From the NCBI GenBank assembly GCA_001599915.1, contig BCIG01000020.1, positions 397,416 to 461,415 on the forward strand: a DNA stretch of 64,000 nucleotides. The letters are read 5' to 3'. This document shows positions 1 through 64,000 of this stretch, in pieces (positions within the stretch are counted from its first letter, which is position 1; each line of letters starts with the position of its first letter). This DNA comes from Symbiotaphrina buchneri (Eukaryota > Ascomycota > Symbiotaphrinales > Symbiotaphrinaceae). A model generated the notes under the pieces. That model saw only the letters and a program-made list of their open reading frames with translations. It was not told the DNA's origin and ran no database searches. A program made the position numbers and the translations under genes.

Positions 1-748
1 TAGTTTATAAGGTGGCTTACATTAGTGTGCATTAGTTTGTATTAGTTTGCATTAGTGTGTTTCACTATTTGTTAGTGCTTATAAATACGAGGTAATCTAG
101 GTCCAAATAGGCAGGTCGGTTGGAATACGATCGTATTTCGTATTTTCTTGAATTCTAACCAAGCTGTGATCCCAAGTCCTTTTTGTACTTCCCACTTGTT
201 GCTATCCTGTAGTTCCTGGCCACCGTAGGGCTTCAAAACAGGAAAATACTAATATCTCAACCATTCCTAATCGGATTTTAAATTTTCAAAAAGGGTATTA
301 TTCAGCAAAACATTTGCTATATAACAGTGCTTTTTTTATATTAAAATGTTGATTATTCAGCAAGATAAAATTAGGTTTCGTTTAAAGTTACTTACTAAAC
401 GCTTACTAGTAATGCACCATGAATACTTGGTGGTAGTATTCGTTTTCATAACTAGTGATATCTGGTACTAGGGGTCTGAACTACCACATGTAATCAAGTT
501 TCTTGGCGGGCAAGCTTAAAAGGTCAAAGTACCATACTACACCATACCAACAGCAAGCCTGCATAATAACAACTAGTTAGAATTTAAGAAAATATAAAAT
601 ATGATCGTATTCTAACTAAACAACCTGCTTTTTTCTACCTGTAACCTAGTTTACCATGTATTTATAAACACTAATATATAGTAAAACATACTAATACAAG
701 TTAATATACACTAATACACATTAATATAAGTTACCTTGTAAACTAGAC
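1..748. repeat. Decayed element with long inverted repeats
   Basis: The first roughly 165 bases reappear, reversed and complemented, at about 575-748. Both arms carry the same order of blocks: a TAGTTTAyAAGGT start, ATTAGTGTG-like tandem words, a GTGyTTATAAATAC block, a GAATACGATC block and a TTCTTrAATTCTAACY block. Nearly all differences are C/T or G/A transitions, which fits RIP. The left arm starts at or before the window edge, so the true end may lie outside. The roughly 410 bp between the arms contain no recognisable transposase. It is most likely a non-autonomous or hollowed-out DNA transposon; the family is not recognised. Confidence 0.6.
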
Positions 749-1517
749 CCAAGTAGGTATAGTAAGTTATTATAAATAACCAATAGAACTTACCAAGCTC
801 TAGTTCTATACCTTTTCCAAAAACAACAATTCTGGCCAGAAAAACTTATGATGTTATCTGGTTATTGGTAAAAATCCAAATTAAAAACCAGTGGTTTTTG
901 GTAAAAATTTTAAAAAATTATATTATCCTACAGGTCTTGACAGTTATGTTCAAAAAGACCAAAAACCAAACTATATTATACCAACAACAAGTTTGATTAT
1001 ATATAAAATTTCTCTTATAGTAAATATTTTTATAATTCTAGTTAATAAATATAAAATTCTATCTTATTTGAAATAGAACATTCTTAAATATACAAGGGTT
1101 TTTAATCCTTAATTAATTTATATTATATATTATTATAAATATGTTTAAATTATATATTAAAGATTTAATTTATTTATTAATTTAATTTAAAAATCTAAAA
1201 ATCTATTCTATTCTATTCAAAGAATTAAATTGATAAATTAACTTATCTTATAAATTTATAATTACTCCAATTGTTTAATTAAACTATTATTAGGATCTTG
1301 ATTTATATAATAATAAATTTCTATTATTTATTAAAGAAATTGGATATAATAAAAGAGTATGTTAAAATGATTTGATATACAATTTTTTATAAGAAAATAG
1401 ATCCTTATTTATTTTTATATAATAAAATCTTATATGCCTATTTTTAAACCTGTTATAAAATAATAAATTTTTTATTTATATTATTATATAATAGAGATAT
1501 AATATATTATATAAATT

Positions 1518-1612
1518 ATTATATATTATTATATATTATTATATATTATTATATATTATTATATATTATTATATATTATTACATATTATTATATATTATT
1601 ATATATTATTAT
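1518..1612. repeat. ATATATTATT microsatellite
   Basis: About nine to ten near-perfect copies of a 10-bp AT unit run head to tail, with one C interruption. Shorter TA runs lie at about 2512-2540 and 2676-2692. Confidence 0.9.
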
Positions 1613-1947
1613 AATAATCTTTTTAAAAAAAATAAAAATTATAAGTATTAATGTTAATATTAAAGGAATTAAAAGTTATATAAGAAAATATAACTAATAA
1701 TAAAAAAAGAAGTGTGAAAAGGTAAAGCGGAAGGATACAGCTCGGAGCGGTGTGAATGTGGAATCAGGTGTGAATGCTGATTGAATTGATGGATATCTAT
1801 CTGGGAATTGCATTCTACTTTTATAGATGTAAAGGGAAAGGCAGTAAGCTTGTTATTGCCATTTCCCTATTTCTGCTACAGTGTGCATTAAGGCACAGCT
1901 TGCAGCATTATGTGTTTTCTTACATGGCTCAGTGAATCTGGAACATA

Positions 1948-2150
1948 TAGCTTGTTTTGTTACTGACTAGCTTGTTTTGCTATCAGGTAGCTTGTTTTAC
2001 TACCAGTTAGCTTATTTTGCTATCAGTTAGCTTGTTTTGCTACCAACTAGCTTGTTTTGCTACTGCTAGCTTGTTCTACCATCTAGCTAGCAGGATTCAC
2101 CTGCTAACTAGTAGGTTTCATTTCTGGCTAGCAGCTGCATCAGCTAGAGG
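1948..2150. repeat. 20-bp minisatellite, TAGCTTGTTTTGCTAYCAGT unit
   Basis: About six good copies of a 20-bp unit beginning TAGCTTGTTTTGCTA are followed by three or four increasingly diverged copies that keep only the TAGC or TAGT start. An open frame of 82 codons crosses this array but shows nothing beyond the repeat period, so it is not annotated as a gene. Confidence 0.8.
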
Positions 2151-2507
2151 TAAATCACACAAGCGTTTTACTGTGTTTCAGCCAGCTACCTTTCCCTGTA
2201 TTCATGTTCTACCGTGTTCTGGGGCGTTCCAGGATAGCAGTGCTTATTGGCACTTAGTATTTTAACAAGAGTAAGAAAAAGATATTTCTTTTGAATAATA
2301 TTTGGTTTTAACAGTTATTAACTTATTATAACAATATAAAAAGATATTCCAAATAGGTAAAATTATAGTAAAATCTTTTTCCTATTAAATTTCATATTAT
2401 TTATATATTAGAAAATATTATATTATATTAATTTTCCTTTATATTAAACTATTTTAAACCTATTCTTTATTTTTATTATTTTATAAATTATAATAATAAT
2501 AATATTC

Positions 2508-2545
<38 letters not shown>

Positions 2546-2838
2546 CCTATTTTCCTAGTTAATTTAATAATTATTTATTTAAATTAGTTATTAATATTTA
2601 AAATCTACTTATATATTTAAATATTTTACATTAATCTAATATCAAAATTAAAAAGACTTTAAATAAATTAATAATTATATATATATATATATAAAACTAT
2701 TATAATTTTCAGTATTTTATTAATATTAAACTTTGTTTAACCATTGAAAACTGGTTAATTGCCTTAAACCTATCATAAAACATAGACCACACAAGGTAAG
2801 TGTACCATCATGGTACGGTATTTGAAACCGTGTAGGCC

Positions 2839-2968
2839 CTATCCCCTTGTTTGATTGCATATGTTGCCAATTAGCGCCCTAATAGCGTTGTATGGTAAGC
2901 GAAAAGGAACCCCATCAAAACAATTTATTTGACGCTAATCGGCAACATCAATCAAACGAGGGGATAAG
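2839..2968. repeat. Short foldback element, about 36-bp arms
   Basis: The left arm at 2839-2876 and the right arm at 2933-2968 are imperfect reverse complements (CCTTRTTTGATT-like and TTGCCRATTAGCG blocks in both), separated by about 56 bp. It sits exactly at the border between the AT-rich block and the gene-rich part, 135 bp upstream of the first gene. It could be a MITE remnant or a transcribed hairpin. No target-site duplication is obvious. Confidence 0.6.
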
Positions 2969-3103
2969 GTACACCAGGCACGGTGTACTACAGACAGCCG
3001 AACAGACCAGAATAGCTGTCATCCATCGAACACCAGCATTTGCATTTCCTACCAGCTCCGGGACAGATTCACAGGCAACTAGAGTCGCAATTCAGCCTCA
3101 AGT

Positions 3104-4024
3104 ATGGCAGCAACCACGTCTGCTCCAACTGGAGGGGCGGCGCCGAATCCCACGTAAATAGCAATGACTTGAGTTCGCTGATTGTGCGCTGACAGTCTTT
3201 CGACAGGGTCTACGTATGCCTTCCACTTTGGCCCCCCGCGGCTGGCTCGACTGACCGTTAATGCAGGTGCGGAATCTGGAGGAGCGTGTAAAGATTGATC
3301 AGCTGAAGGAGGCTTTGTTGGAGATCTTCTCGGAGTACGGAAATGTCATTGATCTTGTCGCGAAGAAGAACCTCAAGGCGAAGGGTCAAGCCTTCGTTGT
3401 CTTTGACAGTGCAGAGGCTGCCGAACGAGCCATTCAAGAAGTCCAAGGTTTCGAGCTTTTCGATAAGCCGATGGTATTAGATTTCGCACGTTCGAGAAGT
3501 GACGCAACTGTCCAACGCGAGGGGTCTGAAGAAGACTTGGAGGCGCATAAGAGGAGGAGACTGGCGGAGAAAGGTACTTTGCTCTGCTACTCTCAAGCAG
3601 AGCCCGCTAACTTGTGATCGCAGAGCGGAAACAGGCGCAAGCTGCCTTGGAGGCCCAGAAGAGATTGAAACGCCCGACGGGTGCACCCGAGCCTGTCCCA
3701 GGCCGACCTGCCAAAACAGCTAGAGGCGCAGGCCTCAAATCGTCGAATGCCGGTGGAACTGCCATCGTGCCAGACGAATACCTGCCACCAAACAAGATCC
3801 TCTTTGTGCAAAATCTACCGGATGAGTATGACGTGGAGAGCCTTACAGCGATATTTGGTAGGTTTGAAGGTTTCAGGGAAGTACGGCTGGTACCAGGGAG
3901 AAAAGGCATAGCATTCGTCGAGTACGAAGCGGAGACCGGGGCCATTCAGGCCAAGGAGAACACGGCCGGGATGGCACTTGGGGATGTCAGCAAACCGATG
4001 AAAGTCACTTTCCAGAGACAATGA
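3104..4024 (+). CDS. U1A/U2B''-type snRNP protein with two RRMs
   Basis: Spliceosomal RNA-binding protein of the SNF (U1A/U2B'') family, which binds the stem-loop of U1 or U2 snRNA in the nucleus. The model has four exons: 3104-3153, 3207-3213, 3267-3573 and 3624-4024, giving 254 residues. The first RRM begins TVYVRNLEERVKIDQLKEAL and has an RNP1-like KGQAFVVF. A basic linker follows, then a second RRM with KILFVQNLP and GIAFVEY ending at the C terminus, the layout expected of the family. Exon 2 is only 7 nt (GGTCTAC). It is needed to supply the VY of the RNP2 strand and keep the frame. Both flanking introns are 53 nt with CTGAC branch sites. U1A and U2B'' orthologues cannot be separated by eye. 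Confidence 0.9.
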
Positions 4025-4196
4025 GCATTTGGACATGTACGATAGTCGGGGCACAGGGCGTTAGGGTGCTGGTTTGGGGAAAAGCTTGCTAGAATCTGCC
4101 GTTATAGATTCCGCGCAGTTCCAAATGATACAATGCTGGTCCAGCAAACGACTCCAGGACACCGCCGGTTGAACAGTTATAAAACGCCATGCACAC

Positions 4197-5471
4197 CTAG
4201 AAGATGACATCCGTATCCTCTTCTCCCCCCAATACATCCTTCCCGTCTGGCTCATTCTCCTTATCACTTCCAGACTTGGCCTTGGCTCGTTTTGCAGCAT
4301 CTGCAGCAGCATCCGCCGCCGCCCCCTCCCGCTCTTTGTTGTTTTTCACCTGCCTTATGGTTAGCCCAATGGACCATGACTCGATAAGCAGAGATCTTGC
4401 CTTCTTCAGACGGAAGAATTCTTCACGATCGAGCTCATCCAACTCAGAATTGATGTCTACTAATTTCAGATTTGGGTCCCGAAGTGGAGGAGGAAGACTT
4501 GCATTTTATTGTATTTTCTGTTCGAGGGATGATCACCTACTAGCGGTCAGCCTTCCCGATACGACGAAGCAAGTGGTCAAGGAACTTACATGTTCGCTGT
4601 GACAAGCCAGCGGCCCTAGGTTAGCAAATAAAGACGAATTGAAGCCAGGTGGGCTAACTGACATGGCGTTTACTGTCATATTAGACGAATCAGTACATGT
4701 CTAGACGGGGTGGACCTGTGTGACTGACCTCTTCGATTCACGACCTTGATCACCTCATCCAATATCACGAAAGCAGTCTAACCGACGATATCAGCCAGGT
4801 TCCATACAAACCCTGTTGATGATGCATTTGTCTCACCTGAAGGCTCGCAAGTTCCACCAAAGTCTCAACTGCCCTTGCATATGTCTCTCGACAACGTTGT
4901 ACCTGCTGTCCACCCTTACCAAGGCCGGTAAGCCCAAAGTCATTGCTTTCGTCCTGAGTATACGACTCGAACGCAGGTAGGAAGACGCCCGATACGTTCT
5001 CTTGCCTGGTCCGGACGCGGAATCGGGCTGATTTGGCTGATTCCTGAACCTGGTAACCAATGTCTCCTCCAACAGCGTACGTCACCTCGGCGAGGGAGAA
5101 AGCGGCTATCTGCATGACACGACCCATTTTTCTTTTTGCTTCATCAATTCGCCGTGTGATATCTTGTTATTCAATTAGCATCGTATTTGAAGGCGAAAAG
5201 GAGACGGTCGAACCTCGGAATCGCCTGAGTCGAGAACTTCAATTAGCAGCAGCTGGATCACACGCATCGCGGCGGGGTCTGACTTTGTCAATGCTTCACT
5301 CTTCCGCTTCAGGAGGCTATGGCCTGTCTGTGCTCCCTTCAGTTTCCCTTGCATCATAGCCAGTGACTGGCGCGTAGCAAAGACGGCCTCGCGGTCCTAG
5401 ATTTGTGTGAGCGATGACTAGACGCTGGCCTTTTGGTGCCATTGTCAAGGACCTACCGCAGCTCCAGACAT
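4197..5471 (-). CDS. VMA8: V-type proton ATPase subunit D
   Basis: Central-stalk subunit of the vacuolar ATPase V1 sector, which couples ATP hydrolysis to proton pumping at vacuole and endosome membranes. The model has ten exons and 257 residues, the normal family length. Exons in gene order: 5457-5471, 5284-5396, 5214-5224, 4837-5162, 4729-4777, 4663-4672, 4590-4596, 4503-4536, 4401-4456, 4197-4349. Family landmarks are FATRQSLAMMQGKLKGA, RRIDEAKRKMGRVMQIAAFS, GGQQVQRCRETYARAVETLV, VIIPRTENTIKYINSELDEL and REEFFRLKK. Exons 3, 6 and 7 are only 11, 10 and 7 nt. Introns 8 and 9 begin with GC (GCAAGT and GCAAGA) rather than GT. The last intron, 4350-4400, is 51 nt and stop-free, so retention would add 17 residues. 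The C-terminal tail is acidic and alanine-rich. Confidence 0.93.
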
Positions 5472-5902
5472 GATTCCTCTTGCTGCGATAAGGCCTCGCT
5501 TCTGTTGGATGAGTGGAGTGCTGAATGGACACGCAAAAGCAGCAGTGATAATGCGACTATAGGGATCGTAGTAGACGGATGCAATAAGGCCTATAAGGGA
5601 AGACCTTCCTGACGTCCAGCGATTGGTGAAGAGAGCTGGTGGGAGGCTTTATCCTTTGGAAGCTCTAAGAGAAGTCACTCCAGTTGAACGATGATGTACC
5701 GATGCACTTCGCTTGCGCACTAGCCCGACTTAGTCTCTGACATTTGCGGATTGCCGTCGCGAGGGTCGCCAGAATACTACTTCGTACATACACCTACTCG
5801 TGCGCAGATAACTCACTCATACGGAACGTCGACCACCAGGATATGAGCTCCTGGTAGCCTTTCGTTGTTACTGCTCTTCTCGCGGCCATCAGCTTCGAGC
5901 CC
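5472..5902. promoter_or_regulatory. Divergent interval VMA8 / SYF1
   Basis: This 431-bp interval separates the start codons of two genes read in opposite directions, so it must hold both promoters. I see no clear TATA box or named factor site. Confidence 0.5.
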
Positions 5903-8670
5903 ATGATGCCCGGTGAGCTCTTGACCGTGCAGCATGGCTCCCGTAGCCTGGCGCCGCCGAACCATGCCCATGCCCATACTCACCATTCCCGACCGGATCT
6001 GTACCTTATTGTGAGTTCAATGCGCCTGAGCGACCAACTCGACCGAACTAACAAATTTGGTGCTCTAGACAGATGCCGATGTAGTCTACGAGCAAGACAT
6101 CCTGCGAGATCCTGGAAGCATCAAGCCATGGCTTGCTTATGCCGACTTCAAGTCCAAGCACGGCAGTCTCCTCGAACAAGCATTCGTATGCCTTTGCCGG
6201 TCCAGTGAGAGGAAAACAGACGGCTAATGATGTTAGGTCTTGGAACGCGCTTGCACCCAACTCCCTCGATCGTACAAACTCTGGAAGAGGGTAAGAGGTG
6301 ATCCCAATGGTCAAAATCGGTTGCTAATTGATCAAAGTATCTTGAACTGCGCGTCAAGCACCTGGATGGGAGAAACCCCGCGGTACACGTTGGAGATTTT
6401 GCAAAAGTCAATGCTCTTTTCGAACGCGCCCTCATTCTCCTGAACAAAATGCCTCGTATCTGGGAGATGTATCTATCGTTTCTGATGAGACAACCGTTGG
6501 TAAACCCAACTCGGCGAACTTTTGACAGGGCTCTCCGTGCGTTACCTCTCACCCAGCACAATCGTATATGGGCTCTGTATAAACCCTTTGCAAACTCCGC
6601 ATCTGGTGAAACGGCCGTCAGGATATGGAGGCGGTACATTCAACTTCACCCGGAGGATACTGAAGATTTCATCGAGCTTCTGGTTGAAATGGGTGAATAT
6701 ACCACAGCGGTGAAAAAGTACATGGACATACTAAACAATCCTCGTTTCCGAAGTAAGGAAGGAAAGGGTCCTTTTCAACTTTGGACGGAGATGGTCGACC
6801 TTCTTGTCAGCCACGCTAGACAAATCGAGACGAGGAACAACCTCTTCATAGACGTGGAACAGATCGTCCGGAGCGGTATCGAGAGATTTGCAGATCAACG
6901 AGGCAGGCTATGGGCCGGCCTAGCGACATACTGGATCAGAAAAGGCAACTTCGAGCGGGCCCGGGATATTTTTGAGGAAGGGATCACAACCGTCATGACC
7001 GTGCGCGATTTTACATTGATATTTGATGCTTACGTCGAATTCGAGGAGTCTGTCATCGGTGCTCTCATGGATGCAGCAGCAGCACGCTCCGAGAAGGGGA
7101 AGATCGACGAAGATGCCGACTTCGATCTGGATATAAGAATGATGCGATTTGAACAACTGATGGATCGCCGACCTTTCTTGATAAACGACGTTCTCCTGAG
7201 GCAGAATCCCAACAATGTCAACGAATGGGAAAAGCGGGTTGCATTATGGGGGGACAACAAGAAGGAGGTGGTACAGACATACACAGATGCCATCGCGGCC
7301 ATACAACCTAAGAAGGCAATTGGAAGGTTCCATGAGCTCTGGGTCAATTACGCGAAACTCTACGAAGGAGGCGGCGATTTACGAAATGCCAGGATTATAA
7401 TGGAGAAAGCAGTCAAGGTGCCCTATAAATCAGTGGCTGAACTGGCAGAGCTGTGGTGCGAATGGGCGGAAATGGAACTTCGGAACGAAAATTTTGATCG
7501 TGCAGTTGAGATTATGGCCAAGGCCACTCAGGCCCCAAAGAGATCCACCGTGGACTATTTCGACGAAAGTCTTGCTCCTCAGCAGAGGGTCCACAAGAGC
7601 TGGAAGTTATGGAGCTTCTACGTCGACTTAGTGGAAAGTGTTGGGACGCTTGACGAGACAAAGAAGATCTATGAGAGAATTTTCGAACTACGAATCGCAA
7701 CACCACAGACAGTCGTGAATTATGCTAATCTTCTAGAAGAGAACAAGTACTTTGAAGAATCATTCAAAGTATATGAGCGCGGCCTTGATCTCTTCAGCTA
7801 TCCGGTAGCCTTCGAGTTATGGAATCTCTATCTCACCAAGGCTGTGGAACGACAAATTGGAATAGAGCGGTTACGAGATCTGTTCGAGCAGGCCATTGAA
7901 GGTTGCCCCCCTAAATTCGCCAAGGTCCTCTATCTCATGTACGGGAACCTCGAGGAGGAGAGAGGGCTGGCCAGACATGCCATGAGAATATATGAGCGAG
8001 CTACCCGCGCCGTGTCTGATGAGGACCGATTTGAGATGTTCAACTTCTACATAACGAAGTCAGCATCGAATTTTGGCCTTACATCTACCAGGCCTATCTA
8101 TGAACGGGCGATCGCAGCCCTTCCGGATAAAGAAGCAAGAGATATGTGTCTTAAATTTGCCGAAATGGAGAGGAGGCTAGGGGAAATTGATCGTGCAAGA
8201 GCCATTTATGGTCATGCATCTCAATTCTGCGACCCTCGCACCACTCCTGGCTTTTGGTCAAAATGGGAAGCCTTCGAAGTGCAACACGGCAACGAAGATA
8301 CGTTCAAGGAGATGCTGCGCATCAAGAGAAGTGTGCAGGCACAATACAAGTCAGTTCCTGCAAGACCCAGGTGTATCATGTGCGACAACGTTGCTGACAT
8401 GCTAGTACTACCGACGTCAATTTCATTGCCTCTCAAGCAATCGCAAGAAGCCAGCAAAAGCCTGGGGAAGCTGCCAATGGTGAAGACGATGAAGAGACTG
8501 ATGAACGGAGAGATGCGATGGCGGCGCTTGAACGTCAAGCAAGAGCTCCACAGGGCTTCGTGCCCTCTTCTAGTGGGCCCGAGGGGGCGAGGAACGAGGT
8601 CGAGCACGAGAATTCGAGAGTCACCGCAAATCCTGACGCCATTGATATCGGTGCAATGGATGATGAATGA
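5903..8670 (+). CDS. SYF1: Pre-mRNA-splicing factor SYF1 (HAT repeats)
   Basis: Scaffold protein of the Prp19-associated (NTC) complex that helps activate the spliceosome; the human counterpart is XAB2. Five exons, 5903-6010, 6069-6185, 6237-6290, 6338-8349 and 8406-8670, encode 851 residues, the usual fungal length. The protein is almost entirely half-a-TPR (HAT) repeats. Landmarks include VVYEQDILRDPGSIKPWLAY near the N terminus, RTFDRALRALPLTQHNRIW, RFADQRGRLWAGLATYWIRK, and SQFCDPRTTPGFWSKWEAFE before the acidic, glutamine-rich tail. The start is set by the first exon frame, which joins to TDADVVYEQ without a stop; a second ATG directly follows the first. The last intron must be removed to read the conserved TDVNFIASQAIARSQQ segment. 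Confidence 0.95.
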
Positions 8671-9260
8671 TCTTTGAGACAAGAATGAAAGGAGGGAGCG
8701 GCGCATTCAGTCTTTGGAGCGACCACGGATGTCACAATTGGCGTTGGGGGTACAAATCAGATGCATGGTTTGGCGTTTGTGGTGACGATTATGGTTCTGG
8801 ATGTCCCAGTCTTATGTTTCTACAACTACTTGTTGCATGTAGTCACTGGACTTCAAGTACGTAGCTTGAGTGAACATACAAAAATCTGAATTGTGGTAGC
8901 TTCACATATTGGAACGCTCACGAGACGTATGCATGGGCGTTGCCCTCTCCTTGTTCTACTGGCGGTTACCAACAGACTAGTACACAGTGAATAGCCCTAC
9001 AAAGATTCCGAAACTCGAAGCGAAGCCATGCGGCCCTTGCCGTCTTGCTGCCCTGTCCAATCCGGTGGGTAAATTATAATCGGGCGAGCGATTGTATGAG
9101 GCCCCTGCCAATCCTGGAACTCTATGTCATGGGGAACAGCATTCATTTTCACGGACTGGGCGTCTTATAGCGCCAGAGTCGTGGGATGAGTTTGGATGTG
9201 CTCATCAGAAAAGCGCGTTTTGAAATATTTAACAATTTGGGCGGCTTTTCGTCACGGATC
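8671..9260. other. Intergenic stretch SYF1 to tRNA-Val
   Basis: No convincing gene is seen. The sequence holds the SYF1 3' end and the upstream flank of the tRNA gene. Confidence 0.5.
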
Positions 9261-9400
9261 GGCTTGGTGGTGTAGGCAAGTTTCACTTTCATCAAATTTC
9301 GAATTCACTTCTAACTATTCACAGTTGGTTATCACATCTCCTTAACAGAGCACTAGTTCTTGTGCGGAGAAGGTCCTGGGTTCGAGTCCCTGCCGAGTCA
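9261..9400 (+). tRNA. tRNA-Val(AAC), interrupted twice
   Basis: The segments 9261-9275, 9325-9347 and 9365-9400 join into a canonical tRNA. The acceptor stem GGCTTGG pairs with CCGAGTC (two G-U pairs) and A73 follows. The D-arm is GTGTAG plus TTGGTTATCAC, the anticodon stem is TCTCC/GGAGA with loop TTAACAC (anticodon AAC at 9344-9346), and the T-loop is TTCGAGT. One U-U mismatch lies in the T-stem. A 17-nt intron at 9348-9364 sits at the canonical 37/38 position and contains GTT, complementary to the anticodon. A second insertion of 49 nt at 9276-9324 splits the D-loop. Box B is intact; box A is interrupted by the insertion. It may be a functional gene with a novel intron or a pseudogene. Confidence 0.85.
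9276..9324 (+). other. Intron-like insertion in the tRNA D-loop
   Basis: The insertion starts GCAAGT, has a TCTAAC branch-like motif 9 nt before its end and ends ACAG. These match the GC-AG spliceosomal introns found in protein genes of this window. The dinucleotide AG occurs at both junctions, so the exact boundary is ambiguous by 2 bp. Confidence 0.7.
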
Positions 9401-9414
9401 GACAAGTACTTTAC

Positions 9415-9424
9415 TTTTTTTTTT
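9415..9424 (+). terminator. Pol III T-run terminator
   Basis: Ten consecutive T residues start 14 bases after the end of the tRNA, a normal RNA polymerase III termination signal. Its presence argues that the tRNA gene has kept its 3' control element. Confidence 0.75.
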
Positions 9425-9845
9425 CGTTTTCGATCCCACCGGTGCTCTTCCTTTTGCTTACCTTGAAGAGCGAGTGAGGTATGGACACTAGGTACCTTAT
9501 TCATCCTGACATTAGCTACCTTACCTCTTGCTTTGATCTTCTTGTAGTTGTCTCTTTATTTCTCTTTTTCGAGATATTTTTTTCTCGGAGCAATCGTGTC
9601 GGCAAGAGTCCACATAAAACCTCAGGTACGCGGTACAGAGTAAAGTCGGTAAGGTTACCAAGGTACCTTTGTCCACCGCTAATTGTTGCTCTTCGCTTAT
9701 CTTATCGACTGAAACTAAGCGTTCAGGTACATAACATTTTTGTTTGTGCAGTAACTCACCTTATGCGACACACGGGGAAGATATTGGATTTCCTCACTGC
9801 GAGTTTCTGGTGTGACGTTATCATGCCTGCCCTATCATTCTGAAC
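9425..9845. other. Upstream region of REX4
   Basis: An open frame of 120 codons at 9481-9843 encodes a composition-biased, unrecognisable peptide and is not annotated. The stretch carries several AGGTACCTT and TACCTTACC words that recur in other intergenic parts of the window. Confidence 0.4.
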
Positions 9846-10963
9846 ATGGAGCCCATCAATCTTTCGAGTAATTGGAAGAAGCTTCAACAGACGCTGAAGC
9901 GGAGCGAGCTCCCTTCTGAGATTCAACCAGCGGGAAAACGACGAGCCAATGCTGCGGATGTTCGCCAGGTGAAGAGGCGGAGAACGGACCCTCAAGGAAG
10001 CGAGACCCGTGGGCATGCGAAATCGGGGAAGGCGAGACCAAAGATGGGGTCCAGCTCTACCAAAGAATCTCTGCAGGATCAGCCTGGAGACGGAAGAGAC
10101 CAACCCTCCGCTTCGCTAGCCTTGTGGGCGGAAGACAACGACATTCTCGCGGCCGACCTGGCTCTAGCATACGGCGTGGACATCAAGAGTACTGTTCTTC
10201 CCAAGAAGCAGACAGCCGTTCATTCGAGCATCGGTAGAAGCAGCATCAATGAAGGGCTATCTAAGACGTACGTTCTGATTTGAGGCCGACGAAAGCTGTA
10301 GCGCAAACTGACGATAAGATTGTATATGATAGCGCTGAGATTGGCAAATATGTTGCGGTCGACTGCGAGATGGTCGGTGTTTCCGACCCGCCAGATACTC
10401 CGCTGGACCAGCAACGCTCAGCTTTGGCTCGCGTCAGTATAGTCAATTACCACGGAGATCAAATCTACGATTCTTATGTGCGACCGTTGGAACGGGTCTC
10501 AGACTGGCGGACACATGTCTCTGGTATCCGTCCAACACACATGCAGACAGCGCGGGAGTTCGCCACCGTGCAGGCCGAGGTTGCAGACATTCTAAAGGGC
10601 AGAATACTGGTTGGGCATGCGGCGAAGCATGATCTAGCCGCGTTGATGCTCAAGCATCCAAAGCGAGACATAAGGGACACGTCCAAGCTGGCATCATATC
10701 GTGCAATCGCAGCGGGCAAGACCCCGGCCCTGAAGAAATTGGCAAGGGAAATTCTCGGCGTGGAGATACAAGGCGGAGAGCATTCAAGTGTGGAGGATGC
10801 AAGAGCTACAATGCTGTTGTTCCGCCGAGCTAAAGATGAATTCGAGAGGGACATATCGAGGATGTACCCCGTGACCAAACATTTGACCGAAGGGGATCAA
10901 ACTCATGAAAGGGCGAAGAAACCTTTACGGAAAAAGAAGAAGAGGAAGGGTAAGAAGAAATAG
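9846..10963 (+). CDS. REX4: RNA exonuclease 4 (DEDDh family)
   Basis: 3'-5' exoribonuclease implicated in pre-rRNA processing (ITS1) in the nucleolus. Two exons, 9846-10267 and 10333-10963, give 350 residues. A basic, low-complexity N-terminal third with nuclear-type KRRR clusters is followed by the exonuclease domain. Exo I is [10 protein letters not shown] (catalytic Asp and Glu), Exo II region is [14 protein letters not shown], and Exo III is [18 protein letters not shown] with the H and D of the DEDDh class. The C terminus is a lysine-rich tail. The intron acceptor at 10332 was chosen because it joins the frame directly to [15 protein letters not shown] nearer AG would make a 34-nt intron and a poorer junction. 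Confidence 0.93.
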
Positions 10964-11763
10964 GGGAAGACGCGAAGGTGATGACTGAAGCGGGCAAGAA
11001 TGCCAAAAGGTGGTGCTTCGAAGCAGCAATAGGATAACTGTACCTGAAAGTTACCTTACCTTATCTCACCCTAACCCACTGGACCGTACCTTATGTATAT
11101 ACATCAGGCTTAAGTTCTCCCGGTGACCATAAATGTGGAGGACTGGACCGCGAATATCTCTCTGCTTAAGTACCTTACCTTAGGTAACCACCTTCTCTTG
11201 GGTGAGGTTCGGAGAAAGCGAACTGAAGTCTACCTTATTTACTCGTACACAAGCCCAACTTCAACACTTGAGCACCGTACATGGGGTAAGGCACAAACGT
11301 AAAAAGCGATCAACCTCACCGCGGTAACTCCGTACTGGTGAAGCTGAAACACTGAAAAACCGCTGCAAGCTACCGCTAAGCTTCAAAAGAAGCGAGCGAC
11401 CGTTTCGATTTCGACCCTCAAGGTACCTTACCTGCTACTCTGTAAGAGGTAAGGTGCATCACCTACCGTAACGCGCCAAGGTAAGCCTAAGGTCGCGCCT
11501 CGCGTGGGTTACATTATTTGTTCTTACCTAGGTAAGTAAGAAGTGCATATTATCACTTCTGGTCTCCCAGTGTCCCTATACGCTCGCTACCTACGTACTG
11601 TAAGTTGAAGACACCGCTGGACGGACCACTTCTTCTTGTTATCCTCCTCGGCCCGAAGAAAGGGAGGGCGCCGTTGGCGTTGATTCAAGCAACCCCAATC
11701 TCCAATCGCTACTTCGAAATCACGCTCAAAGGGCCTGCGACCTCGTGCCTGCAGCCGTGGAAG
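10964..11763. other. Intergenic stretch rich in TACCTTACC words
   Basis: No gene is seen in this 800-bp interval. It is dotted with TACCTTAC, AGGTAAGG and GGTACC words in both orientations (for example near 11049, 11170, 11423, 11450 and 11523). Confidence 0.5.
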
Positions 11764-12389
11764 ATGTTCACAATCCAGCGCAATCCCAGCCCAAACCAGC
11801 CAAAATGCACACCGAACGTGCTCCCGTGTCGGATTAATCACGATGGCGCGGTCAATGCGTCCAAACAGCACTGGGCTCCTTTCAAAGATGCAGGCAAGTC
11901 TCGACGAAATTGTTGAACGTCTACCGGCCGTACTGAACCGGATCTAGATGGTCAAATGACCTCATATTTCCGGGGTAGGAGACTTCGAAAGAAGTCGCTC
12001 CAGATACCTCAGGGCTATCGAGGTAATACAGCACGCCTGCTGTTCAGGACGTGAGGCTGACGACCCAAAGGCGTTGTGGCTATGAAGATGGGACAAACAT
12101 TGCCGACAGGCGGAAAGTCTCCAGACGATGTCCTTATGGCGGAGTCAGAAGAGGATGAAACCCCTTGTGAGAAAGTCGGGGTCTACCAAGAGATGGCTTC
12201 ATTTGAAGAGATCCTTGTTTGGGGCCACGAAATAGCACCGGAGGAGGAGACCGACCCGTACGCAAAGGCATTGGACGAATGGATAACATTTTCGGGAAAG
12301 GTGCGATACATCCCATTGGCGGCAGCTGAAGTTGCTGATCGTGTCTCCAGATGCATTCATATTCCTGCACGACTAGCCCTCGAAACTAA
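11764..12389 (+). CDS. RNH203: Ribonuclease H2 subunit C
   Basis: Non-catalytic subunit of RNase H2, which removes ribonucleotides embedded in DNA and RNA:DNA hybrids in the nucleus. Four exons, 11764-11893, 11948-12022, 12071-12300 and 12351-12389, give 157 residues. The family core is visible as VLPCRINHDGAV, then SYFRGRRLRKKSLQIPQGYR, GVVAM and FEEILVWGHE. The first intron begins GCAAGT (a GC-AG intron), and joining it restores DADGQMTSYFRGR in frame. The last exon adds only MHSYSCTTSPRN. The ATG at 11764 follows an open frame reaching further upstream, but the conserved part begins only after it. It converges with the DUF4385 gene, 115 bp between stops. Confidence 0.85.
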
Positions 12390-12504
12390 GCCGACATGGA
12401 GTTTGCCATTTTCCTTGCCACAAGTTACGGCGTTACTTGACTTTTTGGAGACACGTATGACAGGTATGCATCGTCTCATGGTAACGAGTTTAAGGAGTAC
12501 GCGG

Positions 12505-13051
12505 TCATCGATCTGAAGGGGGCTCAGAACGGCGCATCTTCTTCCATTCATGCTGCTCTTTGAGGAAGTCATCCTTCCTCTTTAGATATGAATCATGCTG
12601 CCGGCACTGTTGCCATTTCGCACGGAAGATCTCCGAGGCAGCCAGTTTCTCCGCCGCATCCTTGTGATCTGAGCTGATTGGCAACCTCTCGCCAGTTCCC
12701 CGGCCATACTTTCTACCACCAGGGTGATTGGCGTAACGCTTCGCTCTTGTCATTCCCTGATCGGCCACTGCGTTTAGTGGAATGCCATGATGACGGGATG
12801 GTGAGGAGACGGACCATCTGGATGAACTTTCGCGTCATGTCCATGCCAACGAAGTCCTCTGCTCTGTCGTACTCCAAGAATTTGTGCCACAGATCTTGAG
12901 CGCTTTTCTCCGCGAGGGCCACAGATCGGAAGCGCCATAGAGGTAGCAGCTCGGATTTATATGGCTCAAAGGTCAAGACTCCCTGTTCGCCTCGGCCGAT
13001 GCGGTAGCTCATGCGTAGTTCCTTACTTAGGTCACTGCGGATAGGCGTCAT
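12505..13051 (-). CDS. DUF4385 family protein
   Basis: Small protein of unknown function found in bacteria and fungi. Two exons, 12815-13051 and 12505-12756, encode 162 residues. The conserved stretch is easy to see: SYRIGRGEQGVLTFEPYK, then LLPLWRFRS, EDFVGMDMTRKFIQMGMTR and AKRYANHPGGRKYGRG. The remaining C terminus is charged, with KDAAEKLAASEIFRAKW and a lysine-rich end. The 58-nt intron splits the conserved block exactly at QM/GM, so its removal is well supported. No catalytic residues can be assigned. The scattered presence in bacteria and fungi could reflect transfer, but base use here does not differ visibly from neighbouring genes. Confidence 0.85.
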
Positions 13052-13483
13052 GCTGTGCCGCGCCGTTCAAGTTGTAGTTCGCACCGCCATATGATCGTGT
13101 AAGATCCCGGTAACAAGAGGTTACTACCAAGTCACTGGAGATGGCATTCGCTCGTCTAACAATACCTGTATCTTATGTGTTATCCCGTCGGAATACTTCG
13201 TAGACGCAACCATCGATTGGGCGCCCGAAAAGGGAAAGGAAGCCAAGCGAGGAGAACACCCATCAGCAGGTACCTTATGATACCTCCTCTACTGTAGTAA
13301 TCTCGGTATTAATAAGGTACTGTAATCGTATCCGACGCAGACCACATGTGCGACAGATATCTCTCTTGGTTTTCATGCATCACCAACTCCGCACCGAACT
13401 TCCATCTTTCCCTTTCGCCCTTTCTCCATGATAGCAGGTCTGGGCTTGTCGCTAGAAGGATCCTCCCTCGCCCTCCTTACACC
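13052..13483. promoter_or_regulatory. Divergent interval DUF4385 / ESA1
   Basis: This 432-bp interval lies between two divergent start codons. It contains AGGTACCTTATGATACCT and AATAAGGTAC words like those in other intergenic regions. No other site is recognised. Confidence 0.45.
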
Positions 13484-15511
<2,028 letters not shown>

Positions 15512-16162
15512 TTGTTGAATACGGCGAATCCCTTTAATAGTTGGCGTTTTGGAAAGGTCATTTGGCGTGTGCCGTCCGGGGCAAAGTGGGTCTGCATCCT
15601 TTTGGTCGTTGGGCTGGAGTTCTGGTGTGCACAAGAGGCGGCTTCTCTCAGTCGGGCGTTCAGACTCCCGGTCATCAGGCGTGGGCTTCAATACGGGTTG
15701 GATTCGTACATTTTCAGAAATACATCTACACCTTAGCATGCCATAATGGAGCCTAGAATTGTCACTGTCACGGCAACGTGAGCGTAGCTGAATTGGATTA
15801 TTTCTGGATATTTGGAGCTATGTCTGCATCATCCCGCAATTGCAGGACTGAAGAAGACGAGTAGGTAGGTCAGTCAAAGCAATAGATAGGCATGAGGTTC
15901 GCGAAGAAGCTCAGCACGCCCGCCCGCTAAGCGTGCAGATAATCCCCGCACAAAACAAGGTGGAGAAGAAATCCAGTACATAGAATGCGTTAAGCCTGCT
16001 GCTGAACTCCTGGCCTTGCCATCTGAGCTCTATTCCCCACGCTCATGCAGCAGATGCCTCGAGGACGTCGTCTCGAAGACCAGTCAGAAAATGCAAGTTC
16101 GGCAGAAACTGAAAGCAAACATTTATGTGCAGTATGACGTTATCCGACTGATATCGACACCT
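15512..16162. other. Intergenic stretch between convergent genes
   Basis: This interval lies between the ESA1 stop and the stop of the large minus-strand gene. Short open frames overlap here in several frames; none resembles a protein I know. Confidence 0.5.
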
Positions 16163-19100
16163 CTACCACTTGACGCCCTGGGGTTCAGCTGTAGGACCGT
16201 TCACACCAGCAGACGGCTTGCTCCAATTGCCAGTGGCCCTACGCTGACCGGTAGCATGCGGCCTCGGCGATCCGGAATGGTTATTTTTTGCTCCAGTAGC
16301 GTAAGCGCCAGATGCCTCTCTTGACTTTCCACCTTTGCGAGGCTTGGGCCATGCTTTGGACGACGCAGACCGTTGTCGAGGAGAGCCTTGGTAAGGAGGT
16401 AGTGAATTTTCCAGGATCTTTGTTGTTGACGTTGATTGACCGGGCACCTTGATCTGAATGACGAAGCCCTGTGGCGATTGGCCTTCCGTCAAGTCGAAGA
16501 CATACGATTCGATGCTTGACACTTGAATAGGCTTTTCGAATTTCGAATTCTGTCTGCGATAAGATGTTGCCGGATGAATGGACTGCCATGCGTGATTGAT
16601 GGCACGGTTCGGGATATTTACGATGGGTAGGGATCCGAATTCTCGATCATCAAATAGCCCTTCTTCTGTCTCCTTTGATATCACTTCTCCTTCGCTGTCA
16701 TTCACCGACTCTTCCTTGATTTGAGCGAGCTTAGGCAGTGAGACAGTGGCTGGGGTCTCGTGCACGACGACGTCTAATGGCACCTTGCTTGCAGATGTGA
16801 CTGGTAGTGCATGAGCTTTCTGAGGGGACGCCCTCTTGCCCAGCAACCCGTTGAACCGTTCTTGCCATGATTGAGACTTCACCAAGGGCTGGCTACCAAT
16901 ACGCGTGGAATCGTGCTTGACGGGGGTTATAATGGCATTCCCGTCGAGTAGCATGGCGCTCGGTGGTGGCAGTCTCACCACCGGCTTTTCGCCCGGAAGC
17001 TTAATCCTTGGATGATCCACGCTCCCAAAATAAGCTGGATGACTGAGTGAATCTGGAGGCGGAGGTGACGTGGAGAGATCAGAGCGGTCAGATACGCTGG
17101 ATGGTTGAGGGAAGAAACGGGATCCACGGGAGGCTATCTGGTGGGCCGTGGGAGCAGCGGCCGCTTGAACCTTAGGATTTTCTTGGCCTAGACGCAAGTC
17201 TAACCCCATGGAAGGGATTGCCTGGTCCAGCTGACCATGATTCTGCATTGCAGTTTTTGATACCGCCACGACCTTGCGCTGACCGGAATTATGGTCAACG
17301 GTAACCTTGCGCCATGTTTCGCTGAACGTGGCTTCTTGTATCTCTTTTTGCAGACCCGATCGTGCTTCTGCTTCGAGACGCGCGACACGTTGTGCAGCAA
17401 ATCTCGCCACGTCTTCAGCTTCTTTCTGTTCGACCGTCGCAGCAAAATTCCCCCAAGCATTGAGGCCAGGGCCAGAAGACATCTTGGGAGGAGCTATTGC
17501 GGAGCGATCATCCATAGCACGGTGGATGCCAGGGGCATTCGAGGCGCTGATTGACGTCAGGGCGTGAGCGTTGGGTTGTTGAAAAGAGGCTGGGTTCTTC
17601 GTCTCACGAGCTGGATCTTTGACACCGGTGAATTGATGTCCTCTCCCAGCTGAGGAACGATGAGAGCTAGAAGGAGGCCCTATTGGAGTAGGCATTGCCG
17701 GTGAGGTATGGTGATCATGGGGAGACCGACCTGGGGTCTGTCTCACGAAACCTTGGTCGAAAGTTCCATTGCCCAGACTTCTACCTTTGCTCATAGGCGC
17801 CCACAAATTCGCGCCGTTGGGGGAGTGAGCAGACATGGTTGCAGTTCCCCAAGGCTGATATGTCTCTGTTCCGGGCGCAGCTGTTTTCCAGTCCTGATTC
17901 CCTCTTTCAGATGGCATGGTCGGGGGTGTAACCGCTTCCTGAGCGCTTACTAAGTTTCCACCCAAACCACTCTTTTCTGGAGAGCGATTCCATAAAGTAG
18001 ATGGATCAACCTTTTCCTGTTTCTGGTGTTCTGACGATGAATCTTTCTCGCGGTTACCCGAGAGTGAATCTGTATCTGCGGTGTATGCCGCTTGTGAAGG
18101 TATAACGCGGATCTGCCGGTCAATTCTCTCCGGGTTGCGGGCCTGCTGTATCGATCCCTCTTGCCGGGCGGATACTGTAGTTGATGTCTTTTGAGGTTCT
18201 TGATTGGAAATCGTACCTTCTTTGACGGCTGACGACACAGCTCCCGCCTCTGCAGGCTGAGCATGCTTTCCAGATTCCTGCGGTACAGGCCCCAACGCTG
18301 CTAGTCGTAGCCTGATTCTTTCCCGTTTCTCGGCTTCTTCTTTCTCCTCCTGCTCTTGCTTGCGTTTTCGCGCCAACTCACGACTTTCCTGCATAATTCG
18401 TTTTTGCATTGCGATCGGATCTTCGGCAATGACATTGTCAACTCCATTGACAAGTGAAGCCTTGGACTCTTGAGTTGATGGATTTAGGTCGAGAGTTGAA
18501 TCACTGACATGCCCTTGCATGTGATCAGGCTTATCTCCACTCTGCAGCTGTTGTGAGCTAGTCGTTGACGTTCTACGATCTGAGACAACTTCATCCAGAT
18601 GCTGTCCGGCTTGAGAGGTTCTCCGATGCTGGAAGTGACCGCCATCAAACACGTTGGGTTGTACTTCGCGTTCCTTTGAGAAGGAAATCCGCCTTCCGAA
18701 GGAGCCACTTTGGCCACTAGCGGTAGAGCCTGTACGTCTCCGAGTCCATCCACCTTCCTGACCACCTGTAAGGCGATGAGTCTGAAAAGCAGCAGATGGC
18801 TCCGCAGGCCCTGACAAATCAGGTTGGGACGGTCTCTGAAGCACAGACGGCTGCCGAAAATGCTGTTCAGGACGACCAGGACCTCTACGGGTGTCGTTAA
18901 CCGGTTCGTAACGGCCCGAATGAGAATTAAAAAGCTCTCTGTTACCAGCAGGCCCATCCCGCCAATGCTGACGCGTGAAGTCGTCAGCAGCAATCTCCTT
19001 GGGAGCTGGTAATGACTGTGCTAGACTGCTCGAAGGCGTCTCCCTTTGATGTAACTTCCCCGGCATTTGTGCTGCCTGAGGGGGGTTAACCTGTACGGGA

Positions 19101-20495
19101 ACCTTTTCAATAGGGGGTAACGGAGCCCAAGGAGACTTGACAGACGCTGGAACCGGGGGTTTTGATACTAAGGTGGGCTTTTCCGGTGCGCCTTTGAGGA
19201 CCAAGCTACCAGGTCTGCTTTGCGTGCTAGCCGATGTCCCAACCTTGAGAACCGTGGCATTGGGCCCAAGAGAGGTCACCGATTGCAACCCCGGCTTTTT
19301 GAGATCACCGACCGCTGTCTCATGCGAGTCTTCTGCTTTCGGCGGTTGACCTTCCTCAGCTGGGGTCGGATGAGCCTCTGTATGAGCGAGAGTAATCTTG
19401 GTGCCATCGTTCCACTCGATTGTTTCCGGCGCCCAATCATCCTCATCCTCATCAATATCCGCCCATTTCGCCTCCTTCCCTGCGTCGTCGGACTGCAATC
19501 TGGTGGCAAGATGGATGCCATACTGCTGCTTGAGTTCCTCGTCCGTGAACTGTTTGGGGGCTACCGGTTGCGCCGCTGGAAAGAGACCTGTTAGTAATCG
19601 AATGAATTGAGCAAGGCTGCTATACACATACGCCTGTTTTTATTCCAGACTTGCTTCGGATCCGGACCAGTCCCTGAACTACCTTTGCCCGAAACCAGCG
19701 ACCCGGTATGAGCACTATCCCTGAGTGCGCTAGCAGACTTAGCAACTAGTCTGGGTCGTACAGTAGGCTGACCGCCAGTTCCTGTTTGACCTGATAGAGT
19801 CCCTTTAGGCTAATCAGCCTCATGACAGGCGGCTTTGGAAGACACGGAAACTGTACCTCTCTCACCAAGTTTTGTCGGTGTGTTCGTCCCAGCGCCCGCA
19901 GCTTTGGCAAAAAAGCTCTTGGTTACTGACACAGCTTTGAAAGAAAGCGGTTTCTTGACCGAATTTGATCGAGCATGGCTTTTTCTCTCTGCGCGGTCGG
20001 CTCTACTAGTATCTGTCCCAGAATCTCCGCTGGCTTCTGCTAGAGCTTGTTGACCTGCTTCGTCTAGATCTGAACGGCCATCTGCCTCACCATCAACTTG
20101 AACCCCATCTTCTTTGGTAACAGTGGATATTGAGGTAGGGTTATTGATAGACGACTAGACATGTGGTCAGAGGAGGCAGTAGTCAAGCAGAAGGTGGGAG
20201 AGCTCACAGCAGACTTGTCATCGGTTTGTTCCTGCGCTACTGGAGTAGACGCTTCGGGTTCAGCTGTAGAAGCATGGTCGTTAGGTGTCCCGACGTGATC
20301 TTCAGGCTTGTTGGTATCTTCCGACTGGTCCAAGTTCTGTTCGACGATCGAGGTATTGGCTTCGGTCGCAGCAATTTCGGAAGGTGGAAGCATCACAATA
20401 GAATCTGCTTTGATACAACACAGTTGTTTAACGTCAGAACCATGATACTCATGTGAAACTTGTACTGAATCCATAGCGAAAGCCAAACATGACAA
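16163..20495 (-). CDS. Conserved low-complexity protein, function unknown
   Basis: I do not recognise a named family. Four exons, 20208-20495, 19857-20154, 19632-19802 and 16163-19575, give up to 1389 residues. The best-ordered segment is near residue 250: KQFTDEELKQQYGIHLATRL followed by an acidic KWADIDEDEDDWAPE motif. A charged segment, ELARKRKQEQEEKEEAEKRE, predicts a coiled coil near the middle. The rest is rich in Ser, Pro, Gln and Gly. No signal peptide or membrane segment is seen. Long disordered proteins of this kind often act as scaffolds in RNA or cytoskeletal assemblies, but that is only an analogy. The start is uncertain: ATG codons at 20495, 20474 and 20394 are in frame. The intron joins are well supported by phase and by NKNRPAQPVAPKQF reading through. 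Confidence 0.75.
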
Positions 20496-21309
20496 TAAGA
20501 TTTCGTGAACTACCTATCAGGAGGCGATAGAGGACTTCGCAGAACGCGAGTTGAAGCTCTCGGGATGCGGATGCGAGGCAGTTGGTAGTGAGAGATGGCG
20601 GCTCCTTCTTGATGCAGTAGAATGGAGATACAGGCCTCAGAGAGGAGCACCTAATAAGAAGGGTGGCTGGTGTCGATGGAGCTGTGAATTACGGGCACCT
20701 CTGACTCTTGTCGTCGCGGAGTGAATGAATCCGGATATCAAGCTTAGTAAGCGAGGGAGCTCTCAGCACCCGCTATGCCTGGCATCCGCAACAGAGAAAA
20801 AGGCCGGGTCTCGTGCCCACTGCTCCGGATTCGCGTCTTACTCACTGATGAGGAAGACTCGAGCGGGGGTGTTTTTAATAAAAATCGAGATCACCATGCC
20901 AAATGCCGAGGGCATCTTTTTACATAATACAGGAGCCGAGCGTCGTGTATACAGAACCATCCTGTCTCTGGGACGCCCAAGTGGCAGAGTTGGGAAGTCC
21001 ATGATGTCCTAGGGCTCCAAAGAGGGGACCTCACTGGGGGTTTACCTTATATAGGTAGCTAAGGGGTTCTCTTGACAAGCGCTGATGCTGATGTTGCCGG
21101 GTCCCGGCGACTACACGAGTTGAAGACTTGTCCCATATTCATTTCCCATGGATGCCCTGGTCGAAGCGTATGACAATGGAGAGAATGCAGGAAATCGGCA
21201 TCTGCTTTCTCATTGCTTCTAGCTATATTTACAATAGATAGACTCTCCCAGCCGTTGAAGCCGCCGCAGACCCTGCTCACACCACTGTCTCTGAAGCTCC
21301 CATCTTTGT
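20496..21309. other. Intergenic stretch, nothing recognised
   Basis: This 814-bp interval lies upstream of the large minus-strand gene and downstream of ATP17. Short open frames at 20725-21012 (+) and 21059-21280 (-) do not resemble known proteins. Confidence 0.45.
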
Positions 21310-21972
21310 TTAATGAGCATTGTTCTAGGAAATTCCAGATTAGTACGGCGTCTTGAACCTTTTCAGGACAGGAAAAATAGTACCTTGTGGTGACCTAGAT
21401 ACAGTCAGTATGCGAGGGTAGCAGACCAATGGAGTCCCACACTTACGGAGATGGAAGTAGTAGTTCTGCGCATATCCTATGGCGATAAGGAAGCCGATGA
21501 CGTGGACGATGGCTGTTGATGTACGTGTGAGCAAACACCATGGCACCAGACTTGAGTGTGAGACCCACGCATTGCAGAAGGGTTCTTCCCAAAGTACTTT
21601 GCCTGGTACCATTCAAGAAGACCCTTTGGTTTCGGATCGGGAGCCCTTCCCCTGGGGAGCTTTTCGTAGAAGCTAACAACCCGCTGCATGCGAACAGCAT
21701 CTTGGGCTGCACCAATCCCCTAGATGAATACTTAGCAAATGCTGTTTCGGACGACCCCCGCGGCGGTATTCGAGAGCCCATGGATCTCCGTCTCCACCGC
21801 ATCACAGTTTCCACCGCAAAGCTCGACGAGACCTGGAGGAGTACGTACAGTGGGAGAGGCCACCTGAAATATGAAGATCAGCCACTGCGTGAGGCCGCAA
21901 AATGGTCAGCAAGAAGAGACTCACCTTTGGCGGGATCAGGGTAGAAATGCTGCGTCGGATGATGAAACTCAT
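21310..21972 (-). CDS. ATP17: ATP synthase subunit f
   Basis: Small inner-membrane subunit of the mitochondrial F1Fo ATP synthase. Six exons, 21925-21972, 21849-21863, 21569-21719, 21447-21512, 21384-21394 and 21310-21324, give 101 residues. It starts MSFIIRRSISTLIPPKV, continues GAAQDAVRMQRVVSFYEKLP, LLEWYQAKYFG and the membrane segment IVHVIGFLIAIGYAQNYYF, and ends HLRHHKNNAH as in other fungi. Three of the six coding exons are 15 nt or less (15, 11 and 15). The 11-nt exon supplies RHHK and the final 15-nt exon only NNAH and the stop. Exon 3 must end before GTGGGT; the GTCTCA two bases later would break the frame. Confidence 0.93.
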
Positions 21973-22275
21973 TTCGGGTGACCTGAGGGTAAAGTCAATA
22001 ACATTGCCACCACAGCGAGCGGCTCTCGATCTGCTTTGCACACAGGGGACTGTAAACGTACCTATTCTAGGGAGAATTGGTTTGTATGAGAGAATCGAAG
22101 CGTCGAAAGCAATGCAGATTTGGCTGGTGGAGTGTCGTGCTTCGCTTTAGCTTGAGCGACGTCTGCACGGCTGACTAAGCCTCTTACTGGTCGCAGCCGT
22201 CACTGAAGGCCACGTCCTGCCTTATCCGAAACAGAACCTCCAGACTGGGCGTGCAAGACGCACTGGAGACTCACG
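21973..22275. promoter_or_regulatory. Shared promoter interval ATP17 / NDUFS4-type gene
   Basis: Only 303 bp separate the start codons of two divergent genes for mitochondrial oxidative phosphorylation. The arrangement would allow joint control. No specific factor site is recognised. Confidence 0.55.
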
Positions 22276-23087
22276 ATGTCTTTGACACGGATTTATTTAC
22301 GGACGAGGCCGTTGCTCGCGAGAGCAGGTCCATGTCAGCGTATTGCAAGTGTCTCAATTCGGCTGAAGAGTGATGATCCACGTCCATCGGGTAGTGCGCA
22401 GCCGTTGCCAACGTCAGGACCCAAAGATTCACCGGCAGAGAGGCCTGGACCCTCGAGTTTGATCAGACGTGAGGGTGCGTCTGCGGCCATGACACACCAT
22501 CATCCGCCGGACTATGATGCTCCAATTGACCATGCTACCTCGTGAGTCAGGTCTAAGAGCGATCAACCCCACGGCGTTCGCACATCCAGCTGACCTGCAA
22601 CTGCCAGCTACTTCTCTCCGGTCCCCAAGAGGGTTATGAACGGTAGTGAGGAGGGAGACGTACTGGCCGCAGCTGTACTCTCAGGAGCTCCAGTCGAGTT
22701 GGAAGCACGAACAGTCCGGTAAGCAACCCGCAGTCGGACGGCTGGGACAAATCAGTTACTAACAAAGAACTGCTCAGCATCTACCGTCCAGCAAAGACCA
22801 CTACACAATCGGGAACTTGGCATCAGCATCGGTGGCGCATGGATTGGGATGTGCTGTCGAAGGGTTATCGGTGGGAGAATCCCCTGATGGGCTGGCAGTC
22901 ATCGGCAGATTTCATGCAAGCCACACATCTGGACTTCAAATCAAAGGAAGATGCTATACGGTTTGCTGAAAAGCAGGGTTACGAGTACTTTGTGCAAGAA
23001 CCGAATGAGCGGAAGTTTGTGCCGAAGGCATACGCCAACAACTTCTTACATAGCCCCAAGAAGTTGAAGGTCATTAGGACCAAGTAG
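22276..23087 (+). CDS. Complex I subunit, NDUFS4 family
   Basis: Accessory subunit of mitochondrial NADH:ubiquinone oxidoreductase (18 kDa AQDQ family in mammals, 21 kDa subunit in Neurospora), located in the matrix arm. Three exons, 22276-22541, 22608-22718 and 22778-23087, give 228 residues. The N-terminal 35 residues are rich in Arg, Ser and Leu without acidic residues, as expected of a mitochondrial presequence. The domain follows: ARTVRIYRPAKTTTQSG, WRMDWDVLSKGYRWENPLMG, TLD-type LDFKSKEDAIRFAEKQGYEY, and YANNFLHSPKKLKVIRTK at the C terminus. The family hallmark of an ETC-complex-I domain running to the C terminus is kept. Confidence 0.93.
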
Positions 23088-23400
23088 GCCTCAATCCAGT
23101 CTACATCGTCTAGATAGTTGAAAGCAAATATGCTGTTCCACGTCCAATACTGCATCTAGGTGTCCTCTCAAGTGTGAACGACATCTATTCAGACGACAGA
23201 TGTGATTATGCAAGGTAATTCTGTCTGACTACGTGGAGATAGTCCCAACAGTATGGGCTTCCGTCTCCAAAGTTGATATCAAAGTCGTGATTCGTAACGC
23301 TAAACACCGGCCGATCGTAATTCATCTCCGACCTTACCACCCAACGTCATGTACTCTGAAAGTAAACGCCTTGCCAACCTATGCATCCCTTAGGAGAAGA
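23088..23400. other. Short convergent interval
   Basis: This interval lies between the stop codons of the complex I subunit and GID8. Nothing else is recognised. Confidence 0.5.
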
Positions 23401-24637
23401 TTACGCCACCATTGCATCAGACTGCCCATTTTCTACCATTACACTGTCTTCCGCTAGGTGTTTGACCTCAGGATCCGGATCAAGCCCAATATCGAGAGTG
23501 GGCGGCAGGTCTCTTTTCGAAGATTCGCGGGCCTTGTGCTCAGCCCAAGTACGAAGTTTGACGAGGTTGCGTATCCTCGCCTCTCGTCGTGCACCTTGCT
23601 TGCTCAAAATAGCTTCGTTTACCTTATTTGCCACACCTTTACGAAGACCAGAGTCTAAAAGTGCAGCAAGTGGAGGAGCAAGGTTGTCAGGAGGAAAAAT
23701 GAGAAGGGCCATTGTCCGCTCCAGGTCTTCGAGGAATTCGGGGTTTGTAGGCGCTCTGGGCGCGAGTTGTGTGGTCGCGAAGGTAAGTGCAGGAGTGATA
23801 TCGCCGTTCGGGGTAGAGGTACAAGTCCGGATGAGCTCGACTAATTGGAGTCTGAGGAGCGCGAAATGTAGCGAGGGATCAGTATCGAGTATCTATATGC
23901 CGTCATTAGCCGCAGGACGTGGACCATAGCAGTAAAACAGGTCTGAAGAAGATATATTGCTCATTCTGAGGACTGAAGTTGAGTTTTTTCTCATCACCAT
24001 CCCGTAGGATATATGAGTGGTGCATGAAACAAGTATAATCATAGCAAAGGGACGGAATATTGATGGTGGAAAGATAAGGAGAGGGTGTAAAATACCTGAG
24101 GATTCAGCTCGTTAATGCACTCTATGGCTCGTTGGATATCGCCGCCAAGGATGGCGTTACGGATCTCAACTCGTTCTTGGATAGATTCCATATTTGCTTC
24201 AGGCCGGATATTTGCTTCTTGTGCGAACTTCTTCGCCGCCGAAGGATAGCCCTCATTGATGAGATAATCCATGATGACAAAATTGATATCTCTGTAAGAG
24301 GCCAGACACGATCAGCACGTTTATACCATACAAGACTGACAGTGCATGTCATAAGAAAGAAGCAGGGTACGGCTTGCGTGTCTCAGATTGACAAGTCAAT
24401 ACTTTTCTCCTCAAGATGATTCAGAGAGATTACCAACTTGATGTTTATCGCATCATTGCAGCCAAGATAGATGAGAGGTGTCTGGATTGGAAGAGACGGC
24501 ACTCACGTCTTTGACGGTTTTACATCGTCAACTCGCTTCTCATATAAGTGCCCTATAGGCGTCGCCGTGGATGCGGTCGACGAAGTCTATAGGCCATCAG
24601 AACCTCTCGCAGAGCATGAGAGAAGGGTACTGACCAT
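23401..24637 (-). CDS. GID8: GID complex subunit 8 (LisH/CTLH/CRA)
   Basis: Scaffold subunit of the GID/CTLH E3 ubiquitin ligase, which degrades gluconeogenic enzymes in yeast. Four coding exons, 24635-24637, 24507-24586, 24096-24291 and 23401-23892, give 256 residues. LisH reads INFVIMDYLINEGYPSAAKK, CTLH follows with RVEIRNAILGGDIQRAIECI, and the CRA-type region includes FALLRLQLVELIR and PEFLEDLERTMALLIF. The C terminus carries a charged extension. The first coding exon is the ATG alone: the codon abuts GTCAGT, and the next exon reads TSSTASTATP into the conserved KRVDDVKPSKTD. Introns 2 and 3 are about 215 and 203 nt, longer than usual here. If the ATG exon were wrong, translation could start only at the Met of the LisH motif, which would truncate it. 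Confidence 0.9.
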
Positions 24638-25133
24638 CTTGTAATATGACCCAAACCGACAGAGAAACTGGCAGAGGGTGAGAACTTATTCTGACTGCAT
24701 CAGAGCAGCGAAGCGATTCTCATGCATCCGAGACTGGATTGCGAGAGGCGTGAAGAGGAGGAGTATGGAGCATGCAGTATAGTTGAATTGGAAAGGAACG
24801 AAAATGAGGTTGTGGGACAGTGTGAGACGAGCTTTATGCGAGGGTACCGGAGACGAATAGTGAGTGGAGTTTAACTGGAAGAAGCTAAGGCAGGTCCTCA
24901 AGATCGTGCCCTCTTCGAGATCACGTGATATGCACTTATTCTATTCCCTCGCAGACAGTCAAGCTCATAGCAACATCGGCGACAGAAAAGAGAAGGGGGA
25001 AGAAGAGTGAACTAGACGCAGCTACCACGGAGCTGGGGAGCGAGGGTAACTCGGAAACTCACTCTCAAATGGATTGATCAACACTGCGGATTGCTGGATC
25101 ATTACTCTCTTCGCGGGCAAGGAGCCGCCGAAT
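24638..25133. promoter_or_regulatory. Divergent interval GID8 / uridine kinase
   Basis: This 496-bp interval lies between two divergent start codons. An open frame of 71 codons on the minus strand is not recognised. A 20-codon in-frame extension of the kinase upstream of 25134 is possible. Confidence 0.4.
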
Positions 25134-26930
25134 ATGGCAAGCTATGGGCAGACGGATCCAGCCGTATCAGCTCGATATTCCCCACCGTGGGCGGATACCA
25201 GCATAATAGGCGTTGCTGGTAGCTCAGGCTCCGGCAAAACTTCGTTAGCTTTGGCCATAGTGAGCTCCCTGAATCTGCCTTGGGTCGTGATCCTCTCAAT
25301 GGTATGCTCAGCTGGGTCCCTTGTCTATCTTGCCCTGAGGGAAGGTAGCTACTCGTACTGAAGGCTGAGTCTACCTCCCAGGATTCGTTCTATAAACCTC
25401 TCACGCCGGAGCAGTCGGAAAAGGCCTTTCGCAACGAATATGATTTCGATTCGCCCAAGGCCATTGACTTCGATATTCTCGTGGAGAAACTGAGAGATCT
25501 TAAGAGAGGGTATGCAGCCAATGCTCGTCAAGACGAAGCTGTGCTTACTGGACTGCAGAAAGAGGGCAGAGATACCTATCTATTCCTTTTCGAAGCATCA
25601 AAGGCTAGAAAAGACAACCTCCATTTATTCCCCACATGTTTTGATACTCGAAGGGATTTTCGCTCTCTATGATCAACGAGTACTGGATCTGCTGGACATG
25701 AAGGTGGGTGACACCCCAACGACCTTACTATGGTATGCACTAAGATCATGTAGATCTTTGCAGAGGCCGATGCGGATACCTGCTTGGCTCGAAGAAGTGA
25801 GCGGTCCTCTAACTAGGGATGACAGCATCTATTTTCACTAATGTAGAGGCGGAAGCTAGTCACTCGTGATGTTAAATTTCGCGGAAGAGATATTGATGGT
25901 TGCTTGAAGCAATGGTTTGCATTTGTCAAACCCAACTTCCGCCGATATGTAGAGCCGCAGCGCGGTATTGCAGGTCAGTGCATGAACCAACAACTTTTGG
26001 ATATATCTAAATGTTTCGGAAGATATCATCGTGCCCCGTGGGATCGAGAATAAGGTGGCCATTGGTAGGTTTGCCTCATGTTCCTTGGACGCACCAGTCG
26101 AGCTGAAGCCTTTTAGACATGGTGGTAAAACATATTCAGCGGACTTTGACGGAAAAGTCGTTGAGACACCAGGAAGATTTGGAAAGACTAGGGCAAGCGG
26201 TGGAAGATGAGCCGCTTTCGCCGAGGGTTCTGATCCTGCGGCAAAGCAGCCAGGTGATGGGAATCAATACGATTCTCCAAAACCCTTTGACCGAAGCCGA
26301 GGACTTCATCTTCTACTTCAACCGTGTGTCGGCATTATTAATAGAAAGGTAAAAGCCTATAGCAATTGCACTGTGGCTTGTCGCTGATCATCTAAGCGCC
26401 TTACAATTTTCCAATTTCGCACCAACTGAGATCAAGACACCTACGGGCTCGCAGTACAGGGGGATGGCGCCGGCTGGAGAGGTACGGCATGAATAGCGTT
26501 GTCCAGATCACCATAGCTGATGGCATCACAGGTTAGCGCAGTCATTATCGAACGGGGAGGGGCAACCATGGAGACTGGCCTCCGTAGGGTGATACCAGAT
26601 TGCAGGGAGGGGCATCTGCTTATCCAAACGAGTTATCGTACAGGCGAACCGGAGCTGCATTACCTCAAGCTAGCTCCCGACATTGCAGAACATGATACCG
26701 TCCTGCTGCTGGACCCACAGATGTCCAGTGGTGGGGCAGCGCTCATGGCAGTCAAGATTCTCGTGGACCACGGCGTGGCCGAAGAGAAGATAATCTTCGT
26801 GACTTATATGGCGGGGAAGATGGGATGCAACCGACTGCTCAAAGTGTTCCCAAAGATCAAAGTGATAGCATGCAGGATCGTTGAGGATTACGAAGAACGG
26901 TGGATTGAAAAGAGGTATTTTGGCTGTTAA
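25134..26930 (+). CDS. URK1: Uridine/cytidine kinase with UPRT-like domain
   Basis: Phosphorylates uridine and cytidine to UMP and CMP in the pyrimidine salvage pathway. Nine exons, 25134-25301, 25382-25509, 25559-25703, 25754-25796, 25860-25973, 26023-26064, 26117-26348, 26397-26481 and 26532-26930, give 451 residues. The P-loop is GSSGSGKT at residues 29-36. Further landmarks are SFYKPLTPEQ, the YDFDSPKAIDFDIL substrate region, SPHVLILEGIFALYDQRVLD, RGRDIDGCLKQWFAF, and IIVPRGIENKVAI. The C-terminal half is a uracil phosphoribosyltransferase-like domain with LLLDPQMSSGGAALMA in the position of the PRPP loop. The acceptor at 25859 (CTAG) was chosen because it alone restores RRITRDVKFRG. Confidence 0.93.
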
Positions 26931-27373
26931 TGATGTGGATAGGCAGATATCGCGTGTGAGGAATATGAGATCGGAGCTTAGGTGACGGCAAAGTGGAAGG
27001 CAATCCTAGATAATTGAATATAGAAACACTCCCACAAAAGAGAACAGGATTCAGACCTAGTCTCTACTCTGTCCTTTTGTTGTTTTAATAGGTTCATCAT
27101 GAAGCTTCTGTCTGGAAGAGACCTCGGTTCCGACGGTCTCTTGGCGGGACAGTTTCCCGTGCGCCTTCCCCCGCAATTTTATCGAAACTAAAACCCTGTG
27201 ATCCTCCGGCGATGGCCAAATTATTTCTCCCGTTACCAAATTGTCTTCTTCTTCGGCGTTTGACCAGTCAACATAATCCGCACCTCACCCTCCTCCTCCT
27301 TGTCGAATTATTCCATTAAAAGCCGGCACAGACCTCTCCTGAGCTCTATTCGTCAAGAAAACGCCCTTTTCCA
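26931..27373. other. Intergenic stretch upstream of ESF1
   Basis: No gene is seen. CT-rich tracts near 27280-27300 precede the ESF1 start, as is common in front of highly expressed fungal genes. Confidence 0.45.
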
Positions 27374-29629
27374 ATGGCGAAAACCCCTGGGCAGACTGCG
27401 CCCAAGGGCACTCGGCCCTCTACAGGAGGGGATGGAGGGCATATTAGTATACCTCCCTATGTTGCAAAGCCAGCGCATCTAGATCTGAAGCTGACTGTTC
27501 TTCTAGCTGATCCGCGGTTCAAGAACATACAGACGGACCCCCGCTACCGCTTGCCCAGTAAGAAGCACACACGGGTCAAGCTCGACAAGCGATTCGCGCA
27601 CATGCTGCGCGATGAAGACTTTTCCAAGAAAGCCAGTGTGGACAGGTACGGCCGTAAGCTCCCGAAGGAGAGTGGGAAAAAAGAGCTGCAGCGATTTTAC
27701 CGGCTGGAGGACGACGAGGAAGATGGAGAGGACGAAGATGACGAGATCGACGATGATGAAGAGGTGCAGAAGGAACTGGGGCGTGTGGAGAAGGAGTACG
27801 ACCCTGCACGAGACGGTGGCTTTTCATCTTCATCAGAAGATGAGTCATCGTCTGAAGAGGAAGACGAGCCAGATCGCGAGGCAGAAGTTGCGGGCGAGGA
27901 GGTATGGGGGATAAGAGAGGAGCAGACTGCGGCCGACAGCGGGGTGCCAATGGGAGAGGTCACGTCCAGGCTGGCAGTCGTCAATCTCGACTGGGATCAC
28001 ATTCGCGCGGAAGATATCATGGCGGTCTTCTCAAGCTTTCTGCCAGCGGATGGCAGGATAGTCAAAGTGTCTGTGTATCCAAGCGAATTTGGCAAAGAGC
28101 GAATGGAAAGGGAAGAGATGGAAGGTCCCCCTAAAGAGCTCTTCCGGTCAGATGATGACGCCAAGCAAGGCGCCGACTCGGATATCTCTGAGAGCGGCGA
28201 TGACCAAGAAGAGGAGGAGGAGGTGGAGGAGGCGGACGAAGACGAGCAAATCAAGAAGCAGCTTGTCAAAGATGACGCGGGTGTGGAGGTGGACTCGGCC
28301 AAGTTGCGTCGATACCAGTTAGAACGTCTCCGATATTTCTATGCCGTTCTTGAGTTGTCCTCTAAAACTACAGCGAAGGCGCTATACGATGCCATTGACG
28401 GCACCGAATACCTCACAACAGCAAACTTTTTCGATTTGCGTTTTGTACCGGATGACACCACGTTCGAGGATGATACTCCACGAGATGAATGCGAACGTAT
28501 ACCCGATGGATACAGGCCAAACGATTTCGTCACCGATGCACTACAACACAGCAAGGTCAAGTTAACATGGGACGCGGACGATAGGATGAGGAAGGAGGCT
28601 CAGAAGAAGGCTTTTACTGCTAGCAGAAAGGAAATAGATGAGAATGATCTCAAGGCATATCTTGGCAGTGATACCTCTGATAGCGAGGGAGATGAGGAGG
28701 CCGCGACAGGGGGACCAACGACACCCAAGATATCTAAAAAAGAAGCGGAGCGGCAGCGTATGCGAGCTTTGCTAGGCCTTTCCGATGCACCACCTCCAAA
28801 GCGTGACCCAGGAGCACCTATAGGCGACATGCAGATCACGTTCACTTCCGGTCTGGCTTCGGGAGCAACTAAAGACTCGGTGTTTGAGAACGAGCCGGTG
28901 AAGGAAGAGACGACTGTCGAGCAATACATCCGCAAGGAGAAGGAACGGAAAGCGCGCCGCAAAGAAAAACTAAAGGCATCTCGCTCGGAGGCAGACGGCG
29001 GCGTCAAAGAGCCGGACGAACCGGAGCCACAGACGGCACCTCAAGAAGACAAGGAGGACCTGGGTTTCAATGATCCGTTCTTCGAGCAGCCGGAGGAGGA
29101 CTTCCGCGCGAAGAGGAAGGAAGAAAAGCGGAAGAAGCGGGAACAACGGGCGGCCGACGAGGCGGAGAAGGCGGCACAGCGCGCCGAACTGGAGCTGCTG
29201 ATGGTAGATGATAAGGCCGGAGACGTACAGCACTTCGACATGAAGGAGATTGAGCGCGCAGAGAAGCAGGCACGCAAGAAGCAGAAAGGGAAGAAACGAA
29301 GCAAGGAAGGAGCCGAGGCTGGGAATGCAGCCAGGGGCGGCCAGCAGGATTTCAAGGTGGATGTAGAAGACCCCCGGTTCAAAGCACTGTTTGAGAGCCA
29401 TGAGTTCGCCATCGACCCGACCAATCCGCGGTTCAAGCCGACGCCGGGTATGAAGGAGATATTGGACGCTGGGAGAAAGAAGAGAGCAAGAGCCGCACCT
29501 TTGGAGGAGGAAGCTTACGGCGAGGGACAGAAGAACAGGAAGAAGGCCAAGCAGAGAGTATCTGCGGATAATGACGACATTGAGAAGTTGGTGCGAAGAG
29601 TGAAGGCTAGACAAAAGAGTCAGGCGTAA
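27374..29629 (+). CDS. ESF1: Pre-rRNA-processing protein ESF1
   Basis: Nucleolar factor needed for early 18S rRNA processing in the small-subunit processome. It is a single exon of 751 residues, in the family range. The N-terminal signature reads LADPRFKNIQTDPRYRLPSK, then RVKLDKRFAHMLRDEDF and SVDRYGRKL. Several acidic runs of Glu and Asp alternate with an RRM-like central region (LAVVNLDWDHIRAEDIMAVF). The NUC153 motif, DPRFKALFESHEFAIDPTNP followed by RFKPTPGMKEIL, lies near the C terminus. The basic end contains KKRKK-type nuclear or nucleolar localisation clusters. The repeated acidic codons open a long antisense frame at 28970-29728, which is a shadow and not a gene. Confidence 0.95.
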   Translation: MAKTPGQTAPKGTRPSTGGDGGHISIPPYVAKPAHLDLKLTVLLADPRFKNIQTDPRYRLPSKKHTRVKLDKRFAHMLRDEDFSKKASVDRYGRKLPKESGKKELQRFYRLEDDEEDGEDEDDEIDDDEEVQKELGRVEKEYDPARDGGFSSSSEDESSSEEEDEPDREAEVAGEEVWGIREEQTAADSGVPMGEVTSRLAVVNLDWDHIRAEDIMAVFSSFLPADGRIVKVSVYPSEFGKERMEREEMEGPPKELFRSDDDAKQGADSDISESGDDQEEEEEVEEADEDEQIKKQLVKDDAGVEVDSAKLRRYQLERLRYFYAVLELSSKTTAKALYDAIDGTEYLTTANFFDLRFVPDDTTFEDDTPRDECERIPDGYRPNDFVTDALQHSKVKLTWDADDRMRKEAQKKAFTASRKEIDENDLKAYLGSDTSDSEGDEEAATGGPTTPKISKKEAERQRMRALLGLSDAPPPKRDPGAPIGDMQITFTSGLASGATKDSVFENEPVKEETTVEQYIRKEKERKARRKEKLKASRSEADGGVKEPDEPEPQTAPQEDKEDLGFNDPFFEQPEEDFRAKRKEEKRKKREQRAADEAEKAAQRAELELLMVDDKAGDVQHFDMKEIERAEKQARKKQKGKKRSKEGAEAGNAARGGQQDFKVDVEDPRFKALFESHEFAIDPTNPRFKPTPGMKEILDAGRKKRARAAPLEEEAYGEGQKNRKKAKQRVSADNDDIEKLVRRVKARQKSQA

Positions 29630-29738
29630 GAAATGGGCATACATTGGCATTGCATATTGCATGGTTGGCGTTAGCATGAAAAGCAATCGATGGTACTGTA
29701 CAGACAGACTCTGGTGGCAGACGGGCATGATACTACAA

Positions 29739-32159
29739 TTAACTGGAAGATGCCAATTGTACGGTGTACACTCTATAAACGTGCCCAGACCCCTGATATC
29801 CTAATTCACGGAACGCATCTACTCTGCTCTCTGATACGCAGCCAGGCGCCATGCAAAGGCTGAAGGTCAAATCTAGAAGGTCATCAAGTCTGGCGATACA
29901 ATTAGCGACCCTGCTGCTTGTGCAGTGGAACGGAATGATTCTCACCTCTACCAAACAACGCTCGTTTCGTCCAATCCATTGCCAACAGGATCCGAGTCCT
30001 GAAGCTGACACTCTGCGCGAAATACACGCTCCGCCACAGATACACGGCCAATAGGCCGCCCGCGAAGTTCATACCGTTGAGGTCGAATACTGCGGCATTG
30101 CCGACGTACGCCAAACTGCCGAGATGCTTGTACTCGAAGGCTTTATAAACCGCATCGTCCAAATCGCCGTAGTCAATTTGGTTGGCACGCAAGCCAGGCA
30201 TCGCGATAGCTAGTTTGTTAAACTTGCGGCCCAGGTATTGTCCCTGTTGATGGGCCCGCTGGGCCGTCGCGGGCAGGGAAGTCATTTTGTCGTCAATCTG
30301 TTTCAACAGCTCATGCATCTCCCCAAAGTCCAGTGTGCCCGACTGATCCTTGTCGTATTCGTAGAACAACCGATCTAAGCGCTTTAGATGGTCTGAAGCC
30401 TGCGGGAAACGGGCTTTGACCCTCTTCGCGACACCGCGCCACTCCGGAAACGTGATTTGCATCTTCTCCGGATCCTTTCCCTTTTCCCACGCGAGTGTGC
30501 GTAGGAACGTTACCAGATGATCTGCGATGTTGTTTTGGACTGTAGAACAATCTCCGATGGCATACACGTCCCCAAGAGGGGCTCCATTAAGACGTAAGTG
30601 GGTGTCAGTTTCGAGTGCATGGGCATTAGTCTGCGGCTCGAGCTTCGCAGCGATTCGCTTGCAGAACTCCGTTTGAGCTTGGAAGGTTAGACATGACATT
30701 CATGACTTGTTGCAGGACAAAGCTTACCAACACCAGTGGACCAGAGACAGAAGCCCATTGGAAGTTCCTTCGTGACAGTCTTCCCATCAGCGTCCTTTTG
30801 TGTAAAGATGATCTTATCCGGCTGAACTTCCTTGACTCTAGCATTCGTTAGGACCTCAACCTGATCTCGTGCGAACCGTTCCTAAGGGGAGACGACAGTC
30901 AGTGCTATGATTCCGCCAAAGGTACCTGCTGCCTACCTCTGCGTATCTGGAGAGGGCTTCATCATAGGTGTTGAGGATATGGCCCCTGCTTTGAATGACA
31001 TGAACCGAGACCTCGTTCCTTAGCAAGCGGGGAAAGTTCTGGACCAAATCCTCATTGAGCATGTCGAACAGCTCTGCAGCAAACTCGACGCCAGTGGGGC
31101 CACCTCCAGAGACCACAAATGATAACAAGCGTTTGCGCTCCTCATCGGTTGTAGTAGGCAAGCAAGCCCTTTCAAGGTTCATGAGAACCTGATTCTTAAT
31201 TTCTCGGGCATCTTGAATGGTTTTCAGGAAGTGGCAATTCTCTAGACCCTTGACACCATGCGGATTGGTAGTGCAGCCTGACTGGTCAGAAAATAATGTC
31301 CACTACCTGTAGAAACCGACTTACCAACGCCTATTACGAGCTTGTCGTAAGGCAGATAGAAGTGCCTCCTCTCACCCGCTTCGCTCAGTTCGGAAACCTC
31401 CACGAGCTTCTCACTGAACACAACGTCTTCTGCTTCCGCTGTCAGGAAATGGCCGTGAAGCCTTGCAATGATGCGACGAATGGGCTCAACAAGGGACCTG
31501 AACTCCAGCGTCCCGACGGTAGCCGAAGGGAGCATGGGAGTGAAGAGGAAATGGTTGATGGGCGAGACCACGGTGACATGATAGTCGTCAGGATTGAGTG
31601 TCTTAAGCAGCGCCACACTTCCCCAGCCACTTCCGAGGACGACCAGTCGCGGCTTTCCCAGCAGCTTCTTATTCTCTTCTCCATCCTCATCATCCACCAA
31701 GCTGTCGGCGATTGGTAGATTCTTGGGCCCACCCCGCCTGGGATGCAGTGCCCGTTCGGAGAGCGTCACATCCGTGACCGAGGGCTCTTCACAGTAGGTG
31801 CTGGCGTCGTAGATGAAGAATGCAACGACGAGACCACCACTGACCATGACAAAGAAGCCAAAAACCGCCAGACTCCGATAGCAGAATCTCACAAAGGCGG
31901 AGCGTTGAGGCAATGGTTTCGTAGAAATGGGGCGCGCGAAGCCCACCGACACCCGCCATTGGAACGCGAAGGGCCGGTTGCAGCGTGCTGGCTGAGAAGC
32001 AGGTGTCCGGTGATGGAAGGCAGATCGGAGCTTGTTCCTGTGATTCAGCACCGACTCCGCGACCTGGAATCGGCTTCTTGTGGTTTGAGGACGGAAGAAC
32101 CGGCTGGCCTCACTGCTGGAGGCGCGCCATGCAGCTATGGCAGGTCGCTGCGTCCACAT
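29739..32159 (-). CDS. NDE1: External NADH dehydrogenase with EF-hand
   Basis: Rotenone-insensitive type II NADH:ubiquinone oxidoreductase of the outer face of the mitochondrial inner membrane, oxidising cytosolic NADH. Five exons, 31325-32159, 30937-31277, 30728-30881, 29946-30677 and 29739-29872, give 731 residues. The first 30 residues form an Arg/Ser-rich presequence and a membrane segment lies near 97-117 (FGFFVMVSGGLVVAFF). The FAD site is LVVLGSGWGSVALLKTL near 172-188, and the NADH site is FVVSGGGPTGVEFAAEL. An EF-hand loop, DKDQSGTLDFGE near 552-563, has all calcium ligands. The last splice, AGAG/GTGAGA, is strong, but the final exon adds about 43 residues after GRDL, where family members usually stop within a few residues. 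The C terminus is therefore uncertain. Confidence 0.9.
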
Positions 32160-33137
32160 GCTGACTGGTGAAGGGCTCTCCGGAGCGGGACGGACCAGTT
32201 TCAAGCAACTCGTGCCTCAAGGCGGTCAATTCAATCAATTTCACGCAGCCATTGAGACTGACGACAGCCTGGATACCACAAGACTTGATGCGCTCAGAGG
32301 AAAGGTTGAAGGTAAGTTACAGACGGCGGATTGGTGAGAAGCACGCCGGTCTGAAGAACCTGGAAGTAGGAGAGAGTCCGGATGGAAGCCAAATGTGAAG
32401 GTTCAGTTGGAAGTGTCTACAAAGTACGTAGCAGGGTACCTAAAGTAAGGTAAGGTAACTAACGTGACAGGGTGCAAGGGCAGTGACGTACGAAGACCAG
32501 AGAAGAAGGGATTTAGCCAAAGTGAAAAGGTACCTACCTAGCTGCGCATCCACCGAAGCGTACGAAGTACCATACACAGAGCCTTGAAACAACGCGCCCT
32601 CGGCCTTTTTACCAACCGCCGCCCGATCCAGTCGCTCGCTCCTAGTGCCGGCTCGCCGATTACCACCGGTAGTAATATTGCCCCTGGCTGATGATTTAGA
32701 GCTGGGAGACAGGGAGTATTGTTTATTATTATCATGATCATGTTTTCCTTCTCCTTGGTAGATATCTCTTCTTTATATATGATATTCTGCCCAGCCAGCA
32801 GCAACGTCAGTCAACTGGCTGTCTTAGCTACAATGTATGCATAGCTACTACCTTGGTAGAAGCTCCAATTGTAGATAGCTGAGAGCTGATACCGCCAACT
32901 GGAAGTCCGAAGCTGTTCCAGCACTCCATGTTCGTCTCCTGTCCAGCCACCTCCTAACGCCCGACCTGAACTGCTCCAGACCTTTTTTTGCCTTCATGCG
33001 CCGGAAAATCAGCCACACTTATTCCTGTGAAAATCCCGCCCAAAAACGCCAAAGGTTCCGTTATCCACGCCAAAGGGGTATTGAAGAAGCAACAACGAGC
33101 ACCGCCCTACCTGTCCGTCGGCCAGATCATAACGGGC
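32160..33137. other. Intergenic stretch upstream of NADH dehydrogenase
   Basis: No gene is recognised in this 978-bp interval between the NADH dehydrogenase start and the SCC2 stop. AGGTAAGG and AGGTACCTACC words lie near 32435-32460 and 32528-32540. An open frame at 32988-33398 (+) runs into the antisense of SCC2 and is not annotated. Confidence 0.5.
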
Positions 33138-36100
33138 CTAAATCCAGTCCCCATCTTCGTCCACACTGCCGCGTCTCCCTCGACCACGGCTGCTGCTCCG
33201 GGCCTTCTTCCTTCCTCGTTTGCTGGGCGTCGTGCTTCCTACTTTGCTCGTGCGCCGCTTCCTACCACGCCCACTGCCGTTGGCTGGGTTGGAAGCCCCT
33301 TCCCCAGCCTCCTCATCGTCACTCGGAGTCTGAAGCCTGGCCGTACCGGTCAGATCACCCTCGTCCTCGGCGGCCATCTTGAAGTCTTCATCGAATGAGA
33401 GAAGCTCTACCAAGCTTCTACACTGTCCAATCATCCCCTCTGTCGTGGCCAAGCTGGCTACTCGCTCAGAGACGCCTTCCCAGAATCTGTCGCCAGTGAT
33501 ACCTTGTACCCGCACTGGGGCGCGGTTAAGATCCTTCGCCACGCCCTTGGCTTTGGTATCCCGCGTCTTTTGCTCATGTTGTAGGCCATAAAGACGGCGG
33601 AGGAATGTTCTGGCATCCCAAAGCATGCAGAGTATCACAGCAGAAGTGGCTAACTGTCTCAGTCGCGGTGTTTCCACACCACTGGGTACATCGCCTTGCT
33701 GGTCTGATCCCTCGTTGGCCGTTGCATCCGGCTGTGCTCTGAATACTTCCGTGTCTATCGCGTGGGCAACAGCAGTACCAGTGCCCGTGACGACCTTCTC
33801 CATGCAGTGTATAATATGCAGAAGGTCGTCTAGCCGGGAATATTCCATAAAGGCCAAGTTCTCGATCAAAAACCTGGAGAATTGTAAATGTGCCGGTGGA
33901 TCCCCCGTGGCATCGAGCTTCCCCGGCTCGAAGTCAATTCTGCTACACAGATTGCTGAGGAACTTTTTGCGCAACTTTCCGCTGCTTGTCTTCAGTACCT
34001 CGAAAAGAGGTCGGAGTTTGGCGGTGTAAGGTTGAGTTGTCGCTCCCAGAGGATCGCCGACAACATCTTTCTGGTAGATGTAGGCTTGTTGCACGGCCCT
34101 CATGTATTCCTTCTCGAACATGCTCTCGTACTTTTGATGTAGCACACCGTGCTCTCTCATAGCAATGGCCGCAATTGCCGGGTTCCGGGAGGTCTCTAGG
34201 GCGACGAGAGCGGGACCGCACTCTTTGGGATGGACTAATCCTTGTCGACAAATACTTGCGATCAGTTCCACCGCTGTCTGCGCGTAGTGATCCTGAGACG
34301 CTAAGGCGATTTGGATAATATCCGACAGGAATCTCTGGGCAGTGGACGTAGTGACACCATCATGATCAGCAGCAGAAGCAGACCCGCCTAAGTTCTGTAT
34401 ATCTCGCCCCCCCGAGCCTGGTTTCAGCGGCTCCCCAGCCTTCTCGGACCGTTTCTCCTCGAGCAGGAAGTAGTCGAGAAATCCTTGAAGAACAACATTC
34501 TTTAGTTCTGCGTTATCCCCGGCGAAGACTATCTCAAAGGCACTTTGGACTTGTTCCTTGAGGAAGTGTCTCGGCCAGGACGTGCATATCATGCAGACGC
34601 TATTGAGAGCCGCTGAGCGCACAGCGGGCGGTTGCTTTGGCGTCGTGAATTTGGCGATGATATCCACCATAGTACCCGACGTAGAGTCGCCTTTCCACCA
34701 TGGACATTCCTTTTGGAAGAGCTGTGAAAGGCTCTCAAAGTCACAATACTTTCCAAAGTACCCAGCAATCTGTATCCACCGTGCCACTCGAGACATTGTT
34801 TGGCTATTTGCATTGTCATTCAGATCCACACTCTGTGACTGATATACCCCTTTGAGACAGGAAATGGTGACCTTGACCAACCGCTCTGTGTTGTGGAGAA
34901 CACCATTGATCGTCCACAAGCAAGCGACCACCTCATCAAGCTCTTGCTTCCACAGTTTGGAGAGCGTTTTAAGCAGAGAACTCTGAACATTTTGGAGAAA
35001 TGTACTATGAGAGCTAGAAAGACGTGGAAGAACACATCGGTAGATGACAATGACAGATCGATATACAACGAGATCGTCACCAGTTGATAGATTGTTGATA
35101 TATGGTTGAAGCAATTCCAGCTGTTCTGCTGTGAAGAGGTCTGCATCGGCCTTTGCGAAGAGAGTTAATGTCTGTAATATGTGCTGCTCCTCTAGTTTCT
35201 CCGGCAGCTCATCTTGATCGATAAGACCATCGAACAAAGCAGCCACCATGCTTTTACAGACCTGGAAATATGCCTCTCTGTTCTTCGCGTCACGAGCGAA
35301 GATGTGGCGGAGGAGCGACTCTAGGAAAACAGAGACGCCTTCCCCTCGCTTTACGGTTTCCACAATTAGGGAAACCTGATTCTTGAGAGCTAGTACATGT
35401 CGTAAATAGGCTTCGCTGTTGGGGTCAGGTGTTTGGTGGTAGGGTGACAGCCAGATTTCCTCGAATATCTGTTTTGCAAGTTCAGAGACTGACTCTTCCG
35501 GGTCCGAGACTCGCCGAAAGAGACCATCAGCAATGGCTGTCATGATTATCTTCTTATCATTTCGGAGATATATTTCTTTCAATAATCTCATCGATCGCTT
35601 TCTCACACCGATAGCAGGGTCCGAGGCACGCAGCAGGATCGTCTTCCACACTTCTTCCTCTATGGCTGGTTTGAGCAAGATGCACCGTCCGATTAAGCTC
35701 AAGGCTGAATCCTTGACAAGAGGTGAAGAATCTGAAGCACATCTAAGAATATGGTGCAGGACGTAAGCTCCTCTGTCGAGAATCGTTGGATCTTTCTCGA
35801 GTAGCTGAATGACACTCTTCAAACTCCGACTCCGCACGGTCGCTTGTTCACTGCTCATAGATCTCAGGAGGATAACAAGCACCTGTTCGAACGCCTTACA
35901 GAAAGGATTGTTCAAAAGCGCGATGCTATAAGCAAGCCGGCCGTGATGAGGCCCAATCGGATCGGTGAAAATCTGCTCATCTCTCTCAACCCGATCAACA
36001 ATCTTGCTACTTAGCTTTAGAAGCACCTCATCATCGACTGTCTCAGTTGCGCCCTCTTCTTCGTCCGTCTCGTCCACTGTGGCAGCTGCGAACAGTTTCG

Positions 36101-38796
36101 ATGCCCATTCAGTCATGATATAACCGGCCGCGATCTCAAGATCCATCTTTTCGAGACCACGGCTCTGCAAATATTCCAAGATCATCTGATAAGGCCCATC
36201 TGCAGCAAGCAAAACTTCGCTTTTAAGTTGGCCTGACAAACATTCCTCACTCAGCCTGAGTAAGTGCTTGTCAAGTCCAGATGTGCCCGACTCCAGACTC
36301 TTCGAACTATGCCTCACCGATAGCGATAATTCCGAAATCGCCGATCCCATTGACCCCATAAGATCCAGAGCCATGTTCTTCGCCGGCGCAGCATTCTTCT
36401 CCCCCTGGGCGATGGGAATTAAGTTGGCAAGAAGTCTTTCCAAGAGCAGTTCAGCAGCTGGCCAGTCGACAGATCCCAAAACGCTGATGAAATCTTCAGT
36501 GAAGATGTCTAGAAGATTACGATACGGTTGGTCTCCAGTCTTGGTCGAACTCAAGGCACGCTGAATGAGAAAGCGAATGACGTATTGAGCACTTTTCTTA
36601 GCCCCGTCCAAGAGAGGCTGCACTGTACTTCTAAGCTTTTGTGCAGCGAAAGCAGCTGATAATGTCCTCGAGCCGTCTAGATCCCGCCGCTCTCCGTCGG
36701 TTTGCTGATGGCGCAAACCCGACACTCCAGGGTCACTGCCGTCGGAGTCATCATCAGAACCGTCAATATCGCCGCTGACTAGCCTGGGGTCCTTTCTCTT
36801 CCTGGAGTTGCCATCCTGAACATACGTCGCGACTGTCTGAATGAGCTTCATGATGAGCGCAGAAACGAGCTGAATGCTGTTTCCTTCGACCAGCTTATAT
36901 TGTCGAGCACTTTGCCGCGTAACAGGCAATTTCTCGATCGACGTCAAGATCTCATCGAAGATGAATGTCCGCTGTTCAGGATATCTCGTAAATAATCTGC
37001 ACAGTACGTCCATGGCTGCACGCCGGAGAGATTCGAATTTTGCTATGCCTGTCACTGAGTCCTTTTCACTATGTGCATTTTCAACAAAAATTAGACCGGC
37101 GGTTAGAAATTCGATGGTGGTTATAGCTCCCTCGGAAATCTCTTCTTTCATTAGAAGTTCTCCAAGCAGCCGCAGAATTTTGGTCGTCCGAATGGTCAAC
37201 ATGGATATGTTCTTTCTGCGCGCAGCTATGAGCGGGAACACATCCGATGTGGCCCCCGTACTTCTTAACTCCACGATAGGTGTTATTCCTGTATCAACGA
37301 CCATTTTCAGGACATTGAGAATATGTTGCAATAACTCTTCGGGGTACAGCTGTTTCTCCTTGCGTCCGCCAGTCATGATGGTCAAGACCGTTCTCGCCGC
37401 CAATAGACCACAGTCTGCAGTGCCTATTCTCCGCATCCAGGCGTCAACGTCGCTTTCGGCCCAACTCTCCTCGATCCTGAGATCAACAGATTCCGCTTGC
37501 TTCAGGGCACTTTCACACAGCTTCTGAAGTCGCCCCAGATGCTGGACTGGTACATCGCCTAACGACCCAAGCGATGACACCTTCCTAAGGGCATTCTCTA
37601 CTTTGATCTGCATATCAGGGCTGAGCGTCGGAATTTCGGTTTCGGCACCTGCATCTATAGAAAAGAACTGCTGTGCAGTGGCCGACATAGCTCCGGACGT
37701 ATCTCGTTGAAGGTTATCTTCAGCTTCGAATATAGACGTGACAAGCTCCTGCAGTGCTTGCAAAGCCGCTTCGGACTGTTGCCTTTGGTCTGAAGATGTA
37801 GCCAAGCTTCCCTCATCTTCCCCGAACTCAGAATACTTTCGCTTTTTGGGTTCAGGGCTAGCCCGAGAGTCCACGTGAGGAAAGCTCTCGTACTGCTGAA
37901 GCTTTTCGGATCCTGGGGCACGCGGTATTTCAACAACAAAGCTGGCCTTTGGTTGACTAGGACTGACTTGCCCGTTCCGCTTATCGACCTTGTGATTGTT
38001 GGAAAATGCGGCTTCATTCGCTTCCTTGATTTTGGACATGGTTTGATCCTGCAATTCCACAGGAGGGACTCCACCGCTTTGTGAACCGACCATCTCCGCA
38101 CCAGGCAATTTTCCAGAATTGACATAACTTGGGACAGCTGTGCCGCGAGCGTTGTATGAGCCTCTGCTCCTTTGCCGAGACTGTCTTCTGTCCACCGAGC
38201 CTTGAATATCTGGTCCTATGAGAGTGTCAAAGCGTTGATCTCCATGGGCAACATCTGTACATACGCTGATACGCAATATCGGTCCTGTCCAGGAGCATCT
38301 GGGAGAAAGCTCCTACTGTTGGGAGCGACCAGGTGGCTGAAGGTACCCCTGAACTTCTGGGAGCGGCTTTGAATTTACTGGAACACCAGTGTCAGTAAAC
38401 GAAAGACTGATTGGTCGAAGGCCAATGGAATGATATCGTACAATTCGGTCAGCTCCTCTGGCTCCAGATATCGTGTCAGCTCATGAAGAGTTTGCTGCAG
38501 GCGTGGAGCTGAGCCATTCGTCGCATGAGCTTCCTCATTGAACCGCGCCAACGAATTCCCGCTACCGTCGTAGTCTCTAGAAGCAGATAGCGGCGGGACG
38601 GCTTGGCTTATTGTGGGTATTGGTATGATATCTGACACCAGGATAATGAGCTCGGGCAGGGAAGCAGGCAGATGAGAGGCTCACCAGCTCCAAATGGCAC
38701 GATCGACGATAGTGGAGAGTACTGCAGGGCTTCATCGACGTTCAGGGTACGGAACTTCTCCTTCCCGGCGCCATTGCCGGGTCCGTGGCCGTTCAT
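33138..38796 (-). CDS. SCC2: Cohesin loader SCC2 (Mis4/Nipped-B)
   Basis: Loads cohesin on chromatin with Scc4/Mau2 and is needed for sister-chromatid cohesion and loop formation. Four exons, 38685-38796, 38442-38631, 38265-38377 and 33138-38215, give 1830 residues, a normal length. The N-terminal part, including LTRYLEPEELTELF, is predicted disordered and should bind the Scc4 partner. HEAT repeats fill the rest. Conserved blocks are ILDRGAYVLHHILRCASDSS, SALSLIGRCILLKPAIEEEV, VRKRSMRLLKEIYLRN and RRVSDPEESVSELAKQIFEE. The C terminus is an RGRKR/SKRGRKK basic tail with AT-hook-like repeats. The ATG at 38796 is chosen because the upstream in-frame triplet at 38823 is GTG. The three introns all lie in the first 580 bp. 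Confidence 0.94.
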
Positions 38797-39396
38797 TATG
38801 GTAGATCGACGAGGCCGCTTCACCTATACCTGTTTGTCTTCATTAAAGGTCCGTCCCCATCGAACCGCCCCGAAGGCGGGCGCGTTCCTGGATCGACACG
38901 AGTCAGTTCGGCTGTGGATCTGACATGAAGACGCGGGGGGCTGTTTGGATGCCCATAATCTGCTTGTGGTGGGAGCCTGGTAAAGTCGGGAGCCGTTTGA
39001 TTCTTGAAAGTCAGGTATGAGCATCTCAAAAAGGCAGCGTGCACTTATAATTGACCAACCGCAAGCGTACGGGGAGGGCGGGACAGTTGCTACGAAGTAC
39101 CTTGGGGACCTGAGGGTACCTTACCTGGATGATCTAGACCTATCTTAGTTAAGGTACCCTAGACGGGACCAATCGGAGGCAAGTGACTTGCAGAAGCTCG
39201 GAAAGGCTTAAACCTCCGCAGATTTGCGCTGCGGCACCCATTCGCGCCCTCACCGCCCTCCTGGCACATATCACTGACTCGCCGACAAAGAAAAAAGTTC
39301 GTACAAAGAATACTGTCACTCGAAGATACCGTAACTCGTACTTTCACAACACAGCTTGGCCTCTGATTTGTCAACGACATTTCATTATCCAGAGAG
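38797..39396. promoter_or_regulatory. Divergent interval SCC2 / RPA12
   Basis: This 600-bp interval between divergent start codons includes GGTACCTTACC and TTAAGGTACCCTAG near 39114-39170. No named factor site is recognised. Confidence 0.45.
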
Positions 39397-39890
39397 ATGT
39401 CCGCAATCGGATCCTTGGTCTTCTGCAACGCTTGTGGAAATCTCCTCGAAGGCTCTGCTGGCGATCCTCGAGCCATTCTCTCTTGTGATGTGTGCGGCGC
39501 TGAGTGTAAAGGTGAGCGTCTGCAATGGGTTCCACCAAGGGCAACAGGGAACTAAGCTTCTCAACGTGCAGATACTTCTTCGAGAACAGTCACAACCCAG
39601 TCGAAGCCATCCGCTTTCCCCTCGGCTCTTCGAGCTAAACGGTCAGAAGTCCAAACGCTCACGACAGAGGATGTGCAAACAGACGCGACGATCAGACAAA
39701 CGTGCCCAGAATGCGGCAGAGAAGAGATGAGATACTACACCTTGCAGCTGCGGAGTGCAGATGAAGGGAGCACCGTCTTTTATACGTGCGAATGCGGCTA
39801 CAAGTATGCCCATGATATCGAATTATGCGTATATATACGTTTCAGCCTGGTGCTAACAATGCTTGCCACAGGTTCAGTACAAACAACTAG
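39397..39890 (+). CDS. RPA12: RNA polymerase I subunit RPA12
   Basis: Small subunit of RNA polymerase I that supports RNA cleavage and proofreading during rRNA synthesis. Three exons, 39397-39511, 39572-39803 and 39872-39890, give 121 residues, the expected size. The N-terminal zinc ribbon has CNACGN and CDVCG. The C-terminal TFIIS-type ribbon has CPECG and CECG around the acidic hairpin RSADEGST, whose Asp-Glu pair is used in cleavage. The last exon is 19 nt and completes GYKFSTNN, as in other fungi. Without that splice the frame would read through 39804 into a much longer unrelated peptide, antisense to the next gene. Confidence 0.95.
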
Positions 39891-39995
39891 ATTCCATGGT
39901 ATTCCTTTACTCCAAATCCTCCAAGGGTTGCGTTGTAAAGCTGGCACCGCCAGCGCTATGCATCCTGCCGTTACTGGGTATCGATGGCCCCCCTT

Positions 39996-41075
39996 TCAAG
40001 CCATAGCGGCGATGCTAGACTGCTCTTCCCTTCCGGGCACAATAGCATATTCCATCTCGCCATTCTTTTCAAATTCGGCCATGTCCAACGCCACCACTAC
40101 GCTTTCCCTTACGACTCGCTCCGGGTCGTCAAGGAATTGCTTCAGGGTATCCTCTACCCCTTCCTCATCGCCCAGACTTCCAAGAGCTTCGGCAGCTTCG
40201 TGTCGGACCATGCCTTCTTCCTCTTGGTTGCTCAAGGTTGAGACAAGGCTGGGGATGGAAGCAGGGTGCGACAACTGTCCGAAGACAAAGGCTATCTCAT
40301 GGCGGAACAAGGCGGATGGATCATTGAGGCCGTGGGAGAGGGCACGAATAGCTGGGACCGCCGTCGGAAGATCGGGTGGAGAGGCCATGTCACGCAGCGC
40401 AAACATGGCCCTGTACCTCTGGAACAGGGGCAGCTCTGTGTTGAGAAGTGTAGCTTGGAGTTCGGGGATCGAAGGCTCCGCTTCGGCCTGTGCGAGGGGT
40501 GGAGCAGGGTCTATAGATGCAAAGTCGCTGGAACCCGAAATTAGTACATATCAATTCATGACCAGTCACGGTTCTTACCTCTCCTGCAGCGTTTCTTGCT
40601 CTCTCTGCTTGGAATGCTCCCATTCTATCCGGTCCACGGCGATGTCGCAGGTCTGGCGTATTGTGTCCGGCTCGCCTGTATCATCGCGGAATCGCTTCAG
40701 GACTTCAAGGCTGCTGACATCTCCTAAAGCAGCCAGAGCCTCGGCTGCCTCGTGTCGGCACATGTCATCCTCGTCCGTGTTCTCCAACACGGCTCGTAAA
40801 TAAGGGACGGACGCATGATTCCTTGATTGTCCCAAGCAGTATGCCAGTTCATGCTTGAGCAGAGCAGAATCGGAAGAAAACGCAGCTGCTATAGCGTTGA
40901 TGGCCGGGAGGGTCTGTTCTGTGGGAGGATTGAGTGATGCGAGGTGCTTGAGGGAGAAAAGTGCCCGAAATCGTTTGGCAAGAGGAGTGTCTTCGCTGAC
41001 AAGGATCTTGCGCAGAGCGGAGACGGTAGGATCTTCCACATCTGCAGGCTGTTCATCCACAGCAGATGGAGCCAT
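39996..41075 (-). CDS. LIA1: Deoxyhypusine hydroxylase
   Basis: Di-iron HEAT-repeat enzyme that completes hypusine formation on translation factor eIF5A. Two exons, 40579-41075 and 39996-40527, give 342 residues. The four His-Glu motifs that hold the iron are visible in two pairs: LLKHELAYCLGQ and CRHEAAEALAALGD in the first half, FRHEIAFVFGQ and VRHEAAEALGSLGD in the second. The halves are joined by a variable linker that contains the 51-nt intron. The start MAPSAVDEQPADVEDPTVSA is preferred over an in-frame triplet 40 codons upstream. The stop is 105 bp from the RPA12 stop, so the two genes converge tightly. Confidence 0.95.
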
Positions 41076-41545
41076 GATGCGTAAGTCGAAGGGCCTCTTA
41101 CCAAGTTCGACTGCAAGAAAAGGTGCAGCCTTGAAGCAGAGAAAGTGGGAAGCGGATGTTAAAAGGGATGAATATTTGTACGAAGTAGATACCATATAAG
41201 TCCAGAAAGATTATTATTGTGATCCGCCAGCGCTGTGAAAATGTTCTAGCCCACCCATTCGCATGATTATTGGCGGGGTGGAAAGGCTCGGCGTCGGCCG
41301 AGCGTTGGATTAGCCCCTTCAGGACTAGTGCACAAAGCTGCAGCCTTGTCCATCCGTATCGGACGTCGACTTCTTCACCTCCCAAGGTTCCATCATCTTC
41401 TCTCGCACACATACTGCAATTCATACATCGCACAGAACCCAGGCGGTATTCTCTACTACTTAGCGCCATTACAAGTCGTCTTGCATATCATAGCCCTCGG
41501 CGCACCATATTCGACGAAGTATAACGGACACGCCACGCACACAAG
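41076..41545. promoter_or_regulatory. Divergent interval LIA1 / DIM1
   Basis: This 470-bp interval lies between divergent start codons. No gene and no clear factor site are recognised. Confidence 0.4.
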
Positions 41546-42088
41546 ATGGGCTCCGTGGTTCTGCCTCATCTGGTTACTGGCTGGCATGTTGATCAGGCTA
41601 TCATGTCGGAGGAGGATCGCCTCGTTGTTATCCGGTTCGGCAGAGACTGGGATCCCGACTGTATGAGGCAGGATGAAGTGTTGTACCGTAAGTTCGGCCT
41701 TGGTCTTCATGCTGCAACTGGTGAGCTGTGCTAATAGCCATGGTAGGCATTGCCGACCGCGTTAAGAACTTTGCTGTCATCTACGTCTGTGATCTGGACC
41801 AGGTGCCAGACTTCAAACAGATGTATGAATTATACGACCCGATGACAATCATGTTCTTCTTCCGCAACAAGCACATGATGTGCGATTTTGGAACTGGCAA
41901 CAACAACAAGCTCAACTGGGTCTTGGAAGACAAGCAAGAGTTGATCGACATCATCGAAACTATCTATCGGGGTGCTAAGAAGGGAAGGGGTCTCGTAGTG
42001 AGTCCGAAAGGTATGTTGCCCCATCTTTTGTTGGTTGGACAAGTGCTAAGCATTCTCTGCAGATTACTCGACCCGGTATCGCTACTAA
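41546..42088 (+). CDS. DIM1: U5 snRNP protein DIM1 (TXNL4A, thioredoxin fold)
   Basis: Thioredoxin-like component of the U4/U6.U5 tri-snRNP, essential for pre-mRNA splicing. Three exons, 41546-41687, 41747-42010 and 42063-42088, give 143 residues, close to the near-invariant length of the family. The protein is highly conserved: LPHLVTGWHVDQAIMSEEDR, VVIRFGRDWDPDCMRQDEVL, NFAVIYVCDLDQVPDF, DPMTIMFFFRNKHMMCDFGT and GAKKGRGLVVSPKDYSTRYR. The last exon encodes only the DYSTRYRY end, which is typical. No redox CXXC motif is present, as in all DIM1 proteins. Confidence 0.97.
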
Positions 42089-42922
42089 GCCCCACTGGCG
42101 ATTCTTGCCGATTCTGTCAGTTCAAATATCATCTGAAGCGGGTCATGGGGCTGAGAATGGAGTTGGGGTGTTTGGGCTGCAATGTTTCATGATCGGTTGG
42201 TCTCACTGTGGCAATCTTGCTATCGATGCTAGAACTCAAAGACGCTAATGAACTATTGACATGGCAAAGACTCTATTCGTACCCGCTGCATGTAACAGAG
42301 GTGCGTGCCGATGACAATATATGTTTCCTTGTTGGTGTCGATGGTCGATGCTACTAACCCACTGCCCGCACCTGCGGTTTGCCCTCGTAGATGAAGTGCA
42401 GTTCTTTCCGCCGTGCCACAAAGCTACCTCAGGTAAGGTTTCAACCCACACGCATGGACATCTTGACTGGTAGGTTTCGGCAACCGGGCAGCCTCCAATA
42501 CAAAATCCCACTTGGGGGATAGTGTCTAAGGTATCCGGTCCTCTGCCGCGACACGTCCGGTTTGTAGAAATAAGATATTGTGTGATTCTCGATGTAACAA
42601 CGGAATTAACTAGATTTATTGCAATCGTCGCTCTGTGATGCATGTCGATGGTGAAAGCTGCTGCTGCGTGCTATCGTACACCACGGAGTTTTGTAGCTCC
42701 GACACGCCGACCTCTCTCTATCTCTACCTACGTAGTTACCTTATCGTGGTGACTTCGTACGGTAGCTTGTTTATCGCAGCTGGAGCTTCGGAGCTTTGAC
42801 ATACCTCAACCCTTCCTTCGTGCGGAGACACCTCGTGTCTTGCTATGAAGGGACCCTACGCCGAGTTCCCCGGCAGCATGCGATTAGAGGACACATAAGC
42901 CTCATACTCGTACTTTCGAAAG
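42089..42922. other. Intergenic stretch upstream of FIG4
   Basis: This 834-bp interval has no recognisable gene. An open frame at 42245-42643 (-) does not resemble a known protein. CTACCTACGTAG and TTACCTTATC words appear near 42725-42745. Confidence 0.45.
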
Positions 42923-45883
42923 ATGGAGCGCCCCGACCCTCAGTCTTCCAGCCGTGAGACGTCCGAGTCTGGCCCTGCCGCAGTCACAGCGGCAGACCAT
43001 CCTACACCACCAGCGACGGACATGCATGTCGAGACAGTCGGAAGTGATGAGGTGGTCAGACAAGATCTTGATGACCTTGAAGGACTGGCGCAACACCATC
43101 CAAGCTACCCATATCTTTCAAACGACCGGCCTGTGTCTCCAGAGGCGCCCCCGCAACCGTCTCTAGGTAACGGTGATGACGAAGAACCAGCAGTGGCTCA
43201 TTCTTTCCACCGAACAACCAGCCTTCCCTCCACTTTCAAACGCCCAGCGTTGGAGTACGAAAAGATGGGCGGAGACGGGGTGTGCAGGCTGCACAAATTC
43301 TCTTTGTACGAAACTGCAACAAGGTATTATATGGTCGGCGGGGATACCTTGGATAGCCGCTTCCGCATAATCAAGATTGATCGGACCGTTGAACCAGGTT
43401 CTCTGAGCATCGACGATGATGGGATTGTTTACAACAAGAAGGAGATGAACCAGATTCTCAATGCAATTGACGATGGCAACAAGAGCACCGGAGGCATGAA
43501 GCTGAAGTGCAGTACGTGGGGCTTGCTAGGCTTCATACGCTTCACGGGGCCTTACTACATGCTGCTCATTACGAAGCGCAGCCAGGTCGCCATGATCGGG
43601 GGTCATTACGTGTACCAAGTGGACGGGACAGAGCTCGTGCCATTGACTACAGCATCGCAAAGCCGTCTGAAAGGGGAGCGTAATCCGGAGGAGGCTCGAT
43701 TTCTAGGCATACTCAACAACCTTGATCTCACCAGATCGTTCTATTTCAGTTATTCTTATAACATCACTAGGACTCTGCAATACAACATGATGCGAGAGCG
43801 TCGAAATCTCAATTCTGATGCCGGTCATCTCGGTCAACCCGATCTCAATGATATGTTCGTGTGGAATCATTATCTACTGGAACCCGCAGTGACAGCCTTG
43901 AAAAATACCTATGACTGGTGTTTACCTGTTATTCATGGCTTCATTGATCAAGCTACCTTATCCATATTTGGAAGAGCCGTCTATATCACAATCATTGCAA
44001 GAAGATCGAGGTTCTTTGCGGGGGCACGCTTCCTTAAGCGCGGCGCAAACGATCTCGGATACGTTGCAAACGACGTTGAGACGGAGCAGATCGTATCTGA
44101 GATGATGACCACATCGTTTCATGCTCCTGGGCCTAAGCTTTTTGCAAATCCCAATTACACTTCTTATGTGCAACACCGTGGCAGCATCCCTTTGTATTGG
44201 ACTCAGGACAACACAGGTGTGACTCCCAAACCTCCAATCGAGTTAAATCTGGTCGATCCATTTTACGGTGCAGCGGCTCTTCACTTCGACAACCTCTTTG
44301 AACGTTATGGTGCACCCATTTACGTCTTGAATCTTGTCAAGTCAAGGGAACGTACACCGCGGGAGTCTAAGCTCTTGAAGGAATATACGAATGCTGTCAC
44401 TTATCTCAATCAATTCCTTCCAGAAGGTAAGAAGATCATATACAAAGCCTGGGATATGAGTCGTGCGTCTAAGAGCCGTGATCAAGATGTAATTGGGACA
44501 TTGGAAGCCATCGCCGAAGACGTGCTGCAAACCACAGGCTTCTTTCAAAACGGTGATGATAGTAGCACAGCTCCGCGCACCCAAAACGGAGTGGCACGCA
44601 CCAATTGCATTGATTGCCTGGATCGTACCAACGCAGCTCAATTTGTCATTGGAAAGCAGGCGCTTGGTCACCAGCTCCATGCCATGGGTATCATCGGCGA
44701 TACCTCTATCGACTATGACTCGGACGCCGTCAATCTGTTCACACATATGTTCCACGATCACGGTGACACCATCGCCATCCAGTACGGAGGCTCACATCTA
44801 GTGAATACCATGGAGACCTACAGGAAAATCAATCAGTGGACGAGCCATTCGAGGGATATGGTCGAAAGCTTCAAAAGATATTACAATAATTCCTTTCTGG
44901 ATGGCCAACGCCAAGAAGCGTACAACCTCTTCCTGGGCAACTACATCTTTGCCCAAGGCCAGCCGATGCTTTGGGACTTAGCCACAGATTATTACCTACA
45001 TCACGCGGATCCAAGAGCTTGGTCCGAGAAACGTCGCCGAGACTACATCAAGTGGTTCACCCCGCAATTCCTCGAGGCGAGAAATATGCCTGCCCTGGTC
45101 CAGCCTTCGCCCCGGAAAGTGGAGGATTACGATGATTATTGGCTCGAATACTATCGCCCACTAGCGGTCTCGTCCTTTCTGAAAATCTTCTCTTTTCGCA
45201 TGAACTCAACTCTGCGCTACATTCCTGTCAAGTCCACGCAGGACGGCCGATATGATCTAAGCCCCTTCAAAGCGCGGGTGGAGGTCGATCAGGACGTCAC
45301 GGAGAAACGGAAAATACGCAAAGAGGTGACCATCAGCGATGCGTTGAATGAGAAGGCTGATGATGCTTCGTCTCACACAACCTTCAACGAGAAGTCTGCT
45401 GATCCTATCTTCACGCCAGTTACGCAGCAGCCATCACCCATGCGTTACAGGAGCATAAAAGAGCCCAAAGCAGCCGGCGTGACTTCCCACCCAAAGGAGA
45501 CTCCGCCAACAGATAAGGTGCTTGCCGCTCAGTGGGCTTTGCAGCAGCTAACGAAGAAGTCTTTGAACCCCTCCGTCACTGAGGCAGAGGCGCGCGAATA
45601 CAAGAGATATATCAGTCATCCTCTCAATCTCCCGTTGGTGACATCGACAGACGAGCCACCTGACGCAGATATGGTATTTGTCGACTTTGTCAACAGTCAT
45701 TCTGCAGAGGCGCTTGATATGGGCCCAACTGAGGAGGAAATCGAGGAATACGAGGATTTCCTCACTGTTTCCGATGCGCCTTTGGCGGTGTCCGAATCTG
45801 ACGCTCCTAAGCCGAGGTATAAAGCTTACCACAAGTGGCTGAGGGGGAAATCTCTGTTCAAGCAACAGATTCTCGACACTTGA
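42923..45883 (+). CDS. FIG4: Polyphosphoinositide phosphatase FIG4 (SAC domain)
   Basis: Removes the 5-phosphate of PtdIns(3,5)P2 and works with Fab1 and Vac14 at the vacuole membrane. It is a single exon of 986 residues. The SAC domain begins near residue 125 with LYETATRYYMVGGDTLDSRF and continues LLGFIRFTGPYYMLLITKRS. The catalytic CX5R motif lies in RTNCIDCLDRTNAAQFVIGK near residue 562. A conserved SAC end follows, GDTIAIQYGGSHLVNTMETY, and a fungal C-terminal extension includes DYDDYWLEYYRPLAVSSF. The N-terminal 60 residues are Ser/Pro-rich and unconserved. The large intron-free gene contrasts with its intron-rich neighbours. Confidence 0.95.
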   Translation: MERPDPQSSSRETSESGPAAVTAADHPTPPATDMHVETVGSDEVVRQDLDDLEGLAQHHPSYPYLSNDRPVSPEAPPQPSLGNGDDEEPAVAHSFHRTTSLPSTFKRPALEYEKMGGDGVCRLHKFSLYETATRYYMVGGDTLDSRFRIIKIDRTVEPGSLSIDDDGIVYNKKEMNQILNAIDDGNKSTGGMKLKCSTWGLLGFIRFTGPYYMLLITKRSQVAMIGGHYVYQVDGTELVPLTTASQSRLKGERNPEEARFLGILNNLDLTRSFYFSYSYNITRTLQYNMMRERRNLNSDAGHLGQPDLNDMFVWNHYLLEPAVTALKNTYDWCLPVIHGFIDQATLSIFGRAVYITIIARRSRFFAGARFLKRGANDLGYVANDVETEQIVSEMMTTSFHAPGPKLFANPNYTSYVQHRGSIPLYWTQDNTGVTPKPPIELNLVDPFYGAAALHFDNLFERYGAPIYVLNLVKSRERTPRESKLLKEYTNAVTYLNQFLPEGKKIIYKAWDMSRASKSRDQDVIGTLEAIAEDVLQTTGFFQNGDDSSTAPRTQNGVARTNCIDCLDRTNAAQFVIGKQALGHQLHAMGIIGDTSIDYDSDAVNLFTHMFHDHGDTIAIQYGGSHLVNTMETYRKINQWTSHSRDMVESFKRYYNNSFLDGQRQEAYNLFLGNYIFAQGQPMLWDLATDYYLHHADPRAWSEKRRRDYIKWFTPQFLEARNMPALVQPSPRKVEDYDDYWLEYYRPLAVSSFLKIFSFRMNSTLRYIPVKSTQDGRYDLSPFKARVEVDQDVTEKRKIRKEVTISDALNEKADDASSHTTFNEKSADPIFTPVTQQPSPMRYRSIKEPKAAGVTSHPKETPPTDKVLAAQWALQQLTKKSLNPSVTEAEAREYKRYISHPLNLPLVTSTDEPPDADMVFVDFVNSHSAEALDMGPTEEEIEEYEDFLTVSDAPLAVSESDAPKPRYKAYHKWLRGKSLFKQQILDT

Positions 45884-45963
45884 GTTTAGGCCTGTGGGGA
45901 CAAACCAGCAATATGTGTTGGTCATTGAGCAGCTTACAACATCTGGGAGTACAACCCGTTTGC

Positions 45964-47807
45964 TCATGATGTCAGAAGTGGTCGGATCGTATCATCTGCC
46001 TTCTCCAAGGCGTGACACTCGGCTTCGAAGTCGACGACATTTTCCACTGAAGCTCTTAAGAGCTTCGACACTTTCTGTAACGCAGCCTTTACAGCATCCG
46101 ACTCGGGATTGGTCTCTGTGTCTCGCGTAATGTTGCACCAGCAGAGGCAGATTCCACGCAGTATCTCGCCGCGGTAGAATGCTATACGAGGCCAATCCGT
46201 CAGGATGATGGTTTGCAGGGTTTCCGCGGCTCCGACAAGGAGGGAAGGGCAGGCCGAACCAAAGGGGTCTGCAAGGATGTCCGAGAGTAAGGGGATGAGA
46301 TCCTTTGACAATGTTAACTTAATCGCGCCACAGAGCAGATAGACTTACCTTCAAGTGCCTGGTAGACCAGATACCCATTTCTTGGACTAGGCTAGAGACT
46401 TGTCGGACCTGAAGCTCCACAATGTTCGCATATTCTCGACAGTGAAAATAGCCTTGAAGTATCCCCTTGCGCATGATTTGGTCCAGTAAACGCATCCTCT
46501 CCCTCCGCCCTTCCTCGCCCGCGAACCTCGCTCGCACAAGCGCGATCAAGGCAGGGTATGCCACATTGAGCAAGCGGATTGACTGGTCCTCAGGGGTCAA
46601 GGACGGTAGATAGGTCAGACAAGGCATGGCGGCATCCGTCATGACCTCTCCCAGGCCTGTTCTGATCAGGAGGGAAGGCGGAGTCAAGTTGACTAGGACC
46701 ATTAAAAGCTCGCATCCTTTAGCCTTGTATTCTGGCGTTTCGTCATCGAGCACGGTAAGCAGTGGTGGGATCAAAAGATGCCAATTAGCCTCAAGCATGG
46801 TTGTCTGGCCTCTTCTTAGCGTGGGAGGAAAGTACAATGATGGACATACCCACATCAACATGTCCTAGGACCCATCGCAGTAGCGTGACAGCGTAGACTT
46901 CTGTGACCTTCCAAGGCTTGAGCTCTTTCTCGACTCCGAAGAGATCCTGACTACTCGGCATGGGATTCATCGCCTTCCGGCCCTGCGCCGTGATAGCAGG
47001 GTTCTTGACCTTAGAAAATAGCGGTTTAAGATCGTTCTTCAAGATGTGCTCGATGAAAGGTGTGAATCCCCCAGGAATGTCATCTTGTACTCCTTCGAGC
47101 AGTCGTGATGCTCCAGCTGCACAATATGAGCTCGTCCACGGGTCACGTTCATCAGTGTAAGCGGCTACGCTTTTCAATACCGTGGCATAGCCAGCGTGCA
47201 ATCCCAAGGGCGAGAGCTGGTCCAGTTGAGCGAGCGTAGCAATACCAACGCTGCCCAAAAGACGGAATTTGCGAATGTTCTTAGAGTTCTGGCTTTCGGA
47301 TCCGTAATCTGTAGATGTTACCCAAAGGTATTCGCATACGACGTAGAAAGAGTTTTAAGGAAACACCGGCGACAGATGGGCCAGAGTAACTAAATTCAAG
47401 TAGAATAAAAAATTTCTTACCTTCTTCCACTGACTCCAGGAATGGGCGCTGGGAAGCTGTGGGCAGGATCAAGCGTGCCAACCAGTCATACAGTGCACCA
47501 ACGATGGCCCTATCCTCGCTGCTTTCCACGACGATGGAATCAGCGGTCAAACAAACAGAAACGATGGTCACATTCTCCAGATCCTTCTGCCCTATTAGCC
47601 ACTGCGCAGGCAAAACTCTTGGTTGTATATTCATCTTACCTTTTTCACGTTTTCACTCTTTCCAAAGCCGATTTCGTGCTGCAAGGTGGCCAGGTTAACC
47701 TCTGCCGGCACCCTCTCCACCAATACTTTGGCTTGGTTCAAGAACTGTCCCTCTGACGACGCACCAATATCCAGCTGCCGCAGTGCAATCCGCAAGCCTT
47801 CCAACAT
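45964..47807 (-). CDS. TTI2: TTT complex subunit TTI2
   Basis: Tel2-Tti1-Tti2 complex subunit, a co-chaperone for PIKK kinases such as TOR, ATM and ATR. Five exons, 47640-47807, 47421-47586, 46850-47308, 46349-46809 and 45964-46302, give 530 residues. The HEAT-like fold is recognised by FTPFIEHILKNDLKPLFSKV, the VTEVYAVTLLRWVLGHVDVG block, LLIPPLLTVLDDETPEYKAK and GCELLMVLVNLTPPSLL. Intron 3 is only 40 nt (46810-46849), the shortest in this window. Its acceptor AAGAGAG/GC is needed to read GQTTMLEANWHLLIPPLL. Intron 2 is 112 nt. The start is uncertain: MLEGLRIALRQ at 47807 is the first ATG in frame, and twelve more open codons precede it. Confidence 0.87.
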
Positions 47808-48126
47808 GTTTGTGGCCAGGCATAGCGGAGTGTTGAGTTCCAAGGAGGGAATGCTGAAGCCCTCGTCGTGTAGTCCCCGCTAGAGCCTGTCGTCTGGACA
47901 TCCGACGTTGGGCAATGGTGGGGCAGCTGATGTTACCCGGCGCGCATCTCTATATTATCCATAGTTGACCTATAATAATGACTCTACAGATTCACGCAGA
48001 AAATTACGTCTAGTTGCCGTGTTAAGGATGTTCTATATCAACTTTTCATTATTTCTTATTCCAAAACCGATATGCAAATGGGTATCGTTGTGCTTTTACC
48101 AGCCCTCTACGCCCAATGACATGCAA

Positions 48127-50067
48127 TTACTTTCCCTCGCCCTCCTTCCACTTTTTGACCTCCTCCACCACAGCCGCAGGATCAGATTCCCCCGGATTCC
48201 TCAGCTGCCATGCCACCACCATATCAAGAGCCTCCTTCATCCAGGGTCCCGGTTTTGAATCAAGCGCCTGCGCCAGTTTCTTCCCATCTAAGAGCGGTTT
48301 TAAAGCACATACATCGAGAAGGCCGAGGTCTTTGATATGCGATAAGAAAATCGCGTAGCCCGCAGTCAGTTCATGATGTCCTAAATCTGTCAGATGAGAA
48401 TAATTGTTCGTACCGGCATGGAAGGCCAAAAACATACCATGACCAGAGGTACGAGCCCTGGAGACCTCAACTAGCAGCGCAAGGACTACATACGACCGCC
48501 AGTTGACATCCCACCGTCGGATAGTCATGCCTAGAGTATCCCGGGCTGCGAGACGGCTCAGTCTAGGGTCGGCCACTTCAGACCTTTTGGCTTCAACAAC
48601 GGCATTCTTGGTGTCCACAACCTCTTTCCAATGATTGAAAGCTCCAGCAATCACGCTGAAGAGCTTGTTTGGCGCCCTTATGCCCTCCCGAGCTATGATG
48701 GCAGCGACGGGTGGAGATGCTTTACCTTCAGCATTAGGAGGTGGCGGAAGAGGGGTCCTCGCCCATGGTACCAGAGCAGCCAGGTTCCAAGACACATAGG
48801 CTGATTCTGAATCTATAATTAACATCTCTTTGATCTGGCTGTCCACCGAGTTGACAGATCGTAGCAAATCGTGAAGGTAGCCATACGCCCCCTTCCAGGA
48901 CGTGAGATCAGGTTCGTAGTTGATAGGAGCTGTTGGATCTGCAAAAATTGTAGTGTAGAGGCTCAAAGTGTCAATTAGTTCCAGGGCATAGTGCGGGTCG
49001 GGTCCTCGCAGCGCCTTCTCAATTTCTGTCCCCACTCTTTCGCGGCTGATCTTCGCCCGGAGAGCTTTCTGAATGGACCGGTTCTTCATGGCTTCCGCCG
49101 CCTCGGGATCAAGGCGATATCCAAATCTACTAGCGAACCTAATGAGCCTCAAGACTCGCAGCGGATCGTCCTTGAACGTTTGGTATGGCTCTAGTGGTGT
49201 TCGGATGATTCCTTCATGAAGGTCACGCAATCCTGTCCCTGTAAAATCCTCGACTGAAGAAGTGTGCAGATTATAGAACAGTGCGTTCAGAGTCGCGTCG
49301 CGTCGAAGAGCATCTTCTTCCGCAGTGCCGAATTCCATTTGCGGCGTTCGACTGTCGTCCGTATAACTTTCTTTCCGAAGATTGACCAGGTCAAGGTCCA
49401 GACCGAAGAGTTTGGTCGTGACGGTCTCTAGATGCTTTGATTTCTCCGGGTTCTTTTCGATTTTATGCAACCCACCCAGGGCCTTCTTAGTTGACTGCGT
49501 CCCTGCCTCAACAGAGCCTTCAGGTAGCTGGTATTTCTCCAAGTTTCCAGGGATGTCGAGGTAATCCTTCAGCTTCATTCCGAAATCATGGCCTGTCATC
49601 TTGTTGATTCCGACGTCAATGTCATGACTTGCCAGACCGAGTAGTTTGTCTCGGACCCAGCCACCAGTGAAACGGAGCACAAGCGGAGCGTTCTGTAGAT
49701 GCTCATCATGGGCCGAATGGGCGGCAGCTTGGGGCTCCTTGTCGATGTACTCGGCCACATCAAGCAGTAACTTCCGCAGCAGTTCCTCAACAGGTGTTAA
49801 AGAGATGTGATGCTTTGCTGGCTCCGTTTGCCCGGACATTGCAGCCGCTTGCCCCATGGCCGAGCTGCAGGAACGGGCCACTGGATTTAATCTGCGATAC
49901 TTTGGTTCAGGAAGGTCAATGAAGGCGGATGAGCTGCGCCGAACGGACATTAAAAGAAATAGACTAGGATTCCATGGAACGTCAACGGCGCGAACTGCAA
50001 GCTTGTGCTCCGAGCTCAGATAGCGCAGCCCACTGCTCCACAAAGTATGCCTTCTACCGGCGAACAT
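48127..50067 (-). CDS. CCA1: CCA tRNA nucleotidyltransferase
   Basis: Adds the 3' CCA end to tRNAs in cytosol, nucleus and mitochondria. It is a single exon of 646 residues. The class II nucleotidyltransferase signature is RFTGGWVRDKLLGLASHDID near residue 132, with the catalytic D-x-D in DIDV. Further motifs are RRDATLNALFYN and the ATP-binding-region DPLRVLRLIRFASRFGY. In-frame methionines at 1, 40, 71 and 77 precede the conserved domain. The first 70 residues are rich in Arg, Ser and Leu with few acidic residues, as in a mitochondrial presequence. In yeast CCA1, alternative starts give the mitochondrial and cytosolic forms; the same is likely here. The coding region lies upstream of a transposon-like insertion in its promoter interval. 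Confidence 0.95.
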   Translation of the reverse strand: MFAGRRHTLWSSGLRYLSSEHKLAVRAVDVPWNPSLFLLMSVRRSSSAFIDLPEPKYRRLNPVARSCSSAMGQAAAMSGQTEPAKHHISLTPVEELLRKLLLDVAEYIDKEPQAAAHSAHDEHLQNAPLVLRFTGGWVRDKLLGLASHDIDVGINKMTGHDFGMKLKDYLDIPGNLEKYQLPEGSVEAGTQSTKKALGGLHKIEKNPEKSKHLETVTTKLFGLDLDLVNLRKESYTDDSRTPQMEFGTAEEDALRRDATLNALFYNLHTSSVEDFTGTGLRDLHEGIIRTPLEPYQTFKDDPLRVLRLIRFASRFGYRLDPEAAEAMKNRSIQKALRAKISRERVGTEIEKALRGPDPHYALELIDTLSLYTTIFADPTAPINYEPDLTSWKGAYGYLHDLLRSVNSVDSQIKEMLIIDSESAYVSWNLAALVPWARTPLPPPPNAEGKASPPVAAIIAREGIRAPNKLFSVIAGAFNHWKEVVDTKNAVVEAKRSEVADPRLSRLAARDTLGMTIRRWDVNWRSYVVLALLVEVSRARTSGHGMFLAFHAGTNNYSHLTDLGHHELTAGYAIFLSHIKDLGLLDVCALKPLLDGKKLAQALDSKPGPWMKEALDMVVAWQLRNPGESDPAAVVEEVKKWKEGEGK

Positions 50068-51032
50068 CCATGAAGGACAGAAGATAGGTGAGTGCCACGG
50101 TTGGTGTCGATGGTGCGTTGAGTCGGGTCGTCAAATACGAAGCGTAATAACCTGGATGGCTATGATCCATCATCATTTTCCATTGAGTCGTTCAATGACG
50201 GGGATGTCTCTGAGCTGTGAACAAGCTACCGGTACCTGCGCGGGCAAAACCTCATGGACTTTTTGTGCAAGCGAACCTCATCATTTGGACCTCCCTGATA
50301 AGCATCAAACGCGTCATTCCTCTACCAATAACCTGTAAAACCCATCAGTCAAGCCCTTGTTTAAAAGGCCTGGACCTGTTTATCTTTCTGCTATACAGAA
50401 AACCCGAGTTTATAATCAATTCGCGACAAGAGAGTCGGTTTTGTGTTTTGACAGCACCTTAAGGATGATAGGCTTGGCGAGGCAGGGATACAAACGGAGT
50501 AGAGCCTCAAAACGAACTTATTATGGCCATAACACCACTATCAAAGGACCGGAAAGCTCCATTTACATAGGACTGCAAGGTTACATGATTTGTTTTCTGA
50601 TAAGACCATAATTACATAGTCTTAGGAGTGATTTGTAGAGGAATTACACGTTTGGTGCTCTCATGGGAAGGCCTAAATGATGGGGTTCGCTTGCACAAAA
50701 AGTCCATGAGGTTTTGCCTGCGCAGGTAAATGCCGTCCGCCTCACTACGGGGAACCACCCCTTGACTGTCAAGATTAACTGTGCATCATCAACACCGAAC
50801 GAATACCGTATCGTCTGCCAGGCACATCGAGACCGAAATCTCCAAGCATCCGGCACCGCAATTCCATCACCATCTAACATCTGATGATGCAGTATCGGCC
50901 AAGTGCTCCGCCACAGTCCTCTTCCAGATCTGCCATATGATTTTCAACCCACCTTCCTCACTCAACCTTCTGCTTTCGCCGCGCCGCCAATAGGCCCAAA
51001 CCCACTGGACCCGCGTCCATTGCTTGCGTTAC
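50068..51032. promoter_or_regulatory. Divergent interval CCA1 / TRS85
   Basis: This 965-bp interval lies between divergent start codons and is half filled by the inverted-repeat element at 50235-50726. The CCA1-proximal 167 bp and the TRS85-proximal 306 bp remain for host promoter sequence. Confidence 0.5.
50235..50726. mobile_element. MITE-like DNA element, ~91-bp TIRs, TA target
   Basis: Two inverted repeats of about 91 bp, 50235-50325 and 50636-50726, differ at roughly a tenth of positions, mostly transitions. Both begin CCTGCGCRGGCAAAACCTCA at the outer end. The dinucleotide TA borders both ends (50233-50234 and 50727-50728), as left by Tc1/mariner-type transposases. The 310 bp between the arms have no transposase, so the element is non-autonomous. 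Subterminal length and TA duplication suggest a Tc1/mariner or Fot1/pogo relative; the family is not certain. The high arm similarity suggests a fairly recent insertion. Confidence 0.8.
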
Positions 51033-53443
51033 ATGCCATCCGTGGACAATGCCGGTCCTCTCAAACCACCCCCATCCTTCACCTCAGGACCTCACATAAC
51101 CTTGCCGAAGAGGAGATCGCCGCCTACTAGATCTGAATCACCGACAGCATCCGTCACTACATTGCCCTACCGACGCTCCAACCCCTCCCTTTCCTCTATA
51201 TTTGCGTCAACGTCGACCCCGCCTAGTTCGAGGCCGATCTCCCCGAGCAATGTTTCCACTGCGGCGGACAGGGTTGGAACACCGGTGTTTTCCCCGACTG
51301 CATCTGCTGTGCTGTCGCCTTCTGGCTACCACGAACTTACCTCAGAGGACCCGCGGAATCTCATAACCCGGGCATTCGCTCCCTACGTCGCCGTGCATGC
51401 ATCTTCCGATTCACAAGAAATTGCAAGTGAAAAGGGGTTCGACGGAGGCTTACTTGAAATACTTCGCCCCTTTGGAGAGCGCATCCATGGGAAGGTCACA
51501 GTCCGTGATAGTGTAGGAGCTAGTAAGAGTTGGGAAGACTTTAGCATACGGCTCGTTGCCCAAGGGAATGGACTGTCATCACCCGAGAAGAGTCCAAGTC
51601 TGCCGGCGGACACACATGGAGGGCAGCTGGATAGTTCGGGAATGTATGCTCCGCCGACGATAGGCTCTGGGGGCTCCATTGAAGACATCGAGAATCTCGT
51701 GGAACGCCATCTACAATATGCTGAGATGATCTCCCACCAGACTCATGTGGAGGATTACTTGAATCGTGGTCTTCCGGAGAACAGCTATGCGTCTTCTACT
51801 TCCCCTTTCTACACACTATATCTCCGACGCCTTCTATCCGGCCTTCCTCTTAGTCCACACGAAACATTCTCCCATCCGGTGGCATGTGTGATAGCTATAA
51901 GCTCCAGGAATACTTCACCAATTGATACGCTTCGGCAGCTATACAGAGATAGTAGCCAGGGTCCAGACAAGCTGCCGTCATGGGTACATAACGAGTATCT
52001 CCGCTACTATGTGCTCATACACGATGAGGATCGAGACGATATCGCAAAATCTATGACGCTCTTCGAACAGATGAAAAGACATTTTGGACTACATTGTCAT
52101 CTACTTCGGCTCAGAAGTACCAGATGTTTACCCACTGATGATGACAGTGTCAGGCTTCCGGTTTCCGAATGGATTACTGCCGCTGAGGAATTAGCGGAAA
52201 TCGCTAAAAGAGGTCAGGCATATAAGATCCACGCGACGCTAATTGATATAACTGACCAGTCATAGAAAGTTACGATGATGTGGAAGACCACACGCCATGT
52301 CTCTTCGAATCTGATCTCACCGCCATCCGAGCACTACTGAGGGAACTTGTTACTCAGTCAATTCTACCTTTCATGGAACGCAACATTGCTACTTGGAATG
52401 ATCAGATTGCCTCCCGACGGCGGGGCCTGAGCGGCCGCTTCATGTCCTTGTCAAAGCGTTGGACCGGCTTTGGCTCTGGTTCAAGGTCAACAGCAGGGCC
52501 ATCTTCGCCCGCAATGACCGGAAGCACTGGAAACTATGATCCGGTTCAGCAATGCTATCAGCCCGATGCGCCGGAGGCGCTGATGCGGAAGCTAGCTGAC
52601 TACGCATTTATCCTTCGTGATTGGAAACTTGCGCATAGTACTTATGACCTCTTAAGGACCGACTTCAATAATGACAAAGCCTGGAAGTATCTTGCGGGAG
52701 CGAACGAGATGGCAGCTATCAGTGCTTTGCTCGTATCTCCCACCCTCAATGCAAAGACCAGGGCTGAAAATGTGGATCAACTCCTAGAAACAGCATACTA
52801 TTCATATACAACCCGTTGTGCTGCACCGTATAATGCTTTAAGATGTGTCGCTGTTGCGATCGAGCTGTTGAAGCTTAGGGGGAGCTCGGCGGCTGATGAC
52901 GCAGCCAAGTGGGCCATGCGGCTCCTGGAATCAAATATCCTTGGTGATGTCGGTCATGCATTGTTCGATGAACGGACCGCAGCATGCTATCGAGCAAGGA
53001 AAGGAGTGGGATCAGGCAACTGGGGCGGTCGACGGCGTAAATGTGCGGTGTGGCTTCTTCTGGCAACGGAGGCATGGCTCGGACTTCAAAAATACGCCCA
53101 AGCCAGGAAATGTCTGGACGAGTCAGAACGATTATATGATGCCATTCCACATAAGAATGGGCACTTGGCGTTCGATCGCATGGACGCTTTCATTAGCCAG
53201 TTGAAGGAAGACCTGAAAACTGGGACCATGACCGCAGTTGGAGTTGACGTTGGGTCAAATTCCACTCAGGACGACGAGACCTTTGTTGAGGAGGAAAGCG
53301 AGAAGTTGGATGGGCGCGCCCACCGAAAGAGCCTTATAGAACCTCTGGGGAACGCATTTGGTGGGCTGGCGTCCGACGGCCTTGCTACTACAGCTGCTCT
53401 TGAGCTGGATCAGGGGCGACCGCCTGGCGACGACTTTGAGTGA
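51033..53443 (+). CDS. TRS85: TRAPP subunit TRS85 (TRAPPC8)
   Basis: TRAPPIII-specific subunit that directs the Ypt1/Rab1 exchange complex to autophagy and Golgi membranes. Two exons, 51033-52212 and 52266-53443, give 785 residues. A Ser/Pro-rich N terminus of about 90 residues precedes the conserved body: EDPRNLITRAFAPYVAVHAS, FDGGLLEILRPFGERIHGKV, DSVGASKSWEDFSIRLV, ERHLQYAEMISHQTHVEDYL and LPSWVHNEYLRYYVLIHDED. After the intron come ADYAFILRDWKLAHSTYDLL and AWKYLAGANEMAAISALL. The start at 51033 is the first ATG of the frame; an upstream exon cannot be excluded. Confidence 0.93.
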
Positions 53444-53831
53444 CGGTATCTCTTTTCCTTCTTTCCCCGGAGTCTCGAGCATGGGTCGATGCAGCCCTTT
53501 ATTCGCATGTCATGGAGTTTTGGTCAGTTGTAGATAGATACCTTGAAGCTGCTTAAAGCTGTCAGCTGGGGGACTGTAGATAAGGCATAGCAATTTTCAG
53601 GCAGCGAAATTTTCTGACTCTCTTTGCTGGATTAAATGATCTCGACTGCATTGCGCGTCGCGCTGCGCTGCTCTTGGAGAAGGTGAATGTCACATGGGTC
53701 CTGACAAGAGCTCTCGTCTACCTGCAACTCCAGCTCCCCGCGCGTCCTCATAAAAATAATGCTTCGCGACGTAATCGATTATCCCCACACCCACTGCAGC
53801 TCCAAATCCGCGGAGCTGCAAGGTCACCAGG
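53444..53831. other. Intergenic stretch TRS85 to CHMP7-like gene
   Basis: This 388-bp interval separates two tandem plus-strand genes. Nothing else is recognised. Confidence 0.5.
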
Positions 53832-55487
53832 ATGGGTGAACTGCTAGATTTCATCCTGAACCATGAGGAGCAATTTCGAAGGTACATCTCCTAGCCATGC
53901 CATTACTATCGGACGCAGTTTTGAATGATCTCATACGTGTACAGGGCGCGGCTGGCTTCCCTCTACTCCGACTTTCGCGTCCAACGCACCGTGAACCCCC
54001 ATGGCTACTCCGCAAATGTGGACGCTTGGGAGACTGCACTCGCAAATGCTGCCAGGGCAGGTCTGATACCGTCGCGTGGAGGGCACAACGATCTTTTGAT
54101 ACTGCATACTGGCGAGGATCTTCTGCGGGCGCTGGAGACCAAGGAATGGGGCCGCCCGTTGGCCTTGGGCGCCGTCATTGTATGTGTTTTCTTCTACTGC
54201 AGTCTATGCTGTGGGCTCCACTGATGCCTGGTTTTGCAGAGTGAGGCCGTCGAACGGCGGGAGCTGTTTCCGCTGCAGGCCTTTTTAACGGCCAAATCCA
54301 GTATTGTCCGCCACGGCTGGACCGTGGACCCCTGGCAGATAGCTTCATGGGCGTTGAGGCGCTTGGGGGTGTTCGGAGGCATGTCGGCTGGTGATGTAAA
54401 AGCTGGCCACTTCGTTGTCATTCGGAATACCAAAGTAATGGGATTGTGTATATTTTTGGAAGTTCTATTTACTGATAATTTCTAGGAAGCTTCCGATGCA
54501 GTCTTGAGGAAGGCTTCGGGTTGGACCAACCGAGTTGACCGAGTCTTGTCAAGAACCACCTTTGAGAAGATATTTGCAGATGCGCTTAATAAGGACCATG
54601 AACTTTCGAAGACGGACTTCGATGTCCTACTCACATACCTGGCGCGCGATTTAGGAGAAGTTGCATATGATGGCCAGGTAAGTGAGTGAAATTAGTTATA
54701 CAGTCATAGAAGCTAAGTACGTGATCTGAAGACTATCAAATTCAAGCCCCCAACAGGCAACCTGACGCCAATCTCGACGGAAGACACATCTATAGCATCT
54801 TTGAAAACACTTATTGCGGATCTAACACAGCAAGTGGCGTCACTTGACAGCCGTATCAGCGAATTAACTTCGGCCGCACACGCGGCTATGCAACGAAAGA
54901 ACCGAGTCTCGGCCCTAGCATCCTTGCGGGGCAAGAAACTCGCCGAAACATCGCTCCAACGCCGCTCAGAGACACTGCTGCAGTTGGAGGAAGTACTCAC
55001 GAAGGTCGAGCAAGCAGCCGATCAGGTCGAGCTCGTGCGGGTCATGCAAGCAAGCACGGGCGTATTGAAGGGCCTGCATAAGGAGCTGGGGCCTGTGGAA
55101 AATGTCGAAGATGTCGTAGCACAATTGAGGGACGAAATGGGTAAAGTAGATGAGGTCGGAAGTATCATCAACGAAGCCGGGCCTGTCGCTGACGAAGCCG
55201 AATTGGATGACGAACTGGCGGCTATGGAACGAGAAGAAGACCAGCGTAAGGAGAAAGAGAGTACAGTCCAACGAGAACAGCAACGGCTGGAAAGGGAGAA
55301 AGCTGAAGCAGAGACACTTGCTGAGAGAATGCCGCCGGCACCAACTCAAGAACCCGAGGCAGCAATACAGGAAGACACGGAGAAAATGCGTCGACTTTCT
55401 TTGGACGAAAATCGGCCGCCGAAGGCAGCAGAAACAGACTCTGTGACCCGGCATGCCGCTGCTGAAGCCGAGCATGCCGTGGTGTGA
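53832..55487 (+). CDS. ESCRT-III-like protein, CHMP7 family
   Basis: Snf7-family protein; CHMP7-type proteins recruit ESCRT-III to nuclear-envelope sites in animals and yeasts. Five exons, 53832-53881, 53945-54179, 54240-54434, 54486-54677 and 54732-55487, give 475 residues. The N-terminal half (MGELLDFILNHEEQFRRARL, RPLALGAVISEAVERRELFP, WALRRLGVFG) fits the paired winged-helix region of CHMP7. The C-terminal half is a Snf7 domain, with SLKTLIADLTQQVASLDSRI, RKNRVSALASLRGKKLAE and KVEQAADQVELVRVMQASTG, then acidic helices (VGSIINEAG, ELDDELAAMEREED) and a charged coiled coil. All four intron phases restore one continuous frame. Confidence 0.88.
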
Positions 55488-55775
55488 TAAAGGTATAATA
55501 ACTAGAATATGAAAAGAGGGGCTACCGCAGGGCATTCTAGACTGGTGGCGGATCATATCTTCTGAAAGAAGACTCATGGGCATTGCAAGGCATCCTACTC
55601 ACAGCACAGGAGCATGAACCCGACTACATGGTGAAAGTTGCGGCTGTAGTGCCTACAGTACACTCGAGCAAACCGGACTCCCGAGCGAAGAAGCCGCGTA
55701 CACTATTTGGCAACTGTCTTTCACAGATGGATGAAGGGCACAGCGTGCAGTATTTGCGAATCGGAGAGGACGTTG

Positions 55776-57283
55776 CTATGGTATAGGGGGCCACTCAGTA
55801 TTCGCTACTGTTACTGCATAAATCTCAGGCTTATTCTGTGGCGGCTGATTCGAAGCGTTTTCCAAAGCTTGCCGATCCCCAAAACTCAGCGCCAGATCAT
55901 CTTGCTTCATCTTATCGTCGGCTATCTCGTCGCCGTTGTCCATACCTATGTCTGCAGTATTCCTTTCATAGGAACTTGGAGTGATGTCCCTATCAAGCAA
56001 AGTTCCGGGCCCCGGATTGTTTGGTTGTCCATCAATATCTGCATCACTCCCTGCGGACATCACACCGGCTGGCGCCTGGACGTCATCCTTCTCAGAATTG
56101 GAGGTTTCAGTCACTCCTTCCTGCTCTACCTTAGGTTTAGTCCGATTCATTCGGGCATTAGCAATCAGTTGTTGGAAGTCGGCGTTGTGATTGGTCGACC
56201 AAGCAGAAGCATCGAAATCCTTCCTCATGACCGCATTTGCAGCGTCTGGTGGCCCAATCACGTTGGCTGCTCTTCCACCCTGCGTCCTCTCCCATGTGTC
56301 GAGCTCTTGCAACAACTCCTTCTTGGGTCGGGGTTTCGATGAATCACAGTTGGCATTCCAAAGATTCACCCATTCAGTATGACGCCGCTGCATAAGTGCT
56401 TTCGGGCCCCATGATGGAATTCCTAGCTCAGTGAGTTTCTTTTTCAGCGCAGTGTCTTTATAGAGTGAATAATTAAGCTTTGGAAGTCGTTCGGGCGCCT
56501 TTTTCTGCTGCTGTAATGTTTGAGTAGGGGATGCTGATTGTGATGACGGAGTACTAAGTGACGTATTAGCGATATACCGTGCATTTATGTGGACTGCGCA
56601 CCTTGCAATGAGTCTCGGTTGTATCTGCCGTGATACATGTGTCTCTGATCCACATGTGTCCAAGTGACCGTATACCGCCTCGACTTTCATTTGGCGCCCA
56701 CAGATGGGACAAGGCACGAGTCCGTCGTCTTATGTGAGTAGTAGTTAGAGGGCGTTCTTCGGACAAGTCTTCCAGGATTCATACCTGGTTCATAGTCTTC
56801 GTCCCCATCATCACTCATGATCTCGACAGAGGCTTGCACTTGCTCTGCCCGCCTCCGTAGTTGAGATCTGGTCCTCCTTCTCTGGTTCATTTGTTCATCG
56901 CCTCCATCATCCAGCGCGGTATCTTCCAACTTTCTCTTTTGACCTGCATGAGGCCTTGAAGATTGAGTGACTCTAGGCTCACGGGCGAACTGTAACGCGG
57001 AAGGCCTAGCACGTTGGAAGGCTTCAACGAGTTCCTGAACAGTGCCGTTCCTTCGCAGCCTTAATTCCTGGTCCTCGCTGCGGCATGCCGGGCATTTCCC
57101 ATCACTTGCGAGACATCGTCGAATGCACAGAGAACAGAAGGTGTGAGAACATGAAGTGATCATGGGCGTAGTGAAGAAGTCCTTGCACACTTGACACCGC
57201 AGGGCTGATTCCACCGGCGCGAGCTCTGAAAGAGGTGTATTCAGCCAATCGGTGGCGTCGGTGAAGCCAGCGTTGTTGTCCAT
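55776..57283 (-). CDS. RAD18: Postreplication repair E3 ligase RAD18
   Basis: RING-type ubiquitin ligase that mono-ubiquitinates PCNA with Rad6 to start translesion synthesis. Three exons, 56785-57283, 56602-56728 and 55776-56553, give 467 residues. The C3HC4 RING reads CQVCKDFFTTPMITSCSHTF and continues to CPACRSED, near residues 30-70. The UBZ4 finger CPICGRQMKVEAVYGHLDTC is completed only after splicing across 56729-56784. A SAP domain, LTELGIPSWGPKALMQRRHT, and the acidic Rad6-binding region follow. The second intron (56554-56601, 48 nt) is in frame without a stop and would add 16 residues if kept. Its CGCTAAT branch and CTTAG acceptor suggest it is spliced. It diverges from POL32 across 315 bp. 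Confidence 0.94.
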
Positions 57284-57598
57284 GACAGCATAGCCGTAGA
57301 TATCAGCTGAAATCCTGCATAAGCTTGGAGGTTGTTGAGGGCCCCTCGACACAGATATCGAAGCAGCAGCAGTGCGCGCACGCACCGGTTGAAACGCGCG
57401 ACCTCAATGATGAGGTCAACTCTAAATGCGCGGAAGTTGATGACTAATGCAGTCGCTACGCGCTTTACGCGTGGGCCATTAAAGTTCGTGATTCGGGATG
57501 CATGTGCAGACAAAGATAACAGCACGAGTGCCGTAGCTCTGGCCAGCAACAAGTCTGGGAAGCACTTCTTCAGAGAATAGAGCTTTGCAGTCATTCGA
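57284..57598. promoter_or_regulatory. Shared promoter interval RAD18 / POL32 with ACGCGT box
   Basis: The 315-bp interval holds an exact MluI cell-cycle box (ACGCGT, 57467-57472), the binding site of MBF in yeasts, and a nearby GAAACGCGCG at 57391-57400. A GACCTCA/TGAGGTC short inverted repeat lies next to it. MBF drives G1/S expression of replication and repair genes in yeasts, which would suit both flanking genes. Binding in this species is inference. Confidence 0.6.
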
Positions 57599-59457
57599 AT
57601 GGCTCCTCAGCAATACAGAGAGTACCTGGCCCAACGAGTGCTTAATGATGGCCAAATTGTAAGCTCATCAGGGCCCTTATCCATTGCAGTTCAATCTGAA
57701 CCCCACCAAACAGTGCACTTATCGCAACTTGAGTCGGGCTCTAAGGGTCCATTGCAACACAGCAAAGGAGTAAGTGACCTCTTTGAGCCAACGTGTTGCT
57801 GCAGCTGACTGATAATAGGATGCTCTATGAATTTCACAACCAACAGAATTTGAAGAAACCTGGATCCGTACATGCTACATATCTCCTTGCGGGCATCCAA
57901 CATGTGAAGTCACCCGTGGTAGCTAATGGCACCAACGGCGTCAATGGCACTCAGCAGAGTGATGGGCAAGATTATCCGCCAAGTAGTCCGCAAATCAGCA
58001 GTTCAGCACCCGACCACGAGGAAGAAGACATGATGGTTATCAAGTCGATAACTCTAGTCAAAGAGGAGGATCTCGAGAGTCAGTCTCCAATCGGATCTTT
58101 TGGACATTGTACTTTCTTCTAAAGCCAGATGCAGAAGCAAAGGCACGATATCAGACTATCACATCAATCCATGTCTATAGCCTTGAGCCTCAGACCCTCA
58201 AGGTATGCGCGGATCAGCCTGATTCCTCGTTCATCAACTAAGCCCATTGTTTAGAACTTGCAAATACTGTCCGATTCGAACCGCGAGATACGAGTTAAGT
58301 ATGCTAGCGAAGATCCTATTACTTCGGCGAGAGTATATGGGACAATAGAGAATCCTCGTGTCAAGGTAGGTTTTAGGAGAAGTTACTTATGCTACCCTGG
58401 AGAACTGATACATTCGTATGTAGCGGAGAACCCTTAAAGGACCGCCGCCAGCAGCTGCACCATCTACCGTCTCCGCCAAGGAGGCCCCCAAGAGTATGCC
58501 AGCTATAAAGAGGGCTGACTCCGGCGCGGGTTCGCAAATAGAGCCCAAATTGAAGAAAGAGGACTCTGGGGAGAAAGCGCAGAAGAGCACGGAGGCAGCC
58601 TTAACGACGGGCAAAAGGCCGCAGAACAAGCCACCAAGTCTGAAGAGGGACCAGTCGGACATTTTCAAATCGTTCTCCAAGTCGAGACCAAAAGTAAAGA
58701 AGGAGGAAACAGATTCATCAGCAGCTGCTTCGCCAGCAATGTCTGGTATTGATTCTGTGAGCTGACCTACTTCCCGTCTGCGTGCGAGTGCTGACGCCGA
58801 AATAGCCTAGTCTAGACGCCCCAGAAGATGGTACTTCAGACCCCGCCTCCACCTTTCATGATACTTACTACTGCAGAACCAATGAGAGACGCATCGGAAG
58901 ACGAACAAGAAGAGGACTTCGCAGTGGGCACTTCCAAGGAACAGAGTGCCGCAGATAGACAGAGAAAAGCAGCACGGGAAGAGGCTCTGAGGAAGATGAT
59001 GGAGGATGATGGTGAGGTTGAGAGTCTTTGTGAGGGCACAATCGCTGATTTTAGACAGAAGATGAACCCATGGAACCTGCATCCAAGACAATTGATGCGC
59101 ACGAGGAGACTGACCATACAGAGGCGAATACCTCGCAGGAGCCAGACTCGCAAGAAGCCAAAGTCACCGTCTCAAATGGACGAAGGCGCGGTCGAAGAAG
59201 AGTTATGAAGAAAAGGACCACGAGGGATGATGAGGGCTTCTTGGGTTTGTCACTGCCATGGCTCCCGGAGCAATTCAGACATCTGCTGACTCTTTCTTGT
59301 AGTGACTACGGAAGAACCGGTGTGGGAATCATTCTCGGAAGAAGATGCGCCTCCGCCAAAACCGAAGCCGGTTTTCCCTTCTTCGTCTGCAGCTAAACCT
59401 AAGAAAGGCGGGAAAGGTGCCCAAGGAAGCATCATGTCTTTCTTCACCAAGAAGTAG
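57599..59457 (+). CDS. POL32: DNA polymerase delta subunit POL32 (POLD3/Cdc27)
   Basis: Non-catalytic subunit of polymerase delta that links it to PCNA and supports translesion and break-induced synthesis. Ten exons, 57599-57658, 57714-57769, 57819-58078, 58129-58202, 58255-58365, 58424-58756, 58806-58830, 58877-59011, 59059-59244 and 59303-59457, give 464 residues. The winged-helix start reads TYRNLSRALRVHCNTAKEML, followed by YEFHNQQN. A repeat-poor region ends near ITSIHVYSLEPQTLK. The rest is lysine/glutamate-rich and disordered. The C-terminal PIP box is QGSIMSFFTKK, the PCNA-binding motif expected for the family. Exon 7 is 25 nt. All acceptors were chosen because they restore the frame, the one at 58128 being a CCAG rather than the earlier AAAG. 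Confidence 0.92.
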
Positions 59458-59765
59458 CGTGTACAGCAACGACGCCGACAGTCTCCTCTGGTCAACGGCA
59501 GTAAGAAGGACATTTAATCGGAGTGCAGAGTAATTATGATAATGTAGAACACATGACAGGAGTTAGTGACCGTTGCAGGAGGGTTCCTGAGCATCGACTC
59601 GCTCCGGTGATGGTCGGCGTCTTGTCGGTGTAGGAGTGTATGAGGTTTGACTCTTGGCGTACCGTGGCAAACGTAACCTTTGTTTGGCCGTTTCTCAACG
59701 GTGTTTCAAGTCAATTTGGAAACATTGTCACCTGCATTGCGCCGCGTCTGCAGGAGTCAAAGAAG
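59458..59765. other. Intergenic stretch POL32 to mutarotase
   Basis: Nothing is recognised apart from an open in-frame 42-codon extension upstream of the mutarotase start, which lacks conserved features. Confidence 0.45.
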
Positions 59766-60290
59766 ATGTCAACAGATAAGGCTGGATCTGTTAAACGGGT
59801 GGGCCAATTGGTCCATTTGAAGCCATCCCAAGTCGAGGCATACAAGAAATGTCACGCCGAAGTGTGGCCGGAAGTCCTCGAGCAAATCCGCGATTCCAAT
59901 ATCCGGGATTGTGAGTTTCCCAAATGGCTGGCCAAATGAAGATTTGCGAAGCATTCTAGATTGTTCAATTTTCAATTGTTTCTGACTTCAGTACTTGCAG
60001 ATTCCATCTTCTTTGACGGAGATCGCACGTTGTTTTCTTCGTTCAAATACGTGGGCAACGACTGGGATGGCGACATGAAACGAATGGCAGAGAATCCCAA
60101 GGTCAAGGAGTGGTGGACCATGACAGACAGCATGCAGGTACGCTATCAATCCCCTTCAAGCTTGCGTATTATCTGTCCGAATTATCCCTGACTCTTTTTC
60201 TTGGGCTAGGAGAGTCCTGTCCCTGGAGCTACTGGAAGTGCGGACGGGCCGTGGTGGAAGCAGCTCGAGGAGGTGTTCTACACCGACTAA
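59766..60290 (+). CDS. L-rhamnose mutarotase (RhaM family)
   Basis: Interconverts alpha and beta anomers of L-rhamnose, a sugar freed from pectin. Three exons, 59766-59910, 60001-60137 and 60210-60290, give 120 residues, the usual length. The family signature is GQLVHLKPSQVEAYKKCHAE, with the active-site His and the neighbouring Tyr, followed by VWPEVLEQIRDSNIRDYS. Further conserved parts are IFFDGDRTLFSSFKYVG and ENPKVKEWWTMTDSMQ, with the Trp pair lining the pocket in RhaM. No other rhamnose gene is close, so the link to L-rhamnose catabolism rests on family knowledge. Confidence 0.9.
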
Positions 60291-60665
60291 ACGAGCATCA
60301 ACCGCCGAGAAAAAAGTAAATAAAGTCAATGATAACATTCTGTTTCAGGGTCGATCCATGTTTCTGATCTAGTAACTGATTATTTTGCATTTATCTGGGA
60401 CCGATGTGAAACAATAGGACCCCTTTATTGCATGATTTCGGAGGAGTTTATTTAGAGCTCCCGATACGAGGATAAGGCTACCTTACCTACAAAGACGCAT
60501 TGAAGCGCAGATAGATGAGCATGCATAAGGGCCGGTCGGGACTCTCGTATCCTGACGGCTGGTGCTCGACTCCAATGCTTGCTTCTGAAATATCTCTGTC
60601 TGCCCTCAATTGAACTGATCCCGTTGCGAAAATTGCTCCAGTTATCCAATTGATTGAACGAATGA
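60291..60665. other. Intergenic stretch upstream of GH125 gene
   Basis: This 375-bp interval shows no gene. A TACCTTACCTAC word lies near 60480. Confidence 0.45.
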
Positions 60666-62790
60666 ATGCATCACCGGCTCGGCCAATTGTTGCAGCAGCA
60701 GCCTTCGTCGCTCGGACCTCCCCGAGCTACGCATGACAGTGCGGGCACATCTCGAGTCGCAAGCGCCAATGACCGGCTACGAATACCCTCTCCCGACCAC
60801 CAACCTTCTTCTCTCTTGACACTCCCTCTTTACCGCTCAAGACACATACCACCGAGTTTCTGGAGTTCTAGGAAAGCCGGCGTCAAGAAACGCCCGGCTC
60901 CCCTTCAGCTTGCAACCCAGACTCGAGGCGCGAGTTCGCGCGCAACCCTGGTCGCCATGGCACTGCTAATGACGGCATTTCTCCTGGTACTAGCTGGCCT
61001 GGTCTTCAATGGCATGGCCGCCGATGCGCAGGCGCATCAGAATCAAGCTCTCAGGGAGAGGGCAGCAGGGCAAGAGCCTATGATGTCCGATCTGGACAGG
61101 TTCAAAGTTTGTCCGGATTACAAGCATTATGCCACCTTTCCACAGTATGTCAACCCATGAAATCTGTCAATTGAACAAGCCTAATGCAGATTCGACCTTT
61201 AGTCGACCCTTCAGCGAAGGGGACATGGGCCTTCCATTTCAACGGCCTGCGCCCGCATGCCGAACGTTCACATCTCCCTTGGTGGAGAAGATCATCAGCG
61301 ATCTCACGGAACGCATACAAGACAAGGACTTGGCACGAATCTTCGAAAATGCCTTTCCAAATACCCTAGATACCACCGTACGTTGGCACGTCGACGGAAC
61401 ACAAAAACAAAGCAAGCAAAAGCATGCCCATGGCCGTGTAGCAGGTTCATGGGAAGGCGCGCAGAGCTTCATCGTGACTGGAGACATTAACGCCGAATGG
61501 TTGAGAGACTCGACCAACCAACTCCAGCAATATCAGATCTTGGCAAGGAGTGATAAGAAGATCGAGAACCTTATATTGGGAGCTATTAATACCCAGGCCG
61601 AGTTCGTAATCGAGTCTCCATACTGCAATGCTTTTCAACCGCCTCCACCCAGTCGTATACCGCACACGAGCAATGGGCAGGATGATGTGGTCCATCCAGC
61701 CTACGAACAGGCATTTGTATTTGAGTGCAAGTATGAGCTGGATTCTTTGGCGCATTTCCTTCGCCTGGCAAATCAGTTTTACAACCACACGGGGTCCACG
61801 GCTTTCCTGACCCCTAGGTTCTATATGGCCTTGAACACAGTCCTGGAGGTCCTAGAACAACAAGCAAAGCCAACTTTTAACACGACCACCAATCAGTTTA
61901 TGCGGAACGAGTACACGTTCCGCAGGCGCACCGATTTGGGTACAGAGACTTTGAATCTAGCGGGCGTTGGCAATCCACTTAATGCAGGGACGGGCCTAAT
62001 ACGCAGCGCTTTCCGCCCTAGTGATGATGCTACCATCCTTGGCTTTTTCATACCTGCCAATGCGATGATGGCCACTGAGCTGAAATTGTTGGCTGATCTT
62101 GTCAAAACGGACGGCAAGCTTGAAATGGCGCAGAAACTTTTGGAATGGGGACAGTCCATTGAAGCGGGAATATGGGAGCACGGTACGGTTAATCATAAAA
62201 AATATGGGGAAGTCTTTGCCTATGAAGTGGACGGCTATGGGTCGTCAATCTTGATGGATGACGCAAACATCCCGTCTCTGCTCGCTTTACCCATGTTAGG
62301 CTTCGTCGACGCATCTGATAAAGTCTACCAGAACACAAGAAAAATGATCTTGGAGAAGAGTGGGAACCCTTACTACCTCAAAGGGAAAGGCTTCCACGGA
62401 ATTGGTGGGCCCCACGTAAGTGGACCCTTCCCCCTCATACTGCCACAGCTGACCCTTTTGCAGATTGGGCTGCAAAATGCTTGGCCAATGAGTCTACTCG
62501 TTCAGGCAATGACCAGTGACGATGACATAGAAATTTCACAAGCCATCAATGCTGTTCGAAACGTCAGTATGCTAGGCCTGGTACACGAGAGTATCAACGT
62601 CGAGAAGCCTAGAGACTATACGAGTAAGCCTTCACATCTCTGATCTTATTGACCTGCCTAACTAATCCGTTCCTCAGGGAGCTGGTTTGCCTGGGCCAAT
62701 TCTGTCTTTGCGCAGACGATACTAGATGTGGCGAGCAGGAAGCCTCATCTATTATTTGGAGATGATGCCGAGCCGTACATCATTGAATGA
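60666..62790 (+). CDS. GH125 glycosidase-like membrane protein (Mug157)
   Basis: Family GH125 (DUF1237), related to exo-alpha-1,6-mannosidases and to S. pombe Mug157. Four exons, 60666-61144, 61203-62415, 62464-62623 and 62678-62790, give 654 residues. A type II membrane layout is likely: a basic N terminus of about 90 residues, one hydrophobic segment (MALLMTAFLLVLAGLVFNGM), then the catalytic domain in the secretory lumen. The domain shows FKVCPDYKHYATFPHRPFSE, MGLPFQRPAPACRTF, ENAFPNTLDTTVRWH, FIVTGDINAEWLRDSTNQLQ and YGSSILMDDANIPSLLALP. The third intron (62416-62463, 48 nt) is stop-free; retention would add 16 residues. The acceptor at 61202 alone yields PHRPFSEG. Activity on a specific glycan cannot be told. 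Confidence 0.93.
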
Positions 62791-63236
62791 GCATGGTATC
62801 CTCACGTTTTATGACTGGCATCTTATGATGGCCATATGTGAATTTTGGAGTGGAACGACAGCGATCATCGGCGGCTGTCACGTTGCATAGCGACCTTTGA
62901 GATACCAGAGTATAGACATTATGAAATCAAGCTGATACAAGTATCTCGACGTGTCCCTCTTGTCATCTAGGAGTGACATGTACCGTCCTATGTAACATGA
63001 GAAACAGTAATGGCAGTTCTCAGGGGTTCAGTGGAGGAGGATTAACCGTAGCCGGATTAGGTAAGCGAGCTGGTGCGCGTCTCGGAGTCGGGAGCTCTGC
63101 CTGGATGACAAGCTCTCAGAGCCGCCCATCGACATACGAAGCTACGTAGAGATAAATCATCACCATCCAACAACGACATCTACGGATATCATCTCCGCCT
63201 CTATTCACAGGGTATTCGAAGCAATAACCGATCACG
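62791..63236. other. Intergenic stretch upstream of UMP1
   Basis: This 446-bp interval separates tandem plus-strand genes. No gene is recognised. Confidence 0.45.
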
Positions 63237-63963
63237 ATGGTGCGTGGACTTATTCCTCACTCCTCACCGTCCGTCTTACACACAAGCTGCATCCCTCACT
63301 ATCCACCGCACCTATCTCCGGGCCTGAAAGAGCCATCCATGAACCATCCAGCACATACTGACGCGTCTTCCAGTCTCTCCGCGTCGCCCCGGCGCCGACC
63401 CACCCCTCATCCACGACCAACCTCTCAACCCGGACACTCCCACCCTCCACACCCAGCAAGGACCTTCCCCTCGGCGCTCCCTCCGCGCCCGGAATCCACG
63501 ACACCCTTCGCTCTCGCATAACCCTCCCCAGCACAAACACCGCCACCCCCGCACCGCTGCAATCCAGCCACCCGCTCGAGTCGCGGCTGGCGAACTGGCA
63601 GGCGACGCAGGACGCGCTGAAGATGGAGGGCCTGCGGCGGACGTTTGGGATCGCAGAGCCCGTGCGTCGCGGCATGGAGCTGAAGATCTGTCGTGAGGGC
63701 GAGTGGAGGCCCGCTCTATTGGGGAGTGCTGGCTCGGCGAGCGGGATGGGCGTTCATGAGGAGATCCTCAGGGGCTTGGATACGACGGTGGCGTGGGAGG
63801 ATGTTTTTACTGCTGGTAAGTTGTGTGATTGTGAAGGAGTTGTGAGGGGACTCCTGGCAGATGGGAAGATGCTGATGAGTGCTTTTTAACCGTAGGCGAA
63901 GAGTTCCGCGAGGCGCCAGATGTCCATACCGAGATGGAGCATCGATTGAGGATGAACTGGTAG
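63237..63963 (+). CDS. UMP1: Proteasome maturation factor UMP1
   Basis: Chaperone that guides assembly of 20S proteasome half-mers and is degraded as the first substrate. Three coding exons, 63237-63239, 63374-63815 and 63896-63963, give 170 residues. The first exon is only the ATG; the next reads SLRVAPAP, so the protein starts MSLRVAP like other fungal UMP1 proteins. Conserved parts are SAPGIHDTLRSRI, HPLESRLANWQATQDALKME, GLRRTFGIAEPVRRGMELKI, MGVHEEILRGLDTTVAWEDV and, after the last intron, TEMEHRLRMNW. The first intron is 134 nt with ATG directly followed by GTGCGT. The ending at RMNW is normal, so the gene is complete within the window. Confidence 0.92.
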
Positions 63964-64000
63964 GCTGGGGGTGCGGGAAGGCTGGTGTATTGGAGGAACG

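Follow-up and report, generated by a model that had tools for sequence, protein, structure and literature searches.

Spliceosomal-type introns in tRNA genes: a probable GC-AG intron in the D arm of a fungal tRNA-Val(AAC) and similar inserts in 14 further tRNA genes of the same genome

Introduction

Can a nuclear tRNA gene host an intron of the mRNA type and still give rise to a tRNA? This question is raised by a tRNA-Val(AAC) gene located in the window (the whole stretch of 64,000 nucleotides analysed here), in which 49 nt with the appearance of a GC-AG intron interrupt the D arm. Canonical introns of eukaryotic nuclear tRNA genes occupy a fixed site between positions 37 and 38, are cut by an endonuclease and do not need GT-AG or branch signals. 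To our knowledge, it is generally held that nuclear tRNA introns are cut by the tRNA endonuclease only. Among Pol III genes, U6 is known to carry spliceosomal introns. We propose that the insert is very probably a spliceosomal GC-AG intron in a functional Pol III tRNA-Val(AAC) gene, and that it reflects a genome-wide condition involving 15 of 43 tRNA genes and 18 introns. The observations that we bring to the question are the anatomy of the gene, the recurrence of the insert, the splice-signal statistics, the restored tRNAs, the uninterrupted paralogues and the flanking signals.

Results

Anatomy of the tRNA-Val(AAC) gene

The gene lies on the plus strand in three exons. Exon 1 (9261-9275; tRNA positions 1-15) contains the 5' acceptor strand and the start of box A, TGGTGTAG. 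Exon 2, which opens with TTGGTTATCAC (9325-9347; positions 16-37), contains the remainder of the D arm, the 5' part of the anticodon arm and the AAC anticodon, and exon 3 (9365-9400; positions 38-73) carries box B, GGTTCGAGTCC, intact at 9379-9389 and ends with the discriminator A at 9400. Between exons 2 and 3 there is a canonical 37/38 tRNA intron of the endonuclease type, 17 nt long (9348-9364), which the preliminary description had recognised and which ARAGORN placed. Between exons 1 and 2, that is between tRNA positions 15 and 16, lies the 49-nt GC-AG intron of the mRNA type (9276-9324), which cuts box A in two (9268-9275 and 9325-9328), as had been noted. The insert begins with GCAAGT and ends with TTCTAACTATTCACAG, and it contains the branch-site consensus CTAAC at 9311-9315, in which the branch A (9314) precedes the intron's 3' end by 10 nt; the intron-like signals ascribed to it earlier (the GCAAGT start, the CTAAC branch site and the ACAG end) are all present. 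With a perfect AG/GCAAGT 5' splice site and CACAG at its 3' end, it can be likened to a textbook fungal GC-AG intron. The preliminary description had also compared it with GC-AG introns in VMA8 (window 4801-5560, minus strand), and this comparison was not borne out: the two 5' introns of VMA8, placed by eye, start with GTAGGT and GTCAGA, and a probable third starts with GTTCGA. A nearby AGGCAAG reads as coding.

Together with box B, the gene has an upstream TATA-like element, TATTTA (9226-9231, plus strand, at -35), and a downstream run of ten Ts (9415-9424, plus strand), the T-run seen earlier, which from the sequence is the probable Pol III terminator. The predicted pairing of the acceptor stem across the gene was found at 7 of 7 positions, two of the pairs being G.U. 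The sole blemish that we noticed, absent from the preliminary description, lies in the T stem, where pair 50.64 is a T.T mismatch (CTGGG/CCCTG).

With the insert in place, ARAGORN found no tRNA in the 64-kb window, even with introns allowed; when the 49 nt were left out, it called tRNA-Val(AAC) with the 17-nt intron at 37/38. The claim that removing 9276-9324 restores the tRNA therefore held, and its coordinates were exact. Rfam cmscan returned nothing for the window at the gathering threshold, and only sub-threshold matches locally. We also used an intron-aware scanner, whose target is a tRNA that is either uninterrupted or becomes whole once a single GY..CTRAY..AG intron is taken out. On both strands of the window it gave one match, the Val gene, and on one strand of one mononucleotide shuffle of the window it gave zero. 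Over 285,797 bases from 120 loci, many of them overlapping, it matched only at tRNA genes counted below or at the mitochondrial-like loci L008 and L015.

The tRNA genes of the genome

The genome searched was the window's own assembly (23.38 Mb in 82 contigs), in which we identified 43 nuclear tRNA genes, mostly one per anticodon. Fifteen of them carry one or two mRNA-type inserts, and the other 28 have a 37/38 intron alone or no intron; 37/38 introns are present in 37 of the 43. The interrupted genes are those for Val(AAC), Arg(CCG), Arg(TCT), Ala(AGC) (two genes), Pro(AGG), Pro(TGG), Ser(AGA), Ser(GCT), Thr(TGT), Ile(AAT) (one of two genes), Trp, Gln(TTG), initiator Met and Phe. Two inserts each are found in initiator Met, Phe and Ser(AGA), and the Phe gene combines its two mRNA-type introns with one of the endonuclease type.

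The Rfam tRNA model gave 30 matches in the genome when 62 of 613 first-look candidates were scored; two of these matches, L027 (Ile-AAT) and L028 (Trp), have intron-like inserts in the T arm. Among the 15 interrupted genes, 11 escaped the Rfam search at this depth, as did 7 among the 28 uninterrupted ones. The search did list the interrupted Arg(CCG) gene, which ARAGORN read as selenocysteine. A box-B pattern followed by a T5 run returned a full list of 96 rows; this pattern and its follow-ups led to further tRNA genes, and the last of the follow-up patterns returned known tRNA genes only. Bare box-B words number 172, versus 184 for the reversed control pattern, and most of the 172 lie outside the inventory. 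From one 85-row pattern list the inventory covers the known genes and 12 fetched sites, and 14 of the 22 rows of a one-mismatch pattern list fall outside it. In these searches of the genome, which are of limited sensitivity, no gene in any form was found for elongator Met, Gly(GCC), Ala(TGC), Leu(TAA) or Ile(TAT).

The count of 43 leaves out the mitochondrial-looking L008, L015 and L029, the ambiguous tRNA-like L019, L064, L077 and L030, duplicate loci, and loci without a tRNA by scanner or eye (L072, L081, L082, L109-L120, L124-L128, L129-L138 and, likewise, all loci from one box-B follow-up pattern except L091). L008 (C3), L015 (C1) and L029 (C9) are AT-rich tRNA-Met and tRNA-Cys sequences of mitochondrial appearance that lie in large, nuclear-looking contigs, with single Ns in L008 and L029; they may be nuclear copies of mitochondrial DNA or the result of mis-scaffolding. 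L064 (G000:C1:518443-519243), L077 (C25:154300-155097) and L019 (C12:528725-528886) have good acceptor and T arms and no sensible anticodon arm under one-intron models, and may be decayed genes or genes with more complex introns. Two dispersed repeat families open with a box-B-like word, GTTCGAGTCCTGGTAAAACCACC... and GTTCGAATCCCGGAAAAATC..., with roughly a dozen copies each among the pattern rows (examples in L107, L119 and L120); possibly they are tRNA-derived short elements.

Position and splice signals of the inserts

The 18 inserts, 49-69 nt long, are located in the D, anticodon, variable or T arm. Seven lie in or at the edge of the D arm (13/14, 15/16 twice, 19/20, 23/24, 24/25 and 25/26), two in the anticodon arm (30/31 and 32/33), one in the variable arm of Ser(AGA) and eight in the T arm, between positions 51 and 54 and directly 5' of the conserved TTCRA. 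All 18 end in AG, and they start with GT (17/18) or GC (1/18); G at +5 and a YAG end are each found in 17 of the 18. The branch-site consensus CTRAY, with its A 8-20 nt from the insert end, is present in 14 of the 18, versus 9% in shuffled inserts, and the remaining four have TTAAC (twice), CTAAA and CTCAT in that place. The inserts resemble in length the 73 mRNA introns that we predicted from open frames and motifs (median 58 nt), a comparison that is only partly independent, since GT/GC, CTRAY, AG and a length of 43-78 nt were required of these candidates. The GC-AG class makes up 5 of the 73. BLAST revealed no near-identical copies among 17 of the 18 inserts, the longest non-self match being 13 nt, and a burst of introners or introner-like mobile introns was rejected because the 17 compared inserts are unrelated in sequence. 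Note that the signal table, like the BLAST comparison, covers 17 inserts, and that the splice-signal and bulge-helix-bulge (BHB) counts cover all 18.

The junctions were located with a tRNA-structure scorer that is blind to splice sites, applied to every single deletion of 30-130 nt. This was a stricter scorer of our own, since ARAGORN scoring accepted odd D and variable loops too readily to fix junctions in the D arm. The 26 loci scanned comprise 12 interrupted genes, 11 uninterrupted controls and L019, L064 and L077; the 12 had been picked after inserts were suspected by eye, so the scan bears on where the junctions lie and not on how frequent such genes are. A GY..AG deletion was top or joint top in 11 of the 12 interrupted loci, and in L068 it came second, 0.4 points behind the best, with GY..AG accounting for 0.6-1.8% of the 3,390-7,052 alternative deletions per locus. 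Eight loci had a unique best deletion, which was GY..AG in seven. The gain from the best GY..AG deletion ranged from 5.2 (Thr) to 26.9 points across the interrupted loci and was above 26.9 in Ser(AGA), for which no structure was possible before deletion. The blind scan of Ser(AGA) was made under a reading with one D-loop intron and a 52-nt 37/38 intron, which proved wrong: the gene has a second GT-AG intron in the variable arm and no 37/38 intron. In the 11 controls the best GY..AG deletions gained at most 0.5, and no GY..AG deletion was among the five best in these or in L019, L064 and L077; in L019 the best of them gained 6.3, and other deletions 9.6. For Val, 10 deletions tied at the D-loop junction, the structure leaving the exact site unfixed. 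For initiator Met, Phe, Ser(GCT) and the second intron of Ser(AGA), we placed the junctions visually on the tRNA structure, outside the blind scan, and scored them afterwards.

Following removal of the inserts, a canonical cloverleaf was obtained with our scorer for all 15 interrupted genes (for Val also with ARAGORN), and their tRNA scores, 35.3-57.2 before removal, became 57.4-63.6, compared with 56.9-64.2 for the uninterrupted nuclear genes. The highest score before removal is that of Thr(TGT). This gene also allows a drawing with a long pseudo-37/38 intron (57.2 versus 62.4), and because of this the evidence for it is weaker than for the other interrupted genes.

Which polymerase transcribes the interrupted genes?

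A TATA-like hexamer, defined as a match of at least 5/6 to one of five words at about -55 to -20, lies upstream of 15/15 interrupted and 27/28 uninterrupted genes (in three genes the upstream stretch was shorter than 60 nt), versus 30% of random window sites, which include coding DNA. T-runs are located directly 3' of the interrupted genes, as in the uninterrupted tRNA genes, and in five of the eight T-arm cases the box B consensus GGTTCRANNCC is whole downstream of the intron, its first G coming from the intron end in three of these five. Because of these three features, the upstream hexamers, the downstream T-runs and the whole box B, Pol III is the likely polymerase of the interrupted genes. 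A TTTTT run within the Trp insert could stop Pol III. Runs of four or more Ts occur in 1 of 17 inserts versus 16 of the 73 mRNA-intron candidates, a difference that is not significant (P=0.086), and for that reason we rejected terminator avoidance as proof of Pol III transcription.

Alternatively, Pol II might transcribe some or all of the interrupted genes, for instance as parts of longer RNAs, with splicing taking place co-transcriptionally and the tRNA being cut out later. Such a route would present the spliceosome with its normal substrate, Pol II transcripts, and would agree with the splitting of box A in three genes and with the lack of significant terminator avoidance; the T-runs and TATA-like elements that adjoin these genes just as they do the uninterrupted ones argue against it, and we consider it improbable.

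The only strong match to U6 snRNA in the genome (L084, G000:C13:78988-79086), with TATATATATTAAA upstream, is uninterrupted, and we accordingly rejected the idea that this fungus has an mRNA-type intron in its own U6 gene.

Are the inserts endonuclease introns?

The inserts could also be atypical endonuclease introns, marked by a BHB motif, with the SEN complex as the cutter and Trl1 as the ligase. The endonuclease-type introns at 37/38 in 37 of the 43 genes lend this some plausibility, as do the tRNA-Ile(UAU) introns of Cyanidioschyzon merolae, which lie at 12/13 and 53/54 (PMC9602550), near several of the sites described here. A complete BHB central helix, however, occurs in only 2 of the 18 inserts, against a mean of 1.9 when exons and inserts are re-paired at random, in a simplified test of the 4-bp central helix alone, run without a positive control. 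Moreover, the near-universal GT/GC, CTRAY and AG signals would be superfluous for an endonuclease. We regard atypical endonuclease introns as very unlikely.

Uninterrupted relatives and genes found only with inserts

The two Ala(AGC) genes have their inserts in different arms, each being intact where the other is cut, and the two Ile(AAT) genes differ by a T-arm insert, present in one and missing from the other. The D arm is whole in Val(TAC), Val(CAC) and Arg(TCG). After joining, the D arm of Arg(CCG) is identical, letter for letter, to that of Arg(TCG), and that of Val(AAC) has one extra T in the loop when compared with Val(TAC) and Val(CAC). For 13 of the 14 affected anticodons our searches, of limited sensitivity, found no uninterrupted gene: Val(AAC), initiator Met, Trp, Phe, Gln(TTG), Ser(AGA), Ser(GCT), Pro(AGG), Pro(TGG), Arg(TCT), Arg(CCG), Ala(AGC) and Thr(TGT) were found only interrupted. 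The initiator-Met gene, L108, which has two inserts, shows A1-T72, three G-C pairs in the anticodon stem and an ATCGAAA loop, which we take to be the marks of an initiator. The initiator T-loop pattern occurs at 11 sites in the genome (12 rows), and L108 is the sole tRNA among them; the other 10 have at most 4 of 5 T-stem pairs and, where they have 4, 3 of 7 acceptor pairs, and are not tRNA genes. Since a cell cannot live without most of these tRNAs, the inserts must be removed, unless a whole second set of genes is missed by the assembly or the searches.

Could the Val locus be a dead tRNA gene with an intron-like insertion, another Val(AAC) gene being the one in use? The T.T mismatch in the T stem and the split box A would suit a dead gene, and the same genome holds the possibly decayed tRNA-like loci L064, L077 and L019. 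Nevertheless, the check for other Val(AAC) copies in the assembly that the preliminary description had proposed found none, either in a whole-genome DNA search with the insert-free tRNA, which is insensitive and also missed the sister Val genes, or in the fully listed box-B patterns. Furthermore, the locus has an intact acceptor, anticodon arm, 37/38 intron, box B and terminator, and 14 further genes, including the only initiator Met found, have a like insert. A dead gene is thus hardly to be expected here. The preliminary description had offered an intron-like element, an unusual processing route and a pseudogene as three separate options; with 15 of the 43 tRNA genes alike, the first two are supported jointly and the third is unlikely. 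Assembly error, which it had also considered, or chance resemblance has a negligible probability: all that speaks for it is the reliance on a single assembly without reads, and the 18 inserts are spread over many contigs, carry consistent signals and, in the 17 compared, share no match longer than 13 nt.

Host lineage

The Scc2-like protein encoded in the window scores 1089 bits to 5t8v, presumably a Chaetomium structure, versus 264 to S. pombe mis4. The top-ranked matches of Syf1 are from Candelina mexicana (89%) and Candelaria pacifica (88%), with further lichen fungi next in rank, and the best match of the CCA-adding enzyme is from Xylona heveae (57%). These similarities suggest that the host is a filamentous ascomycete near Xylona-like and lichen-forming lineages, and that none of the matches listed comes from a close relative. 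The gene for Syf1, a splicing factor, lies upstream of tRNA-Val (window 6449-8677, plus strand); this vicinity is probably a coincidence.

Discussion

The maturation pathway that we infer for tRNA-Val(AAC), including the spliceosome as cutter, Pol III as polymerase, the order of the steps and the use of the product, would be as follows. Pol III would make the pre-tRNA by means of the TATA-like element upstream, a box A that is partly intact and a box B that is wholly so, and the transcript would end at the T-run. The spliceosome would take out the 49-nt intron in the nucleus, thereby restoring the D arm, and the tRNA splicing endonuclease and ligase would afterwards take out the 17-nt intron at 37/38. 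The only genes found for initiator Met and for 13 of the 14 affected anticodons would pass through the spliceosome, which is therefore likely to be an obligatory enzyme of tRNA maturation in this fungus. If so, translation would depend on splicing capacity and on the order in which two splicing machines act.

If spliceosomal removal is correct, tRNA joins the substrates of the spliceosome, with about a third of the identified tRNA genes affected, and a whole class of transcripts outside mRNA is spliced. Intron gain would become testable in short, well understood RNAs. The findings also carry a warning, as tRNA finders overlook genes with introns of this kind.

No report of spliceosomal introns in nuclear tRNA genes was found in a search by title and start of abstract (full-text search, most subscription journals and bioRxiv being outside its scope), and the stem 'spliceosom' is absent from the main text of a tRNA-intron review (PMC4090602). 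The best reading is that the inserts are spliceosomal introns in functional Pol III tRNA genes, comparable to those of some fungal U6 genes.

The U6 genes are among the closest known cases. Tani and Ohshima, and Canzler et al., are said to have described mRNA-type introns in the U6 genes of S. pombe and other fungi. According to PMC8917221, the U6 RNA of S. pombe is a Pol III transcript that is spliced by the spliceosome. The likeness to the fungal U6 introns is that of a short spliceosomal intron in a gene from which Pol III makes a small structured RNA; here, in contrast, the hosts are many tRNA genes, with up to two introns each, several of them inside the internal promoter. Spliceosomal introns in ectopic positions also occur in the rDNA of lichen-forming ascomycetes, one of 57 bp in Cladonia grayi being described in PMC8527467, whose main text has no occurrence of 'tRNA'. 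These introns resemble the ones reported here in being of similar size, spliceosomal, outside mRNA genes and in ascomycetes, and they fit a lineage that tolerates spliceosomal introns outside mRNA; unlike tRNA, rRNA is a Pol I transcript. Fungal U3 snoRNA genes, too, have normal spliceosomal introns (PMC5832005), in a non-coding RNA gene as here, but U3 is not a tRNA.

Among tRNA genes, those of C. merolae have introns with a BHB motif in the D, anticodon and T arms (PMC9602550), and noncanonical introns are found in the tRNA genes of archaea (PMC8450103). Both systems share with ours the presence of several introns per gene and their location in the D and T arms, whereas their introns are recognised by the BHB and in ours the BHB central helix is at the level of chance and spliceosomal signals are present. 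Finally, the canonical 37/38 introns occur here in the same set of genes (37/43), and the mRNA-type inserts lie at other sites.
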